Of a stretch of DNA of 57,793 bases, positions 1 to 57,793 are shown in pieces (the first letter of the stretch is position 1; every line of letters begins with the position of its first letter). The position numbers were made by a program, and so were the translations under genes. The notes below the pieces were generated by a model, which searched no databases, had not been told where the DNA came from, and worked only from the letters and a program-made list of their open reading frames with translations. This DNA comes from Thermoclostridium caenicola (GTDB lineage: Bacteria; Bacillota; Clostridia; DSM-8532): NCBI RefSeq assembly GCF_900142095.1, contig NZ_FQZP01000011.1, forward strand, positions 1 through 57,793, written 5' to 3'.

Positions 1-55
1 ATCTTCATTCTTAATTATCATTTCCGTCACCCAATAATATTTTACTATATTAATG

Positions 56-116
56 CAAAAAAGCCCAGTTCTCACTGGACTTTTTCGACAGTCTGACAGG
101 AACCCTCGGGTTCCTG
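56..116. terminator. two hairpins ending the 30-aa microprotein gene
   Basis: Two consecutive hairpins lie downstream of the minus-strand microprotein. CAGGAACC-CTCG-GGTTCCTG spans 97-116. A second stem, AGTCCAGT/ACTGGGCT, spans about 60-82 and is flanked by A and T runs on both sides (56-60 and 81-85). The outer one has the form of a bidirectional intrinsic terminator. Nothing gene-like is visible in 1-55. Confidence 0.7.
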
Positions 117-139
117 CTTTGTTCATCCATGAACTGTTT

Positions 140-232
140 TTACTCGTCCTTATTGTTCTGAGCGTTCTTGTTCTTGTTGTTGTTCTGCTTGTTAGCTTCG
201 TTCTCGCAGTTTTTCTGCTTGTCTTTGCCCAT
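140..232 (-). CDS. 30-residue Asn/Lys-rich microprotein
   Basis: This short reading frame encodes 30 residues starting MGKDKQKNC and ending NNKDE. About a third of the residues are Asn, most of the rest are Lys, Gln, Glu or Asp, there is a single Cys at position 9 and almost nothing hydrophobic. Evidence that it is a gene: a strong ribosome binding site (GGAGGTG, 6-7 bases before the ATG), a clean stop, and two terminator-like hairpins directly downstream. Composition suggests an unstructured, very hydrophilic peptide like some small spore proteins of Firmicutes. That is inference; no family is recognised. It follows the CAP-domain gene by about 150 bases on the same strand. Confidence 0.6.
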   Translation of the reverse strand: MGKDKQKNCENEANKQNNNKNKNAQNNKDE

Positions 233-382
233 TTATTCCACCTCCGAGGTTTATTTTGTCCTGCGCCGGTGAAAATATGCGCCCGAAAATACTAATCTTT
301 ACCCGGTTGTATATTCAACGGCTGCATTCCTTTCCGCCTGCCGCTTTCGCCGGTGCTCATTCCCGGACAGACCCGGGAGAGA

Positions 383-1177
383 TTACTTCTTGATGAACAT
401 CTGCACAAACAGGTAGCCGTACTTGTTGCTCCTGGTGATGCCAATACCGGTATAGTTATAGTCGCCGTTGAGGATATTGGCCTTGTGTCCCGATGATTTC
501 ATCCAGGCGTTCACGGCTCCCTGGATGGTGGAGTTACCGGCTATGTTTTCAGCAGCGGCCTTGAAGGATATGCCGAACTGCCTCATCATGTCGAAGGGCG
601 AGCCATAGGTCGGGGAATAATGGGAGAAATAGTTGTTCTGGGCCATGTCATTGGCCTTGGTACGGGCCACCTTCATCAGCTCCATGTCCACCTGGAGCGG
701 CGGAAGGCCTGCCTTGGCACGCTCATTGTTGATAAGGGTCAGGAGCTGTTGCTCTTCGCTGGTCAGCCCGGTGGTCGTCTTGGGTGTGGACGGGCTGGGC
801 GCCGGGGTCGCTGCGGGCTGTTTCGGCACGGTCGTGCTGCCGGAACCCGCCTGCTTCTTGAAGGTCTCTCCGTCCATCAGGTATTGCTTGGCCACACAAC
901 CCACCTTGTCGGTGTCCGGATCATAGACCACATACCAGTCGCCTATCTTGGAAAGCACGTTCACCCACTTGTTCTTTTTCAGAACCTGTATGATGGAATG
1001 CTTGGTGGATGGTCCTGTCCGCATGTTGAGCTCATTGGCAATGACTACGCCACTGATGAAATCCACATCTTCAAAGGTCTGGGCAGCCCTGGCCTTCGGC
1101 ATGCCGCCGCCGGACAAGCACATGACGCTCAGTGCAAAAAACACTGTCAGCGTTGCAGCCAAAAAACGTCTTTTCAT
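383..1177 (-). CDS. secreted SH3b-CAP domain protein (YkwD-like)
   Basis: A 264-residue exported protein. Residues 1-31 form a signal peptide (MKRR, a hydrophobic stretch, then an ARA-A type cleavage site). Residues about 42-100 are a bacterial SH3 domain (LNMRTGPS motif) that usually binds peptidoglycan. A Pro/Thr/Ser-rich linker spans about 108-137. Residues 138-264 are a CAP/SCP domain with its usual His and Glu residues (FSHYS H186, AAEN E210, SSGHKANIL H230). The family is common in spore-forming Firmicutes (YkwD, SafA-linked) with unclear biochemistry. The start at 1177 is chosen because GGAGGGAGAGT precedes it and a signal peptide follows; an upstream in-frame start would add 29 non-signal residues. 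It lies downstream of hslO behind a terminator. Confidence 0.85.
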   Translation of the reverse strand: MKRRFLAATLTVFFALSVMCLSGGGMPKARAAQTFEDVDFISGVVIANELNMRTGPSTKHSIIQVLKKNKWVNVLSKIGDWYVVYDPDTDKVGCVAKQYLMDGETFKKQAGSGSTTVPKQPAATPAPSPSTPKTTTGLTSEEQQLLTLINNERAKAGLPPLQVDMELMKVARTKANDMAQNNYFSHYSPTYGSPFDMMRQFGISFKAAAENIAGNSTIQGAVNAWMKSSGHKANILNGDYNYTGIGITRSNKYGYLFVQMFIKK

Positions 1178-1248
1178 ACTCTCCCTCCATTGTCTTATTT
1201 TGATTGCCTGGTTAGTATTCTCTTTTTTCCGGACAATTATTTGAGTAT

Positions 1249-1282
1249 AAAAATATGGCAACAACCATTAAGTATTGTTGCC
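1249..1282 (-). terminator. terminator after hslO
   Basis: Minus strand GGCAACAA / TTGTTGCC (stem 1275-1282 with 1257-1264), followed by ATATTTTTATA. It separates hslO from the CAP-domain gene. Confidence 0.7.
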
Positions 1283-1382
1283 ACATTGTTCTGATTATAT
1301 AATCCGCTGGCCGCCGGCGGAATATCTGCTTTTCAGCCGTACCCCTCTCCTGCCCGGGTGCGTTCTCATAGGACAGGACTTC

Positions 1383-2258
1383 TCAGCCAAGGCTTTGAAT
1401 GATTTTATCCAGTTCTTCCGGGGTGAAGATGTACTTTCGATTGCAGAAATGACAATGGAGTTCGGTATCCTGTTTGTCCTGGGCGATCTCCATCAAATCC
1501 TTTTTCCCCAGGCTGATGAGATTCCTTTCCATTCTCTCCCTGGAGCAATTGCACCGGTAATGGACCTCGCTATGCCCCAGGATCCTCACAGGCTTTTCCT
1601 GGAAGAGCTCGTGTATGATCGCTTCGGGCGTGAGTCCGTTGGATACCATGTTGGTTATGGGCGGAAGTTTCATAATCCTTTCCTCAAGAAAAGCGATCAG
1701 TTCTTCCGGCGTGTCGGGCATGAGCTGCACAAGCAATCCCCCGGCAGCCAGGATATGCCCCTCTGGCGCAACCAGCACACCCAGGTTCACAGCCGTGGGA
1801 ATCTGCTCCGAGGAGGCGTAGTAGAAAGCAAGATCTTCGGCGATTTCACCGGAAACCAGGTTCACATAGCCAATATACGGCTCCTTGAGCCCGATATCCT
1901 TGATCACGTTCATGTAGCCCTTTCCCACGGCGCCCTTGATATCAAACTTGCCCTTATCGTTCAGGGGCAGGTCGAAGAAGGGGTTGTGCACATAGCCGCG
2001 AACATTGGCATTGGCATCGGTCACCGCAACGATGCCACCAATCGGGCCGTCCCCCTTGATCTGGATGGTGATGGTATTGCTCCTGTCCTTGAGGGTTTGG
2101 GACATGAGGGCTGCCCCGGTGAGCGTTCTGCCCAGGGCAACGCAGGGGGTCGGGTTCATGCTGTGAATGTTTCTGGCTTGCTCCACGGTTTGGGTAGTAA
2201 CGCCCGCATAAACGCTGATGGTATCTGCCACCAAGGCTCTGACGATATAGTCCTGCAT
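1383..2258 (-). CDS. hslO: Hsp33 redox-regulated chaperonin
   Basis: A 291-residue cytosolic holdase chaperone that is activated when its C-terminal zinc centre is oxidised and then holds unfolding proteins. The signature is visible: CNC at 236-238 and CHFC at 269-272, the four conserved zinc ligands (CxC...CxxC). The N-terminal part carries family motifs such as GGIVAVTDAN and the VRGYV strand. Length matches Hsp33 (about 290). The start is preceded by GAGGAGGAGCC. It follows the PLC-like gene by about 80 bases and is followed by a hairpin terminator. Confidence 0.97.
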   Translation of the reverse strand: MQDYIVRALVADTISVYAGVTTQTVEQARNIHSMNPTPCVALGRTLTGAALMSQTLKDRSNTITIQIKGDGPIGGIVAVTDANANVRGYVHNPFFDLPLNDKGKFDIKGAVGKGYMNVIKDIGLKEPYIGYVNLVSGEIAEDLAFYYASSEQIPTAVNLGVLVAPEGHILAAGGLLVQLMPDTPEELIAFLEERIMKLPPITNMVSNGLTPEAIIHELFQEKPVRILGHSEVHYRCNCSRERMERNLISLGKKDLMEIAQDKQDTELHCHFCNRKYIFTPEELDKIIQSLG

Positions 2259-2341
2259 GGCTCCTCCTCTGAATGTTCTTAAATCTTATTTTGCTCGAAA
2301 AAGCTTTGAATCTTTCCGGAAAGCATTGTAAACGGCAGGTC

Positions 2342-3289
2342 TTATGGACCGTCACAGGGCAGACCCGTGTCATAGCTGAGATCCGGAAAAAGCCCGTCGA
2401 TGGGTTCTCCCTTCAGGATGCCCGCAAATACCCCGTTGATGTGATTGGCCGCCTCAAAGGAAGCCTTGCTCAGGATTTCATCCACCGATTCCCGATGGGC
2501 TTCCCCCGCCTTAAAGGGATGCGTCCAGGTCCGCCGCTTCCGGTTGGCCCAGTCGACAGTCTCATCCAGTAAGGCCGGATAGGGCACCTTGGGCGGTTTT
2601 ATTCCGCCTCCGGTAAAGGCATCCAGCCAACCGACCAGCTCTTTCTTCCATCCCCTGGGATCATACAGAAGATCATGGCCCCTGTAAAAATCGGAGAGGA
2701 CTCTGTTCAGGCTTTTCTCATCGGCCCGGACACCATAAAGGCTGGCAAAGGCCTCCAGGAGAAAATCCCTTACGCTTTTGGGCCACTGCCTGCCGATATC
2801 CACGTACTTCCGGGTTTTCACCTTACAGGCGGAAGACATGCGCCTTTCCTTCCAGAACAGCACGTCCAGCGCCATTTCAACAGCCTGGTGCGTTGTGCTG
2901 ACCAGGCGCCCGTCCACCGACCATATCCAGTTTTCCGCCGCCCAATAGACATAGGGATGGATCAGGCGGTCGAGGGTGAAATGGCAGATAAAGCCCGAAA
3001 GGTATGCGGCAAGCTCCAGCCATTCCTGCTCCCAGGACACCTTTTGAAGCCGGCTGAATCCCATTTTCAGGAATGCGCCGGTATGCTTTTTGTGCATGGT
3101 ATGTCCCAATTCCCTTAACGGGCTTCTTTTGCCGCCCGATATGAACTCATAAAAAAACAGGGGATCAGGCCCCTGGGCGCCAAGCCGGTACAGCGTCCTG
3201 TACCTTTGAATGCCCTCCAGCACCCTTCGGCTTTCAATTTTCTCCAAGACGTCGTCCGACAACAGGATATGCATCAGAAAATCGGCCAT
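2342..3289 (-). CDS. zinc-dependent phospholipase C-like protein
   Basis: A 315-residue protein of the family that shares the all-helical zinc-dependent phospholipase C fold. Visible pattern: an N-terminal MADFLMHILLSDDV helix, GAQGPDPLF, LGHTMHKK, and AAYLSGFICHFTLDRLIHPY. The His/Asp residues in these motifs are the likely metal ligands. There is no signal peptide, unlike secreted clostridial PLC toxins, so this is the cytosolic uncharacterised subgroup and lipase activity should not be assumed. Start supported by GGAGGATCC. It lies 40 bases downstream of wecB, probably in the same transcript. Confidence 0.8.
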   Translation of the reverse strand: MADFLMHILLSDDVLEKIESRRVLEGIQRYRTLYRLGAQGPDPLFFYEFISGGKRSPLRELGHTMHKKHTGAFLKMGFSRLQKVSWEQEWLELAAYLSGFICHFTLDRLIHPYVYWAAENWIWSVDGRLVSTTHQAVEMALDVLFWKERRMSSACKVKTRKYVDIGRQWPKSVRDFLLEAFASLYGVRADEKSLNRVLSDFYRGHDLLYDPRGWKKELVGWLDAFTGGGIKPPKVPYPALLDETVDWANRKRRTWTHPFKAGEAHRESVDEILSKASFEAANHINGVFAGILKGEPIDGLFPDLSYDTGLPCDGP

Positions 3290-3329
3290 GGATCCTCCTT
3301 CAGGATATCATCATGGGAAATATCCCGCA

Positions 3330-4481
3330 TCAAGCCACAAAATCTGCAGGCCTTTCCCCGGTGATGCCAAAACCGTGAAGCAGCGCTTCAACAATGCGTC
3401 GGGACGCCCTGCCATCCCCATAGGGATTAACGGCCCGCGCCATTTTTGTATAGAGTTCCTCCCTGTCCAGAAGCTCCCTGACAGACCGGTAAACGCTTTC
3501 ATAACCTGTACCCGCCAGGCGGACCGTTCCTGCCGCCACGGCCTCTGGTCTTTCGGTTTCATTGCGGAGGACCAGCACAGGCTTTCCGAGGGCCGGCGCT
3601 TCCTCCTGCAGGCCGCCCGAATCGGTCAGAACCAGATAGGAACGCGCCATCAGGTTATGCATCTCCTGGACATTGACAGGCTTAATCAGGTGTATCCGGG
3701 GATGATCCCCAAGAATTCTACGGGCCGGCTCGCCCACCAGGGGATTCAGATGCACCGGGTAAATGATGTGAACGTCGGTAAAATCATCGGCAATCTTCCT
3801 GACGGCTGCAAAGATCTCCTCAAAAGGCCTGCCGATGTTCTCACGTCGGTGTGCCGTCATGGCGATCACCCTTTTATTGTCAAAGGAAAATCCCTTCAGA
3901 AAGGGATCCCCGAAGACAAAGCCGTCGGAAACGGTTGTGGACAAGGCATCGATCACCGTATTGCCGGTCACATAGATTTTTTCGGGGCTTATGCCTTCCC
4001 GGATCAGGTTCTCCCTGTTGGATACGGTAGGCGCAAAATGCAGATCGGCAATCGCGCCGGTAAGCCTCCTGTTCATCTCCTCCGGATAGGGAAAATACTT
4101 GTCGTGGGTCCTGAGGCCTGCCTCCACATGCCCCACCCGGATCTTCAGGTAGTAGGCAGCCAATGCGGCGGCAAAGGTCGTGGTGGTGTCCCCGTGGACC
4201 AGCACGATATCAGGGGCCGCTTTTCCGAACACATCATACAGGCCCTCCAACGCCCTTGTGGTGATATCCGCAAGTGTCTGCCTGTCCTGCATGATGTTCA
4301 GATCGTAATCCGGACGGATACCGAAGATATCCAGCACCTGATCCAGCATCTCCCTGTGCTGGGCTGTGACGCACACCGACGATTCCATGTATGGATTTGC
4401 TTCCAACGCCTTTACCAGCGGCGCCATCTTAACCGCTTCGGGACGCGTCCCGAATACGGACATGACCTTGATTCTCTTCAT
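3330..4481 (-). CDS. wecB: UDP-N-acetylglucosamine 2-epimerase (non-hydrolysing)
   Basis: A 383-residue enzyme interconverting UDP-GlcNAc and UDP-ManNAc, the ManNAc donor for teichoic acid linkage units and other wall polysaccharides. Family motifs are all present: GTRPEAVKMAPL near the N terminus, HGDTTTT, GHVEAGLRT, VTGNTVIDAL, HRRENIG, and the C-terminal TDSGGLQEEAPALGKP followed by RNETERPEA. Length is normal. The start overlaps the tagO stop by 4 bases (ATGA), which implies translational coupling. That pairing of lipid-linked GlcNAc-1-P transferase and epimerase supports a wall-polysaccharide role. Confidence 0.97.
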   Translation of the reverse strand: MKRIKVMSVFGTRPEAVKMAPLVKALEANPYMESSVCVTAQHREMLDQVLDIFGIRPDYDLNIMQDRQTLADITTRALEGLYDVFGKAAPDIVLVHGDTTTTFAAALAAYYLKIRVGHVEAGLRTHDKYFPYPEEMNRRLTGAIADLHFAPTVSNRENLIREGISPEKIYVTGNTVIDALSTTVSDGFVFGDPFLKGFSFDNKRVIAMTAHRRENIGRPFEEIFAAVRKIADDFTDVHIIYPVHLNPLVGEPARRILGDHPRIHLIKPVNVQEMHNLMARSYLVLTDSGGLQEEAPALGKPVLVLRNETERPEAVAAGTVRLAGTGYESVYRSVRELLDREELYTKMARAVNPYGDGRASRRIVEALLHGFGITGERPADFVA

Positions 4482-5710
4482 GATCCCGCTCCTTTATCCT
4501 TATCGGTCGTGTCGGATCCTTCCGCCGGTTTCCCCGGTTCTTCAGAGTGCTGGAGACCGGATGCCGCTTCAAGGCTGGCTTCATCCACGCCCTTCTCCTT
4601 GCCGGTCTTCGCCGGATGACCATTGATCGGAAGATCCTTGTTCATCTCGGATATGTTCCTGGCGCCGCCTACCATGAACATGACAATGAGGATCAAAAGT
4701 ATAATTGAAGGCAAGAGCCCCTTATCCACCAGCACAATGGACAGAAGCCCCAATGCACCGCTTATTACGTATAGGATCACAACCGACATTTTATGGCTGA
4801 ACCCCATATCGATAAGCCGGTGGTGGATATGCCCCCTGTCACCCTCGCCGATGGGTCTTCCGTTGGCAATACGCCTCAGGATGGCAAACAGGGTATCAAA
4901 GATGGGAAGGCCCAGCACCAGGATGGGGATGGCCAGGGCCAGGGTTGTAACCGATTTCAGGGTTCCTTCAATGGACAAAACGGCCAGAATAAAGCCCAGA
5001 AACGTGGCGCCCGTGTCTCCCATGAAGATCTTGGCGGGATTGAAGTTATAGGGTAGGAAACCGAATATGGCACCGGCCAGCGAGACTGCCGCCAGCGCGA
5101 TGTCATCCTGTCCGCGGATGACCGCAACGATGAACAGGGATGCGGACGCAATTCCCGAGACACCTGCAGCAAGCCCGTCAAGCCCGTCAATCAGGTTGAT
5201 GGCATTGGTGACACCCACAATCCAGAATATCGAAATGAGAAAGGCAATGGTTTCTCCCAGGATGTAGGTCATCCCGTTATCGGCACCCGATGTGAAAGGC
5301 ATGGTAATGGAAATGATACTGGTGCCCGTTGCGACGACCACACTGGCTGCCAGCAGTTGAACAACAAACTTAACACCGGCCTTCAGGGGTCTGATATCGT
5401 CCACGATGCCCAGCACCACGATGATCAGCGCGCCGAAAATGATGCCCAGGGATTTTGGCCGGGACAGGAAGAACAAGAACTCGGATAAATCCCGGGACGC
5501 AAAGCCATAAACCATGGCGATGACAAAGCCCGCAATAATGGCCAGACCGCCAAAAAGCGGCATGGGCTTCTTATGCATGCGCCTGTTGTCCCTGGGTACG
5601 TTTACCGCGCCCGTGCGAAAAGCGATCCTTCTGGCGATGGGGGTGGAAAAAAAGGCAATGATCAGTGCTACGGAAAAGGCTACCAGATGTTCATATTCAA
5701 TGGTTATCAT
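4478..5710 (-). CDS. tagO: undecaprenyl-phosphate GlcNAc-1-phosphate transferase (TagO/WecA type)
   Basis: A 410-residue polytopic membrane enzyme that transfers GlcNAc-1-P to undecaprenyl phosphate, the first step of wall teichoic acid or related polysaccharide synthesis. It has about ten hydrophobic helices. MraY/WecA-family loops are visible: RRMHKKPMPLFGG, DDIRPL, NAINLIDGLDGLAAG, FMGDTGATFLGF and GHIHHRLIDMG. The roughly 65-residue C-terminal tail after the last helix is hydrophilic and charged (Glu/Lys/Asp-rich), with no recognised function. It starts directly after comEB (1-base gap) with AGGTGTGAA as ribosome binding site. Specificity for GlcNAc rather than MurNAc-pentapeptide is inferred from family resemblance and the wecB partner. 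Confidence 0.93.
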   Translation of the reverse strand: MITIEYEHLVAFSVALIIAFFSTPIARRIAFRTGAVNVPRDNRRMHKKPMPLFGGLAIIAGFVIAMVYGFASRDLSEFLFFLSRPKSLGIIFGALIIVVLGIVDDIRPLKAGVKFVVQLLAASVVVATGTSIISITMPFTSGADNGMTYILGETIAFLISIFWIVGVTNAINLIDGLDGLAAGVSGIASASLFIVAVIRGQDDIALAAVSLAGAIFGFLPYNFNPAKIFMGDTGATFLGFILAVLSIEGTLKSVTTLALAIPILVLGLPIFDTLFAILRRIANGRPIGEGDRGHIHHRLIDMGFSHKMSVVILYVISGALGLLSIVLVDKGLLPSIILLILIVMFMVGGARNISEMNKDLPINGHPAKTGKEKGVDEASLEAASGLQHSEEPGKPAEGSDTTDKDKGAGS

Positions 5711-5711
5711 T

Positions 5712-6206
5712 TCACACCTCGGACCTCTTTACAATCCCCGGGTCAAAACCATGCGACGGTTCTTCATATTTAACCACCCGGATGCCAGCTTCCTTCAACA
5801 ATTCCATGGCAAGCTCATCCGGGTAATCACCCTTGAAGACAATCTTTGAGATACCGGCGTTGATGGCCAGCTTCGCGCACATGACACAGGGCTGTGTCGT
5901 CACATACAGGATGCTGTTTTTGACGCTGGTTCCCGAATAGGCGGCCTGGGCGATGGCATTCTGTTCCGCATGGGTGGCACGGCAGATCTCATGCCGCTGG
6001 CCCGACGGCACGCCCAGTTTTTCGCGGAGGCATCCCACCTCCAGGCAGTGTTTGCAGCCCACCGGCGCGCCGTTATAGCCCGTTGCCAGGATCCGCTTGT
6101 CTTTGACCAGCAGGGCGCCAACCTGGCGTCTCAGACAGGTGGAACGCGTCTTGACCAGTTCCACAATGCTCATAAAATACTCATCCCAGGTAGGACGCAT
6201 GTGCAC
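5712..6206 (-). CDS. comEB: dCMP/cytidine deaminase family protein (ComEB-like)
   Basis: A 164-residue zinc deaminase predicted to convert dCMP to dUMP for thymidylate synthesis. The catalytic motifs are clear: HAEQNAI (zinc ligand His, proton-shuttle Glu) and [10 protein letters not shown] (two Cys ligands). The ComEB/dCMP deaminase subgroup is indicated by the N-terminal [21 protein letters not shown] region and by the extra CxxxxxC...H segment (CKHCLEVGC), which may bind a second zinc. Start supported by AAGGAGAGGTGC. It sits in a nucleotide-metabolism stretch just downstream of upp, 11 bases apart. Confidence 0.92.
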
Positions 6207-6217
6207 CTCTCCTTGTC

Positions 6218-6847
6218 CTATTTGGTCCCGAACAGCCTGTCGCCGGCGTCGCCGAGACCCGGTACAATGTAGCCGTCGTCATTCAGCGTCTCATCGACAG
6301 CCGCACAATAGATGGCCACGTCGGGATGCTCCCTGTGAAGCCTCTCAATGCCCTGCCTGGATGCGATGAGGCAGACGAACTTGATGCTCTTTGCGTTGTT
6401 TCTCTTCAGAACCTTGACGGCGTCACAAGCCGAACCGCCGGTTGCCAGCATGGGATCGAGCACAACCACATCCCGTTCGCTGATATCTTCGGGCAGCTTG
6501 CAATAATACTCCACGGGTTCCAGGGTGTCATGATCCCGGTACAGCCCGATATGGCCGACCCTGGCCATGGGAACCAGTTTTAAAAGGCCGTCCACCATAC
6601 CCAGCCCGGCACGCAGGATGGGAACGAAGGCCAGCTTTTTGCCCGAAATGACTTTCGTCCTGGCGTGGCCAATGGGGGTTTCAATCTCAACCTCTTTCAG
6701 CGGGATATCCCGTGTGACCTCATAGCCCATCAGCATGGAGATCTCCGATACCAGTTCCCTGAACTCCTTGGCGCTGGTGTTCTTGTCCCGCAGCAATGAG
6801 ATCTTATGCTGGATGAGAGGATGATCGAAAACAAAGACATTATTCAT
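6218..6847 (-). CDS. upp: uracil phosphoribosyltransferase
   Basis: A 209-residue pyrimidine salvage enzyme making UMP from uracil and PRPP. The PRPP-binding segment [14 protein letters not shown] is intact, as are [12 protein letters not shown] and the C-terminal [12 protein letters not shown] characteristic of Upp. The start at 6847 (MNNVF) is preferred because GGAGGTT lies 7-8 bases upstream and gives the standard 209-residue length; an upstream ATG would add seven residues that overlap the binding site. It follows rpiB by 17 bases. Confidence 0.97.
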
Positions 6848-6864
6848 TTTATTAACCTCCAAAG

Positions 6865-7323
6865 TCATTTTAGATACCTGTTCTCAATATCATGAACCTT
6901 ATTGATCCTGTTTGCGTGCCGTTCCTCGTTGGAAAAGGGTGTTTTGATCCATTCATCCACGATGGCCGCCGCCAGTTTTTCTCCAACAATAAAAGCGCCC
7001 ATGGCCAACACGTTGGTGTTGTTGTGTTCCCTTGTAAGCCGTGCTGAAAGCAAGTCATGGCAGAGCGCGCACCGAATTCCCCTGATCTTGTTGGCCGCGA
7101 TAGAAATGCCTATACCTGTTGAGCAGACCAGAACCGCCCTGTCGCATTTGCCCTCCGTCACCAGCTGACAGGCTTTGAGGGCATAATCGGGATAGTCCAC
7201 CGATGATTCGTCATAGGTTCCGCAGTCGGTGCATTCATGTCCCTGTTTTGTCAGATGCTCTTTTATGAATTCCTTAAGGCGAAAACCGCCGTGATCACTG
7301 CCTAAAGCGATACGCAAGCCCAT
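6865..7323 (-). CDS. rpiB: ribose 5-phosphate isomerase B
   Basis: A 152-residue RpiB/LacAB-family sugar-phosphate isomerase interconverting ribose 5-phosphate and ribulose 5-phosphate. Motifs: [13 protein letters not shown] at the N terminus, [20 protein letters not shown] with the catalytic Cys, and [11 protein letters not shown]. The start at 7323 is chosen because GAGAGGGGGAA precedes it and the next residues begin the family's first strand. Clustering with upp and comEB is common in Firmicutes. An allose-6-phosphate role is possible in RpiB generally, but nothing here points to it. Confidence 0.95.
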
Positions 7324-7354
7324 TTCCCCCTCTCTTTCATTGATTGTATAGTAA

Positions 7355-7825
7355 TCAATCCTTATTGTCAAAAATTTTGTCGGCGATATGCATCAGCGCA
7401 TTTTCTATCTCGCTGGCACACTGCCTGTAGACCTCATAATCACCGCCGAACGGATCGGATATGCCCGAACCGGTATCCCGGATCTCGGCATAGTCCTTGA
7501 TTGTGAAAACCTTGTCGGCAGCTTCGGGCCACACATCCAGGATCATCCTCCTGTGTTCCTCGGTCATGGTCAGGATCAGCCAGGCACTCCTGATATCGTC
7601 AATATCCAGAACCCTGGCCCTGTGGGATGTGATATCGAGCCCGTACTCATTTTTAAGTACCTCGATGGCCTCATGGCTGGCCGGATCGTTCTCAAAAGCG
7701 TATATTCCGGCCGAGGAAACCACGATATCCTTTCTGTTCCGCTGATCCAGGAGGTGGTTGAACAGGGCTTCAGCCATGACACTCCTGCAGGTATTGCCGG
7801 TACAGACAAACAGAATCTTTCTCAT
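7355..7825 (-). CDS. low-molecular-weight protein tyrosine/arginine phosphatase (YwlE-like)
   Basis: A 156-residue LMW-PTP fold phosphatase. The P-loop CTGNTCRS near residue 8 fits the CX5R(S/T) signature and DPFGGDYEVY supplies the general-acid Asp. The Thr in the P-loop position (CTGNTC) matches the YwlE protein-arginine phosphatase subgroup rather than classic tyrosine phosphatases, which favour Leu or Ile there. The location between sua5 and rpiB is the same as for B. subtilis ywlE, supporting that subgroup. Start chosen at MRKILF after GAAAGGA. Confidence 0.9.
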   Translation of the reverse strand: MRKILFVCTGNTCRSVMAEALFNHLLDQRNRKDIVVSSAGIYAFENDPASHEAIEVLKNEYGLDITSHRARVLDIDDIRSAWLILTMTEEHRRMILDVWPEAADKVFTIKDYAEIRDTGSGISDPFGGDYEVYRQCASEIENALMHIADKIFDNKD

Positions 7826-7894
7826 AGGGTCCATCCTTTCATTCATCATCAAAAAGCGGTTCCTTCTCATCCTGCCAGGGTTTCGGATGATGCC

Positions 7895-8941
7895 TCAGAC
7901 CCGGATCATCCTGCCGCCTGCCGCTTTTTTCAGGCGGTTCATGATGGCAAGGCCGATCCCCTCTTCCGGGAAGGTTTCCGAAAAAATAACCTCCACACCC
8001 TGATCGTCAAATTCGCGCAGGCATCTGTAAATGGCCGCCGCCACAGCCTCGGGTTCCTGCCTGGATCCGGGGCTCAGCACCACATCAGCGGCGTAACTCA
8101 TCTGGGTTTCGGAAGCAGCCAGAACGCCGGTCTTCCTGTTCTTTGCCCGGTTTTCCGCCACCAGCGCATTGATGGTATCCGCAACCCGTTCCGGTTCCCC
8201 GCACACGAGAGTCATCTCAGCCTTCGGGGAATAGTGCCTGTACTTCATGCCGGGAGACTTGGGCACGGTATTTCCGCCCATTTCCGGCAGTTTATCCACC
8301 TGGACGGGACCAATGACCCTTTCCAGCATTTCCACGCTAATCCCGCCCGGCCTTAAGACCACCGGGGAGTCTGCGGTCATATCCAGGACTGTCGATTCCA
8401 GCCCGACCGAAGTGCTTCCACCGTCAATAATGTAATCAATGCGCCCCGAAAGGTCCTCGATCACATGGTCAGCGCATGTGGGGCTGGGCCTTCCGGACAG
8501 ATTGGCGCTGGGCGCGGCGACGGCCACCCCTGACAGGCGGATCAGCGCCAGCGCAATCGGGTTTGCCGGCATGCGCACGGCCACGGTGGACAGCCCTGCC
8601 GTTGTTTCATCGGGTATCTCTGCGGCCTTGGGAAGGATCAGGGTCAGCGGACCGGGCCAGAAGGCTTCCATCAGCCGGCGCGCCTTTTCGGGTACCGTGG
8701 CGGCAATGGACTCCAGCTGCTCTATGTCCGAGATGTGCACGATCAGTGGATTGTCCGAGGGCCTTCCCTTGGCTTCGAAGATCTTCCGCACGGCCCGGGC
8801 ATTGCGGGCATCCGCCCCCAGACCGTACACCGTCTCGGTGGGAAAGGCCACCAGTCCACCTGCGGCCAGCGACTGCGCGGCAGGAAGCAGCTCCTCCGGC
8901 TTAAAATCGCTTTGGTTTATCCTGATAACAGTTGTTCTCAT
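7895..8941 (-). CDS. L-threonylcarbamoyladenylate synthase (Sua5 type)
   Basis: A 348-residue enzyme making threonylcarbamoyl-AMP for the universal t6A37 tRNA modification. The N-terminal YrdC domain (about 1-200) shows GGLVAFPTETVYGLGADA, KGRPSDNPLIVHI and the SANLSGRPSPT segment. The C-terminal Sua5 domain starts after SPGMKYRHYSPKAEM, the linker that closes over the active site. Length matches full Sua5 rather than the short YrdC form. The start at MRTTVIR is chosen because the preceding in-frame residues look non-coding. It heads the minus-strand housekeeping run. Confidence 0.95.
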   Translation of the reverse strand: MRTTVIRINQSDFKPEELLPAAQSLAAGGLVAFPTETVYGLGADARNARAVRKIFEAKGRPSDNPLIVHISDIEQLESIAATVPEKARRLMEAFWPGPLTLILPKAAEIPDETTAGLSTVAVRMPANPIALALIRLSGVAVAAPSANLSGRPSPTCADHVIEDLSGRIDYIIDGGSTSVGLESTVLDMTADSPVVLRPGGISVEMLERVIGPVQVDKLPEMGGNTVPKSPGMKYRHYSPKAEMTLVCGEPERVADTINALVAENRAKNRKTGVLAASETQMSYAADVVLSPGSRQEPEAVAAAIYRCLREFDDQGVEVIFSETFPEEGIGLAIMNRLKKAAGGRMIRV

Positions 8942-9113
8942 AGCATCGCCCTGTTTCGTTTGTCGCTGCACTTGTCCGTTTTTCCCAAACTTACCTCTGG
9001 ATATTATATCAGAATACACAGGCTGATTGAAACGCTGCATGGCAGTTATTAAAATTATGAGGATTGCCTGAAGATTTCATGCGGTTTTTCAGCCCATCCC
9101 GCATCAGTTGCAT

Positions 9114-9194
9114 GCCGCTTTGGATCCAAAGCGGCTCTTTTAGGCTCATGAACAGGCCGATGGGGCTGCCGGCGCGTAAGCCGACAACCCCATC
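9114..9194. terminator. paired hairpins between yvyF2 and sua5
   Basis: A perfect palindrome (GCCGCTTTGG/CCAAAGCGGC, 9114-9135) followed on the plus strand by TCTTTT, and a second stem GATGGGG (9159-9165) pairing with CCCCATC (9188-9194). They lie just after the stop of the last gene of the flagellar unit and probably end that transcript, though the minus-strand U-runs are weak. Confidence 0.5.
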
Positions 9195-9216
9195 CCTTTA
9201 TCGAATATGCCAGTTT

Positions 9217-9633
9217 TTACTTTTCATCCTTTTCATAATACCGGACTTCGCGGGTATACTTGTGCTTGTCCTCCTTGAACTTGCCGTATGGTGTGATCTT
9301 TACGCCTTTCAACTGTTTGGCGGTTCCTTCCCTGTAACAGATGTCACAAAAGCGGCCGCTGTTCACAGGCTTTCCGCACAGCTCACACCGGAGGAAACCC
9401 TTGTTGTCCCCTACGATCTCCAGTCTTTCCTCTTTCAGATAGCGCTTGATCTGCCGCAGCGACACACCCGTATGCTGCATGACCTCGGTGGTGCTGGCTC
9501 CCTGGTGTTCCGACAGGAAATCCTTGATCTTTTTAAAATCCTCCTCGTCCAGGGGCGCGCAGACGGGACAGACATTTTCCAATCCTCTTCTCTCAAACAT
9601 GCGACCGCATCGCTGACACTCGTAGTTTGCCAT
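9217..9633 (-). CDS. YvyF-type flagellar zinc-ribbon protein, paralogue 2
   Basis: A 138-residue protein with an N-terminal zinc ribbon (CQRCG...CPVC), a central helix-turn-helix-like segment (TEVMQHTGVSLRQIKRYLKE, about 48-67) and a second zinc ribbon (CELCG...CDICYREG). The same architecture and many identical positions occur in the 146-residue protein at 21559-21999. Both match the flagellar operon protein family that includes B. subtilis YvyF. Function is not established; DNA binding or regulation is plausible from the fold. It is the last gene of the flaG-fliD-fliS transcript, 11 bases after the fliT-like gene. The C-terminal tail is Lys/Glu/Tyr-rich. Confidence 0.75.
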   Translation of the reverse strand: MANYECQRCGRMFERRGLENVCPVCAPLDEEDFKKIKDFLSEHQGASTTEVMQHTGVSLRQIKRYLKEERLEIVGDNKGFLRCELCGKPVNSGRFCDICYREGTAKQLKGVKITPYGKFKEDKHKYTREVRYYEKDEK

Positions 9634-9644
9634 AGTCCCCTCCG

Positions 9645-10124
9645 TTACTTTTTTTGATCAAAATAGGGATTGGCAAGATTCTGCCCGGGGCGCAGGTAGG
9701 CCGCACTAACCTTTCTGAAACTGTTGGACTGGCTGATTTTGCCCTTGAGTTCGGCTATCCTGCTCTTCACCGCCGCGGTATTTTCATCATCCACGACCTT
9801 GATTTCGCGGAGGATGTCAAGAACAGCAGCGGTATTCTCCTTCAGTTCCGCAGCGCCGGGAATCTGCCAGGCGGGCAATTCGTCGAGGGATTTTATCCCC
9901 AATGTCCGCTTAAGCCCCTGCAGATAGACCAGGAACTGCTCGTCCAGCTTGTCCACCGCATCCATCCTCGCCTGCTTTTTGGCGATGAGGAGTTCCAGTT
10001 CATCCATGTCGTCGCCGGCAATGGCTTCTTTCTGAAGACGGGTCAGGTCCAGCATCTCCTTAAGCCGCGCCTGCTTCTGGACAAGGATTTCATTGAGTCT
10101 TGAAAGATATACCTGAGGCTCCAT
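9645..10124 (-). CDS. FliT/FlgN-like flagellar chaperone candidate
   Basis: A 159-residue, almost entirely helical charged protein with heptad-like Leu spacing (about 5-40 and 90-135), consistent with an export chaperone. Its place directly after fliD-fliS is where many Firmicutes carry fliT, the chaperone of the FliD cap. Sequence resemblance alone is weak and a separate FlgN is encoded at 20519-21022, so FliT-like is the better guess. Start supported by AGGAGCTGCC. It is 11 bases from fliS and from yvyF2, so all are likely co-translated. Confidence 0.55.
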   Translation of the reverse strand: MEPQVYLSRLNEILVQKQARLKEMLDLTRLQKEAIAGDDMDELELLIAKKQARMDAVDKLDEQFLVYLQGLKRTLGIKSLDELPAWQIPGAAELKENTAAVLDILREIKVVDDENTAAVKSRIAELKGKISQSNSFRKVSAAYLRPGQNLANPYFDQKK

Positions 10125-10135
10125 ACCGGCAGCTC

Positions 10136-10546
10136 CTATTTCGCCTGCTCGACAAGCTCAGGCATCTTCCGGGGATGTTTGGCAAGCTTCATGGCCTGTT
10201 CCCATGTATCCCTCAGCTGCTTTGCCATGTCGAGGACCTCTCCCAGAATGGCGGAATCCTTGTGGGTATTGGCTTCGATCAGCCTTCTGAGCATATAGTC
10301 GTAAAGCAGTTCCAGACTGGCGGCTATTTCGTATTTCTTATCCAGTGTGGCCATGAATTCCTGGATGATATCCTGGGCCCGGATGATATTGTTGTGCGCC
10401 TCTTCGGTCTTGTTCTTCTCGACGGCATCAATACCCCTCATGATAAACTTGACCAGGCCGTTGTAAAGCATCAGGGTCAATTCTTCAGGACTGGCCGTCT
10501 GGATGCTTTTTTCCTTGTATTGCTGATAGGCGTTCTGAGCTAGCAT
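10136..10546 (-). CDS. fliS: flagellin export chaperone FliS
   Basis: A 136-residue cytosolic chaperone that binds the flagellin C terminus and stops premature polymerisation. Family features: NAYQQYKEKSIQTASPEEL at the N terminus, LMLYNGLVKFI, and four helices ending in a variable tail. Length is typical. It follows fliD in the usual order flaG-fliD-fliS. In Bacillus FliS also relates to the CsrA/FliW loop by freeing flagellin, and all these partners are in this window. Confidence 0.93.
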   Translation of the reverse strand: MLAQNAYQQYKEKSIQTASPEELTLMLYNGLVKFIMRGIDAVEKNKTEEAHNNIIRAQDIIQEFMATLDKKYEIAASLELLYDYMLRRLIEANTHKDSAILGEVLDMAKQLRDTWEQAMKLAKHPRKMPELVEQAK

Positions 10547-10592
10547 GAAAATGATCCTCCCCTGAAATCAAGCTTTGCGCGGCACTCTATGG

Positions 10593-12530
10593 TCAGCCCT
10601 GGTTAAATTGCATGGCCAGCCATGCGCTCTGCATATTCATCTGGCTGATATAGGTCTCCAGCACAGAGAACTGCCGGTAATAGTTTTCTTCCTTTCTGGT
10701 CAGCTTTTCAATCATGGCCTTGATCCTTTTGTCATAGTCCTCCAGTTCGTCATCCAGCAGGTTGTCGTTGTAGGTGATATCCCCCTCCATGCCTGCCTTC
10801 TCCAGGAGAACGCCCTTATTGCCGTTGGCATCCCTGTAAATGGAGATCTGATCCTCAATGATATCGGCTATCCTGTGGAAGACACCCGATTTCTTGTATC
10901 TGGATGCCTTCTGCTCGGCTGTGGATGTCCTGTAATAGGCCGGATTTTCGGGATCCACGCCGTTCAAAAGTTTGGCCACTTCATCGGGATTCTCCATCAG
11001 GGCCTTCCTGAGTTTGTCCTCATCGACCGTCAGCCTGCCCCCGTCAAGGTAGCTGGTGGTTCCGATGCCGATATCCTTCATGGTCAGGCTGCAGCCTTCA
11101 ACGGGTTCATACATGGCCGTACGCATGGCTGTCAGCATCCTGCGGAGGATGTCATCATTCCTCAGAAGGCCGGTCTTGGCCTTCGCCTCCCATTTTTCGA
11201 TGTCGGAATCCTTCATCTCCGCCTTTTGGGCATCGGTGAGGGGTGGGAAATTCCTGTCATACTTCTCATTGATCTTGCCGTTGAGGTAATCGATGAGCTC
11301 ATTGTATTTATTGATGAAATTCCTGATATTCTCAACGGCCTTGTCCACATCCATCTCCACCGTGACGGTGTCTCCTTCGGAATCGGTGGGATGCGCTTCC
11401 TTCAGGTTGTAGGTCACGCCGTTGATGGTGAACTGGTTGGAACTTCTGACCACCTGCTGGTTCCCGTTAATCAGGATGACGGCATCCTGGCCCTCAGTGC
11501 GTTCGGCCCGGTCATCCGAAAGGCCAAGCGCGGTCAGGAAATTACCGCCAATGTCCTCCACCACCAGGTTATCGCCCTGGCCCAGCTGTTTGGAGGTCAG
11601 GGTAAATTTATCGGCCAGCTCATCATACTGGATGGTTACATTGGCCTCGGTGGTGTTGTTGATGCGGGCCAGCACCTGGGAAAGGGTCTCAGTCTTTTTG
11701 GCGGTGATAAGCTTGCCATTGATGCTGAACTGGACTTCGCCGTTCTCATTGAACTGGAGCGGTTCGGCCAGCTTGTCCTGCAGTTTTTCCAGCGTGTCGT
11801 TGAGGGATATGCGGTTGGAATCCCCGGCCTTAAGGCCAAGGGCGGAAAGACCGCTTTTTTCGGGATCTGCTGGATTTCCTACGGTCACCCTGGTGGCACC
11901 ACCAGTGGTACCGATGGTCAGTTTCCCGGACTCAAAGCCCACTGTGAGCTTGCCTGTCCCAAAGGCCTTATCCAGGGCATCCTGAAGCTGTGTGGCTATA
12001 TAATTCGGATCCGCCGGATTCAGGCTGTAATTATCCAGCGCGATTTCCTTCGATACCCCGTCCAGGGTTACCATGATGCTCTTGCCTGAGAGGTTCAGGT
12101 CATCGGAAACCTCACCGGTTATCGCCCTGCTCACGGGCGCGCCGCTGACAGCCTTATCCCCGGTAGCCACCTGCAGCACCTTCACCCGGTGGATTCCGGC
12201 CTGCGCGTCGGCGACGGCGGAAACATCCAGGTAGGCATTGCTGCTGGTTTTTGCCGACATCACCTTGACGGAATTGGTGGACAGGATATAGGACGAGCGG
12301 TTCACAATGTCGAAGAACGTACTCTTAAGTCCCCTGAGCCTGTTGATCACTTCACGGTAAGCATCCCGCTTCCATTCCACGAGGGTCCGTTTTTGGTAAA
12401 GCCTGTCCAGCGGGATTCTTTCGGCCTTCATGAGTTCCTGGACCATGGTATCGGTATCCAGTCCCGACAGCCCGGTGATCCTTGTTTTGGACGAAAATCC
12501 CGTAATGCCGCTGGTATTGAATATATTCAT
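10593..12530 (-). CDS. fliD: flagellar filament cap protein FliD
   Basis: A 645-residue secreted cap protein that folds flagellin at the filament tip. The N-terminal FliD domain is seen in GLDTDTMVQELMKAERIPLD and the C-terminal domain in the final 250 residues, with a terminal coiled coil (EDYDKRIKAMIEKLTRKEE) and the MNMQSAWL end. The middle (about 150-380) is the variable, surface-exposed part, Thr/Asn/Gly-rich. Longer than B. subtilis FliD (498), consistent with an enlarged central domain. Start supported by AAGGTGAC. It lies 7 bases after flaG. Confidence 0.95.
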   Translation of the reverse strand: MNIFNTSGITGFSSKTRITGLSGLDTDTMVQELMKAERIPLDRLYQKRTLVEWKRDAYREVINRLRGLKSTFFDIVNRSSYILSTNSVKVMSAKTSSNAYLDVSAVADAQAGIHRVKVLQVATGDKAVSGAPVSRAITGEVSDDLNLSGKSIMVTLDGVSKEIALDNYSLNPADPNYIATQLQDALDKAFGTGKLTVGFESGKLTIGTTGGATRVTVGNPADPEKSGLSALGLKAGDSNRISLNDTLEKLQDKLAEPLQFNENGEVQFSINGKLITAKKTETLSQVLARINNTTEANVTIQYDELADKFTLTSKQLGQGDNLVVEDIGGNFLTALGLSDDRAERTEGQDAVILINGNQQVVRSSNQFTINGVTYNLKEAHPTDSEGDTVTVEMDVDKAVENIRNFINKYNELIDYLNGKINEKYDRNFPPLTDAQKAEMKDSDIEKWEAKAKTGLLRNDDILRRMLTAMRTAMYEPVEGCSLTMKDIGIGTTSYLDGGRLTVDEDKLRKALMENPDEVAKLLNGVDPENPAYYRTSTAEQKASRYKKSGVFHRIADIIEDQISIYRDANGNKGVLLEKAGMEGDITYNDNLLDDELEDYDKRIKAMIEKLTRKEENYYRQFSVLETYISQMNMQSAWLAMQFNQG

Positions 12531-12537
12531 ATATTAG

Positions 12538-12906
12538 TCACCTTCTTTCATCCACCAGCAGGCCCGCGATTTCGAGCATGCTGGCAAACATGTCCAGTAT
12601 CTTTTCCGAAGGTATCTCCCGGATCACTTCCTTTGTTTCGCTGTCAACGACGCGAACAATGATCTCATTGGTCCTTTCATGGATCCGGAACTCCAGGTAA
12701 CGGTTCTGGATGGCCATGGTCTTGTTGGCCTTTTCCACGGCTTTCCTCAGAAAGCCTTCGCTGAGCTGCCAATCGGAGGCGGTCTCCTCATACCTGGCAG
12801 CTTCCTTTACAGGGCCGGCATTCCCGGGGGATACGTTCTTCGCCGCAGTCTCCGAGGAAACCGGAGCCTTAACGGTTACATTATTTTCTATACCACCAAT
12901 TCGCAT
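12538..12906 (-). CDS. flaG: flagellar protein FlaG
   Basis: A 122-residue FlaG-family protein. The conserved C-terminal half is clear: LEFRIHERTNEIIVRVVDSE, then TKEVIREIPSEKILDMFA, the hallmark of FlaG. The N-terminal third is low-complexity (Ala/Val/Lys/Ser). Its role is poorly defined but deletions in other bacteria alter filament length or stability. The start at 12906 is selected because GGGAGGGAAAGG precedes it; a start 33 bases upstream would leave almost no leader after the predicted sigma-D promoter at 12956. It opens the flaG-fliD-fliS unit, divergent from flagellin. Confidence 0.85.
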   Translation of the reverse strand: MRIGGIENNVTVKAPVSSETAAKNVSPGNAGPVKEAARYEETASDWQLSEGFLRKAVEKANKTMAIQNRYLEFRIHERTNEIIVRVVDSETKEVIREIPSEKILDMFASMLEIAGLLVDERR

Positions 12907-12955
12907 ACCTTTCCCTCCCGAAACAAACGAAAACTTCAAACCTCTTGCGAAATAT

Positions 12956-12983
12956 ATATCGGCATGCCGTGAAAAAAAATGAA
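12956..12983 (-). promoter_or_regulatory. candidate sigma-D promoter for flaG-fliD-fliS
   Basis: Minus strand carries a perfect sigma-28/sigma-D minus-10 element GCCGATAT at 12956-12963, about 50 bases before the flaG start. The minus-35 region (TTCAT about 15-17 bases upstream) is a poor match to TAAA, so activity depends mainly on the minus-10. Confidence 0.5.
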
Positions 12984-13103
12984 TTCATTAAAAAACAATA
13001 ATAAATTATTCAAAGCAAAAATGCGATGATTAAACCGCCGGTGTAATTTTCCAAAATTTTTGTTTTGTCATCCGCCATTGTGGTAAAAAAGTATTGCGCA
13101 CTC

Positions 13104-13131
13104 TAAAGTCGGACACAAAGTGAGACGATAT
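13104..13131 (+). promoter_or_regulatory. sigma-D promoter of flagellin gene
   Basis: TAAAGTC at 13104-13110 and GACGATAT at 13124-13131, with 16 bases between TAAA and the minus-10, match the sigma-28/sigma-D consensus TAAA-N15-GCCGATAT. Transcription would start near 13138, giving a leader of about 130 bases that contains the CsrA sites. Confidence 0.75.
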
Positions 13132-13224
13132 ATTTGGCAGAAGGAAAACTTTTTTGCCGTTCAGGCGCCGGTTCGGCAGAAAGGTTTACCCATAAACCCC
13201 GTTCCGGGTGAAAGGAACAAAACG

Positions 13225-13263
13225 CGGGAGAAAGGACTCTCCCGGAAAATGAATCAAGGAGGA
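13225..13263 (+). promoter_or_regulatory. CsrA-binding sites in flagellin mRNA leader
   Basis: A 7-bp stem (CGGGAGA 13225-13231 with TCTCCCG 13238-13244) presents the hexaloop AAGGAC (13232-13237), which places GGA in the loop as CsrA prefers. A second GGA-rich element, AAGGAGGA at 13256-13263, is the ribosome binding site itself, 7 bases before the flagellin ATG. This two-site arrangement is the one described for B. subtilis hag, where CsrA bridging blocks translation. CsrA and its antagonist FliW are encoded 2 kb away. Confidence 0.75.
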
Positions 13264-13270
13264 TGATTGT

Positions 13271-14653
13271 ATGATTATCAATCACAACATTTCCGCGCTG
13301 AACACCTATCGTCAGCTGACCGTCAACAATTCCGCAACCAGCAAGTCTCTGGAGAAGCTGTCTTCCGGTTACAGGATCAACCGTGCCGGTGACGACGCTG
13401 CCGGTCTTGCCATCAGTGAGAAGATGAGAGGTCAGATCCGTGGTCTGAACATGGCTTCCAAGAACGCGCAGGACGGTATATCCCTGATCCAGACCGCTGA
13501 AGGTGCCCTCAATGAAACCCACAGCATCCTGCAGCGCATGAGAGAGCTCGCCGTACAGGCTGCCAACGGCACCAACACCGATGCGGATCGTACAGAGATC
13601 CAGAAGGAAATTGAACAGCTGAAGTCCGAGATCGACCGTATCTCCACCGACACCGAGTTCAACACCCTGAAGCTCCTGGACGGTTCCATCTCCAATAACA
13701 TGAAGCTGGATGACACAAATGCAACTAAGATCCTTTCTGTGGAAGTCATGGACGACAACCTTAAGGTTGGGGATTTCACCATATCCCTCACCGGAGCAAC
13801 AGTTGTAGCCGCAGCTGAAAATAACTTGAGCGGTGTCGACACGACTGTCGGATTCACATCCAGCGGAGACCCCGTCAAAATGGGGACTTATACCCTTCAA
13901 ATCAAAGACTCCGGAGATGGTACTACTTTCAACCTGTATCTTGTTGATTCAAAGAAAACCGTTATTGGTACAGGTTCCGTAGATAAGGATTCCAGCGGTT
14001 CAACAACTGTTGTGTCAATAGGCGGCTTGGATTTCACATTTGACGAGACGGCAATAGCTGAAGGCGATGTAGAGATAACCGTATCCGCTGATATTGAGGG
14101 TTCTGTGACTGGACCTGACGGTACAGTGCTTGGCGCCATAGATGCTGATGACATCACCACCGGTTATGTGAATGTTGGCGGCTTAAAGATCAACTTTGAC
14201 AGCACAATAACTGGCGGTTCGTCCGGTTCACCTACAGTAACCAAAGCCACCTTCTCATCCAAAGCGGTCGCCTTCCAGATCGGAGCCAATGAAGGACAGT
14301 ACACCAAGCTGGCCATCAACAACATGTCATCCGAGGCTCTGGGTGTTGACGGCATTGATCTTTCAACCGGTGAAAGCGCCAGCAAGGCCATCACCACCAT
14401 CGACAATGCTATTCAGCTGGTTTCCGCTGAGCGCGCCAAGTTGGGTGCCATCCAGAACCGTCTGGAACACACCATCAACAACCTGGGTACCTCCGCAGAG
14501 AACCTGTCAGCCGCCGAAAGCCGTATCCGCGACGTAGACATGGCAAAGGAAATGATGGAGTTCACCAAGAACAGCATCCTGCAGCAGGCAGCACAGGCCA
14601 TGCTGGCTCAGGCCAATCAGCAGCCCCAGGGTGTACTGCAGTTGCTCAGATAA
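13271..14653 (+). CDS. hag: flagellin
   Basis: A 460-residue filament subunit. The N-terminal D0/D1 region (1-140) is highly conserved: [32 protein letters not shown], and [12 protein letters not shown]. The C-terminal D1/D0 region (about 345-460) has [24 protein letters not shown] and ends with [19 protein letters not shown]. The middle, about 200 residues, is Gly/Ser/Thr/Asp-rich and is the exposed variable part. The conserved ends use strongly biased, C-ending codons. The middle uses many A/T-ending codons (gca, aca, tca, ata), suggesting a different history or weaker selection. It is the only plus-strand gene within the flagellar block and has its own sigma-D promoter, CsrA-controlled leader and terminator. 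Confidence 0.98.
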
Positions 14654-14678
14654 TTCAATCATACAACCGGCGCAAATC

Positions 14679-14708
14679 AAAAGAACCGGATTTATATCCG
14701 GTTCTTTT
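14679..14708 (+). terminator. flagellin terminator
   Basis: Inverted repeat AAAAGAACCGGAT/ATCCGGTTCTTTT with a short loop, followed by ATTAT; a strong intrinsic terminator 25 bases after the flagellin stop. Confidence 0.85.
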
Positions 14709-14720
14709 ATTATGGTTTCA

Positions 14721-14867
14721 GGTTCTAAAATAAATAGGTTCTATATTAAGGTTCTACATCAAATGTTGGGGTGGAACCAGTAAAATGAAGTAGCGTATGT
14801 AATAAAGGCAGATGATCAGGTATGGTCATCTGCCAATTTTGAAGGTTCTATAATAAATGTTGGGGTG
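14721..14867. repeat. short direct repeats, possible insertion-sequence end remnants
   Basis: The heptamer GGTTCTA occurs four times (14721, 14737, 14750, 14844). Two copies extend to a 24-base unit GGTTCTA-nnnn-AAATGTTGGGGTG (14750-14773 and 14844-14867), identical except at three of the four n positions. Such units look like terminal repeats of transposable elements or MITEs. No transposase reading frame remains between them. The family assignment cannot be made from sequence alone. Confidence 0.5.
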
Positions 14868-14940
14868 CTGAAGAATGAACGCTTCAGCACTCCATCGAAA
14901 TGCCGGGGCATTGGCTGAACGTCAGCAACGACCCGGCATT
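14807..14940. terminator. three hairpins between csrA and flagellin
   Basis: Stems GGCAGATGA/TCATCTGCC (14807-14834), GTGCTGAAG/CTTCAGCAC (14865-14890) and AATGCCGGG/CCCGGCATT (14899-14940, with an inner GCTGA/TCAGC stem). They lie downstream of csrA on the minus strand. The first is followed there by TTTATTA and is the best terminator candidate. The rest of 14655-15033 contains no convincing gene. Confidence 0.55.
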
Positions 14941-15033
14941 TGTATGCGTTCTGATAGTATGGACATGTGATAAACCATCACTGGAATCCTGTCAGCATTA
15001 CAGCCCAGCAATATTGCCCGGGCTGGCCCTGCT

Positions 15034-15282
15034 TCAGGCCTCCGGCTCAGCGTCTCCCTTCAGCGGTCGGCCTTTCAGCCTGTCAATGACATCCCGGGAA
15101 CGCATGGTGGCCAACTGGTTCTCACTCCGGATCTCCTCATAGATTTCCTTGCGGTGCACGGCCACGCTCCTGGGCGCCTTAATCCCAAGCCGCACCTGGT
15201 CCCCCTGGATATCGATGAGGGATATCTCTATATCATGGCCGATCATGACCGATTGTCCTTTTTTTCTTGTCAGTACCAACAT
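15034..15282 (-). CDS. csrA: translational regulator CsrA
   Basis: An 82-residue RNA-binding homodimer subunit that recognises GGA in hairpin loops. Family hallmarks: MLVLTRKKGQSVMIG at the N terminus, the central DIEISLIDIQGDQVRLGIKAP and VAVHRKEIYEEI. The ATG at 15282 gives the canonical MLVLTRK start; a TTG three codons upstream is less likely. The C-terminal tail (about 60-82) is longer than E. coli CsrA, as in flagellar Firmicutes, where this tail is used by FliW. It sits 39 bases downstream of fliW, as in Bacillus. Likely target: the hag leader at 13225-13263. Confidence 0.97.
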   Translation of the reverse strand: MLVLTRKKGQSVMIGHDIEISLIDIQGDQVRLGIKAPRSVAVHRKEIYEEIRSENQLATMRSRDVIDRLKGRPLKGDAEPEA

Positions 15283-15321
15283 ATGGTTCAACCCCTTAAT
15301 CGCGCGGCGGCTTCGTTACTG

Positions 15322-15747
15322 TCATCGGTTGAGGTAGTACCGGATGGGCAGGGATTCGTCCTGCTGAAGCACCTGCTTGCCCAGTTTCTTTTCCACATTG
15401 ATGATGAGCGGCGCCTTCAGGTTCACCCTTATGTCCCTGGGATCTTCAGGAATGACCACAACGACCAGAGTCAATACCGTATCGGGGCTGGTGATGCCTA
15501 AAAACTCAACATCCGCATCCTCCAGCTTTACCTCATACCCATTATATATAACAAAGGGATCGGTGACAACAAAGCATATTTCAGGCCTTTCAAGGCTCTG
15601 GAGCCAGAAGAAGTTCACAAACCCTTCTCCCATGCTCAGCAGGGTAAACCTGCGAAGCTCCTCAAAGCCCGGTATGCCCTCGGGAAAGGTGATCACATCT
15701 TCCTCATGAATCTCGATGGCTCCAAAAGGCTCCGTATTGATTTGCAT
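15322..15747 (-). CDS. fliW: flagellar assembly factor FliW
   Basis: A 141-residue protein that sequesters CsrA and is itself titrated by newly made flagellin, coupling flagellin translation to export. Motifs: ITFPEGIPGFEEL, FFWLQSLERPEICFVV, DPFVIYNGYEVKL, and VIPEDPRDIRVNLKAPLIIN near the C terminus. The start at MQINTEPFG (15747) is chosen because GGAGGTGCTGCT precedes it; an upstream in-frame Met would run back over the flgL stop. It lies between flgL and csrA, the standard arrangement. Confidence 0.97.
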   Translation of the reverse strand: MQINTEPFGAIEIHEEDVITFPEGIPGFEELRRFTLLSMGEGFVNFFWLQSLERPEICFVVTDPFVIYNGYEVKLEDADVEFLGITSPDTVLTLVVVVIPEDPRDIRVNLKAPLIINVEKKLGKQVLQQDESLPIRYYLNR

Positions 15748-15785
15748 AGCAGCACCTCCAATATGTCCCGATGGCATGATGCGCA

Positions 15786-16715
15786 TCATTTCAGGTAATC
15801 AACCAGTGACGGCTGAATTACCCTGGCCGTGGTCGAGAGTGAAGCCTGATACACGTTTTGCTCGTTAAACAGGTTCATGATGGCCTCCGCCATATCCACG
15901 TCCTCATTGAGGCTCATGAGCTTGGTGAAATTCACATAGTCGTCGTCCAGGCGGTTGCTGGTCAGCTCGACGCGGTTCATCCTGGCACCGAGACCGGCCC
16001 GGACGCGGAGCAGGTTCTCTATTTCCAGATCCAGTTCCCCCAACAGGTTTGAAATCTTTTCATGCTGATTTTCACCAGGATCTAGCTCCTCGCCGTTTAT
16101 TGCCTTCTTAATGTTAACCAATGTACTGATTAATAAGCAATCGCCATCCTCGGCAGCATCATTTGCCCGGTTGAACAGATCGCTTCCCGGCACGTTCACG
16201 TTGATTCTATCGCCTATGCCGATCTCGAACTGGATAAATTCATCTTTCGCAACATCAACATTAAATGTTCCATCACTCTTCAGCAGAGGTTTGTCGGTTT
16301 TAAAGCCGGAGAAGATGTAGCGCCCGGCGTAAGAAGTATTGGCCAGCTGAATGACCTGCGTGATAAGTTCCTGGGCCTCTGCGCCTATCTTTTGCAAATC
16401 ATCAGGCGTATTGGTTCCGTTGGCGGCCTGCACGGTTATCTCCCTGAAACGCTGGAGAACGTCATTGATCTGGTTCATGGTGGCCTCGGTGATCGCCATC
16501 CAGGAAAGGGCATCATCCATATTCCTGCTGTACTGCTGTATCTCGGCCACGTCAGTCCTGAGCTTCAGCGCCCTGGAGGCCACGATGGGATCATCAGAGG
16601 GCATGCTGATCTTCTTTCCCGTGGCCAGCTGATTCTGGTATTTCATCGTCCTGTTCAGGTTGCTGGACAAATGCGTCATGATATTGTTAATGAGCATGTT
16701 ATTGGTGATTCTCAT
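15786..16715 (-). CDS. flgL: hook-filament junction protein FlgL (HAP3)
   Basis: A 309-residue junction protein between FlgK and the filament. The N terminus (MRITNNMLINNIMTHLSSNL) and the flagellin-like coiled coil with GKKISMPSDDPIVASRALKLR identify it; AYAGRY-type NTSYAGRYIFSGF is the usual FlgL landmark, and the C terminus has the expected NLFNEQNVYQASLSTTARV. The middle (about 145-215) is the variable domain and is AT-richer than its flanks. Start supported by GGGAGGTAGGG. It is 46 bases from flgK1. Confidence 0.95.
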   Translation of the reverse strand: MRITNNMLINNIMTHLSSNLNRTMKYQNQLATGKKISMPSDDPIVASRALKLRTDVAEIQQYSRNMDDALSWMAITEATMNQINDVLQRFREITVQAANGTNTPDDLQKIGAEAQELITQVIQLANTSYAGRYIFSGFKTDKPLLKSDGTFNVDVAKDEFIQFEIGIGDRINVNVPGSDLFNRANDAAEDGDCLLISTLVNIKKAINGEELDPGENQHEKISNLLGELDLEIENLLRVRAGLGARMNRVELTSNRLDDDYVNFTKLMSLNEDVDMAEAIMNLFNEQNVYQASLSTTARVIQPSLVDYLK

Positions 16716-16761
16716 AACCCTACCTCCCGGAATACCGTTCTTTGAGCGATTGCATGGCGCT

Positions 16762-18411
16762 CTATACGCCCAGCCGGTTGATCAGGATGTCCAGAACTTC
16801 CGAATAAGCCTGGATCATCTTGGCAGCCGCCCCATAGACCTGCTGGTACTTGACCAGGTTAACCATTTCCTCGTTCAGGGAAACACCGGATATGGATTGC
16901 CTTCTGCCCTCAATCTGCTTTACTACGCCCTCCTGGATGCCCAGGTAGATGGAAGCCTGCTGTCCGTCCACGCCCATGGTGGATATGAGGGTTTTGATGA
17001 AGTCCTCGCCGGTACCTTCCATGAACATATGGGTATTGTGCCGCATCTCAATGAGCTTGAGCAAATTGTTATTGTTCCCGATCTCTCCGGCTTGATCTGA
17101 GGCCGCAATATTCTCCACCGGATCAGAGTCAATCTCAAAACTGATGGAGAAGTTCCTGGCGGTGAGGATCCCGTATCCGGCGACCAGCTTATCAAAATTC
17201 GACGCAGTAACCCCTTTGGCCTCCGCATACTTATATACCTCTGATTCAAATTGATCGCTGCTCATGGGCTTGCCTTCATCATCCAGCATGGTGAAGAAGC
17301 GACCGGCCGGAGCTCCGGACAGGGTATACCCGTCCACATGGCCATCTGCATCATTCAGAACGCCATCACCGTCAATGTCTATTATCCCTTCATTGAATGC
17401 GCGGGCAAAGACCTGGACAAACTCGTTCATCTTGCGCTGGTAGTAGGGGATGCCCATGCAGCTCGGGCTGTTGCCGCTGCCGTTCAGCGCAGGCAACCCG
17501 TCGTTGCCATCCCTCATGTCCAGGTAGCCCTTAAGCTCGCCGGACTTGATTTTGAGCTTGTTGCCGTCCTCCCAGACAACCTCATAGAGGTTGTCAATAT
17601 CCTCAAAATTCAGTTTTTCTTCACGGGTAACGCACTTGAGATGGACAACGCTTCCATGATCCACCAGGGCCTTGCCGCTGATTGCCACGACAAAACGTTT
17701 CTCCGGCATGCCGTTGGGCAGCGTATAACCGGTTTCCACCTCATAGGCGTCACAGTTAACCAGTTGAGCCAGCTTGTCCACAAGATAGGTGCGCTGATCC
17801 CTGAGATCATTGGCCGTGTAGCCCATGACCTCAAAATTGTAGATCTGCATATTCAGCTTCTGGATCTGATCGGCCAGGGTATTGATCTCCTCCACCTTGG
17901 CGTAGACCATGTTGTTCAGATCCTCCTGGAGGTGGTCAAAATGGGCGGCCACGCTGTTGAAGTATTTGGCCACCGCAATACCCTTCTCCTTCACCGCATT
18001 CCGGATGCTGTGGCTTGAAGGATCGGTGGACAACTGCTGCAGCGCATCATAGAAATCGCTGATGATCTTGGAGAAGCCGCTGTCCGACGGCTCGTTGTAT
18101 ATGGCCTGCAAATCAAGCAGGATGGTGTGCTTCACATACCACTCGCCAAAATGCTGGATTTCGCCCCAGTATTTCTCGTCCAGGTAGGTATCCCGGATCC
18201 GGTCCACCGAGACCACGTCGGAACCCATGCCCACCATACCGACCCTTCCGGCCATCAGCATGGGGCGGGCCGCCTTCTGGTTGACGACCTGCCTGGAATA
18301 TCCCGGCGTATTGGTATTATCCACGTTATGGCTTACGGTAGCCATACCCCTCTGTGATGAATAGAGTCCCCTCAGGGCGATTTCCATTCCCAGAAACGCG
18401 GAATTGCTCAT
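16762..18411 (-). CDS. flgK: hook-filament junction protein FlgK (HAP1), paralogue 1
   Basis: A 549-residue FlgK of ordinary length. The N-terminal rod/hook motif LYSSQRGMATVSHNVDNTNTPGYSRQ is intact, the long helical D1 region follows (about 85-205), and the C terminus ends with the conserved SISGVSLNEEMVNLVKYQQ and YSEVLDILINRL. At the point where paralogue 2 carries a large inserted domain (after the GYLDMRD strand, about residue 300), this protein has only a linker of about 20 residues. It probably supplies the standard junction function. Start supported by AGGGAGGAG. Confidence 0.95.
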   Translation of the reverse strand: MSNSAFLGMEIALRGLYSSQRGMATVSHNVDNTNTPGYSRQVVNQKAARPMLMAGRVGMVGMGSDVVSVDRIRDTYLDEKYWGEIQHFGEWYVKHTILLDLQAIYNEPSDSGFSKIISDFYDALQQLSTDPSSHSIRNAVKEKGIAVAKYFNSVAAHFDHLQEDLNNMVYAKVEEINTLADQIQKLNMQIYNFEVMGYTANDLRDQRTYLVDKLAQLVNCDAYEVETGYTLPNGMPEKRFVVAISGKALVDHGSVVHLKCVTREEKLNFEDIDNLYEVVWEDGNKLKIKSGELKGYLDMRDGNDGLPALNGSGNSPSCMGIPYYQRKMNEFVQVFARAFNEGIIDIDGDGVLNDADGHVDGYTLSGAPAGRFFTMLDDEGKPMSSDQFESEVYKYAEAKGVTASNFDKLVAGYGILTARNFSISFEIDSDPVENIAASDQAGEIGNNNNLLKLIEMRHNTHMFMEGTGEDFIKTLISTMGVDGQQASIYLGIQEGVVKQIEGRRQSISGVSLNEEMVNLVKYQQVYGAAAKMIQAYSEVLDILINRLGV

Positions 18412-18453
18412 AAGCGCATTCTCCTCCCTTTAACGGAGCGTTTCAGCGATCAA

Positions 18454-20505
18454 TCATCTGCCGGCCAGACCCAGGCGATAGATGAGGGTTTCCAGCATGC
18501 TGTCGATCACGTTTATGATTTTCGAATTGGCGTTATAGGCATACTTGAACTTGATCATATTGGTCATCTCCTCATCCAGGGAGACACCCATAATGGACTG
18601 CCTGAGCTGATCAGCCTGCTGAACCAGCTTCTTTTGGCTTTCCAGCATGTTGGCAGCCTCCTGACCCTTATTGCCCACATCCATGATGATGTTCTGGTAA
18701 TAGGTATCCAGGCTCAGCACCTTGCCATTGCCCGTCATCAGGTTGGCATTTCTCAGCCCTGCAATCCTGAGGGCCAGGGTGTTGTCGCCGTTGGCATCGA
18801 TGGCAGAGGCCACAATATTGTTAAAGTCATTCAGGCTGCCTGCAACCATCAGATTGCCCATTTCTATGGGCAATTCATCGTTCACCGGCTCAAAGAACAG
18901 GCCGCCGTCAGCACCATTCAGGGTTTTTCCCGACTGATGGATGTAATTGATCTCGCGGGCCATAATGTTGATAAGGGCGTTCAGCTGCTTCTTCACCGAG
19001 GAGATAATGTTCAGATCCTCGGGTATGGTGGAAATCTTCATGTTGACGTCATCATTGATGCCCTTGCTGATGGCTCTCATCAAGTCCACATAGCCGGTGC
19101 TTGTAATGTCATAAAGGCGTCCGGTAAGGGCATCCCAGCCACTTTCACCGGTATCGTCGGAACCGCTATAGTTATCCGTTTTGGTAGCTACCGACAGGGT
19201 AAAGCCATGGGCATTGAGCTTTTCCTGATAGGTCTTGATATCATCGCTGCTTGCCGTCGAACCATCCCCGTTCAGGCTGTCGCCGGTAAACATCAGAAGA
19301 TACCTGTTGACCTCCGGATTCAGCGTGGAGATTGCCTCTCCGGCCTTGTCGATAACATCCCCGAAATCATAGGTATATTCAACAGTCACAGGAACGCTGG
19401 ATGTAATCTTGTTGATAAGAGCGTCCACATCTCTGCCGAAATTCACGCTTTCGAATTCAGTGGCGCCATCTACACCGATGACCATGAGCCGGAGATTATA
19501 GTCCAATCCCCGTTTTCTGAGATCCTCGGCCAATTCCCGAATATTATTCTGAAGCTTGGTACGGTAGTCGTCCGTAGTATTGTTCGCTATGTCCACGACA
19601 ATGGTAACATCCGCCGTGGTGTTGGGCGTGCCGTTGTCATAGCTTCCCTTGGCGCCGCTGACCTGCCCCCTGGCTTCCAGCAGGCCCTGAATCAGCCCCT
19701 GCCCCAGATGGATCTCCACATCAAAGCCCTCCACCATGGGGGTATAGAACTGGGAAAGATCATCGCTGGGCTGAGCGTAAATCCTTGTCTGTTTTCCCTT
19801 GCTGACAAGGTAATAACCTCCCACCATGATATCCATATTGCCTTCAGGGCCAAGATAAGTCTCTGCTTTTACAAGGGTGGAAAGCCTGTCCACCAGGGCA
19901 TTTCTTTCATCATAGTAGTCGTTGGGCGTATTTCCCGCCGCTTCGGCGCTCATGATCTTGATGTTGAGATCGGCAATTTTTTGTGTGATCTCATTCACTT
20001 CATCGATTCGAAGCTTTATCTCATTGTTCAGATCCTTCTGCAGCTTGTTGAGCTGGGCGCCGATATGGTTGATGCAATCGACCAGAGCATCGGCCCTTTG
20101 CTTGAGCAGGGCACGGATGGTCAGGCTCTCAGGAGCTTTGGAAAGTTCCTGCCAGCCATCCCAAAACCGGTTCAGCGCGCTCTGAAGCCCTTCGGCCATA
20201 GGTTCAGCCAGAATGGCCTGCAGATCGTTGAGGGCCGTGCTTCTGGCTTCCCAATACCCCTGGGCATTGGTTTCAACCCTATAGATATTATCCAGGAACA
20301 GGTGCCGGATCTGGCGGATCTGCTGGATGCTCACGCCCATTTCCACTTTCCAGTTGCCGTAAACGTGCGGAAGGGCAGTCGCCATGATAACCCCCTGGCG
20401 GGCAAAGCCTGCGGTTCCCAGGTTGGAAACATTGTGACCGGTTACCTCAAGGGCCCTCTGGTTCGCTGATAAGCCTGATACGGCATAATTTAATCCAGGA
20501 ATCAC
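18454..20505 (-). CDS. FlgK paralogue 2 with inserted VWA-like domain
   Basis: A 683-residue FlgK-family protein. The N terminus (SANQRALEVTGHNVSNLGTA) and C terminus (SIMGVSLDEEMTNMIKFKYA, then SMLETLIYRLG) are standard hook-associated ends, and the D1 helices are present (about 85-215). Residues about 295-490 form an extra domain with a von Willebrand A pattern: TADVTIVVDIANN (first strand, metal-loop position), LMVIGVDG, RYLLMFTGDSLNGDG, then FTLSVATK. The metal-binding DxSxS is changed to DIANN, so metal binding is doubtful. The domain enters between GLLEARG and the KKQLNALINIMAREIN helix. GTG start after TTAGGAGGTGA. It lies 42 bases upstream of flgK1 in the same transcript. Confidence 0.85.
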   Translation of the reverse strand: MIPGLNYAVSGLSANQRALEVTGHNVSNLGTAGFARQGVIMATALPHVYGNWKVEMGVSIQQIRQIRHLFLDNIYRVETNAQGYWEARSTALNDLQAILAEPMAEGLQSALNRFWDGWQELSKAPESLTIRALLKQRADALVDCINHIGAQLNKLQKDLNNEIKLRIDEVNEITQKIADLNIKIMSAEAAGNTPNDYYDERNALVDRLSTLVKAETYLGPEGNMDIMVGGYYLVSKGKQTRIYAQPSDDLSQFYTPMVEGFDVEIHLGQGLIQGLLEARGQVSGAKGSYDNGTPNTTADVTIVVDIANNTTDDYRTKLQNNIRELAEDLRKRGLDYNLRLMVIGVDGATEFESVNFGRDVDALINKITSSVPVTVEYTYDFGDVIDKAGEAISTLNPEVNRYLLMFTGDSLNGDGSTASSDDIKTYQEKLNAHGFTLSVATKTDNYSGSDDTGESGWDALTGRLYDITSTGYVDLMRAISKGINDDVNMKISTIPEDLNIISSVKKQLNALINIMAREINYIHQSGKTLNGADGGLFFEPVNDELPIEMGNLMVAGSLNDFNNIVASAIDANGDNTLALRIAGLRNANLMTGNGKVLSLDTYYQNIIMDVGNKGQEAANMLESQKKLVQQADQLRQSIMGVSLDEEMTNMIKFKYAYNANSKIINVIDSMLETLIYRLGLAGR

Positions 20506-20518
20506 CCTGCGTCACCTC

Positions 20519-21022
20519 CTAATACCGGATATCCAGCATGCTTCTTTTCCCGCCGGTCGATATTTCCGTACCGGACTTGCCGTAAACCGATGCTTCGGGT
20601 GCCGGACCCGCCATCAGTTCCAGGTTAAAATTGATATATTCCAGCGCATTTTCTATGAGCTTCTGGTTGATGCCGTTCCGGAGCATCAGCTGCATCACGG
20701 TTTCCTTCAGCCTGGCCCTGATATCGGCAAGCTGCGCCGCCTGCGGCTCGGACAGAAGCTTTTCAGCCTCCTCCAGGGAAGCATTGGCAGCGAGCCCGAG
20801 AGCCTCGTTGAGCTTTGCGGCATATTGCTCGCGCACTCTGGCCAGTTGTTTGCTTTGCTCTGCCAGTTTGCCTTCTTCCTCTGTGAGAGCCGACAACTGG
20901 GCAGTGTCATGCCTGACCAGGACATCGGTTTTTTTCTCGGCCAGTTTCAGAAGCTCTTGATAGATGCGCCATTCATACTGAAGCGCTTTCATCAGGTTTT
21001 CGGTCAGCTTGACATCCGGCAT
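20519..21022 (-). CDS. flgN: flagellar export chaperone FlgN
   Basis: A 167-residue helical protein of the FlgN family, which keeps FlgK and FlgL soluble for export. Recognisable by the long coiled coil with alternating Leu/Glu (about 5-130), the LLKLAEKKTDVLV segment and the C-terminal FNLELMAGP-type end before a Gly/Ser-rich tail. It directly precedes flgK2 (13-base gap) and follows flgM, the usual flgM-flgN-flgK order, which strengthens the call. Start supported by GGAGTGACAG. Confidence 0.85.
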   Translation of the reverse strand: MPDVKLTENLMKALQYEWRIYQELLKLAEKKTDVLVRHDTAQLSALTEEEGKLAEQSKQLARVREQYAAKLNEALGLAANASLEEAEKLLSEPQAAQLADIRARLKETVMQLMLRNGINQKLIENALEYINFNLELMAGPAPEASVYGKSGTEISTGGKRSMLDIRY

Positions 21023-21138
21023 CGACTGTCACTCCAATTTGCCTAAAGTACACCTTCAAACTGTTTATCGGCAAAAAAAAAGAATGGGATAACGCAAAGC
21101 TCCACATTCCTTTCCTTCCTTTTGATGCGGGGTTTCTG

Positions 21139-21423
21139 TCAGAACCCCCTCATCATGAGTTCCGTTATCTTGGCGGCGACATCCTTGGCTGATACAGCAT
21201 ATTCGCCCCTGTTGATCCTTTCCAGTATCGCGTCAACCTTATCCTTCCGGATATCCGGAACATCCCTCAGGGCTTTCATGGCAACGGAAAAATCCCTGGC
21301 AGGACCCGACAGGGTGAGCTGATCCTTTTTGGATGCCACAGCATGGCTTTTTGACAGCTTTTCAGTTGCGCCGGTATTACCATAAATACCGGTAATTTTG
21401 GGCACGTCACCCCAAATCTTCAT
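21139..21423 (-). CDS. flgM: anti-sigma-28 factor FlgM
   Basis: A 94-residue FlgM. The conserved C-terminal sigma-binding region is visible (RKDKVDAILERINRGEYAVSAKDVAAKITE), and the N terminus is Gly/Thr/Lys-rich and likely unfolded. It holds sigma-D inactive until export through the finished hook. A sigma-D-like promoter just upstream (21517-21543) would give the usual feedback. It lies between yvyF and flgN. Start supported by AAGAGGGGTAA. Confidence 0.93.
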   Translation of the reverse strand: MKIWGDVPKITGIYGNTGATEKLSKSHAVASKKDQLTLSGPARDFSVAMKALRDVPDIRKDKVDAILERINRGEYAVSAKDVAAKITELMMRGF

Positions 21424-21516
21424 GTTTACCCCTCTTCCTATTCATACCGCATTTGCTAAATCCAGCAGACTAATCTTTTGTAGAAGGGAAACGGGATCAG
21501 GCTCCCGCCTTATTCT

Positions 21517-21543
21517 ATATCGTCACGGTCATATTTTAACTTA
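21517..21543 (-). promoter_or_regulatory. sigma-D-like promoter of flgM operon
   Basis: Minus strand TAAG (21540-21543), 15-base spacer, GACGATAT (21517-21524): same minus-10 variant as the hag promoter. It lies in the yvyF-flgM gap and would drive flgM-flgN-flgK2-flgK1-flgL-fliW-csrA. A CGGGA/TCCCG hairpin follows in the leader (about 21491-21506). Confidence 0.6.
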
Positions 21544-21558
21544 ACCACATTTTAAAAA

Positions 21559-21999
21559 TTACCGGTTTCTGTCGCGCCGATACTCGTCAAGATACCGCAG
21601 ACCGCGCGATTCCTCGTCGTCAGCTCCGCCCCTTTTCCGTTCGATGGCATCCCTGAGGGTTTTCCCGGTAGCGATCATTTCGTTGGCCAGTTTTCTTGAG
21701 CAATTGATGCAGAACCTGCCGCTGGTTATCCTGACGCCGCAGTTTTCGCAAAGGAGCGCAATGGGGCTGTCCTCCGACACCTCAAGACGCCCCTCCCTGA
21801 GGAATTTGTAAATCAGTTGGGCGCTGACTTCGGTTGCCGCGGAAACCTCCTGTATGGTGGCACCGGGATATTCGCGCAGGAATTTGCGCACCTTCTCAAA
21901 ATCCTCTTCTTCCTGCTTCTTGCAGACCTCGCAGATCTGCGGTCCCATGGCATACATAAAGATTCTCTTGCATCTTTTGCAGTTTCTCAACTCAGGCAT
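21559..21999 (-). CDS. yvyF: YvyF-type flagellar zinc-ribbon protein, paralogue 1
   Basis: A 146-residue member of the flagellar operon family found just upstream of flgM in Firmicutes (B. subtilis yvyF). Two zinc ribbons (CKRCK...CEVC at 7-25; CENCG...CINCSRK at about 83-103) flank a helix-turn-helix-like region (QEVSAATEVSAQLIYKFL). A charged, Arg-rich tail ends the protein. It is upstream of flgM exactly as in Bacillus, so this copy is the likely orthologue and the one at 9217 the duplicate. Its precise role is not known; an effect on sigma-D activity is an inference from context. Confidence 0.85.
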   Translation of the reverse strand: MPELRNCKRCKRIFMYAMGPQICEVCKKQEEEDFEKVRKFLREYPGATIQEVSAATEVSAQLIYKFLREGRLEVSEDSPIALLCENCGVRITSGRFCINCSRKLANEMIATGKTLRDAIERKRGGADDEESRGLRYLDEYRRDRNR

Positions 22000-22037
22000 C
22001 GATCCCCACCCCTTTTATTCATAAAAAATCATAACGC

Positions 22038-22090
22038 CCAACCATGCCCATCCGGTTTCCCAGGCCTGGGACTTCTTCATCGGATTAAAC
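22038..22090 (-). promoter_or_regulatory. structured leader upstream of yvyF
   Basis: In the comFC-yvyF gap the minus strand can form an outer stem ATCCG/CGGAT (22081-22085 with 22050-22054) around an inner palindrome TCCCAGGCCTGGGA (22058-22071), followed downstream by TTTTTTAT (about 22023-22030). It could be the comFC terminator or a leader attenuator. It does not match c-di-GMP-I or other riboswitch consensus sequences known to me. Confidence 0.4.
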
Positions 22091-22117
22091 AGATTCTACT
22101 ATTTATTAATTATATCG

Positions 22118-22807
22118 TCATTTTCCCGCAATGGCTATAACGGCTGCAAAAATCCATGAGGCACCGGCCTCGCGCAGGGCCCTGGCGCAGGCGCCAAGGG
22201 TGGCTCCCGTGGTGGCCACATCATCCACCAGAAGGATGCTGCGCCCGGCCACAACCGTAGGGTCGGCGACACGAAACGCGTCCTCCAGGTTCGTCAGCCG
22301 CTCTTCCCTGGTCGACAGGCTTTGGGGCTTGGTATGCCTGGTCTTAATTAGCGCGTGTTCCACAGGGATATCCAGCATTTCTCCCAGGGCCTGCCCAATT
22401 ATCCCGGACTGGTTGTAGCCCCGGCTGAGCTGTTTTCGTCGGTGCATGGGCACCGGAACAATGAGATCACAATCGGGCGTCATGGGATGCCTGCCCATTT
22501 CCTCCCACATCAGAAAAGCGAGCGTATGCGCCGTTCTGGGCCTGCCAAAAAACTTCATGGCATGGATGGCCTGCTCCACCATGTCCTCATACACGAAGGC
22601 GGCAAACAGGCCGTTGACCCACGGGATATGGGGAGCCCGCTCAAACCCTCTGCCATACCTGGGCAGCGTGGCATGGCAGACCTTGCAGGTACTGATTTTT
22701 GCGGTTTCCGGGAGTATGGTCCCGCAAAAAACGCATTTTTCCGGATAGAGCAGCCTTAAGAGCCGCTCCCAAAAACCCGGCCCGTCAAGCAAACCGGTTC
22801 TGGGCAC
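22118..22807 (-). CDS. comFC: ComFC-like phosphoribosyltransferase-domain protein
   Basis: A 229-residue ComF family protein. It has an N-terminal zinc ribbon (CVFCG...CKVCH) and a PRTase fold with VPVPMHRRKQLSRGYNQS and the PRPP loop ILLVDDVATTGATLGAC. ComFC works in natural transformation in Bacillus, but homologues occur widely in non-competent bacteria, so the role here is uncertain. It uses a GTG start with AAAGGAGAGATT upstream and overlaps the recD2 3' end by 23 bases, implying coupling. It stands immediately upstream of yvyF, the same order as in Bacillus. Confidence 0.9.
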   Translation of the reverse strand: MPRTGLLDGPGFWERLLRLLYPEKCVFCGTILPETAKISTCKVCHATLPRYGRGFERAPHIPWVNGLFAAFVYEDMVEQAIHAMKFFGRPRTAHTLAFLMWEEMGRHPMTPDCDLIVPVPMHRRKQLSRGYNQSGIIGQALGEMLDIPVEHALIKTRHTKPQSLSTREERLTNLEDAFRVADPTVVAGRSILLVDDVATTGATLGACARALREAGASWIFAAVIAIAGK

Positions 22808-25007
22808 ACAATCTCTCCTTTAACCCGGAATAACGTTCCCTTTCATTGCTGTTTTCGACCATCCGCCGAAGCACTTCAGGGTCCCCCACGATCACCACCA
22901 GCTTTTTTGCCCTGGTGATGGCGGTATACAGAAGGTTTCGGTAAACCAGCACGGGAGGAACCTTCAGCAACGGTATTACCACGGCAGGGAACTCACTGCC
23001 CTGGCTCTTGTGGACAGTCACTGCATAGGCATGCTCCAGGTTGTCCAGTTCGTCAAAGGTATACTCACAGATCCGCTGATCGTCATATTTGACGGTGAGG
23101 ATCCGGTTTTGCATATCCACATCGGCAATAACGCCGGTATCGCCGTTATAGACGCCCAATCCGTCGCTCAGGTTGCCCTGCCGGTCCAGTTGCATCCACA
23201 CCTTGTTGTAGTCGTTCCTGATCTGCATGACCCGGTCCCCGACGCGGTAGATCACGCCGCCCGCCTGCTTTTCCGGCTTGTTTTCGTGGGGCGGGTTGAG
23301 CCGCTGCTGCAGCATGGCGTTGAGATGATGAACGCCGGTATCCCCCTTACGCATGGGTGTAAGCACCTGGATATCTCTCATAAAATCAAAGCCGAACCTT
23401 TCAGGGATATGGGAAACGCAAAGCTCAACGACGGTTTTGACCGCCTCCTGGGCATTCAGCCTGGGGATGAAGTAAAAATCGCCCTCATCCGTGCTGAAAA
23501 TGGGCTCCAGGCCCCGGTTGATCCGGTGGGCATTGACGATGATCATGCTTTCCTCGGACTGCCTGAAGATCCTGTCCAGTTTGACAACCGGTATCTCCCC
23601 GCTCTCGATGATATCGGACAAAACCTTTCCCGGCCCCACCGACGGCAGCTGATCCGCATCCCCCACCAGTATCAGCCTGGTGCCAGGTTTCAGGGCTTTC
23701 AGCAGCGAACTCATGATCACGATATCGATCATGGAAGCCTCGTCCATGATGATGGCATCGGCATCCAGGGGATTCTCTTCATTACGCGAGAAGCAGACCT
23801 GATCGTCCTGTCCGATCTCATACGCCACTTCCAGGAGGCGATGCACGGTTTTCGCTTCATATCCGGAAGTTTCGCTTATCCTTTTTGCGGCACGCCCTGT
23901 GGGAGCACAGAGCAGAACATTGATCCCGTGTTCCTGAAAGATCTCGATGAGAACCTTGATAATAGTGGTCTTTCCGGTCCCCGGTCCACCCGTTATGACA
24001 GTGACGCCGTTCTCAAGGGCAATCATTACTGCCGCCTTCTGGTTCTCATCCAGGATGATGCGGTGCCTGTTCTCGTAATCCGCCAGCCATCCCCGGATAT
24101 CCCTGACCGGACTGTCCCCGATGCTGCACCGCAGGGCGATGAGTCTTCTGGCGCAATATCTTTCGGCCTCAAACAGATAATGGGTGTAAACCCTGTCGGG
24201 ATGCTGCCTTTCCACATGGATGGCCGACTCCAGCAATAGTCCGTCAAATGCGTTTTGCATCAGGGATTCGGGCGCACCGGTCAGTTTTTGGGCTTCCCTT
24301 AACAGCTCTTCCCTGGGACAATAGGTATGCCCGTTGAGGGCGGAAAGGCCCAGCAGATACCACAGGGCGCTTTTCAGGCGGAATTCGGAGCAGGGATCAA
24401 TCCCCAGGCCCAGGGCAATGCTGTCGCATGTCTTAAAGCCCAGCCCGATATCGGAATCCATGAGGCGATAGGGATTTTTCTGAATCTCCGTTTCGGCGGA
24501 AGCACCAAACTTCTTCCATATTTTCGTCGCGTACAGGGAGGAAAGCCCGAATCTCTGGGCCAGCATGACCACGCCGCGCATGGCCTCATGTTCCGCGAAG
24601 GCTTGTCCAAAGGCCAGAGCCTTTTCCGGCTTTATGCCCTTGATCTCGGTCAGCCGCAGGGGATCGTTCTGCAAAACCTCGAAGGTTTCCTCCCCGAACC
24701 TCTCCACGATTTTTTTCGCGGTGGAAGGCCCAAGCCCCTTGATAAAGCCGCTGGCCAGATAGCGCTCCATTTCCTCCAGTTCGGTGGGAACCTGCCTTTT
24801 GCATTGGGAAACGGCAAACTGCGGACCATAGTCCGGATGCCGGGTCCATTCGCCTGTTGCGACCACAGACTCGCCGGGCATGAGCATGGGCATGGTTCCA
24901 ACCAGGATATGGACCCGTTTTCCGTCCCTGATCTCACATACTGTATAACCGTTGTTTTCGTTTGTATAGATTATGGACCTGACGATGCCCGAAACCTGTT
25001 CCATCAT
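22785..25007 (-). CDS. recD2: ATP-dependent DNA helicase RecD2
   Basis: A 740-residue SF1B 5'-3' helicase of the stand-alone RecD2 type, involved in repair and replication-fork maintenance without RecBC. The long N-terminal region (about 1-330) has an OB-like start and helix-hairpin-helix repeats (GIKPEKALAFG, LGLGIDP). Helicase motifs follow: Walker A GGPGTGKTT, Walker B MDEASMIDI, LVGDADQLPSVGPG, and motif VI region YAVTVHKSQGSEFPAVVIPL with ITRAKKLVVIVGD. Either of two adjacent ATG codons may be the start. It forms a unit with the upstream small membrane protein and downstream comFC. Confidence 0.95.
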   Translation of the reverse strand: MMEQVSGIVRSIIYTNENNGYTVCEIRDGKRVHILVGTMPMLMPGESVVATGEWTRHPDYGPQFAVSQCKRQVPTELEEMERYLASGFIKGLGPSTAKKIVERFGEETFEVLQNDPLRLTEIKGIKPEKALAFGQAFAEHEAMRGVVMLAQRFGLSSLYATKIWKKFGASAETEIQKNPYRLMDSDIGLGFKTCDSIALGLGIDPCSEFRLKSALWYLLGLSALNGHTYCPREELLREAQKLTGAPESLMQNAFDGLLLESAIHVERQHPDRVYTHYLFEAERYCARRLIALRCSIGDSPVRDIRGWLADYENRHRIILDENQKAAVMIALENGVTVITGGPGTGKTTIIKVLIEIFQEHGINVLLCAPTGRAAKRISETSGYEAKTVHRLLEVAYEIGQDDQVCFSRNEENPLDADAIIMDEASMIDIVIMSSLLKALKPGTRLILVGDADQLPSVGPGKVLSDIIESGEIPVVKLDRIFRQSEESMIIVNAHRINRGLEPIFSTDEGDFYFIPRLNAQEAVKTVVELCVSHIPERFGFDFMRDIQVLTPMRKGDTGVHHLNAMLQQRLNPPHENKPEKQAGGVIYRVGDRVMQIRNDYNKVWMQLDRQGNLSDGLGVYNGDTGVIADVDMQNRILTVKYDDQRICEYTFDELDNLEHAYAVTVHKSQGSEFPAVVIPLLKVPPVLVYRNLLYTAITRAKKLVVIVGDPEVLRRMVENSNERERYSGLKERLCAQNRFA

Positions 25008-25021
25008 CCACCCGTCTTGGC

Positions 25022-25378
25022 TTAACCATCGGTATATAAGTTGCTACCAGTAATGATACAACACCTGTCGATCCGGGGCAACACTTCAATGGGATACATG
25101 GCCTGCATGTCCCTGATGATACGGTTGATTTGCGCATTATTTCCGCTTGTGGACACATAGAGCTTGCGATCGGTCATGAGCTTATCGGGCATTTCCTCTG
25201 AAAAGGCCGTCCGGATAACACCCTCCAGATTTTCCGCGGCATCTTCAGGTATGTCGAGGATGATTCTATAGCCGGCATCCTTGTTCTCATCGGGCTGTAC
25301 CTTTAAATATTCCATGATGGCGACGAATAACCCGTAGAACGCAAAGACAGAGAGCAGGACAATTGACAGGATCTCCAT
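25022..25378 (-). CDS. small single-pass membrane protein
   Basis: A 118-residue protein with one N-terminal transmembrane helix (ILSIVLLSVFAFYGLFVAIM) followed by a soluble domain with several strand-like segments (GYRIILDIPED, KLYVSTSGNN). No family recognised. The start at 25378 is chosen because GGAGGCCGT precedes it; an in-frame extension upstream reads through the divergent promoter region and lacks coding character. It lies 14 bases before recD2, in the position between metK and recD2 where related Clostridia carry a small conserved gene (from memory, unverified). It is transcribed away from the HD-GYP gene. Confidence 0.7.
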   Translation of the reverse strand: MEILSIVLLSVFAFYGLFVAIMEYLKVQPDENKDAGYRIILDIPEDAAENLEGVIRTAFSEEMPDKLMTDRKLYVSTSGNNAQINRIIRDMQAMYPIEVLPRIDRCCIITGSNLYTDG

Positions 25379-25415
25379 ACGGCCTCCAAAATCCGACATT
25401 CTATGACACAATTTA

Positions 25416-25443
25416 TTGTTATTGATAATTTCTTTTATATCAT
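25416..25443 (+). promoter_or_regulatory. candidate sigma-A promoter of HD-GYP gene
   Basis: TTGTTA (25416-25421), 16-base spacer, TATCAT (25438-25443); leader about 50 bases before the ATG at 25498. Confidence 0.45.
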
Positions 25444-25497
25444 ATGCTTGGTGGTAAATATATGTTATGCAACAGATCCTTGCGCCGGAGGAGTTGT

Positions 25498-26553
25498 ATG
25501 CAGAAAATATCGATTTCTCGCTTAAAACCGGGGATGAAACTTGCCAAAGACGTGATCGCAAACGACGGCCGCATTCTGCTGCTTAAGGGGTTTATCATAA
25601 AGCCCCGTTACATCCAGCGGCTTAAGGCCTATAAGGTAAGTCATGTCTATGTGGAAGACGAACTGGTTCCTGTCAGGCAAATCGATGAGGAACTGATCTA
25701 TGAGGATGTTTTCTGCAATATCAAGTCGGTCATGGAGCATGCCCGGCTTGAAAAGCCTTTGGATCTCCAGGCGCTCAGGGAAACCGTTTACGAACTGGTG
25801 CGGCAGATTCTGAACGATGATACCGTTTTCATGGCCCTTACCGGCATCCGGGACATCGACAACTATACCTTCCTCCATTCGGTGGATGTCTGCATCTATT
25901 CGGTTATCACGGCAAAAGCACTGCATATGCCCCTCGATGAAATCAGGGAGCTGGCCTTTGCCGCCATTCTCCACGATATCGGAAAATGCAGGATACCCCT
26001 GGAGATACTGAACAAACCCGGAAAACTGACGGATGAAGAATACTTCATCATCAAGAACCACACCATCTACGGCATGGAGATCACCAAAAACACACCGAAT
26101 CTTTCGGCCAGGATACCCAAGGTGATCTGCCAGCACCATGAAAAGTGGGACGGCACAGGTTATCCCGTCGGCCTTAAGAGCTTTGACATCGATCGCATGG
26201 CGCGGATCATCAGCATCGCCGATGTTTACGATGCCCTCACGGCCAACCGGGTCTACCGCAAGCGGCGCATGCCCCACGAGGCTGCGGAGTACCTGATGGC
26301 CCAGACCGGGCAACACTTTGATCCCTACATCCTGCAAACCTTTATCAACAACATCGCCATTTATCCGGAGAACCTCATCGTGATGCTCAACACCGGCGAG
26401 ATTGCCCGGGTGCTTTCCTCAAGAAGGGGTCTATTGTCCATGCGGCCCGTTGTTTCGGTTATCACCAGGAAGGACGGACCACCCATCCTCAACCCCTATG
26501 TGCTGGATCTCCAGCAAAATCCCACGGTCTTCATCGTGGATATCATCAGCTGA
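25498..26553 (+). CDS. HD-GYP domain phosphodiesterase
   Basis: A 351-residue protein predicted to hydrolyse the second messenger c-di-GMP. An N-terminal DUF3391-like region (about 1-60, SISRLKPGMKLAKDV) precedes the HD-GYP domain: HSVDVCIYS, HDIGK (159-163), NHTIYGMEI, and HHEKWDGTGYP (213-223) holding the GYP signature, then ISIADVYDALTANRVYR. Metal ligands and the GYP motif are all intact, so it is probably active. Start at MQKISISRL after CGGAGGAGTTGT. It is next to the flagellar region, fitting a motility or surface lifestyle switch, though that link is inferred from position only. Confidence 0.93.
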   Translation: MQKISISRLKPGMKLAKDVIANDGRILLLKGFIIKPRYIQRLKAYKVSHVYVEDELVPVRQIDEELIYEDVFCNIKSVMEHARLEKPLDLQALRETVYELVRQILNDDTVFMALTGIRDIDNYTFLHSVDVCIYSVITAKALHMPLDEIRELAFAAILHDIGKCRIPLEILNKPGKLTDEEYFIIKNHTIYGMEITKNTPNLSARIPKVICQHHEKWDGTGYPVGLKSFDIDRMARIISIADVYDALTANRVYRKRRMPHEAAEYLMAQTGQHFDPYILQTFINNIAIYPENLIVMLNTGEIARVLSSRRGLLSMRPVVSVITRKDGPPILNPYVLDLQQNPTVFIVDIIS

Positions 26554-26613
26554 AATCCCGATGCTCTCCGGGACATTTAACCGCACGCTTTATTCCTCAG
26601 CCGAACAGGCTGA

Positions 26614-27285
26614 ATTTTCTATGTCTTTCGCCGGCGGAAAAGAGGTACCGCGGACTGTAATGATAAGGATTTCCCGGTGGCCTGCGAGGTGGACATCTAT
26701 GGCGCGCTCAGCGAATACATAGGCGCATGCGTGACAGGGGATGCGGTTACCCTGCTGGACATCAACAACACGGTGCCCGAGGACCTGTACAGGGAAAACA
26801 TTGCCGGCAAATACCCCTATAAGCTGTCCGACACCTTCATGGGCTTCCATTGCGGCAACACGCCGCTCTGCAAGCTGGGCAAGGGGTGCGCCATCAAGTA
26901 CCAGCTCATCCAGCACCGGCTGCTTGAAAAGGGTGAGCCCGATTTTACCAGGGGCACCCTGGAGGGTGACATTGCGCCCGGCAATATCACGTTCTTCAGG
27001 CTGCAGAGCGCGGCCGACACCAGCCTGCACGCCTATATCGCCCAGGGCGAGGTTCTGCCTGTGCCTACCAAATCCTTCGGCGGCATCGGTATCTTCGCCA
27101 TCCCGGAAATGGCCAGGTTCTACCGGCACGTCCTCATCGAAAAAAGATACCCCCATCATGGCGCCGTGGCCTTTGATCATTGCGGCAAGGCGCTCTTTGC
27201 CCTCTTCAGGTACCTGGGCGTGGAGGACATCTCCTTCAACCAGCCCAGTGGCATGCTCTACAAATCGGAAAACCCGTTTGCATAA
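26614..27285 (+). pseudogene. L-fucose isomerase-like C-terminal fragment
   Basis: An open frame of about 220 codons matching only the C-terminal part of the fucose/arabinose isomerase-like family (normally about 470-590 residues). Characteristic segments: PVACEVDIYGALSEY, FMGFHCGNTP, EGDIAPGNITFFRL, and the metal-site region YPHHGAVAFDHCGKALF. The frame opens after a TGA at 26611 and homology-like sequence begins only near codon 15, so the N-terminal catalytic half is absent. No ribosome binding site or convincing start is seen; GTG at 26677 lies inside the conserved core. Probably a decayed remnant, though codon usage remains normal. It starts 60 bases after the HD-GYP gene. Confidence 0.75.
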
Positions 27286-27302
27286 GCCTTTATGGAAACA
27301 GC

Positions 27303-27335
27303 AAGGGAGAAACCGGAACGGTCTCTCCCTTTTTT
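27303..27335 (+). terminator. terminator after isomerase fragment
   Basis: AAGGGAGA/TCTCCCTT stem with an 11-13 base loop, followed by TTTTT; also faces the end of metK from the other strand. Confidence 0.8.
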
Positions 27336-27367
27336 CATCCCGCTGTTCAGCCGGCAGCCGCACAGCC

Positions 27368-28561
27368 TTAAAGGCCTGCTTCCTGCCTCAGTATGCCTGC
27401 CTTGTCGGTCTTCTCCCAGGTGAAATCCTCGTCTTCCCTTCCGAAATGACCGTAGGCAGCCGTCTTTTTGAAGATGGGGCGCCTTAAGTCCAGCATCCTG
27501 ATGATGCCGGCAGGTGTCAGGTCGAAATGCTTCCTGATGAGTTCGACGATCCTTTCGTCGGGAATACGGCCTGTGCCAAAGGTATCCACATGGATGGAAA
27601 CCGGATGAGCCACGCCGATGGCATAGGCGAGCTGGACTTCACAGCGGTCTGCAATGCCGGCCGCAACAAGGTTTTTGGCCACATACCTGGCTGCATAGGT
27701 GGCCGAACGGTCCACCTTGGTGGGGTCCTTGCCGGAGAAGGCACCTCCCCCGTGCCGGCCCATGCCGCCGTAGGTATCCGCTATGATCTTCCTGCCCGTA
27801 AGACCGGAGTCACCCTGAGGGCCACCTACGACAAAGCGGCCGGTGGGATTGATGAAATACCGGGTCCTTTCGTCCAGCATGTGTGCAGGAATGACCGGGC
27901 GGATCACATGCTCGAGGATATCCCTTTCGATTTGATCGTGCTCAACTTCCGGCCCATGCTGGGCAGAAACGACAACCGCATCCACCCTGACCGGCTTGCC
28001 GTCCACGTATTCCACCGTCACCTGGCTTTTGCCGTCAGGCCGAAGGTACGGCAGCGTCCCGTTCCTGCGGACCAGAGCCAGTTGCTGCGTGAGCTTATGG
28101 GCAAGCAGGATGGGCATGGGCATGAGTTCAGGGGTTTCATTGCAGGCAAAGCCGAACATCATCCCCTGGTCACCCGCACCGATGGCCTCGCCGCTTTCGC
28201 CCTCATCGGCCTGGGTTCTCGCTTCAAGGGCTTTGTTGACACCCATGGCGATATCAGGCGACTGCTCGTCGATAGAGGTGATCACGGCACACGTATCACA
28301 GTCAAAACCATATTTAGCCCGATCATAACCGATCTCCCGGATGGTTTCCCGGACGATACGGGGAATATCCACATAACAGCTGGTGGTAATCTCACCCATG
28401 ACCAGCACCAAGCCTGTGGTAACTGCGGTTTCACAGGCCACGCGCGCATAGGGATCCTGAGCGATGATGGCATCCAGGACCGCATCGGAGATCTTGTCGC
28501 ATATCTTGTCGGGATGCCCCTCTGTCACCGACTCGGAGGTAAAAAGTGTTCTTATCGGCAT
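27368..28561 (-). CDS. metK: S-adenosylmethionine synthetase
   Basis: A 397-residue tetrameric enzyme making SAM from methionine and ATP. Motifs: [54 protein letters not shown] and [19 protein letters not shown]-like [19 protein letters not shown]. Length is typical. The start at 28561 (MPIRTLF) follows AAAGGAGGGCTTGAT. Expression is under a SAM-I riboswitch (28633-28774), a direct product-feedback switch. It reads toward the isomerase fragment. Confidence 0.98.
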
Positions 28562-28632
28562 ATCAAGCCCTCCTTTCAAGTTGCGGAGCCGGGGGAAAGT
28601 CTCACGGCGCCAGCGCGGTCATGGCTTACCAT

Positions 28633-28774
28633 AAAAAAATCTCTTCCAATGAAGAGACTTCCCAAAGCTCCTCATCTTCCAGAATGCTGCCATTCTGCGG
28701 GAATTAGCACCATTGCCGTTAAGGCCGGTTGCCGGGTTTCATTGGGCCCGATCCCTCCACCACTCTTGATAAGG
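28633..28774 (-). ncRNA. SAM-I (S-box) riboswitch with terminator
   Basis: Minus-strand leader of metK. It starts CTTATCAAGAG, then GGTGGAGGGA, GGGCCC, GATGAAACCCGGCAACC-type core (here AATGAAACCCGGCAACC), GGTGCTAATTCC and the closing GATGAG, the hallmarks of the S-box aptamer. The 3' part forms TCTCTTC-ATTG-GAAGAGA followed by seven T (28633-28657), the off-state terminator. SAM binding would stop metK transcription. The ATG is 70 bases further on. Confidence 0.95.
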
Positions 28775-28795
28775 CACAATATTGATTTTAGGTGA

Positions 28796-28824
28796 ATGAT
28801 ACCATATGAAAATTTCGACGTCAA
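28796..28824 (-). promoter_or_regulatory. metK promoter
   Basis: TTGACG (28819-28824), 17-base spacer, TATCAT (28796-28801): good sigma-A promoter reading into the riboswitch, which starts about 20 bases downstream. Confidence 0.75.
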
Positions 28825-28829
28825 GTGCG

Positions 28830-28859
28830 TTGACAAACACTTTTTGCAATAAATATAAT
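28830..28859 (+). promoter_or_regulatory. divergent sigma-A promoter for the 134-aa gene
   Basis: TTGACA (28830-28835), 18-base spacer, TATAAT (28854-28859): near-consensus, back to back with the metK promoter (5 bases between the two minus-35 boxes). The leader to the TTG start at 29005 is about 140 bases. Confidence 0.75.
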
Positions 28860-29004
28860 TGACTTGCATGGTATTAAATACAAAAAACGGGAGTGCCGCG
28901 CCGCCGGGCCCACATCCCGGAGGCAGGCAGAAAGCTCGGCCGATACTGAACCGTTTCTGTGCCGAGGCGCAGGGACCATTTCATGAAGCAGGAGGGATCA
29001 CGGA

Positions 29005-29409
29005 TTGAAAAACATAAAAGATACCGCATTGGACAGCTTCCAATACACCGTTTCGGAACTGTTGATCCGTAATAAAAGCATATTGGACGGCATGACAAAG
29101 CTTGAGGATTCCAATGCCAGGATCAACAGGACCATCTCCAAGGCCGTCACCCAGTGCGGGTGTATCAGGGTCAACGCCAAAAAACAGGAATATCCCGAGG
29201 ACATGGAATTCGAAAATATCAACGGGTTATTGGATTCCCATGTGGAAGGGCGCCTTTGCGAATCATGCCGCGACCTCCTCGAAAAGGATATCGGCAGGCA
29301 TCTTTTCTACCTGACTTCCATATGCAATACGCTGGATCTGAACCTTTACGATATCATCATCAAGGAGCTGGACAGACTTCAGCTTCTTGGCAAATACAGC
29401 CTGAGATAG
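29005..29409 (+). CDS. conserved helical protein with CxC...CxxC motif
   Basis: A 134-residue cytosolic protein, function unknown. The N-terminal half is helical (SVSELLIRNKSILDG-type sequence, about 12-45) and carries TQCGCIRVNAKKQ; the C-terminal half has LCESCRDLL. The four Cys (CxC and CxxC, about 30 residues apart) could bind zinc. The C-terminal stretch IGRHLFYLTSICNTLDL resembles the helical core of MazG-type pyrophosphohydrolases, but the acidic catalytic positions are not conserved, so activity is doubtful. TTG start with AGGAGGGATCA. It runs toward disA and away from metK. Confidence 0.75.
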   Translation: MKNIKDTALDSFQYTVSELLIRNKSILDGMTKLEDSNARINRTISKAVTQCGCIRVNAKKQEYPEDMEFENINGLLDSHVEGRLCESCRDLLEKDIGRHLFYLTSICNTLDLNLYDIIIKELDRLQLLGKYSLR

Positions 29410-29440
29410 CCCTTGCCCCCGAATACCTGGAAATCATCAC

Positions 29441-29471
29441 AAATGGGAGGACTTGCCATGTCCTCCCATTT
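29441..29471. terminator. bidirectional terminator between 134-aa gene and disA
   Basis: Perfect 12-bp stem AAATGGGAGGAC (29441-29452) with GTCCTCCCATTT (29460-29471), 7-base loop. It serves the plus-strand gene (ACTTT follows) and probably the converging disA. Confidence 0.75.
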
Positions 29472-29532
29472 ACTTTATGGCAACCGTATGATGCCTGTAA
29501 CCCTTCGGTCGTTCAGCCCGGCCCGGATGCAT

Positions 29533-30600
29533 TCATTCCGGATCCGGATCCAGGCACAGCCTTTCCTTGAACCGCTTAATTCCCTGGTTGATGCTGCGCG
29601 CCCTCTGACCCCCGATGCCGTCCACCAGGTCCAGCTGATCCACCGTGGCCGCAATGATGCCCTTCAGGTTGGAGAAGGCACAGATGATATTCCCCTGGAC
29701 ATTCTTGGGAAGGCGGGCGATCTTGCTCAGTGCCCTGAAGCCCCTCGGGGATACCAGGCTGTCCATGGGCACCTCGGCAGGATCATAGCCCAAAAGGCAA
29801 AAAATCACTTCATGCCTGGCCAGGTCATCCTCACTGAGCCGATGCAGCTTCTCAATCATCTCCACGGGCTGAAGGCCACAGCATTCCGCCATGTAGTCCT
29901 CCAGGATCAGAAGTTCTTCATCCTCGATATTGGTCAGCAGTTCCTCCAGCTGGATGCTGATCAGGCGGCCTTCCACCCCCAGCTCGCAGATGCAGGTCCT
30001 GATCTCATCGGCGATGCGCATGGCGATCTCGCAACAGATGATCACATTGATCACATCGGTATAGCGGCACATGTCGCTGAACTCCAGGTTGGTCAGCTTG
30101 TCCAGCTCCTGCATCAGGACCTTTCTGTTCTTGTCCAGGGTCTGGAGCGCGTTGCTGGCATAGGTCATGATCTCGGACGGGCTTCGCAACACCACTTTCA
30201 GTTCCCCCTTGTAGAGGGAGATGGTGCTCCGCCTTTCGGAGATGCAGATGACCAGTTCCCCGGTTTGCCTGGCCGTCCTTTCGGCAGCCCGGTGCCTTGT
30301 TCCCGTTTCAGAGGTCTGGATTAATGGATCCGGAATCAGCATGGTATTGGCCATCACAATCCTGCTGGCATCCTTGTTCAGCACGATGGCGCCGTCCATC
30401 TTCGAGAGTTCATAGAGATAGGCCGGCTTGAACTCACAGTCGATTCGGAATCCGCCGTCGATAAGGCAGGTGAGTTTTTCCGGATCGGTCACCACGATCA
30501 GGGCCCCGTTCCCTGCCCGGATGATGCTGTCCAATCCTTCCCGCAGCAGGGTGCCCGGTGCCGTCATCTTGATCATGGAGAGGGCTTCATGATCCAGCAT
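29533..30600 (-). CDS. disA: diadenylate cyclase DisA (DNA integrity scanning)
   Basis: A 355-residue octameric enzyme that makes c-di-AMP and senses branched DNA. The N-terminal DAC domain has the two catalytic motifs DGAIVLN and GTRHRAAERTA (RHR). A helical spine follows, and the C terminus carries the helix-hairpin-helix domain (LVDGIGGQRARSINQGIKR) for DNA binding. Length and order are standard. It lies 32 bases downstream of radA, the conserved radA-disA pairing linked to DNA damage checkpoint and sporulation control. Confidence 0.98.
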   Translation of the reverse strand: MLDHEALSMIKMTAPGTLLREGLDSIIRAGNGALIVVTDPEKLTCLIDGGFRIDCEFKPAYLYELSKMDGAIVLNKDASRIVMANTMLIPDPLIQTSETGTRHRAAERTARQTGELVICISERRSTISLYKGELKVVLRSPSEIMTYASNALQTLDKNRKVLMQELDKLTNLEFSDMCRYTDVINVIICCEIAMRIADEIRTCICELGVEGRLISIQLEELLTNIEDEELLILEDYMAECCGLQPVEMIEKLHRLSEDDLARHEVIFCLLGYDPAEVPMDSLVSPRGFRALSKIARLPKNVQGNIICAFSNLKGIIAATVDQLDLVDGIGGQRARSINQGIKRFKERLCLDPDPE

Positions 30601-30632
30601 ATGAACTCCTCCCGGCAGCGATATTCACCAGT

Positions 30633-31991
30633 TTAAAAGAGGATTTGCAGCAGTTCATCTATGGTGTTGACAGGTAGTATCTCCATGCCATGGCTGTCGC
30701 GAAGCGATTTGGCGCTCCCGGCAGGCATGACGCACCGCCTGAAGCCCAGACGGGCGCATTCCGACAGGCGCTTTTCACTGTGACCCACAGCCCGGACTTC
30801 CCCGGTCAGGCCCACTTCCCCGAACAAAACGGTGTCATGGCTCACAGGCTTACCCTTGAAGCTGGAGGCAATGGCCGCAACAACCCCCAGGTCGGCTGCC
30901 GGCTCTTCTATCTTGAGCCCGCCTGCCACGTTCATGTAGGCATCAAAGCTGTGCAGCTGCATGCCGGCCTTCTTCTCCAGGACCGCCATCAGCATGGCAA
31001 ACCTGTTGTAATCCATTCCGGTGGCCATTCGTCTCGGCATACCGAAGCTGGTAGGACAAACCAGCGCCTGCACTTCCACCAGCACAGACCGGGTCCCTTC
31101 CACAAGCCCGACCACCACGGATCCGGGCTGGTTTTCAGACCGTCCTTCCAGCATGATGGAGGACGGGTTCAAGACATCGGTCAGGCCTCTTTCTCCCATT
31201 TCAAACAGGCCGATCTCATTGGTGGACCCGAAACGGTTTTTCACAGCCCGCAGGATCCGATAATCCTGGTGGCGCTCCCCTTCAAAGTAGAGGACCGTGT
31301 CCACCATATGTTCCAGAACCCTGGGCCCTGCAATAGCCCCTTCCTTTGTGACATGGCCCACGATGAAAACCGTGATACCCAGTTTTTTGGCAACCCGCAG
31401 AAGGCCCCCGGTCACTTCCCGGACCTGGCTCACGCTGCCGGGGGCAGAGTTCAGCTTCTCGCTGTACATGGTCTGTATGGAGTCAATGACCGCAAGTTCG
31501 GGCTGATCCCGCTCCAATACGGCCTCGATTTTTTCAAAGGAGGTTTCGGAAAGCATGTAGAGGCTGCCGCCGGTCAGGCCGATGCGATCGGCCCGCAGCT
31601 TTATCTGTCTGACGGATTCTTCACCGGAAACGTAGAGAACCCGCTTCTCGGAGGCTATTCTTGAACACACCTGGAGGATCAGGGTGGACTTGCCGATCCC
31701 CGGATCCCCGCCCACCAGGATCAGGGACGCCGGGACAATTCCTCCGCCAAGGACCCGATCCAGTTCAGCGCTTCCGGTGCCAAGCCGCAACCCTTCGGCG
31801 GCATCCACATCGGACAGGGCCACTGCCGGGGGCAGATCCTTCCATGCGCGCTTGCTGCCCGAAGCCTGTTCCGGTTCGGCCGTTTCCTCCAGCAAGGTGT
31901 TCCATTTCAGGCAGGATGGGCATTTGCCCAGCCAGCCGCTGCTCTCATATCCGCATTCGCTGCATACATACTTTGTGCGTAGCTTTGACAT
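30633..31991 (-). CDS. radA: DNA repair protein RadA
   Basis: A 452-residue RecA-like helicase for branch migration in recombination. N-terminal zinc finger CSECGYESSGWLGKCPSC; Walker A GGDPGIGKSTL; the RadA-specific KNRFGSTNEIGLFEM motif; and a C-terminal Lon protease-like domain from about residue 300 (VVAAIASS, ending in VNTIDELL). The start at MSKLRTKY is chosen because TGGAGGCGGAA precedes it; an upstream ATG would lie inside that binding site. It probably forms an operon with disA. Confidence 0.97.
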   Translation of the reverse strand: MSKLRTKYVCSECGYESSGWLGKCPSCLKWNTLLEETAEPEQASGSKRAWKDLPPAVALSDVDAAEGLRLGTGSAELDRVLGGGIVPASLILVGGDPGIGKSTLILQVCSRIASEKRVLYVSGEESVRQIKLRADRIGLTGGSLYMLSETSFEKIEAVLERDQPELAVIDSIQTMYSEKLNSAPGSVSQVREVTGGLLRVAKKLGITVFIVGHVTKEGAIAGPRVLEHMVDTVLYFEGERHQDYRILRAVKNRFGSTNEIGLFEMGERGLTDVLNPSSIMLEGRSENQPGSVVVGLVEGTRSVLVEVQALVCPTSFGMPRRMATGMDYNRFAMLMAVLEKKAGMQLHSFDAYMNVAGGLKIEEPAADLGVVAAIASSFKGKPVSHDTVLFGEVGLTGEVRAVGHSEKRLSECARLGFRRCVMPAGSAKSLRDSHGMEILPVNTIDELLQILF

Positions 31992-32030
31992 TTCCGCCTC
32001 CATATGGTAGCACTAACTTTTATTTATCAC

Positions 32031-32057
32031 AAAAAGGGGAGTTTAAAACTCCCCTTT
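32031..32057 (-). terminator. terminator after cysE
   Basis: AAAGGGGAGTTT/AAACTCCCCTTT inverted repeat followed on the minus strand by TTTTG; it separates cysE from radA. Confidence 0.8.
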
Positions 32058-32109
32058 CATTCTCATATATCAGCGCCCTGTAGCGCATCCGGTCGCCCTA
32101 TGATGTGGG

Positions 32110-32811
32110 CTATGCATCGCTGTCGTTGTCGCAGTCGGAGTGTTTATCCGAATGTTTTCTGATTTCATTGAGCATATTCTCATATTCCCTGAGTTCTTTC
32201 TTCAAACGCTCGATTTCACTGCGGAGCCTGCAGAACTCCTGGGAAACGGGATCGGGCAGGTGGATCTGATCCAGCTCAAAGGACTGCCGGATTTTTTCTC
32301 CATCGCGCCTTACGGCACGTCCAGGTACGCCCACCACAGTGGTGTTGGGTTCCACCTCGCTGGTCACAACGGCGTTGGCGCCGATCTTGGCATTGTCGCC
32401 CACGGTGAAGGGCCCCAGGATCTTGGCCCCTGCGCCTATAAGCACATTATTCCCTATTGTGGGATGCCTCTTTCCCTTGTCTTTTCCTGTTCCGCCCAGG
32501 GTAACGCCGTGGTAAATGGTGCAGTAGTCCCCGATTTCGGCCGTTTCGCCGATTACGACGCCCATCCCGTGATCAATGAACAGGCACTTGCCGATCTTGG
32601 CCCCGGGATGGATTTCTATGCCCGTCTTGTGGCGGGCATGCTGAGATATGGCACGTGCAATGAAGTACATGCCCCTTTTATGAAACCAGTGGGCAATCCT
32701 GTACCATCTCACGGCCTTGTAGCCGGGATACTGGAAGATGACCTGCCACGGGCCCCGCGCGGCCGGATCACGTTCGGCTATCGATTTGGCTTCCTCAAAC
32801 CATCTGAACAT
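32110..32811 (-). CDS. cysE: serine O-acetyltransferase
   Basis: A 233-residue hexapeptide-repeat acetyltransferase that makes O-acetylserine for cysteine synthesis. The left-handed beta helix is seen in [40 protein letters not shown], and [16 protein letters not shown]; the catalytic His and Asp are in the IDHGMG and YHGVTLG segments. The start at MFRWFEEAK follows AAGGTGAAG. The C terminus (about 190-233) is a highly charged coiled coil with an unusual Asp/Ser/His tail. A promoter lies at 32889-32917. No partner cysK is in the window. Confidence 0.95.
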
Positions 32812-32888
32812 ATGCTTCACCTTATTCCCCAAAAGAGGATATCCTGCCTCCATGTGTCCATGTAACAGGTCTGACTTGATTAATACCC

Positions 32889-32917
32889 ATTATACTGGAT
32901 AACCGGGCGCAGAACAA
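32889..32917 (-). promoter_or_regulatory. cysE promoter
   Basis: TTGTTC (32912-32917), 17-base spacer, TATAAT (32889-32894) on the minus strand. The roughly 75-base leader is too short for a T-box. 32920-33103 shows no gene. Confidence 0.65.
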
Positions 32918-33103
32918 GCAAAACCTCTCCATCACTTGTTTTCCATCCGGATGCAGGAATGCCCGGAAATGACAGGACAACCCGGCCCCTGCTGAAACAT
33001 CCCTTACAATATGGTATGCTCGGGTGTGACAGTCAGAACCGGGTTGCCTTTACATGCAGGATCCGGAGCCTACCGGAGGATTGGGCATCAGCCCTGCCAA
33101 AGC

Positions 33104-33946
33104 CTAGCCGATCTCCTCGGCCTGGCCATTGTTGGCGCAGATGGCCGCTGCCCCTACAGCCGTGGCAAACTCCGCGTTCTCCGGGATGATAAAATTCACG
33201 TTGAACAGGTCCGAAAGCTTGTGGAATACGTCCTTTGCCTGGGGCACATTGGTCAGGTTTCCTGTCAGCACCACGTCCCTGACATGCTCCATCCTGGTGG
33301 CAAAAACCGCCAGCATACCGATGGCCTGGAACACCAGGTTGATGATCCCCAAGGCCACATCGGCCTTCGTTGCCAGATCGCTGATCTTCCCGAAATTGGA
33401 GGCTGTGGTATCGTGCGAAAGATTGGTCACGCCGTTCCTGGATATGTCGCCTATGGTCAGATCCACATGGTCCAGACTGCCGCCTTCCGCCATTCTGATG
33501 ATGTCAGCAAAATTACGGATATTCAGCATCCTGTTGGAAAGGCCCAGAAGCGTTCCTCCGCCAATGCCCGTGCCGCCCAGGTGGGTAGCCCGGTCATGCT
33601 CGGCCATAACAAAGGCCGTGCCGGTCCCCATGCTGACAACGATGGCTTTCTCCAGGCCGCTTAGGAAAAGCCCGCCCATGCCGATGGCCAGAAACTCGTC
33701 AACCTTTGCGGTGGGCACGCCCAAAAGACGTTCGTTGAGGAAGGTTGAGCCCACGCCTGTCACCATGATCTTGTCCACAGCAGCCAGATTCAGACCGTTA
33801 TCGTTCAGAAACCGTCCAAAAGCGCCGTAAACCGATGCAACGGGATCGGTGGCTTTGACCAGAATCGGACTTAATATCCTGCCATCGGAGTAACCCACGA
33901 TTTTGGTGGTGGTGCCACCAATGTCAATACCGATGATGATGCCCAT
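33104..33946 (-). CDS. coaW: type II pantothenate kinase
   Basis: A 280-residue ASKHA-fold kinase for the first step of coenzyme A synthesis. Nucleotide-binding motifs GIDIGGTTTKIVG and VVSMGTGTAFV, the family GGTGIGGGTLLGLS, and the C-terminal LTGNLTNVPQAKDVF match S. aureus CoaW-type (PanK-II) enzymes, which unlike type I are not strongly feedback-inhibited by CoA. Start supported by GAGGCCTTCG. It is 27 bases downstream of an ECF transporter substrate-binding component, so the two form a pantothenate uptake/activation unit by inference. Confidence 0.9.
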   Translation of the reverse strand: MGIIIGIDIGGTTTKIVGYSDGRILSPILVKATDPVASVYGAFGRFLNDNGLNLAAVDKIMVTGVGSTFLNERLLGVPTAKVDEFLAIGMGGLFLSGLEKAIVVSMGTGTAFVMAEHDRATHLGGTGIGGGTLLGLSNRMLNIRNFADIIRMAEGGSLDHVDLTIGDISRNGVTNLSHDTTASNFGKISDLATKADVALGIINLVFQAIGMLAVFATRMEHVRDVVLTGNLTNVPQAKDVFHKLSDLFNVNFIIPENAEFATAVGAAAICANNGQAEEIG

Positions 33947-33973
33947 TACGAAGGCCTCGCTTTCTTATCCGTT

Positions 33974-34579
33974 CTATTTTTTGAACCTTTGAAGCGCAAG
34001 AACCACAGGCACGCTGATAAGGGATGCCGCCGCTATCTCAACCAGCATATTCAAAAACGCACCACTGAAGATGATGGCAAGAGCGCTCTTTCCCGCTGTG
34101 GTCGCACCAACCGCCTCCACATACTGCTGGGCATACAAAACATAGATCATGCCCAATACGCCGACCGTGTTGGTGAGGGTACCTCCCAGCGCAGCCCCGA
34201 TGATGGATACGGTTTTGTTCTTCACCAGCTTATTTAGCCATGCAAAGACATAATAGGCCGCAAGACCGATAAGGATCCGGGGCACGACGGAAACCAGCGG
34301 ATTCAGGAAGAAAGGCGCTACCGGCATGCCCGAAAAGATGGTGGCTGCCGTATACAGGCTGGACAAACCGAACATGAGGCCCACAAAAGCGCCTGTCAGC
34401 GGCCCGTCAAGCACAGCTGCAATGATAACCGGTATATGCATGGTGGTAATAGAAAATGGCGGAATCGGGATATACCCCAGAGACGGTATGAGTGTCAGAA
34501 CGATGGTAAGAGCCGAGAAAATGCCGGCAACAGCGATACGCCTCACACTGATGCGAGGCCGGGATTGAATGTTTTCCAT
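33974..34579 (-). CDS. ECF transporter S component, probable pantothenate uptake (PanT-like)
   Basis: A 201-residue integral membrane protein with about six hydrophobic helices (AVAGIFSALTIVLTLIPSL, HIPVIIAAVLDGPLTGAFVG, IGLAAYYVFAWL and others), the pattern of ECF substrate-binding subunits. It needs the shared EcfAA'T energising module, which is not in this window. Substrate is inferred from the adjacent coaW: pantothenate is likely. Homologous S units for other vitamins cannot be told apart by eye. Start supported by ACGGAGGATGAAAA. Confidence 0.8.
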   Translation of the reverse strand: MENIQSRPRISVRRIAVAGIFSALTIVLTLIPSLGYIPIPPFSITTMHIPVIIAAVLDGPLTGAFVGLMFGLSSLYTAATIFSGMPVAPFFLNPLVSVVPRILIGLAAYYVFAWLNKLVKNKTVSIIGAALGGTLTNTVGVLGMIYVLYAQQYVEAVGATTAGKSALAIIFSGAFLNMLVEIAAASLISVPVVLALQRFKK

Positions 34580-34680
34580 TTTTCATCCTCCGTTCTCATT
34601 CCCTTGCGGGATATAAGTCGAAATATTTTTGGTTATTGGTTGTATTATGTTCGGTTTTCTGCAGAAATACCGACAGAGCC

Positions 34681-34710
34681 ATAATAACACATATCCGGTT
34701 TTTTGATCAA
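34681..34710 (-). promoter_or_regulatory. promoter of the ECF S component-coaW unit
   Basis: TTGATC (34705-34710), 18-base spacer, TATTAT (34681-34686) on the minus strand. The 34580-34896 gap otherwise holds only this and the weak upstream region of the lipid kinase gene; no riboswitch fold was recognised. Confidence 0.55.
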
Positions 34711-34896
34711 GATTTTTGTATACACGGGCAGATGTGTCTCAAACTGTATTGCGTGCCTCGTCCGTCTTTCATACGACACTTTCAGGACTCATGAAACAGC
34801 AACTTGCTGGGCATACCAAAGATTGAAATATCCCATCATTCCATTGTCCGTCAAATTATGATAGAATGGTGCAATCAACTGGACAGGTGATCAAAC

Positions 34897-35781
34897 TTGC
34901 TGCACGTTTTCATCGTGAACCCGACTGCGGGAAAGGGCAAATCCCTTTCCATGATCAGCCATATTGAAGAGCGGTTCCGGGATTTCCCCGAGCCTTATCA
35001 TATTGAAATCACCAGGTACCCCGGGCATGCTACCGCCATTGCCAGAAGCCTTTCTGCCGACGGCGTTCCCATGCGCGTCTACTCGGTGGGCGGGGACGGT
35101 ACACTCAACGAAATCATCAACGGGCTCTCCGGCGATCATATGGAACTGGGGGTCATTCCCTGCGGTTCGGGGAACGATGCCATCCGGTCCCTCTATGATA
35201 TCACGGATCCCCTTGTCCTCCTGAAAATCCTGCCGGCAGCCTCATCCACCCTGCTGGATACGGGAAGGATCAACGGCAGGTATTTCATCAATATCGCTTC
35301 CATTGGCTTTGATGCGGAAGTGGTGATTTTCAGCAGAAAGTTCAAGCGCATCCCCCTGGTTTCCGGCCCCATGGCTTATGTTCTGGGCGTTCTGGCCGCC
35401 GTTATCGGCTTAAAAAAGCACCGTGTCAGGATCGCCGTGGATGGCGCTCCGGAGCGGAGCAATGAGCTTCTGCTTTGTGCGTTTGCAAACGGAAAGTATT
35501 ACGGGGGCGGCATGAAGCCGGCTCCCGATGCGGATATGACCGACGGCCTGCTGGATATCTGCGAGGTGGAATCTCCGGGCAGGCTGAGGCTTCTGAAGTT
35601 CTTCCCCGCCTTCATGAAGGGTGAGCATACCGGCCTGAAGGAAGTGTCCATGCACCGCTGCAAGCGGATTGAGATCACCAGCCGAAGGCCGATGCCCATC
35701 AATATCGACGGCGAAACAACAAAAGAAACCCGGGTAACGGTTGAAATCGTCCCCGGGTCGCTTCGCGTCCTTATTCCATGA
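34897..35781 (+). CDS. diacylglycerol kinase-like lipid kinase (DagK/YegS family)
   Basis: A 294-residue cytosolic lipid kinase. The nucleotide-binding motif VGGDGTLNEIINGL is intact, preceded by VNPTAGKGKS and followed by PCGSGNDAIRSL. The C-terminal domain carries GFDAEVV and the final DGE segment (INIDGETT). It likely phosphorylates diacylglycerol or another lipid to recycle it into phosphatidate. TTG start with ACAGGTGATC upstream. It converges with the GH3 gene with only 12 bases between stops. Confidence 0.9.
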   Translation: MLHVFIVNPTAGKGKSLSMISHIEERFRDFPEPYHIEITRYPGHATAIARSLSADGVPMRVYSVGGDGTLNEIINGLSGDHMELGVIPCGSGNDAIRSLYDITDPLVLLKILPAASSTLLDTGRINGRYFINIASIGFDAEVVIFSRKFKRIPLVSGPMAYVLGVLAAVIGLKKHRVRIAVDGAPERSNELLLCAFANGKYYGGGMKPAPDADMTDGLLDICEVESPGRLRLLKFFPAFMKGEHTGLKEVSMHRCKRIEITSRRPMPINIDGETTKETRVTVEIVPGSLRVLIP

Positions 35782-35793
35782 ATCTTATCGGAA

Positions 35794-37971
35794 TCAGAAT
35801 CTGACAGGTTCGCCCGTAACCTCGAAATCGGCGTGCAGAACAGCCTTTCCGGTCAGCTTCCGGCTCCTGTCATCGGGCTGGCTTCCACCCACGAATACCC
35901 TGAATTTTCCGGGTTCAAGGATGATATTCCCCTCGTCGTCCACCATGGCCATCTGCCTGGGCGTCAGCGTAAACTTGACGGTTGTTTCCTCGCCGGCTTT
36001 CAGGTAGACGCACCTGATACCGTTGAGCTGCCACCTGGGCACGACAGTGCTGGCTTCCATATCCTTAAGGTACAGCTGTGCCACTTCATACCCGTCGTAT
36101 TTGCCCGTATTCTTGATCCGCACCGTGCATTCAATGGGCTCACCGGCCTGTATCCTGTCTGCGCTCAGCGACAGATCAGAATATTCGAATGTGGTATAAC
36201 TGAGTCCATAACCGAAGGGATACAGGGCTTCGCCTTCCATGTAGCGATAGGTCCTGCCCTTCATGCTGTAATCCCTGAAATCGGGAAGCTCTTCGGTGGA
36301 ACGGTAGAAGGTGACCGGCAGCCTGCCGCTGGGATTGCTCCTGCCGAAAAGAACCGATGCAACGGCATTTCCGCCTTCTTCACCCGGATACCAGGCCTGG
36401 AGAATGGCATTGGCCTTCTCATCAGCCAGCCGCAGATCCAGCGCACTTCCCGCGAGGACCACAACGATGACAGGCTTTCCTGTCGCCAATATAGCTTCCA
36501 GAAGTTGGACCTGGCACTTGGGCAGGCTCAAATCCGCCTTGTCGCCCGAGAAGTATTCGTTGCCCTGGTCGCCTTCCTCGCCTTCCAGGGTTTCATCAAG
36601 CCCGAGGCAAAGGATGGTGACGTCGGCTTTCTCCGCGCAGGAAACTGCTTCGGACAGGCGATCCGGTCCTTCTCCCAGCATCCTTGACAGGCCCTCGTTG
36701 TACTGGTCGGCAAGGGGCGAGCCGATGGAATAGAATACCCGTATGTCATCTCCGCAGATATTGCGGATGCCTTCAAGAACGGTCACATATTTGGAAGCGG
36801 TGCCGTAATAGTTGCCCATGAGCGCCTTGCGGCTGTCGGCATTGGGTCCGATGACGGCCACCGATTTGATCTTGCCTGCATCAAGGGGCAGAATCCCGTC
36901 ATTCTTCAGGAGTGTCAGGGATCGGATGGCAACTTCCCGGGCCAGATCCCTGTGCTCCTTGCAGTCGTTGACCTCATAGGGAATCCTGGTATAAGGCACG
37001 TTCTCTTCCTTGTCAAACATGCCCAGCTTCATCCGCGTCATCATCAGACGGGTTACCGAGCGATCGATTTCCTCCTCGGTGATGAGCCCTTCCTGCAAAG
37101 CGATGAGCAGATTGCCGTACATGCTTCCGCAGTTGAGGTCACACCCGTTCCTGACAGCCAGGGCAGCCGATTCGGGTGCGGTTGCGGTTACTTTATGGTG
37201 GAGGTGGAAGTCCTGGATTGCCCAGCAATCCGAGGTAACATGACCTTCAAATCCCCATTCCCCGCGCAGGATATCGACCAGGAGGGTCTTGCTGCCGCAG
37301 CAGGGTTCGCCGTTTGTCCTGTTGTATGCGCCCATGACCGACTCGACTTTCGCTTCCTTGACACAGGCCTCAAAAGCGGGCAGGTAAGTTTCGCGAAGAT
37401 CCTTCTTGGAAGCGATCGCGTTGAAGGAATGGCGTTCGGACTCGGGACCGCTGTGAACGGCAAAATGCTTGGCGCAGGCCGCGACTTTCAGATACTTGGG
37501 ATGATCGCCCTGAAGTCCTTTGATAAAGGCAACACCCAGCCTTGAAGTGAGATAGGGATCCTCCCCGTAGGTTTCATGACCGCGCCCCCATCTGGGATCC
37601 CTGAATATATTGACATTGGGTGACCAGAAGGTAAGCCCCTTGTAGATACCCCTGTCGTCTTTGCGCGCATATTCATGATGTTTGGCGCGGGCTTCGTCGG
37701 ATATGACTTCTGCCACCCGCTTGATCAGGTCCTCGTCAAATGTCGCCGCCATCCCGATGGCCTGGGGAAATACCGTTGCGGTACCGGCCCTGGCCACGCC
37801 ATGAAGCGCTTCATTCCACCAATTGTACCGGGGTATGCCCAGTCTTGGAATGGCGGGAGCATTGAAAAGCATCTGAGATACCTTTTCCTCAAGGGTCATC
37901 CTGGAAACAAGATCCTTGGCTCTTTCCTCAAAGCTCCTTGATTCATCAAGATAAACAGGACGATCGTTCAT
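35794..37971 (-). CDS. glycoside hydrolase family 3 (beta-xylosidase/beta-glucosidase)
   Basis: A 725-residue cytosolic GH3 enzyme (no signal peptide). N-terminal TIM-barrel-like domain with IPRYNWWNEALHGVARAG, CAKHFAVHSGPESERH, and the nucleophile Asp of VTSDCWAIQDF (about D248). The second alpha/beta domain carries RSLTLLKNDGILPLD and GLDETLEGEEGDQG, and a C-terminal FnIII-like domain closes it (about 590-725, GYEVAQLYLKD). The IPRYNWWNEALHG motif is typical of the beta-xylosidase subgroup, but specificity cannot be fixed by eye. It hydrolyses imported oligosaccharides. Start after AAGGAGGAAAGTTTC. Confidence 0.92.
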   Translation of the reverse strand: MNDRPVYLDESRSFEERAKDLVSRMTLEEKVSQMLFNAPAIPRLGIPRYNWWNEALHGVARAGTATVFPQAIGMAATFDEDLIKRVAEVISDEARAKHHEYARKDDRGIYKGLTFWSPNVNIFRDPRWGRGHETYGEDPYLTSRLGVAFIKGLQGDHPKYLKVAACAKHFAVHSGPESERHSFNAIASKKDLRETYLPAFEACVKEAKVESVMGAYNRTNGEPCCGSKTLLVDILRGEWGFEGHVTSDCWAIQDFHLHHKVTATAPESAALAVRNGCDLNCGSMYGNLLIALQEGLITEEEIDRSVTRLMMTRMKLGMFDKEENVPYTRIPYEVNDCKEHRDLAREVAIRSLTLLKNDGILPLDAGKIKSVAVIGPNADSRKALMGNYYGTASKYVTVLEGIRNICGDDIRVFYSIGSPLADQYNEGLSRMLGEGPDRLSEAVSCAEKADVTILCLGLDETLEGEEGDQGNEYFSGDKADLSLPKCQVQLLEAILATGKPVIVVVLAGSALDLRLADEKANAILQAWYPGEEGGNAVASVLFGRSNPSGRLPVTFYRSTEELPDFRDYSMKGRTYRYMEGEALYPFGYGLSYTTFEYSDLSLSADRIQAGEPIECTVRIKNTGKYDGYEVAQLYLKDMEASTVVPRWQLNGIRCVYLKAGEETTVKFTLTPRQMAMVDDEGNIILEPGKFRVFVGGSQPDDRSRKLTGKAVLHADFEVTGEPVRF

Positions 37972-38005
37972 TGAAACTTTCCTCCTTGCTGCAGTTGATA
38001 CTCTC

Positions 38006-38034
38006 ATTGTATATCAATCTATGACATATTGAAA
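38006..38034 (-). promoter_or_regulatory. candidate promoter for GH3 gene
   Basis: TTTCAA (38029-38034), 17-base spacer, TACAAT (38006-38011) on the minus strand; moderate match. Confidence 0.4.
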
Positions 38035-38052
38035 GCACTAATTCATATGACT

Positions 38053-38829
38053 TTAATAAGTCAGACGATTTTCCATCCTGTTTATCAGGAAAAAGCCCGT
38101 GGGATTTTCCGGATTCTCCTTGTTGTAGGTAAACGGACGCCCGTGCATCCCCAGGAAAATGCCTCCGGCTTCCCCGGCAAGGATCTGCATGGCTGCCGTA
38201 TCCCATTCCATGGTCTTGCCGAAACGGTAATAGGCCTCCACGTCGCCCCGGGCAAACAGGCATGCTTTATAGGCGCTTCCGGCAACGACGATATGCCGGA
38301 TGTGGTTTTCTTCGATGAGCCTGTCCAACTCCCGGGTACGGTGCGATCGGCTGACCGCCAGCCGGATGTCTCCTACCCGGTCAGACACGCGAAGGGGCTT
38401 TTCCTGTTCATCCTCCCGGTGCCAGTAAGCCCCTTGATTTTCGAAGGCATAATAATATTCCCGCAGCATGGGAACATATATCAGGCCGGCAATGGGAACA
38501 CCATTCCTTGCCAGGGCAATGTTGACCGTAAACTCGCCGTTTCTCTTGACAAATTCCTTGGTACCGTCCAGCGGATCCACGATGAAGCAGTACGTCTGCG
38601 AAAGCCGGGACAAATCGTCGGCCGATTCCTCCGCCAGAACCGGAATCTTAGGGTAAGCATCCTTCAGGCCCTGTACGATCAGGTCGTTGGCCAGTTTGTC
38701 GGCCATGGTAACCGGTGAATTATCCTCTTTATATTCCACTGTAAAATCCTGCTCATAAACTTCGCGTATCTTTTCACCTGCCGCACCCGCAAGGTCTTTG
38801 AACAGGCTGATGATTCTGCTTGCGTCCAT
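38053..38829 (-). CDS. cysQ: CysQ-like 3'(2'),5'-bisphosphate nucleotidase / inositol monophosphatase family
   Basis: A 258-residue Mg-dependent phosphatase. Metal-binding motifs: EES near residue 66, DPLDGTKEF near 85, and the C-terminal EWDTAAMQILAGEAGG. The CysQ subgroup is favoured by KRNGEFTVNIAL after DPLDGTKEF, and by the ADKLANDLI segment. It would hydrolyse the PAP left by sulfate activation. Start at MDASRII after GGAAGGAG. It follows the DUF3343 gene by 38 bases. Confidence 0.88.
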   Translation of the reverse strand: MDASRIISLFKDLAGAAGEKIREVYEQDFTVEYKEDNSPVTMADKLANDLIVQGLKDAYPKIPVLAEESADDLSRLSQTYCFIVDPLDGTKEFVKRNGEFTVNIALARNGVPIAGLIYVPMLREYYYAFENQGAYWHREDEQEKPLRVSDRVGDIRLAVSRSHRTRELDRLIEENHIRHIVVAGSAYKACLFARGDVEAYYRFGKTMEWDTAAMQILAGEAGGIFLGMHGRPFTYNKENPENPTGFFLINRMENRLTY

Positions 38830-38867
38830 GGCATGCTCCTTCCGTATCCTTGTCTGTATTTTCGGTA

Positions 38868-39128
38868 TCATCTCTCGATTTTTATATATTCCCGCTTGCG
38901 GTTTTGTTCAACCACTTTGTAGGCCGCCCGCACCGGGCATCCGCAGGCAAGGCTCTCTGCCAGGACCGATTTCAGGTATTCGCAGGGGAAGCTCAGGCAA
39001 TAGCCGCAACCTGCTTCGGAAATCTTGCAGGGCGTAGCGATAACCTCGAACTCCAGCCCCTTCTTCTCAAAGATCCGGCAGACCCTGTATGCAAAATTTC
39101 CGGAATCATAAATGGCAAGGCACTCCAT
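38868..39128 (-). CDS. DUF3343 putative Se/S carrier-like protein
   Basis: An 86-residue small protein of the DUF3343 type, annotated as putative Se/S carriers. Features: MECLAIYDSGNFAYRVCRIF start, KGLEFEVIATPCKISEAGCGYCLSF with the conserved Cys cluster (CKISEAGCGYC), and a short basic C terminus. Similar proteins handle sulfur or selenium groups, but no direct evidence exists here. Start after GGAGGCGTGTGG. It pairs with cysQ, which fits sulfur metabolism. Confidence 0.75.
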   Translation of the reverse strand: MECLAIYDSGNFAYRVCRIFEKKGLEFEVIATPCKISEAGCGYCLSFPCEYLKSVLAESLACGCPVRAAYKVVEQNRKREYIKIER

Positions 39129-39211
39129 CCACACGCCTCCAATACGCACCAATCATATTATTATGCTATTCGCCATTCACACCGGTTGTCACTTTACCAT
39201 TGTTTATGCCA

Positions 39212-39241
39212 TTGACATAATCGGCCACCCTGTAGTACAAT
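39212..39241 (+). promoter_or_regulatory. tRNA-Arg promoter
   Basis: TTGACA (39212-39217), 18-base spacer, TACAAT (39236-39241), about 19 bases before the tRNA 5' end. Confidence 0.7.
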
Positions 39242-39259
39242 AATGTCTGCAGTTTACGG

Positions 39260-39336
39260 GCGCCCATAGCTCAGCAGGATAGAGCGACGGTTTCCTAAAC
39301 CGCAGGTCGGGGGTTCGAATCCCTTTGGGCGTACCA
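39260..39336 (+). tRNA. tRNA-Arg(CCT)
   Basis: A 77-base cloverleaf with encoded CCA. Acceptor GCGCCCA (39260-39266) pairs with TGGGCGT with one G-U; D-arm GCTC...GAGC; anticodon loop TTCCTAA with anticodon CCT (39294-39296), reading AGG; T-arm GGGGG-TTCGAAT-CCCTT with two G-U pairs. Position 27-43 is A-C, a minor mismatch. A hairpin with T-run follows at 39340-39370. Confidence 0.95.
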
Positions 39337-39339
39337 GAA

Positions 39340-39370
39340 AATCCGCATTCCGAATAGGTTTGCGGGTTTT
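39340..39370 (+). terminator. terminator after tRNA-Arg
   Basis: AATCCGCA (39340-39347) pairs with TGCGGGTT (39361-39368), followed by TTATTATA. Confidence 0.7.
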
Positions 39371-39385
39371 ATTATATCGCTGCTG

Positions 39386-39414
39386 TTGACAAATTTAGCA
39401 TAATAGCATATTAT
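39386..39414 (+). promoter_or_regulatory. promoter of Abi-family gene
   Basis: TTGACA (39386-39391), 17-base spacer, TATTAT (39409-39414): near-consensus promoter directly upstream of the truncated Abi gene. Confidence 0.65.
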
Positions 39415-39487
39415 AATATTAACAGTGCTTACCACGCCTCTCAACGATGCGGACCAGGGTAAGCCATTTGTTTTTTCCGGGGGTTTT

Positions 39488-39946
39488 ATGGACAATATAC
39501 CAAACAATCCATCATTGAAGCCGCCAAAGTCTTTCGAAGAGCAAATTGATTTGATGGTTTCCAGAGGTTTAATTGTTGCAGACAGAGAAAAAGCTATTTC
39601 AATACTTAAGCGAATAAACTATTATAGACTATCGGCATATACGCTTACCCTAAAAAACCGCAATAATCAATTTAAAAAAGGAGTAACATTTCAGGAAATA
39701 TACTTGTTGTATGAGTTTGATCAAAAATTAAGGACACTGCTAATGCCCCTGATGGAAACAGTAGAAATTGCTTTTCGAACCCACATTGCATACTTCCTGG
39801 CAATCAAGTACGGCAATGTTGCTCATCTTGATAAAAGCATCTTTCGAAATGAAGAGCAGTTCCGCAAATTTCTTGAAGACTTAAAACATTTGGGTTTCCC
39901 CGACAATTGGGAGAGCATACTTCGAAGAAGCACTCCTGTATATTAA
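39488..39946 (+). pseudogene. truncated Abi-family (AbiD/AbiF-like) gene
   Basis: About 152 residues matching the N-terminal half of Abi_2-family abortive infection proteins (normally around 300). Family motifs present: SFEEQIDLMVSRGLIVADRE, LKRINYYRLSAYTL, YEFDQKLRTLLMPLMETVEI, and RTHIAYFLAIKYG. The frame stops at 39944 after NWESILRRSTPVY, and the C-terminal half is missing. Base composition is clearly more AT-rich than the surroundings. It sits immediately after a tRNA gene with its own promoter, a common spot for acquired defence genes. A short functional form cannot be excluded, but truncation is more likely. The ATG at 39488 has GGGGGTTTT upstream; a GTG at 39425 is less likely. Confidence 0.75.
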
Positions 39947-40008
39947 TCGTTCAAGCAATGTGTCTCCTTATATTCTGCCCCTGATGTTTCATTCCATGAT
40001 TTGTATGT

Positions 40009-40014
40009 TACAAT
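40009..40014 (+). promoter_or_regulatory. candidate minus-10 of rubrerythrin gene
   Basis: TACAAT, 33 bases before the ATG, with TTTCAT 16 bases upstream as a weak minus-35. No convincing PerR box was recognised. Confidence 0.35.
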
Positions 40015-40046
40015 AGAATTAAAATACATATGTACAGGAGGTCATT

Positions 40047-40583
40047 ATGAATCTGAAGGGGACAAAGACAGAGGCCAACCTGCTGGCAGCATTTGCAGGC
40101 GAGGCTCAGGCAAGAACAAAATACACTTTCTATGCTTCCAAGGCACGCAAGGAAGGCTTAAACCAAATCGCCGACTTTTTTGAGGAAACCGCCAACAACG
40201 AAAAGGAGCACGCCAAGATCTGGTTCAAACTGCTCCATGAAGGCATTCCTTCCACAGAGGAAAACCTTCTGGACTGCATCGCCGGCGAGCACTATGAATG
40301 GAGCGACATGTATGCCAAGTTCGCCGAAACAGCCAAGGAAGAAGGCTTTGACAAGATCGCCTTCCTTTTCAAGGCCGTAGCCGAGATCGAAAAGCATCAT
40401 GAAGAGCGCTACCAGAAGCTCCTGGACAACATCAGGGAAGGCAAGGTCTTCAGCCGCGAGAGCAAACAGTACTGGGTATGCGGCAACTGCGGACACGTTC
40501 ATTACGGTGAAAATGCGCCCGAGGTTTGCCCCGTTTGCGATCATCCGAAGGCCTTCTTCGCGCTGAAGGCAGAGAATTACTAA
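40047..40583 (+). CDS. rbr: rubrerythrin
   Basis: A 178-residue peroxide-reducing diiron protein. The ferritin-like N-terminal domain shows [27 protein letters not shown] and the second ExxH set [10 protein letters not shown]. The C-terminal rubredoxin domain supplies four Cys (VCGNCGHV and CPVCDHP). It protects anaerobes from hydrogen peroxide using reduced rubredoxin. Classic domain order (diiron first). Start after ACAGGAGGTCATT. Terminator at 40623-40676. Confidence 0.97.
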
Positions 40584-40622
40584 GCCGCAGGCTTTACACC
40601 ATAAGCTTCACGGAAAGCAATC

Positions 40623-40676
40623 AAAAAGGCTGTCCCCATGGCAACTCCGAAAAGCCATTGGGAACGGCCTTTTTTC
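40623..40676 (+). terminator. rubrerythrin terminator
   Basis: Long stem AAAAAGGC-TGTCCCCATGGC with GCCATTGGGAACGGCCTTTTTT (one or two mismatches), closing with a T run; the opposing dac gene ends 24 bases on. Confidence 0.85.
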
Positions 40677-40699
40677 TGCATGCCGGTTTTATGGAAAAT

Positions 40700-42214
40700 C
40701 TATTTGGCAGATACGGGAACGGACGGGATATAGAAGTTCCGGACAGCGCCCCGGATGGGATGGATATGGCCAACCAGGGAAAGGATCGGATTCAGCACTG
40801 TATCCCGGTATTGGATGTACCGGTCGAGCATCAGCACCATCTCTTCCCGGCTGATGGTTTCATCATAGCCAAGGATTCCGTCATCGGCCAGGGGAATGAT
40901 CCCGGTCTTGACAGCCTTCAGCACATCAAGCCTGGAAGAAGCCGGTATGGCTTTAAAGTCTTTGATTCTCAACATAAGGGCAAACTGCTCCAAAAGGTTC
41001 CTTCTGGCCGGGATATGCCGGCTCATGACGGTTACGGCATCGCCCCGGGTCATCGTCAGGCTGCCCGTTCCGCTCCAGGTTGCATCCACCACACCCTGTT
41101 CAATGGCCGCTGCCAGGTATGTCCGGCCTGATTCAGCGGTACCCGTAGCAGCAACAGGATCCTTGATCCTGCCAAGCACCCGGAGGAATTCTTCCCGGGA
41201 AACATCGGCGGCATAATCAAAACATCCGTCTTCATTTCCGGCGACATAGCCGCTTTCATAGAACTTATGGATGACATCGGCCGATTCCCTGTAGCGCAAA
41301 TCATAGAAGCCTGTTGCCGCCAGGCTCCTGTCCCGGCTGACCAGCGCAAAGCCGTATTCAAACAATTTGTAGGAATCCTCGAACATGGCTCTCCGATTGG
41401 GATGCTTCATGAGGACGAGTATCAGTTCAACCCCTTCCCCGTTTCTGGCACAGGCAACAAAAACGTTCTGGGCGGCCTTTGTATAACCGGTCTTGCCTCC
41501 CACCACCGAAAAGCTATCCGACTGGTATTGAAGCTGTGTGAGCAGAAGATCGGTGCTCTTTCTGCTGCCCCGGCTCTCCGGATGAAAATTGGTTACGGGC
41601 AGGGCATATTCCGTCTCGCCGATGATCTCCCTGAAGCGCGTGTTGCTGGTGGCATAGCGCATGAGTTGCGCCAGTTCCCGCGCCGTCGTCTGATGCTCCG
41701 GATGCCCGTCCTCCACATCCAGTCCGACGGGATTTGTGAAATGCGTGTTGGACAGCCCAAGCTCGCGGATCTTTTCATTCATCAGGAGGACAAATGCGCT
41801 GATGCTGCCGCTCACGCCTTCTGCCAGCGCATTGGCGGCGTCATTGGCCGAGCTTATCAGGGTCATTCTGAGCAAATCCTTGAACTGAAGCGTTTCTCCC
41901 GGCTTCAGGGCCATATTGGAACCATTGATGCCGATACCGTCCACGGCGGCCTGGCTGACCGTGGTGGTCTGTTCATAATAACCTGCTTCCAGGGCAAGAA
42001 CGGCCGTCAGGATCTTGGTCGTGCTGGCAGGATACTGTTTCCTGTCCGCCTCCTTCTCGCAAATCACCCGGTTGTCAGCCGCGTTGATCAGGATATAGCT
42101 CTCGGCCTGAACTTCGGGCAATACAGGCCTTGTGTCATCCGCATAAACCGGAAATGAGGTGACGCATATCAAAAGGTAAAGGGTAAGCATCAGAAGAGTA
42201 CCTTTTTTCCGCAT
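40700..42214 (-). CDS. dacF: D-alanyl-D-alanine carboxypeptidase with SLH-like C terminus
   Basis: A 504-residue exported low-molecular-weight penicillin-binding protein that trims D-Ala from peptidoglycan stem peptides. Signal peptide about 1-25. Catalytic motifs: STTK (S64-K67), SAN (122-124) and KTG (241-243). After the catalytic domain, residues about 310-500 hold three repeats resembling SLH domains: YESGYVAGNEDGCFDYAADV...SREEFLRVLGR, then MTRGDAVTVMSR, and ISREEMVLMLDRYI. These would anchor the enzyme to wall polysaccharide. Symbol dacF is a family-level guess. Start after AAAGGAGTCTCCC. Confidence 0.85.
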   Translation of the reverse strand: MRKKGTLLMLTLYLLICVTSFPVYADDTRPVLPEVQAESYILINAADNRVICEKEADRKQYPASTTKILTAVLALEAGYYEQTTTVSQAAVDGIGINGSNMALKPGETLQFKDLLRMTLISSANDAANALAEGVSGSISAFVLLMNEKIRELGLSNTHFTNPVGLDVEDGHPEHQTTARELAQLMRYATSNTRFREIIGETEYALPVTNFHPESRGSRKSTDLLLTQLQYQSDSFSVVGGKTGYTKAAQNVFVACARNGEGVELILVLMKHPNRRAMFEDSYKLFEYGFALVSRDRSLAATGFYDLRYRESADVIHKFYESGYVAGNEDGCFDYAADVSREEFLRVLGRIKDPVAATGTAESGRTYLAAAIEQGVVDATWSGTGSLTMTRGDAVTVMSRHIPARRNLLEQFALMLRIKDFKAIPASSRLDVLKAVKTGIIPLADDGILGYDETISREEMVLMLDRYIQYRDTVLNPILSLVGHIHPIRGAVRNFYIPSVPVSAK

Positions 42215-42461
42215 GACGGGAGACTCCTTTGCAGCATGTTCCGCCGTGCTGAAGCAGCAACGATACGGACAGGACAGCGAACTGGGCGCTTGAATACATC
42301 GACATTAGACATTATAAGCCATGGAAAGCCGAAACGTAAACCCTCATTCGACCAAAACCGGCATGGTATCTCTTTTCCAGGCCACCTGCGGTTGTTGCCG
42401 TTCCCCCTGCTGTGCTATAATAAGGGCAATCCGGCCAAGTGCCAATGATAATGGAGTTTAT

Positions 42462-43664
42462 ATGATCAGCGTACTTGAGAACATGGATCGCTGCATAGGC
42501 TGTTCGGCCTGCGCACAGCGTTGTCCCATACAGTGCATCTCGATGGCAGACGATCACGAGGGGTTTTTGGTACCCCATATCGATGCAGGCAGGTGCCACG
42601 ATTGCGGCCTCTGCCGAAAGGTCTGCCCTGTTCTTAAGGCAGACGCGGAAACATCGGAATCCAACCAGGCAACCGATTACCCCAGGGCCTGGGCTGCCTG
42701 GAGCCTGGACGACACCGTTCGCCTTGAAAGTTCTTCCGGCGGCCTGTTCTCCTTGCTGGCCGAATCCTGCCTCAGCAGGGGTGGAACCGTCTTTGGCGCC
42801 GCCTTTGATCAGGATTTCATGGTACGGCATATCGGGATCGAACAGCCTTCGGAACTGGATTCCCTGAGGCGGTCCAAATACGTCCAGAGCGATATCAACA
42901 GGTGTTATAAAGAGGCTGAAAGGCTTCTTAAGGAGCAAAAACCCGTCCTGTTTTCAGGGACGGGCTGCCAGATCGCGGGCCTGAAAACCTTTCTCGGAAA
43001 GCCCTACCCGGAGCTTCTGACGGTCGATTTGGCCTGCTATGGGGTTCCGTCCCCAAAGGTATGGTCCCTTTACCTGGAGGATATGAAAAAGCGCTTCAAA
43101 AGCGAGATTGAGTCTATTTCCTTCAGGGACAAGAAAAACGGCTGGAAGAACTACTGCATGCATATCCGCTTCAGGAACGGCCGTTCCTATCGGGATGCCG
43201 CCGTGAAGGATACTTTCTTCATCGGGTTCGGGAAAAATCTTTTCAGCCGGAAGTGCTGCTATTCCTGCCAGTTCAGGCATCCCCATACCCGGGCCGATCT
43301 CACCCTGGCCGATTTCTGGGGCGCGGAAGAGCTTGGAATTGTACATGGGCAGGATGACAAGGGTATTTCCCTGGTGATTGCCAACACGGCCCGGGGGCAG
43401 GCTGCCCTTGAGGATATCCGGGATCGCTGTTTCCTGAAGGAAACCTCCTTCCAAGAGGCGGCTGCGAAAAACCCGCGGCTGACGGTTTCGGCTCCCATGC
43501 CCCGCGCCAGAACGCTGTTTTTTAAGGATCTGAACAGCGGCATGCATTTTTCGGCCCTGAAGAGGAAATATATGAACCGCTTTGTGCAAAACCTCAAGCT
43601 GATGGCCAGGCGAATGCTGGGTTCAGGCATGGTGGACAGGCTCAGAAAGCTCATACGGGGATGA
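42462..43664 (+). CDS. ferredoxin/FrhB-like (coenzyme F420 hydrogenase beta C-terminal) protein
   Basis: A 400-residue iron-sulfur protein of the FrhB/FdhB type common in polysaccharide clusters. The N terminus has two [4Fe-4S] ferredoxin motifs (CIGCSACAQRCP and CHDCGLCRKVCP). The middle carries ESSSGGLFSLLAE, FSGTGCQIAGLK and the C-terminal metal region CCYSCQFRHPHTRADLTLADFWG. In these clusters it usually pairs with a polysaccharide pyruvyl transferase, as here (45345-46469). Exact redox role unknown. Start at MISVLENM after ATGGAGTTTAT; upstream in-frame residues look non-coding. Confidence 0.88.
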   Translation: MISVLENMDRCIGCSACAQRCPIQCISMADDHEGFLVPHIDAGRCHDCGLCRKVCPVLKADAETSESNQATDYPRAWAAWSLDDTVRLESSSGGLFSLLAESCLSRGGTVFGAAFDQDFMVRHIGIEQPSELDSLRRSKYVQSDINRCYKEAERLLKEQKPVLFSGTGCQIAGLKTFLGKPYPELLTVDLACYGVPSPKVWSLYLEDMKKRFKSEIESISFRDKKNGWKNYCMHIRFRNGRSYRDAAVKDTFFIGFGKNLFSRKCCYSCQFRHPHTRADLTLADFWGAEELGIVHGQDDKGISLVIANTARGQAALEDIRDRCFLKETSFQEAAAKNPRLTVSAPMPRARTLFFKDLNSGMHFSALKRKYMNRFVQNLKLMARRMLGSGMVDRLRKLIRG

Positions 43665-43767
43665 ACCCTCCATCTATTGAGGCCCGTAGTTGTTCCGGGG
43701 AACATCCGGCAATGGTACCGCAGGGATGCCGGCATACTGCCACAGGATGTTCCGGGGAGGTAGGCGT

Positions 43768-45297
43768 TTGAGAACCAGGCTTTCTCTGTATAACACAGGC
43801 AGCGCCATGCTGCTTCAGATCATCAATATGATCATCAACCTGATCCTGCCCAGGGTCATCGCCCTGGAATACGGATCAGTCGCCAATGGCCTTGTCAACT
43901 CCATCCGGCAGTTTGTCCAATACTTCAGCGTGGTGGAGGGCGGGCTGGCGTTTGCGGCCGTTTATGCCCTGTATAAACCCCTGGCAGATAAGGACCAGGA
44001 CAGGATCAACCGTATCCTGTCCGGCGCCAACAGGCTCTACAACTACTCCGGGCTGATCTTTTCCGGCCTGGTTCTGCTGGGTACCTTTGTTTATCCGGTT
44101 TTTGTGCATGAAGAGGGTATCAGCCCTCTGGCCATGGGCATGCTCGTCCTGATCATCGGATCCCAGGGCGCGCTGGAGTTTTTTGCCATAGGCAAATACA
44201 AAGCCCTGTTCACGGCCGACCAGAAAAGCTATGTCATCTCACTGATCAACGCCATGGGCGTTACGCTCAACTCTGTCATCATCATCGTACTGGCCAGGCT
44301 CCATCTGGATATCGTGCTGGTATGGCTCTTCTCCATGGCCAGCTACATTATCCGCACACTGGCCTATATCCTTTATGCCAGATTGCACTACAAGGAACTG
44401 AATTTTAAGGCCGAGCCCGATTTCAGGGCGCTGGACAAGCGCTGGGACTCCCTGATCCTGCAGATACTGGGCGCCGTAACCATCGGAACGCCCGTTCTGG
44501 TCACATCCTTCATGTGCGGCCTGGCGGAGAGCAGTGTCTATGTCGTGTACAACATGGTCTTTGCCAGCGTCCTGGCCATCCTTTCCACTTTCAACAACGG
44601 CCTTTCCGCCATATTCGGCGACATGCTGGTCAAAAACGAAACCGAAGTCTTCCAAAGGGCCTACCGGCAATACGAATATCTCTACTATGCGCTCATGGGC
44701 TGGGCATACGCCTGCGCCGCCATCCTGATCATGCCCTTTATCCGCGTATATACCCGGGACATGACCGACGTCAATTATATCCGGCCTGAGATCGGTCTGC
44801 TCTTTGTGCTTTACGGTCTATTGTACAATGCCAAGACGCCCCAGGGCATGCTGGTCATATCGGCCGGCCTGTACAGGGAAACCAAGTACCAGACGCTGGC
44901 CCAGGCCATCATCAACATCGTGGTCTCGGTTGCCCTGGCTCCCGGCCTCGGGATCGCCGGTGTGCTCCTCGGCTCCGTGGTATCCAACCTGTACCGGACC
45001 ATCGATCTGGTCATCTTCATCCCAAGGGTTTTGACCAGGCTTCCCGTCATGATGACCGTAAGACGCCTGGTGAGAATGTTTGCTTTGCTTGTGCTCAGCA
45101 TCTGGCCGCCGCTGCAATACCTGCACATGATGGAAAAATCCCCGGACGGCTACCTGGGCTGGCTCCTCTGGGCCATCCCCACGGGCCTGTGGTGCCTGTT
45201 CGTTTTCGCTCTGGGAAATGTTATCATGGAAAGAAGGACGGCACAGGACATCCTGCTCAGGGTGCGCTGGATGTTCACCCAAAGGCGCAAGGCCTGA
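43768..45297 (+). CDS. polysaccharide flippase (Wzx-like)
   Basis: A 509-residue multipass protein of the MOP/MATE-like flippase superfamily with about 12-14 helices (IINMIINLILPRVIALEYG at the N terminus). It would move lipid-linked oligosaccharide repeat units across the membrane. The TTG at 43768 is chosen because GGGGAGGTAGGCG stands before it, giving MRTRLSLYNTG; an ATG 26 codons upstream would lie in intergenic-looking sequence. It sits in the polysaccharide cluster after the FrhB-like gene. Confidence 0.85.
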   Translation: MRTRLSLYNTGSAMLLQIINMIINLILPRVIALEYGSVANGLVNSIRQFVQYFSVVEGGLAFAAVYALYKPLADKDQDRINRILSGANRLYNYSGLIFSGLVLLGTFVYPVFVHEEGISPLAMGMLVLIIGSQGALEFFAIGKYKALFTADQKSYVISLINAMGVTLNSVIIIVLARLHLDIVLVWLFSMASYIIRTLAYILYARLHYKELNFKAEPDFRALDKRWDSLILQILGAVTIGTPVLVTSFMCGLAESSVYVVYNMVFASVLAILSTFNNGLSAIFGDMLVKNETEVFQRAYRQYEYLYYALMGWAYACAAILIMPFIRVYTRDMTDVNYIRPEIGLLFVLYGLLYNAKTPQGMLVISAGLYRETKYQTLAQAIINIVVSVALAPGLGIAGVLLGSVVSNLYRTIDLVIFIPRVLTRLPVMMTVRRLVRMFALLVLSIWPPLQYLHMMEKSPDGYLGWLLWAIPTGLWCLFVFALGNVIMERRTAQDILLRVRWMFTQRRKA

Positions 45298-45344
45298 GCG
45301 CAGCGCAGAAGGCGTACAGTCTTTCCGGAAAGGTTCAGTGAGAG

Positions 45345-46469
45345 ATGATGAAAATCGGATTGATCACATTCCATTACGCACACCATTACGGAGCCCAGCT
45401 CCAGGCTTATGCCCTGCAGAAAGCGGTTGAAAAACTGGGCCATGCCTGCGAGATCATCGATTATGTCCGCCCCGACACCATCGAGGGAAGCAGTCTTTTC
45501 AAGCGGAGCCTGGCGCCGGGAGCCATCCTGGCCAACATGCACACCCTGCTCCATCTTCCTTCCTTCCGAAGAAGGCACGAGCGCTTCAACAGCTTTGTCA
45601 GGGAGCACATGAAGCTCAGCCCGAAACGCTATACCCGCCTGGATGAACTGCTGGCCGATCCGCCCGTTTACGACTGCTACCTGTGCGGCAGCGACCAGAT
45701 ATGGAATCCCCTGATCTTTACGCCAAAAGGCCTCGATCCCGCATTTTTCATGCCCTTTGCCGGTGAGAAAAAACGGATCGCCTACGGACCCAGCTTTGGC
45801 ATAAGCGTTATCCCCGAACCCTATACGGCCAGCCTGAAAGAATATCTTTCTGGTTTCAGCGCCCTCTCGGCAAGGGAATCAAGGGGATCCGAGATCATCC
45901 GGGAACTCACCGGCAGGGATGCGGAAGTTGTGCTGGACCCCACCATGCTGCTTGAACAGGACGACTGGCTTGAAGTCTGCTGTAAAGAGCGGCAGAAAAC
46001 GCCTTATATCCTTTGCTATTTTGTTTCAGATCCCGCGCCCTTTACGGAAACCATACAAAAACTTTCAAAGGCACTGGATCTCCCCGTGGTCATGCTCTGC
46101 GGCTCAAGAAAACCCATCCCCGGAGCGATCCGGCGCGTATACGACGCAGGGCCGAAGGAGTTTCTGGGGCTTATACGGGATTCGGCCTTTGTATGCACCA
46201 ATTCCTTCCACGGCATGGTGTTCTCCATCCTGTTTCGTAAGGCATTCTACTGTTTTGAGAGTCACAGGCCCAACCCCGAGCAGTCGGTCAACTCCCGGCT
46301 GCACAGCCTCCTGAACAAGCTGGAACTGTCGGACCGGCTTCTTTCAGGCGGCAAGGCACAGGACGGGATAAACCTGTCAGAATCAGAGATAGATTATCGC
46401 AGGGTGATGGAGAAATTGGAACAGGAAAGGGAAAAATCGCTGGGCTATTTAAAGGGCGCCCTGGGATAA
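45345..46469 (+). CDS. polysaccharide pyruvyl transferase family protein
   Basis: A 374-residue enzyme of the CsaB/WcaK superfamily, adding pyruvyl ketals (or acting similarly) to surface glycans. Features: KIGLITFHYAHHYGAQLQAYAL, LCGSDQIWNPLI, YGPSFGISVIPE, and VLDPTMLLEQDDW; CTNSFHGMVFSILF is the classic family motif. Start is one of two adjacent ATG codons. Pyruvylated polymers anchor SLH proteins in Firmicutes, a possible link to the SLH-like carboxypeptidase nearby (inference). The next gene faces it with only 6 bases between stops. Confidence 0.88.
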   Translation: MMKIGLITFHYAHHYGAQLQAYALQKAVEKLGHACEIIDYVRPDTIEGSSLFKRSLAPGAILANMHTLLHLPSFRRRHERFNSFVREHMKLSPKRYTRLDELLADPPVYDCYLCGSDQIWNPLIFTPKGLDPAFFMPFAGEKKRIAYGPSFGISVIPEPYTASLKEYLSGFSALSARESRGSEIIRELTGRDAEVVLDPTMLLEQDDWLEVCCKERQKTPYILCYFVSDPAPFTETIQKLSKALDLPVVMLCGSRKPIPGAIRRVYDAGPKEFLGLIRDSAFVCTNSFHGMVFSILFRKAFYCFESHRPNPEQSVNSRLHSLLNKLELSDRLLSGGKAQDGINLSESEIDYRRVMEKLEQEREKSLGYLKGALG

Positions 46470-46475
46470 GACGGA

Positions 46476-48017
46476 TCAGGCGTTTCCCTGTTCTTCTTCC
46501 GGTTCCCGGGCAGCCAGCCTGATCGCTGAAAGGACAATGCCCATGAAAATCCAGAACAGCATCATGGCCCGGGGATAATACCAGATATATTCCACAAGGG
46601 CTATGACCAGAAGTCCTAATAGACCGGAGACGCCCGCCCGCAATACATGCTTCAGGTAGGGATCGCCTTCTTCGCTGAAGATGACGCGCAAGGAGCATTT
46701 GACGGTCCTCACCATCCACCCGATAAAGGCGACAAGACCCATAATTCCCATCTCAAGCCAGATTTGAAAATAGACATTGTGGGCATGAAGCGGCACGCTC
46801 TTGGTGAAGATTTCGTAGTTCTCGGTCACCCGTTTCACCGCATCGCTGCCAAGGCCGATGCCGGTGTACCAGAAATCCGTAATGACCTGCCACATGGTCA
46901 TGAAGATATCGAACCGGTAGGAAATGGATGAATCGTTGAAATTGGTGATGGTGGATATTCTCCGCAGCACCGTGTCCGGAAGAAACGGCATGGCAGCAAT
47001 GCCCAGGACGGCAAACAAGGGTATGAGGCTCCTTTTGACGAGGAAAATAAAAACCAGCACGGCTACCGCCAGACCCACGTACCCGGATCGGGAATAGGTC
47101 ATCAGAAGGGCAACCAGCGACGGCAGAGCCGCTACGGTGAACAGCGCCTTCTTCTGCCAGCCCTTGGCACTGAGGACGATGGCTGCAAAAAAGGGAGCGA
47201 ACAGAACGATGTTCTGGGCAAAAATATTGCTGTTGCCAAAGAAAGATTCGACACGGCCGGGCATCCCTTCATTCAGTTCCACGTCCACCTGCGCCTGGTT
47301 GACCGGAACGCCCACGATACCTTGGTACAAGCCATACAACCCCGCCAGGGCCACACCTATCATGATGATCTCCAGAACTGTGGAAAGATCCTTTTTGGTT
47401 CGGATGGTGCTGATCAGAATGAGCATCATCAGAAAATCGGTGCCGTAAAACGCCAGAAATCGGAGGCTCAGCGAAGGATAGGTCGAAAAGACCTGGGCCA
47501 GGAAAATGGAGAGCAGGAACAGAAACAGGAACAGGTCAATGGCTTTGACGGCAAACCTGACGCTGCGGTCTCCCATGGTCCTGATGAGAAAAAGGCCGAA
47601 GAAGAACAGTACGGCCAGTGTCGTGTAACGGTTGTTCCAGCGCGAATAGGGTATGACCAGAGAGGCCATGACGAACAGGGCTATCAGCGTGGATACATGA
47701 CCGGAAGCAAAATCCAGCAGCCTATAAAGGAAGCTGTTGCGGAACCATCGCTCCAACCGGGCATAGATGCTGCCCAAAAAGTTCGGAATCAGGTTCGCCA
47801 GCCAGTCTGTAAAACGCAGTACAGCACTGTGCTGCCAGGTTCTTACCAGCAGACCGTCCTTTTTAAACCAGCTGATGATACGGCTGTGGTGCCAGATATT
47901 CATGAACCAGGCCGACAGCCGACAGATCAGCCTGTACGCCAGGCTGTTTTTCCAGAGCCATATGATATACCGGACAGGCTTTGAAAGCCACCGTATGAAT
48001 AAGCTGCTCTCAAACAA
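46476..48017 (-). CDS. O-antigen ligase/polymerase-like membrane protein (Wzy/WaaL family)
   Basis: A 513-residue polytopic protein with about 10-12 helices. The O-antigen ligase-domain pattern includes the long periplasmic loop with GIGLGSDAVKRVTENYEIF and KSVPLHAHNVYFQIWLEMGI, the family's conserved HxHN-type segment. It would polymerise or ligate repeat units outside the membrane. The N-terminal 90 residues are Trp-rich and amphipathic. TTG start with GGGAGATCCGC upstream. Convergent with the pyruvyl transferase, co-directional with the DUF4330 gene, 11 bases apart. Confidence 0.88.
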   Translation of the reverse strand: MFESSLFIRWLSKPVRYIIWLWKNSLAYRLICRLSAWFMNIWHHSRIISWFKKDGLLVRTWQHSAVLRFTDWLANLIPNFLGSIYARLERWFRNSFLYRLLDFASGHVSTLIALFVMASLVIPYSRWNNRYTTLAVLFFFGLFLIRTMGDRSVRFAVKAIDLFLFLFLLSIFLAQVFSTYPSLSLRFLAFYGTDFLMMLILISTIRTKKDLSTVLEIIMIGVALAGLYGLYQGIVGVPVNQAQVDVELNEGMPGRVESFFGNSNIFAQNIVLFAPFFAAIVLSAKGWQKKALFTVAALPSLVALLMTYSRSGYVGLAVAVLVFIFLVKRSLIPLFAVLGIAAMPFLPDTVLRRISTITNFNDSSISYRFDIFMTMWQVITDFWYTGIGLGSDAVKRVTENYEIFTKSVPLHAHNVYFQIWLEMGIMGLVAFIGWMVRTVKCSLRVIFSEEGDPYLKHVLRAGVSGLLGLLVIALVEYIWYYPRAMMLFWIFMGIVLSAIRLAAREPEEEQGNA

Positions 48018-48028
48018 AGCGGATCTCC

Positions 48029-48517
48029 CTATTTCTTTTCAATATCCTTAATGCGGGTGAAGAGGATGGTATCACCTACATAAACCGTGGTGTCGCGATA
48101 GACATAGTAATTAGTGTTGCCGATATTCACGACCTTGCCGTTGAAAACCCCGGTTCCTTCAACAGTAAACTCCAGCGAACAGTAGCCTTCCCTGGAGGAA
48201 CGCACATACTTGCCATCCTGATCAGGCGCGTAGCTTCTGTCCGGTAGCTTTTCCACTTTCGTAACCTTGCCCAGGTGGGCGGAGGTAACCTTGTCGGTAA
48301 CCGGATCGTTTATTTCAACGTTGTCCGCGGCATACTCAGGCAAGCTTTCAATGATAAAGGTGATGGCTACGGGTTCCTGCTTGGCAAGCGGGGTAACGAT
48401 ATTGGCCTTCTGGAATTTGTTGAAGAGGAAAACGCCTGCGGCCAGAATAATAAGGATGATCAGCAGATCGATGAGATTGATCTTTTTGAATAATCTGCCC
48501 TTGTCATCAATGATCAT
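48029..48517 (-). CDS. DUF4330-type membrane-anchored protein
   Basis: A 162-residue protein with one N-terminal helix (INLIDLLIILIILAAGVFLF) after a short cytoplasmic start (MIIDDKGRLFKK), then an extracytoplasmic beta-rich domain (VAITFIIESLPEYAADNV, VVNIGNTNYYV). It matches the DUF4330 pattern, often found near polysaccharide genes in Firmicutes. Function unknown. Start after AAAGGAGTTGTCTCC. It probably shares its promoter (48614-48643) with the Wzy-like gene. Confidence 0.75.
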   Translation of the reverse strand: MIIDDKGRLFKKINLIDLLIILIILAAGVFLFNKFQKANIVTPLAKQEPVAITFIIESLPEYAADNVEINDPVTDKVTSAHLGKVTKVEKLPDRSYAPDQDGKYVRSSREGYCSLEFTVEGTGVFNGKVVNIGNTNYYVYRDTTVYVGDTILFTRIKDIEKK

Positions 48518-48613
48518 GGAGACAACTCCTTTGTATGGTTTATCGGTAAAGTGTGTTCCAAAAATGTTTGGCGTACGGATGAATGGATTGAAGCCTAAAT
48601 ACCGCTCCCCATA

Positions 48614-48643
48614 ATTATAAGCGTATCGCCCAAACGAATTCAA
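48614..48643 (-). promoter_or_regulatory. promoter of DUF4330-Wzy unit
   Basis: TTGAAT (48638-48643), 18-base spacer, TATAAT (48614-48619) on the minus strand. A weaker plus-strand promoter (TTGATC 48743-48748, 18 bases, TACATT 48767-48772) could serve the glycosyltransferase gene. No gene lies in 48518-48824. Confidence 0.6.
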
Positions 48644-48824
48644 GCCGATTAATGCAATCGTAACACAGCACTAACAATTCGGGGAAATGCTGTGCGCAAA
48701 GGCTATCCCTGGGTCCGGTGCCCCGTCAAGAAAATATTAACCTTGATCGCGCCGAACGGAGAATGATACATTTAGAATAGCAAAGACCGGCCAAAAAAAC
48801 CGGTAACCCGCGTGAGGTCAAGAA

Positions 48825-49961
48825 ATGCTTAAGATCCTGTACTTGTTAAACCATGCCGGAAAAGGCGGCACAGAGCGCTACGTCTATTCCCTTGCCCAAA
48901 AACTGAACGGGAGCGAAGCAAAGGTTTTTTTTGCCTACAATGAAGAAGGCCCGCTGGTGGAGCAGATGAAAGAGCTGGGCATACCGGTATTTCGACTTGT
49001 AATGAAAAGCCGATTTGACTTGAAGGCGGCATGGGCATTGGCGGGACTATGCAAAAGACTTGAGGTTAACATCGTACATACCCAGTTTTTAAGGGAATAC
49101 TACATCGCTTTACTATCCCGCCTGTTCGGGAACAATATCTGCATCGTAAACACCTGTCATGTGATCCATACGGCCCGCCCGGTCGACAAAATCCTCAACA
49201 AACTGCTTTCATTCAAAAACACCAGGACGATTGCCGTCAGCCACGCCGCTGAAAACATGCTCATCCGGCAGGGCATGCGCTCCGAAGACATCAGCGTCAT
49301 CCATAACGGTGTGGATGTGGATTATTTTGCAGAAAGCAGCCCTTCCACCATCAGGGAGGAACTTGGCATTGACCGGGACGGCCTGGTTGCCGTATCCATC
49401 GCCCGGTTCAGCCCGGAAAAGGGACACAGCTTCCTCATCCGTTCCATCGCAAGACTGGCGGAAACCGACGAGGATTTGCTCAATGAGCGAAAGATTACTT
49501 TCCTGCTTGTCGGTGACGGGCAAACCCTGGCAGAATCCAAAAAGCTGGCCTCTGTACTGGGCGTTTCCCGCCACATCCTGTTCGCCGGCTATCGTACCGA
49601 TGTCCGGAATATCCTCAAGGGAAGCGATATTTACATCTGCCATTCCGTGCATGAAGCCCTTCCCATCTCCATCCTGGAAGCCATCGCCTGTTCCCTTCCC
49701 GTCATAACCACCGATGCGGGCGGAACGGGTGAAATTGTCAATGAGCGCAGCCAATGCGGCATCAAGGTCATTTACGGAGATGTGGACGGCATGGCCGACG
49801 CCATGAAACAACTCTTCGAAAGTGCCCAACTGCGGGAGCAATATGGCAGGAACGGCCTGGAAACCGTGAAAAGGGAGTTTTCCATCGACAGCATGGTCTC
49901 AAAGACCCGGGAAATATACCGGAACTGCGTATACTCCCCTGCTTCCCGCTGCAAACCCTGA
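48825..49961 (+). CDS. glycosyltransferase family 4
   Basis: A 378-residue GT-B fold sugar transferase. The N-terminal acceptor domain begins LYLLNHAGKGGTERYVYSLA; the C-terminal donor domain has VSIARFSPEKGHSFLIRS, LLVGDGQTL, and the EX7E segment HEALPISILEAIACSLPVITTDAGG. It probably adds a hexose to the lipid-linked repeat unit of the nearby cluster. Donor and acceptor cannot be inferred by eye. Start after GTGAGGTCAAGAA. No signal peptide; it acts at the inner membrane face. Confidence 0.92.
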   Translation: MLKILYLLNHAGKGGTERYVYSLAQKLNGSEAKVFFAYNEEGPLVEQMKELGIPVFRLVMKSRFDLKAAWALAGLCKRLEVNIVHTQFLREYYIALLSRLFGNNICIVNTCHVIHTARPVDKILNKLLSFKNTRTIAVSHAAENMLIRQGMRSEDISVIHNGVDVDYFAESSPSTIREELGIDRDGLVAVSIARFSPEKGHSFLIRSIARLAETDEDLLNERKITFLLVGDGQTLAESKKLASVLGVSRHILFAGYRTDVRNILKGSDIYICHSVHEALPISILEAIACSLPVITTDAGGTGEIVNERSQCGIKVIYGDVDGMADAMKQLFESAQLREQYGRNGLETVKREFSIDSMVSKTREIYRNCVYSPASRCKP

Positions 49962-49977
49962 ACCGTGCGTTGGTTCC

Positions 49978-50424
49978 TCAGAGCATTTCCATCACGAAGC
50001 CCTTTTTCCTGGTGCCGCTGAAACCCAGGCTTTCATAGAACCCGTGGGCTTCAGTCCTGTGGGATCCGCTGAGGAGCATGACCTTGTAGCAGCCCATTTC
50101 TTTTGCAAACTCAATGGCTTTCATGAGGGTTGCCCTTCCAAAGCCTTTTCTTCGGGCATCGGGATGGGTGATCACATTCTCGATGACCGCATAGGGCCTG
50201 GCGGCCCGGGTCAGGTTGGGGACGATGGCAATGTTGCAGGTGGACAGAATCACCCCATCCTCCTCGGTCACGATGTAGCGGTAGCGGTCCTGATGATCCA
50301 GGATATCCTGCCAGACCTCCCCAAGGCGCTGCGGATCCGCTTCAAAATCGTTGGGGACCAGGAAGCGGTAAAGCGCCATAATTTGCTCCAGGTCCTCGGG
50401 CTTTGCAAATCTCGTAATCGGCAT
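49978..50424 (-). CDS. GNAT family N-acetyltransferase
   Basis: A 148-residue GCN5-related acetyltransferase. The acetyl-CoA-binding segment VITHPDARRKGFGRATLMKA shows the Q/RxxGxG/A pattern (RRKGFGRA), preceded by YAVIENV and followed by CYKVMLLSGS and AHGFYESLGFS. Substrate unknown. Start after AAAGAGGTGTTTT. It sits between the glycosyltransferase and the ABC exporter, with no evident functional link. Confidence 0.88.
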   Translation of the reverse strand: MPITRFAKPEDLEQIMALYRFLVPNDFEADPQRLGEVWQDILDHQDRYRYIVTEEDGVILSTCNIAIVPNLTRAARPYAVIENVITHPDARRKGFGRATLMKAIEFAKEMGCYKVMLLSGSHRTEAHGFYESLGFSGTRKKGFVMEML

Positions 50425-50455
50425 AAAACACCTCTTTTAAAATGGATTCCTGTCA

Positions 50456-52030
50456 TCAGGATGAGGACTCGATATTGTTGAAGATGCCGGCAGAAAACAT
50501 GAACAGGGTGACAGCCAGCACAAAGGCCCAGGCTCCCATGGCGCCGATCATATAAAATTCGCTATCAGTGGCTATAACGGCGATAACCGAACCAATGATT
50601 CCAGGCACAACCAGCAAGAAGGAGAAGATCATCTTGATGAAAATCATGAGTCCTTTGCTGTGGACACGGCCAAACATCCGCCTTGTCAGCACCTCGGCAT
50701 ACAGGAACACGGCGCCGAAAAAGACATAGGACAGGATGCAGGCCAGGACGGTGGGGACCTGGGAACCGAAAAAGATGCCGGAAAGGGTGAAGAGCAATGC
50801 GCCGTCAAACAGGTTCTTCACATGCTCGGAGAGCGAAGCATAAAACAGCTTTTCAAAGGAGGATGCAGGGATCAGGAAAATATAGGGCTTTTCCACCTCA
50901 ACGGACCATCTTCCCTGTGCCTGCATGAGCAGCAACATGTATAGGCTGAAAGCCAGAACCATGAACATAGAGAATGCATTCAATCCCGCTTCCGACGGCA
51001 TGATCAGCTTGAACAGGATGGACGACAGGATAACCATAACCGACATCCTGTCCAGAAAAAGAAACATGGATGTCTTCCTGATCTCCATCATGTTTTTCGC
51101 GAACAAGGCCCGGGCCCCCTTGCCGGAAAGCCCGCCGCGGATATTTTTCCGGGTCTTCTGGCCAAAGGTCATGTTCCTGCCCTCGCGTTTGGCTTTTAAA
51201 GCCGCCTCCACATACTCGGTGGCTTCCAGCACATCCTCGTAATAATCCAGTTTCATCCTGTAAATCAGTAGGGAAAGGCCGAAGATGACCACGGCCATGC
51301 CCGCTGCGCCAACCAGGAATGCCGTATCGGGCTCGGCAACGGCCGCCGAGGCAATGGACCCTGTCCAGCCGATGATGGGGAAGTAATGGGCAACCGGATG
51401 ATCAAAGACATGGCTCATGGACTTTACAAAATCCCTGGTTTGGCTCAGGTCTATCAGGAAGATGAGCACCACCGCCAGGGCCGCTCTATCAAAGATGCGC
51501 TTTGCCAGGCGCTTTCTCTCTTTGGATACCGATGTCCAGGAATAGATCAGCATGCCGATAAGCGGATATGCCATCGTATAGGCGACCACCGCCAGCAGCA
51601 GCACGATAACACCATGGGGTTCAAAAGCAAAATTGTTCTTCAGGTTGGGGATCTGAAAAAAGGCCAGCAGGATAAAGAACAAGGTTCCTCCCAGCTGCTT
51701 GATGAATCCATAGAGCAGGATTTGATTGGGGCGCAGCGGCGCGGTAAAGGCCATGTTGACGTCGGACATGCGGAAATAGCTGCTTCCCTTCTCAATCCCC
51801 AGCTTCAGCGACGTGTAATAGAGCACGGTAAAGACCAGCATCATGATTCCCCTGAAGAGCGCAGGCGGCAAGGTCCGTATTTCACCGCTTGGCATGGCGA
51901 AGCTTGCAACAATAAAGGCAATGATAAAAAGGAGAATGAAGATATAGCCTATCAATACCAGCGGCTTTTTGAAAGCAGACTTGATGCCGTTCAGCAGGTT
52001 TCTCCGGATCAGAAAAAGAAGGGCTTTCAT
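50456..52030 (-). CDS. ABC exporter permease (putative ABC_export family)
   Basis: A 524-residue integral membrane protein with about 12 helices in two bundles, separated by a large charged cytoplasmic stretch around residues 255-310 (DYYEDVLEATEYVEAALKAK). It matches the putative ABC exporter family found in Firmicutes with a downstream ATPase partner. Its start overlaps the ATPase stop by 4 bases (ATGA), so the two are coupled. Substrate unknown. Multiple His/Lys residues near the N terminus give no clue. Confidence 0.8.
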   Translation of the reverse strand: MKALLFLIRRNLLNGIKSAFKKPLVLIGYIFILLFIIAFIVASFAMPSGEIRTLPPALFRGIMMLVFTVLYYTSLKLGIEKGSSYFRMSDVNMAFTAPLRPNQILLYGFIKQLGGTLFFILLAFFQIPNLKNNFAFEPHGVIVLLLAVVAYTMAYPLIGMLIYSWTSVSKERKRLAKRIFDRAALAVVLIFLIDLSQTRDFVKSMSHVFDHPVAHYFPIIGWTGSIASAAVAEPDTAFLVGAAGMAVVIFGLSLLIYRMKLDYYEDVLEATEYVEAALKAKREGRNMTFGQKTRKNIRGGLSGKGARALFAKNMMEIRKTSMFLFLDRMSVMVILSSILFKLIMPSEAGLNAFSMFMVLAFSLYMLLLMQAQGRWSVEVEKPYIFLIPASSFEKLFYASLSEHVKNLFDGALLFTLSGIFFGSQVPTVLACILSYVFFGAVFLYAEVLTRRMFGRVHSKGLMIFIKMIFSFLLVVPGIIGSVIAVIATDSEFYMIGAMGAWAFVLAVTLFMFSAGIFNNIESSS

Positions 52031-52740
52031 GCTTCACCCTCCCCTTTGCTGTCGGTAACCTCCAGGAAAATCTTCTCCAGGGACTCGCCCTTGTTGTCCA
52101 GTTCGTCGCGCGTGAGGTTCAGGACGATCCGGCCCTTATTCATGATGAGCACCTTGTCCCAGACCTCCTCGATGCTGTCGATGATGTGGGTACTGATCAG
52201 AACGGCGCATCCCGCCTGCTTCAGCTCCAGGAAGACGGACTTCAGTTCCTTGATGGCCTTGGGATCCAGGCCGATCATGGGCTCGTCGAACATGATCATT
52301 TTCGGCTGGATCAAAAGGGCACAGCAGATGCTGACCTTCTGCTGCATACCCTTGGAGAGTTCCTTACCCAGCTTGTCCTTTTTATCATCCATCTCAAACC
52401 GGGTCAGAAGGCGGTTGGCCGTCTCCTCCCAGTCCCTCAGGCTGTAAGCGCGGGCAATGAACTCCAGGTGCTCCCAAACGGTCAGGTTCTCATAAAGCGC
52501 CGGCGTTTCAGGTATGTACCCAAAAGCGCGTTTGGCTTCGACCGATTTGTTATCCGTGTTGTTGATAAGGATTTGGCCTTTAAAGCGCAAAAGCCCGGCG
52601 ATGGATTTGATGGTGGTACTTTTGCCGGCACCGTTGGGACCCAGCAGGACGGCGATCTCGCCCGGATTCACCTCAAAGGAGACATCATCCACCGCCTGAA
52701 CCTTATCAAACACCTTCGACAGATTTCTGACCTTAAGCAT
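52027..52740 (-). CDS. ABC transporter ATP-binding protein
   Basis: A 237-residue ATPase. Walker A LGPNGAGKSTT, signature LSKGMQQKVSICCALL, Walker B MIMFDEPMIGLDP, and the switch His in STHIIDSIEEV. It powers the permease encoded immediately downstream. Resembles drug or bacteriocin self-protection and multi-subunit exporters by sequence type; substrate not inferable. Start after GGAGGAAGGGT. Confidence 0.93.
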   Translation of the reverse strand: MLKVRNLSKVFDKVQAVDDVSFEVNPGEIAVLLGPNGAGKSTTIKSIAGLLRFKGQILINNTDNKSVEAKRAFGYIPETPALYENLTVWEHLEFIARAYSLRDWEETANRLLTRFEMDDKKDKLGKELSKGMQQKVSICCALLIQPKMIMFDEPMIGLDPKAIKELKSVFLELKQAGCAVLISTHIIDSIEEVWDKVLIMNKGRIVLNLTRDELDNKGESLEKIFLEVTDSKGEGEA

Positions 52741-52777
52741 ACCCTTCCTCCAAAATCGTTATCTCTCTGGCTGAAGT

Positions 52778-53272
52778 TCAGGCGCCGCAACACTTCTTAT
52801 ATTTCTTGCCGCTGCCGCAGGGACACGGGTCGTTCCGGCCCACCTTGCTGCTCACGGCACGATGGTCCTCGTTGAACTTTTTGCGTATCTCCCTGCGTTT
52901 TTCAGCAGAAAGCCGTTCGTCCCATTCCTCCAGCCCGTAAAGCCAATGGGCCTTTGCCTCCAGCATGTTGTAGAAGAGCTTCTCCAGGTTGATGTCGAGC
53001 TGAATCTCGCTGTCCGGTTCCAGGGACTCCAGGTCCAGATCATTGTCCAGGCTTGTCCGGATGCCGTCCAAAAAACCCATGAAGGTGATATCATCCATCT
53101 GGTAGGCTTCGGCAAGCTCTGAGAGCTTTCCTCGGATCTGGATCTCGTTGTTTTTCAGTATCCGCCGGTAGGCTTCTTTCTCAGCCTGGATATAGTTGTT
53201 GAAAAAGGCCTTGTCGGCTTCGGTCTCCCTGTTGTTCTCCAGTTTGCTGCGCCATTCCTTGTAAAGACTCAT
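52778..53272 (-). CDS. SEC-C motif protein
   Basis: A 164-residue mainly helical protein that ends in a SEC-C zinc-binding motif ([19 protein letters not shown]), the same motif found at the C terminus of SecA. The N-terminal 140 residues are a charged helical domain (DUF-like, [16 protein letters not shown]), seen in many Clostridia as a stand-alone SEC-C protein. A ribosome or secretion link is inferred from the motif only. Start after GGGGGAAAAAC. Confidence 0.8.
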
Positions 53273-53315
53273 CGTTTTTCCCCCAATAATACAACTTTAT
53301 TGAAAAAATGTCTGA

Positions 53316-55013
53316 TCACATCTTTTCCGGAGCGTGGATGCTGATGAGATCCAGGACATTTTTAATGACAATGCGCGTTGAATCCACCAGCATGAGGCGC
53401 GCCATCATCAAAGGCTCCTCTTCGCCCTTCACGCGGCAGGCGTTGTAGAAGCTGTGGAAATGAGCGGCCACATCCATCACGTAGCGTGTCAGCCTGCTGG
53501 GCTCCAGCGTTTTTGCAGACAGGGCAATCTCTTCGGGATATTCGGCCAGCTTCCGGATGAGATCCAGTTCCTCGTCCTTTGTCAGGAGCGTCAGATCGAT
53601 TTCGGCCACATCCTTCAGCGTGATGCCCTCTTCCTCCTTAAGCTTTCTTATCAGGCTGCAGATACGCGCATGGGCATATTGCACATAATAAACCGGGTTC
53701 TCGTTGGACTGGCTGACCGCAAGGTCCAGATCAAAATCCAGGTGGCTACCCGAGGTTTTCAGGTTGAAGAAAAAGCGTGCGGCATCGCGGCCCACCTCTT
53801 CCAGAAGGTCCTCCAGGGAAATGGACTTGCCGGTGCGTTTGGACATGCGGACGATCTCCCCGTTCCGGTACAGGTGAACCAGCTGGAACAGGACGACATG
53901 CAGCCTGTCCGCGGAAACCCCGAACGGGGCCATGGCCGCTTTCATCCTGGCCACATGCCCATGGTGGTCGGCTCCCCACAGGTTGATGCACCAGTCAAAG
54001 CCGCGCTTGACGAATTTATTGCGGTGATAGGCGATATCCGCCGCAAGGTAGGTGGGAACGCCATTGTTTCTGACCAGCACCTCGTCCTTCTCCAGGCCCA
54101 GTTTTTCTCCGCTGAGCCACAAGGCGCCGTCCTTCTCAACGGTATAGCCGTTATCCTTCAGGAACTGGATGGTATCCGCCACTTCGCCGTTGTCATGAAG
54201 GGTTTTTTCCGAGAACCAGACATCGTATTCGATGCCGTAGTCGGAGAGCATCTTCCTGATCCTTTCAATATTGATGGGCAGGGCATACTGGACCAGGATT
54301 TCACGACGCTTTTCGGGCGTCTCCTTAAGGAGCGAATCGCCATGCTGGGCGATATACGCCTTCGCATGCTCGATAATATCCTCACCATGATAGCCATCCT
54401 CGGGGAACGGTACCTGGTCCTCTCCCAAAAGCTGCTGGAGATAGCGCGCCTCCAGCGAAAGGCCGAATTTCTCAATCTGATTGCCCGTATCGTTTATGTA
54501 GAATTCACGGGTCACATCATAGCCGGCCTTCTTGAGAACATTGGCAATGCAATCTCCCAAAGCACCTCCCCGGGCATTCCCCATATGGAGCGGGCCCGTG
54601 GGATTGGCGCTGACAAACTCCACGTTGACGCGGACATTCCTGCCCATATCCAGCTCGCCGTAATGCTCCTGTTTCTCCTGAATGAGCTTCAGGGCATCAT
54701 ACAGCCAATAGCGGTTCAGGTAGAAATTGATGAACCCGGGCCCGGCGCACTCAACCCTTTCAATATAGGTATCCTTCAGATCCATGGCCTGGATCAGCAT
54801 TTCGGCCGCCTTTCTGGGGGGCATCCTCAGCTGCCTGGCCGCCTGCATGACAACATTGGTGGAAAAATCACCAAACCCTCTCTCCCTGGGAACCTCCACG
54901 ATGATCTCCGGAAGTTCCACTGCCGGAAGGGTTTGATTTTTCGCGCAAGTCTCGAAGGCATCCTTTACAACCCGATTGATTTGCTGGCGTATTTTTTCAT
55001 AAATACTGTTCAT
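53316..55013 (-). CDS. argS: arginyl-tRNA synthetase
   Basis: A 565-residue class I synthetase. The N-terminal tRNA-binding domain (about 1-110) precedes the HIGH-type motif in NPTGPLHMGNARGGALGD and the KMSKS-type RMSKRTG near residue 380. The C-terminal anticodon-binding DALR domain includes HARICSLIRKL and AHFHSFYNACRV. Length is normal. It charges tRNA-Arg (including the CCT species encoded at 39260). No T-box was seen in the 45-base upstream gap; it follows ywiB, the same pair as B. subtilis ywiB-argS. Confidence 0.97.
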   Translation of the reverse strand: MNSIYEKIRQQINRVVKDAFETCAKNQTLPAVELPEIIVEVPRERGFGDFSTNVVMQAARQLRMPPRKAAEMLIQAMDLKDTYIERVECAGPGFINFYLNRYWLYDALKLIQEKQEHYGELDMGRNVRVNVEFVSANPTGPLHMGNARGGALGDCIANVLKKAGYDVTREFYINDTGNQIEKFGLSLEARYLQQLLGEDQVPFPEDGYHGEDIIEHAKAYIAQHGDSLLKETPEKRREILVQYALPINIERIRKMLSDYGIEYDVWFSEKTLHDNGEVADTIQFLKDNGYTVEKDGALWLSGEKLGLEKDEVLVRNNGVPTYLAADIAYHRNKFVKRGFDWCINLWGADHHGHVARMKAAMAPFGVSADRLHVVLFQLVHLYRNGEIVRMSKRTGKSISLEDLLEEVGRDAARFFFNLKTSGSHLDFDLDLAVSQSNENPVYYVQYAHARICSLIRKLKEEEGITLKDVAEIDLTLLTKDEELDLIRKLAEYPEEIALSAKTLEPSRLTRYVMDVAAHFHSFYNACRVKGEEEPLMMARLMLVDSTRIVIKNVLDLISIHAPEKM

Positions 55014-55058
55014 GTGCAGTTCATCCCTCTTTGATTTTTATATTGAAAATCCCGCAGA

Positions 55059-55502
55059 TCAGGAAGGAGAACGGTTTCCCGTCATTTCCTGGATCTTTAC
55101 GCTGATGGAATTCCTTCCGCCAAAAACCCGGTTGTATTCCACGATATAATCCACATCGATCCGACCGCCGTTTTCGGTCATGTTCACATCCACCTTCTGG
55201 GCCGTCACACCCAGCATGACCGTTCCATACTGGGTCTGATAATCGGTGAGATGGGTCTTGCCCACCTCAAACAGCATCATGGTGCTGACGCTGCCATGGC
55301 GGATCAGTGTCACCGAATCGTTTGATGCCCTGATAACCGTTGTGGTGCCGTCCAGACCCGTGATCTGGCTTTCCTCATAGCTCAGCACATATTCGTTGTT
55401 CTCCACCTTCAGCTTGCCCTCGGTCACCAGGCTCAGGGCATTATTGCCGCCGGTTAAGTCATCCATCTTGCTGTCAACTGTTATGAGTACCTGTTTCTCC
55501 AC
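55059..55502 (-). CDS. ywiB: DUF1934 (YwiB) beta-barrel protein
   Basis: A 147-residue protein matching the DUF1934 calycin-like fold: alternating strands such as VLSYEESQITGLDGTTTVIRA, SVSTMMLFEVGKTH, and YGTVMLGVTAQKVDV. Function unknown. In B. subtilis the homologue precedes argS, as here. GTG start after GAGAGGGCG; it begins 2 bases after the ddl stop, so it is probably translationally coupled to it. Confidence 0.85.
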   Translation of the reverse strand: MEKQVLITVDSKMDDLTGGNNALSLVTEGKLKVENNEYVLSYEESQITGLDGTTTVIRASNDSVTLIRHGSVSTMMLFEVGKTHLTDYQTQYGTVMLGVTAQKVDVNMTENGGRIDVDYIVEYNRVFGGRNSISVKIQEMTGNRSPS

Positions 55503-55504
55503 GT

Positions 55505-56620
55505 CTACGCCCTCTCATACGACCGGATTGATTGTTCATGTTTTTCGAAGGCCAGCTCGATGAGCCGGTTGATCAATTCCGGATAGGGAATCCCGCTGGC
55601 GGCCCAAAGCTTGGAGTACATGCTGATATCGGTGAAACCGGGCATGGTGTTGATCTCATTGAGAATCACCCTGTTGGTGCCCTTCTGCAGGAAGAAATCC
55701 ACCCTTGAAAGACCCGAGCATCCCATGGCCTTGAAGGCCTTAACCGCATAATCCCTGATCTGTTCAGCCACCCCGGGCTCGATATCGGCAGGAATTATTG
55801 TTTCCGATTTGCCGTCGAGATATTTTGCGTTATAGTCGTAAAACTCGTTGCTGGGAACAATCTCTCCCACCACCGAAGCCATGGGATGACGGTTGCCCAG
55901 TACTGCGCACTCCAACTCCCGGCCTTCGATGTATTCCTCAATTAATATTTTGTTATCATATTTTGCCGCCTGGCGCAATGCCTCCAGAAGATTTTCAGGG
56001 GATCTGACCTTTGTCACGCCCACCGAGGATCCCGCATTGGCAGGTTTCACAAAGCAGGGCCAGCCAAACCGTTCCTCGATCCTGCTTTGGATAACCTGAA
56101 CAGAGCCCTCTATCTCATCGCGATAAACCTTGATATACTCGGCGGTTGGTATACCGGCCTGGTTCAGCACCAGTTTGGTAAACTCCTTGTCCATGCAGGC
56201 CGCCGACGACAGGATATCGCATCCCACATAGGGAACACCGGCCAACTGCAGCAGTCCCTGAACCGAACCGTCCTCCCCGTTTGGGCCGTGGAGCACCGGG
56301 AAAACAACGTCCACGGTTTCCATCCGGCCATCCTTGTCCCTGGTTGCAATGAGATCCATACAGCTGGGAACCGCTCCCTCATCCTTTTGGGGACCGGGTA
56401 GCAGGTTTGCCCTGGCGATATTCTCCCACTCGCCGGAGGCAAGATACTTGATATCCCCGTCATAACGCAGCCACTCGCCGTTTTTGGTGATCCCGATCAT
56501 GCGAATATCATAGCGGTTGGGATCCATATTCTCCAGCACGCTCTGGGCCGATATCCTGGAAACCTCATGCTCCGATGACTGCCCGCCGAAAAGTACAACA
56601 ACCCTGATTTTCCTATCCAT
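55505..56620 (-). CDS. ddl: D-alanine-D-alanine ligase
   Basis: A 371-residue ATP-grasp enzyme joining two D-Ala for peptidoglycan precursors. Motifs: VVLFGGQSSEHEVSRISAQS at the N terminus, VFPVLHGPNGEDGSVQGLL, PCFVKPANAGSSVGVTKV and the C-terminal RVDFFLQKGTNRVILNEINTMPGFT. The residue pattern around the active site looks like ordinary Ddl rather than VanA-type D-Ala-D-Lac ligase, but this is not a firm test. Start at MDRKIRV after GGAGGCGTGAC. Confidence 0.95.
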   Translation of the reverse strand: MDRKIRVVVLFGGQSSEHEVSRISAQSVLENMDPNRYDIRMIGITKNGEWLRYDGDIKYLASGEWENIARANLLPGPQKDEGAVPSCMDLIATRDKDGRMETVDVVFPVLHGPNGEDGSVQGLLQLAGVPYVGCDILSSAACMDKEFTKLVLNQAGIPTAEYIKVYRDEIEGSVQVIQSRIEERFGWPCFVKPANAGSSVGVTKVRSPENLLEALRQAAKYDNKILIEEYIEGRELECAVLGNRHPMASVVGEIVPSNEFYDYNAKYLDGKSETIIPADIEPGVAEQIRDYAVKAFKAMGCSGLSRVDFFLQKGTNRVILNEINTMPGFTDISMYSKLWAASGIPYPELINRLIELAFEKHEQSIRSYERA

Positions 56621-56737
56621 CCGGTCACGCCTCCGATCTGTCAAAAAACATTATATAGTATAAAAATAATAAGATACGCGGTGATATCGTTCACCCCTGG
56701 CCGCAGCGCCAAAGGGTTTAGATAATATAAATCCATA

Positions 56738-56760
56738 AGGGGAGCATTGCTTGCTCCCCT
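56738..56760 (-). terminator. terminator after gerMN lipoprotein gene
   Basis: AGGGGAGCA (minus) pairs with TGCTCCCCT, 5-base loop, followed by TATGGATTTATATT; moderate U content. The remaining gap up to 56826 and down to ddl shows no gene. Confidence 0.55.
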
Positions 56761-56826
56761 GGGTTCAGGCTTTAACGCCAATCGTTCCGGTCTTCAGTCA
56801 GAATGATTATACATATGTTTTCCGGA

Positions 56827-57531
56827 TTATTCAAGCGGATCTTCTTCGGTCAGGAAATCGGCCGCATCTTCCGGATCCTCGCCGGAAACCGGCACCAGTC
56901 CGCCATCTTCCGGCCTTGCCATGCCTACTTCCTTGTTGATAATGGCTTCGTTCCTGGGGAATTCCTTGTCGAGGGTCAGGTTCCCCTTGAAATTTTTAGC
57001 CTGCTTGCCGTTGATGATGATCTTGACCCGTTCGATCTCCTTCAGTTCCGTCAGGGCGTTGACGATGGAGTATACCGAAAGTTCTTCCAGGGTCTTGCCC
57101 CCGGGATGGTTATCGATAAACTCCTTGGTGAGATCCACTGTCGCAACGCGTCCCTCAATTGTGACAGGGGCCCGCAATGAAACACCCTCGGGCAGGACGG
57201 CGGTCAGGCCCTTGGCCTTCGGGCCTGCGATCAGTTCCTTCACAATGGCCGAGGCCAGTGCGGACGCGCCTTTTTTAGCCTCATCAATATCCAGATAGCG
57301 TATCTCCTTAACCAGCTTGTTCTTCTGTTCATCTCCGAAATAGAGGCATACCGGCACTTTTTCGTTGAGAACCGCAGCCTCCTCCTCATCTATGACGATG
57401 CTGCTCACCGGTTCCAAATCTTCTTCTGGAAGTTGCTCCCCAAGAGTCTCTTTATCCTCTCCGCATGAATACAGCAAAAAGGCCATGAGCACGGCCAGTG
57501 CCGCCGCAACCAGTTTTAATAAGGCTTTCAT
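56827..57531 (-). CDS. GerMN-domain lipoprotein
   Basis: A 234-residue exported lipoprotein. The signal peptide ends in the lipobox LLYSC (Cys at 23), so it is anchored to the outer membrane face. Residues about 60-200 carry a GerMN domain (KVPVCLYFGDEQKNKL, SAIVKELIAGPKAKGL, VATVDLTKEFID, SVYSIVNALTELKEIERVKIIINGK), the domain of the sporulation germination protein GerM. The C-terminal 30 residues are Asp/Glu/Pro-rich. Start after GAGGTGTTGGT. 57532-57793 carries an unidentified upstream region with no clear promoter. Confidence 0.88.
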   Translation of the reverse strand: MKALLKLVAAALAVLMAFLLYSCGEDKETLGEQLPEEDLEPVSSIVIDEEEAAVLNEKVPVCLYFGDEQKNKLVKEIRYLDIDEAKKGASALASAIVKELIAGPKAKGLTAVLPEGVSLRAPVTIEGRVATVDLTKEFIDNHPGGKTLEELSVYSIVNALTELKEIERVKIIINGKQAKNFKGNLTLDKEFPRNEAIINKEVGMARPEDGGLVPVSGEDPEDAADFLTEEDPLE

Positions 57532-57793
57532 ACCAACACCTCATGTCTCAATCCAAGATCATGTTTATGTGTGACAAACCCCATTTATTCTTAAGGTTTC
57601 TTCCGGCAAACAGGAAGGCCTGCGGGCGCATGGCAGATCTGATCCGGTATTGCTGTAATACCCGGAATACCCCTCTTTTTGCTGTTCAGGATACACTCTG
57701 TCAATACTTTTTGAATATTTCACCCTAAATGGGTCAAATTTATCGCATGAAAATTTCACCCCCTACCCATAAGTTAGGTTACGCAATTTCCTG

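Follow-up and report, generated by a model that had tools for sequence, protein, structure and literature searches.

Many clostridia, including the digester bacterium analyzed here (Thermoclostridium caenicola), make two FlgK proteins, which connect hook and filament of the flagellum. One of them contains an integrin-like VWA domain devoid of its metal site, so that each flagellum is probably surrounded at its base by a ring of these domains. We are close to certain of the anatomy and the history of this VWA-bearing protein (FlgK1). Within the window (i.e., the whole analyzed stretch of 57,793 nt), both flgK genes belong to a late flagellar gene row located on the minus strand, comprising the following features:

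21139..21423, minus strand: flgM, anti-sigma-28 factor (PF04316, E 2e-15)
20519..21022, minus strand: flgN, FlgK/FlgL export chaperone, directly upstream of flgK1 (PF05130, E 2e-25)
18454..20505, minus strand: flgK1, FlgK with the inserted VWA domain, 683 aa, GTG start (TIGR02492, 306 bits)
19006..19653, minus strand: insert within flgK1 as used for profiles, alignments and AlphaFold2 folding, residues 285-500 (conserved linker AKGSYDNGTPN, VWA and C-terminal linker)
19030..19626, minus strand: predicted VWA fold proper, residues ~294-492 (VIA Z 16-17; Pfam VWA in the best relative)
16762..18411, minus strand: flgK2, second, VWA-less FlgK paralogue, 549 aa (TIGR02492, 298 bits), in a separate clade of the tree
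15786..16715, minus strand: flgL, 309 aa, next gene in the row (Pfam Flagellin_N/C)
15322..15789, minus strand: fliW (PF02623, E 3e-39)
15034..15291, minus strand: csrA (PF02599, E 8e-26)

The coding sequence of flgK1 (18457-20505, followed by the stop codon) starts with GTG preceded by the Shine-Dalgarno sequence AGGAGG, and flgK2, whose ATG is preceded by a Shine-Dalgarno sequence of its own (GGAGG), begins 42 nt past the flgK1 stop. The two adjoining flgK genes of 683 and 549 residues reported in the earlier note were thereby confirmed in coordinates and lengths, their strand being the minus one. Both products are FlgK proteins, as their TIGR02492 scores (306.5 bits for FlgK1 and 298 bits for FlgK2) exceed the equivalog cut-off of 170.75, and both retain the N- and C-terminal polymerisation (D0) segments. 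In FlgK1, the terminal segments match PF00460 and PF06429, and the D1 helical bundle matches PF22638 (E 2.5e-47). Identity between the two proteins is only about 36% in the first 220 residues and 38% in the last 116. The gene order flgN-flgK1-flgK2-flgL fits an assembly in which FlgK1 would be placed between the hook and FlgL. Antisense to flgK1, a 611-aa open frame was found (window positions 18634-20469, plus strand), which is very probably a side effect of codon usage.

The landmarks GLLEARG and KKQLNALI are separated by a linker of about 20 residues in FlgK2 of the window and by 21-63 residues in the closest VWA-less FlgK1 proteins, whereas in FlgK1 they lie about 215 residues apart, which bears out the insert described previously at this site. 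Its folding as a VWA domain is well supported by modelling. The AlphaFold2 model of the insert (mean pLDDT 71, pTM 0.73) has the order b-a-b-b-a-a-b-a-b-a-b-a, i.e., an alternating beta-alpha fold plus an antiparallel edge strand, as a VWA domain requires. Its best matches were integrin I and other VWA domains (VIA Z ~17, 177 aligned residues, 2.9 A), the VWA domains of integrin alphaM, CMG2 and Rpn10 being among those with Z of 16-17, and Foldseek returned VWA matches at E ~1e-7. In the full-length model of FlgK1, in which D0 is of low confidence, the scaffold superposes on Salmonella FlgK (2d4y; Z 33.5, 2.0 A over 340 residues), and VWA domains are matched by the VWA region alone (Z ~16). 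The Pfam VWA score of the window insert is only suggestive (15.8 bits, below the gathering threshold of 23.8; E 0.017 for the insert alone). The same profile matched 9 of 13 family members (best E 8e-11), and a relative from the family f54 (L195) reached 33.6 bits, over the curated cut-off of 23.8. Structure prediction, fold comparison and the profile search of relatives therefore agree on the VWA-like fold anticipated in the earlier note, and the Z of ~17 to integrin I domains contradicts the alternative named there, a fold unlike VWA.

In the model of FlgK1, a short helix (271-279) is followed by the VWA domain and then by the helix 500-524, both helices belonging to D1; the domain splits the D1 helical bundle in its third segment and leaves the surrounding scaffold intact. 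The insertion point aligns with a 14-residue insertion of Campylobacter jejuni FlgK (Gly300-Gly313), which separates helix alpha6 from alpha7 in the third D1 segment, just past D1b, an exposed sub-domain on the outer surface of the FlgK ring contacting the hook protein FlgE (PMC5691160). As D1 is already broken at this point in C. jejuni FlgK, the VWA domain occupies a tolerated break in D1. This is not the exposed central domain that the earlier note had implied for the insert: it follows GLLEARG and precedes the long D1 helix, while D2 of C. jejuni FlgK (Ser340-Asn499) comes after that helix. A D2 domain is absent from FlgK1, and the position of the insert rules it out as a variant of D2 or D3. 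FlgK1 thus shares the D0/D1 scaffold and D1b with FlgK proteins of Salmonella, Burkholderia and Campylobacter (2d4y, 9go6, 4ut1 and 5xbj; Z 29-33.5), but these proteins carry D2 after the long D1 helix (and additionally D3 in Burkholderia), whereas FlgK1 is D2-less and has a VWA domain in the D1 break. Likewise, the insertion point between alpha6 and alpha7 is common to FlgK1 and C. jejuni FlgK, but the short loop of the latter is replaced by a whole domain in the former.

The earlier claim that the insert of the window copy has no DxSxS motif held, since its loops read DIANN, YDF and FTG, and the loop-2 Thr and the loop-3 Asp are also missing. In the alignment of 42 insert members, a complete metal site (MIDAS) was found in none; DxSxS is present in only five, the third-loop Asp in seven, both together in no member, and the loop-2 Thr is mostly replaced by Asn/Asp. 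The first-loop Ser is missing in the genus of the window (DIAN, DAAN) and in one further genome (G016). The nearest ordinary VWA domains of related genomes read D-[TA]-T-G-S-M in the first loop and FTD or LTD in the third. Judging from these residues, canonical metal-dependent ligation is lost family-wide, beyond this genome.

Of 391 genomes of the class, 38 contained a match to the insert profile. Apart from one that ends at a contig edge and is shorter, the strong matches (E below 1e-30) are FlgKs of 659-779 aa, as are the split copies in G185 and G025, and four weak matches (G364, G298, G307, and G205) are ordinary VWA proteins. At least eight GTDB families have the inserted domain in FlgK1 (f1, f2, f24, f26, f54, f64, f76, f80, and f87 are among the families bearing it), and its conservation there indicates that the insert is not a chance event. 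Throughout the survey of the class, a VWA insertion was never met in FlgK2. Beyond the class, no further FlgK-sized protein matched the insert in a sample of 398 genomes of the phylum; the matches were proteins of 1100-1830 aa with weak VWA scores only. Several FlgKs depart from this picture in size. In G025 (L034/L045 374-2350), the VWA domain of FlgK1 is shrunken, its middle (approximately strands b2-b3 and helix a2) being missing and the frame kept. Three Syntrophomonadaceae FlgKs (L074, L087, and L096) of about 845 aa have long inserts beyond the D1 region, for which a Pfam scan of L074 and L087 gave no name, and FlgK2 proteins of the family f24 (L122 and L123; ~700-720 aa) exceed those of other families by about 150 aa, the extra part having no Pfam name (L123 scanned).

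In the tree of 111 FlgKs, FlgK1 and FlgK2 formed separate clades covering identical families, i.e., by their phylogeny they are old sister clades. Wherever the downstream sequence was long enough for a check (51 genomes or records, some genomes being counted twice, in two collections), the gene of a VWA-bearing FlgK1 is directly followed by that of FlgK2. The earlier note had considered that the copies might be recent degenerate duplicates; this was rejected, as the clades are old and both ends of the proteins are intact. One bin in the family of the window (L124, G029) has two VWA-less FlgKs grouping with those of the family f22, and it probably contains a mis-binned contig. Within genera of the family f54 the distribution is mosaic: the domain is present in G245 and G405 and absent from G115, and likewise present in G347 and G408 and absent from G298 and G406. 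The presence of VWA requires at least five changes on the FlgK tree, which for this count was built without most insert columns, and a single gain with about four subsequent losses is the preferred reading. The insert tree shows the main groups of the backbone tree, and shuffling of the domain by horizontal transfer was therefore discarded. In the family f22, placed just outside, the FlgK1 linker is VWA-less yet already reads KGSIENGSP; the domain thus entered a pre-existing linker.

In close pairs, dN/dS is ~0.09-0.42 for the insert and 0.04-0.20 for the FlgK core; the rate of evolution of the insert is 2-3 times that of the core (identity of 0.35 where that of the core is 0.54), and the frames are open in all intact members. 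By these values, the insert is under purifying selection, i.e., maintained, although less constrained than the core. Its highest conservation falls on the linker NGxPN, with invariant N, G, and P; within the VWA domain, the most conserved residues are W173, G178, G49, and D21 (insert numbering). A search for a conserved ligand-binding patch in the insert revealed no clear one.

With regard to the partner proteins, in 24 genomes the sizes of FlgE (~445-526 aa) and FlgL (~300-330 aa) overlap between those with and without VWA, so the partners are not visibly dependent on the domain, which argues against a Campylobacter-like co-divergence with a longer hook. Where the contig is complete, each of these 24 genomes has one full-length FlgE, and the window genome has a single FlgE; hence a single type of hook must be shared by the two FlgKs. 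The FlgK-FlgL contacts were checked at the equivalents of Salmonella Q111, Q118, and D519. The last of them is D in 55 of 55 FlgK1 proteins and D or N in FlgK2, a difference that is only suggestive of which FlgK contacts FlgL.

We propose that FlgK1 functions as a junction protein between hook and filament, with a metal-independent VWA domain spliced into the D1 bundle beside D1b. Once exported, the subunits of the FlgK ring would carry up to 11 VWA domains, arranged like a collar around the outer rim of the junction on its hook-proximal side; this collar would not be required for building the junction and may act as a contact or binding module, its putative ligand being the cell envelope, a fibre, a partner cell or a neighbouring axial subunit. 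We infer the surface position, the 11-copy collar and the binding role from several lines of evidence: the site adjoins D1b, on the outer surface of the ring in C. jejuni FlgK (PMC5691160), the domain was repeatedly lost (~4 times), its constraint is loose, the sizes of FlgE and FlgL are unaffected, and other VWA proteins of appendages, Mfa5 and SpaC, both structurally matched by the insert, are adhesins. On the other hand, the linker is the most conserved part, which could mean docking on D1 and a structural role, and we assume that the site is exposed in the ring of clostridia, while in the Salmonella junction the D1 helices of FlgK are buried (PMC12221982). We consider that VWA is a dispensable displayed contact domain with a confidence somewhat short of an even chance.

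The main rival explanation, possible but rather unlikely in our opinion, is a structural one, in which VWA would give the junction stiffness or padding by packing on D1b, on FlgE or on the layer of FlgK2. A parallel is offered by C. jejuni FlgK, whose additional domain is thought to act so with its hook, and this explanation agrees with the vicinity of the hook-contacting D1b (PMC5691160), with the conservation of the linker, with FlgK2 following FlgK1 in 51 of 51 cases, and with the proposal that FlgK elasticity at discontinuous D1 helices buffers stress (PMC12221982), the insertion lying in such a break. However, about four losses occurred without a visible change in the size of FlgE, FlgL or FlgK2, the insert changes 2-3 times as fast as the core, and the conserved linker is older than the domain, as the VWA-less FlgK1 of f22 shows. 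Faster evolution and repeated loss would also suit a bulky domain shielding the junction against flagellotropic phages or antibodies, but this is improbable, since dN/dS is not elevated (all values under 0.5) and no hypervariable loops were singled out.

A degenerate passenger, captured once and now in neutral decay, could explain the repeated loss, the shrunken copy of G025 and the lack of a full MIDAS in every member; the selection result already disfavours it, as dN/dS is well under 1 in every close pair, frames are open in all intact members and Gly/Trp/Pro residues are invariant across families, and we give it little credence. That VWA still binds metal via a reduced MIDAS, as a classical metal-dependent adhesin, is very improbable: the first Asp (D21) is retained in 41 of the 42 members and a Ser at position 23 in 37, but DxSxS and the third-loop Asp never occur together, the loop-2 Thr is mostly Asn/Asp, and the window copy has DIANN and FTG.

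The displayed contact domain proposed here has partial counterparts in several known systems. The fold and the order of strands and helices are those of VWA and integrin I domains (8ce6, 1mf7, 1shu, and LapA 9no5), which, unlike FlgK1, are not in a flagellar axial protein and have a full MIDAS. Among the VIA structure matches of the insert model are Mfa5 (6tnj), a fimbrial tip VWA adhesin (PMC7835359), and SpaC (6m48) of pili; these, too, have VWA on an extracellular appendage, as FlgK1 would, but at the tip of non-flagellar appendages and not at the flagellar base. Flagellinolysin (PMC5595980) is also a case of a foreign globular domain in a flagellar axial protein, with clostridia among its hosts; that domain is a metallopeptidase, located in the hypervariable region of flagellin and present in thousands of copies, whereas the protein described here is a FlgK, its insert is a VWA domain, and the copies would number about 11. 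No paper linking FlgK with VWA, or describing two FlgK genes in one system, was found in the open-access literature.

The presence of adjacent FlgKs in all genomes checked, together with a single hook, raises a testable question of junction layering, as modelling predicts a clash of two stacked FlgK layers in Salmonella (PMC12221982). It is conceivable, although doubtful, that one clade of clostridia builds a three-protein junction (FlgK1-VWA, FlgK2, and FlgL), with FlgK1 as a layer of its own whose metal-free VWA collar is a basal adhesive or sensing ring; if true, this would be a second FlgK layer, precisely the arrangement predicted to clash. Natural comparisons are offered by genera in which some species have the domain and others lack it. 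The hook-filament junction is usually seen as a passive adapter, but many genera have made it the carrier of a binding-type domain, much as some flagellins carry proteases and some pili have VWA domains at their tips.
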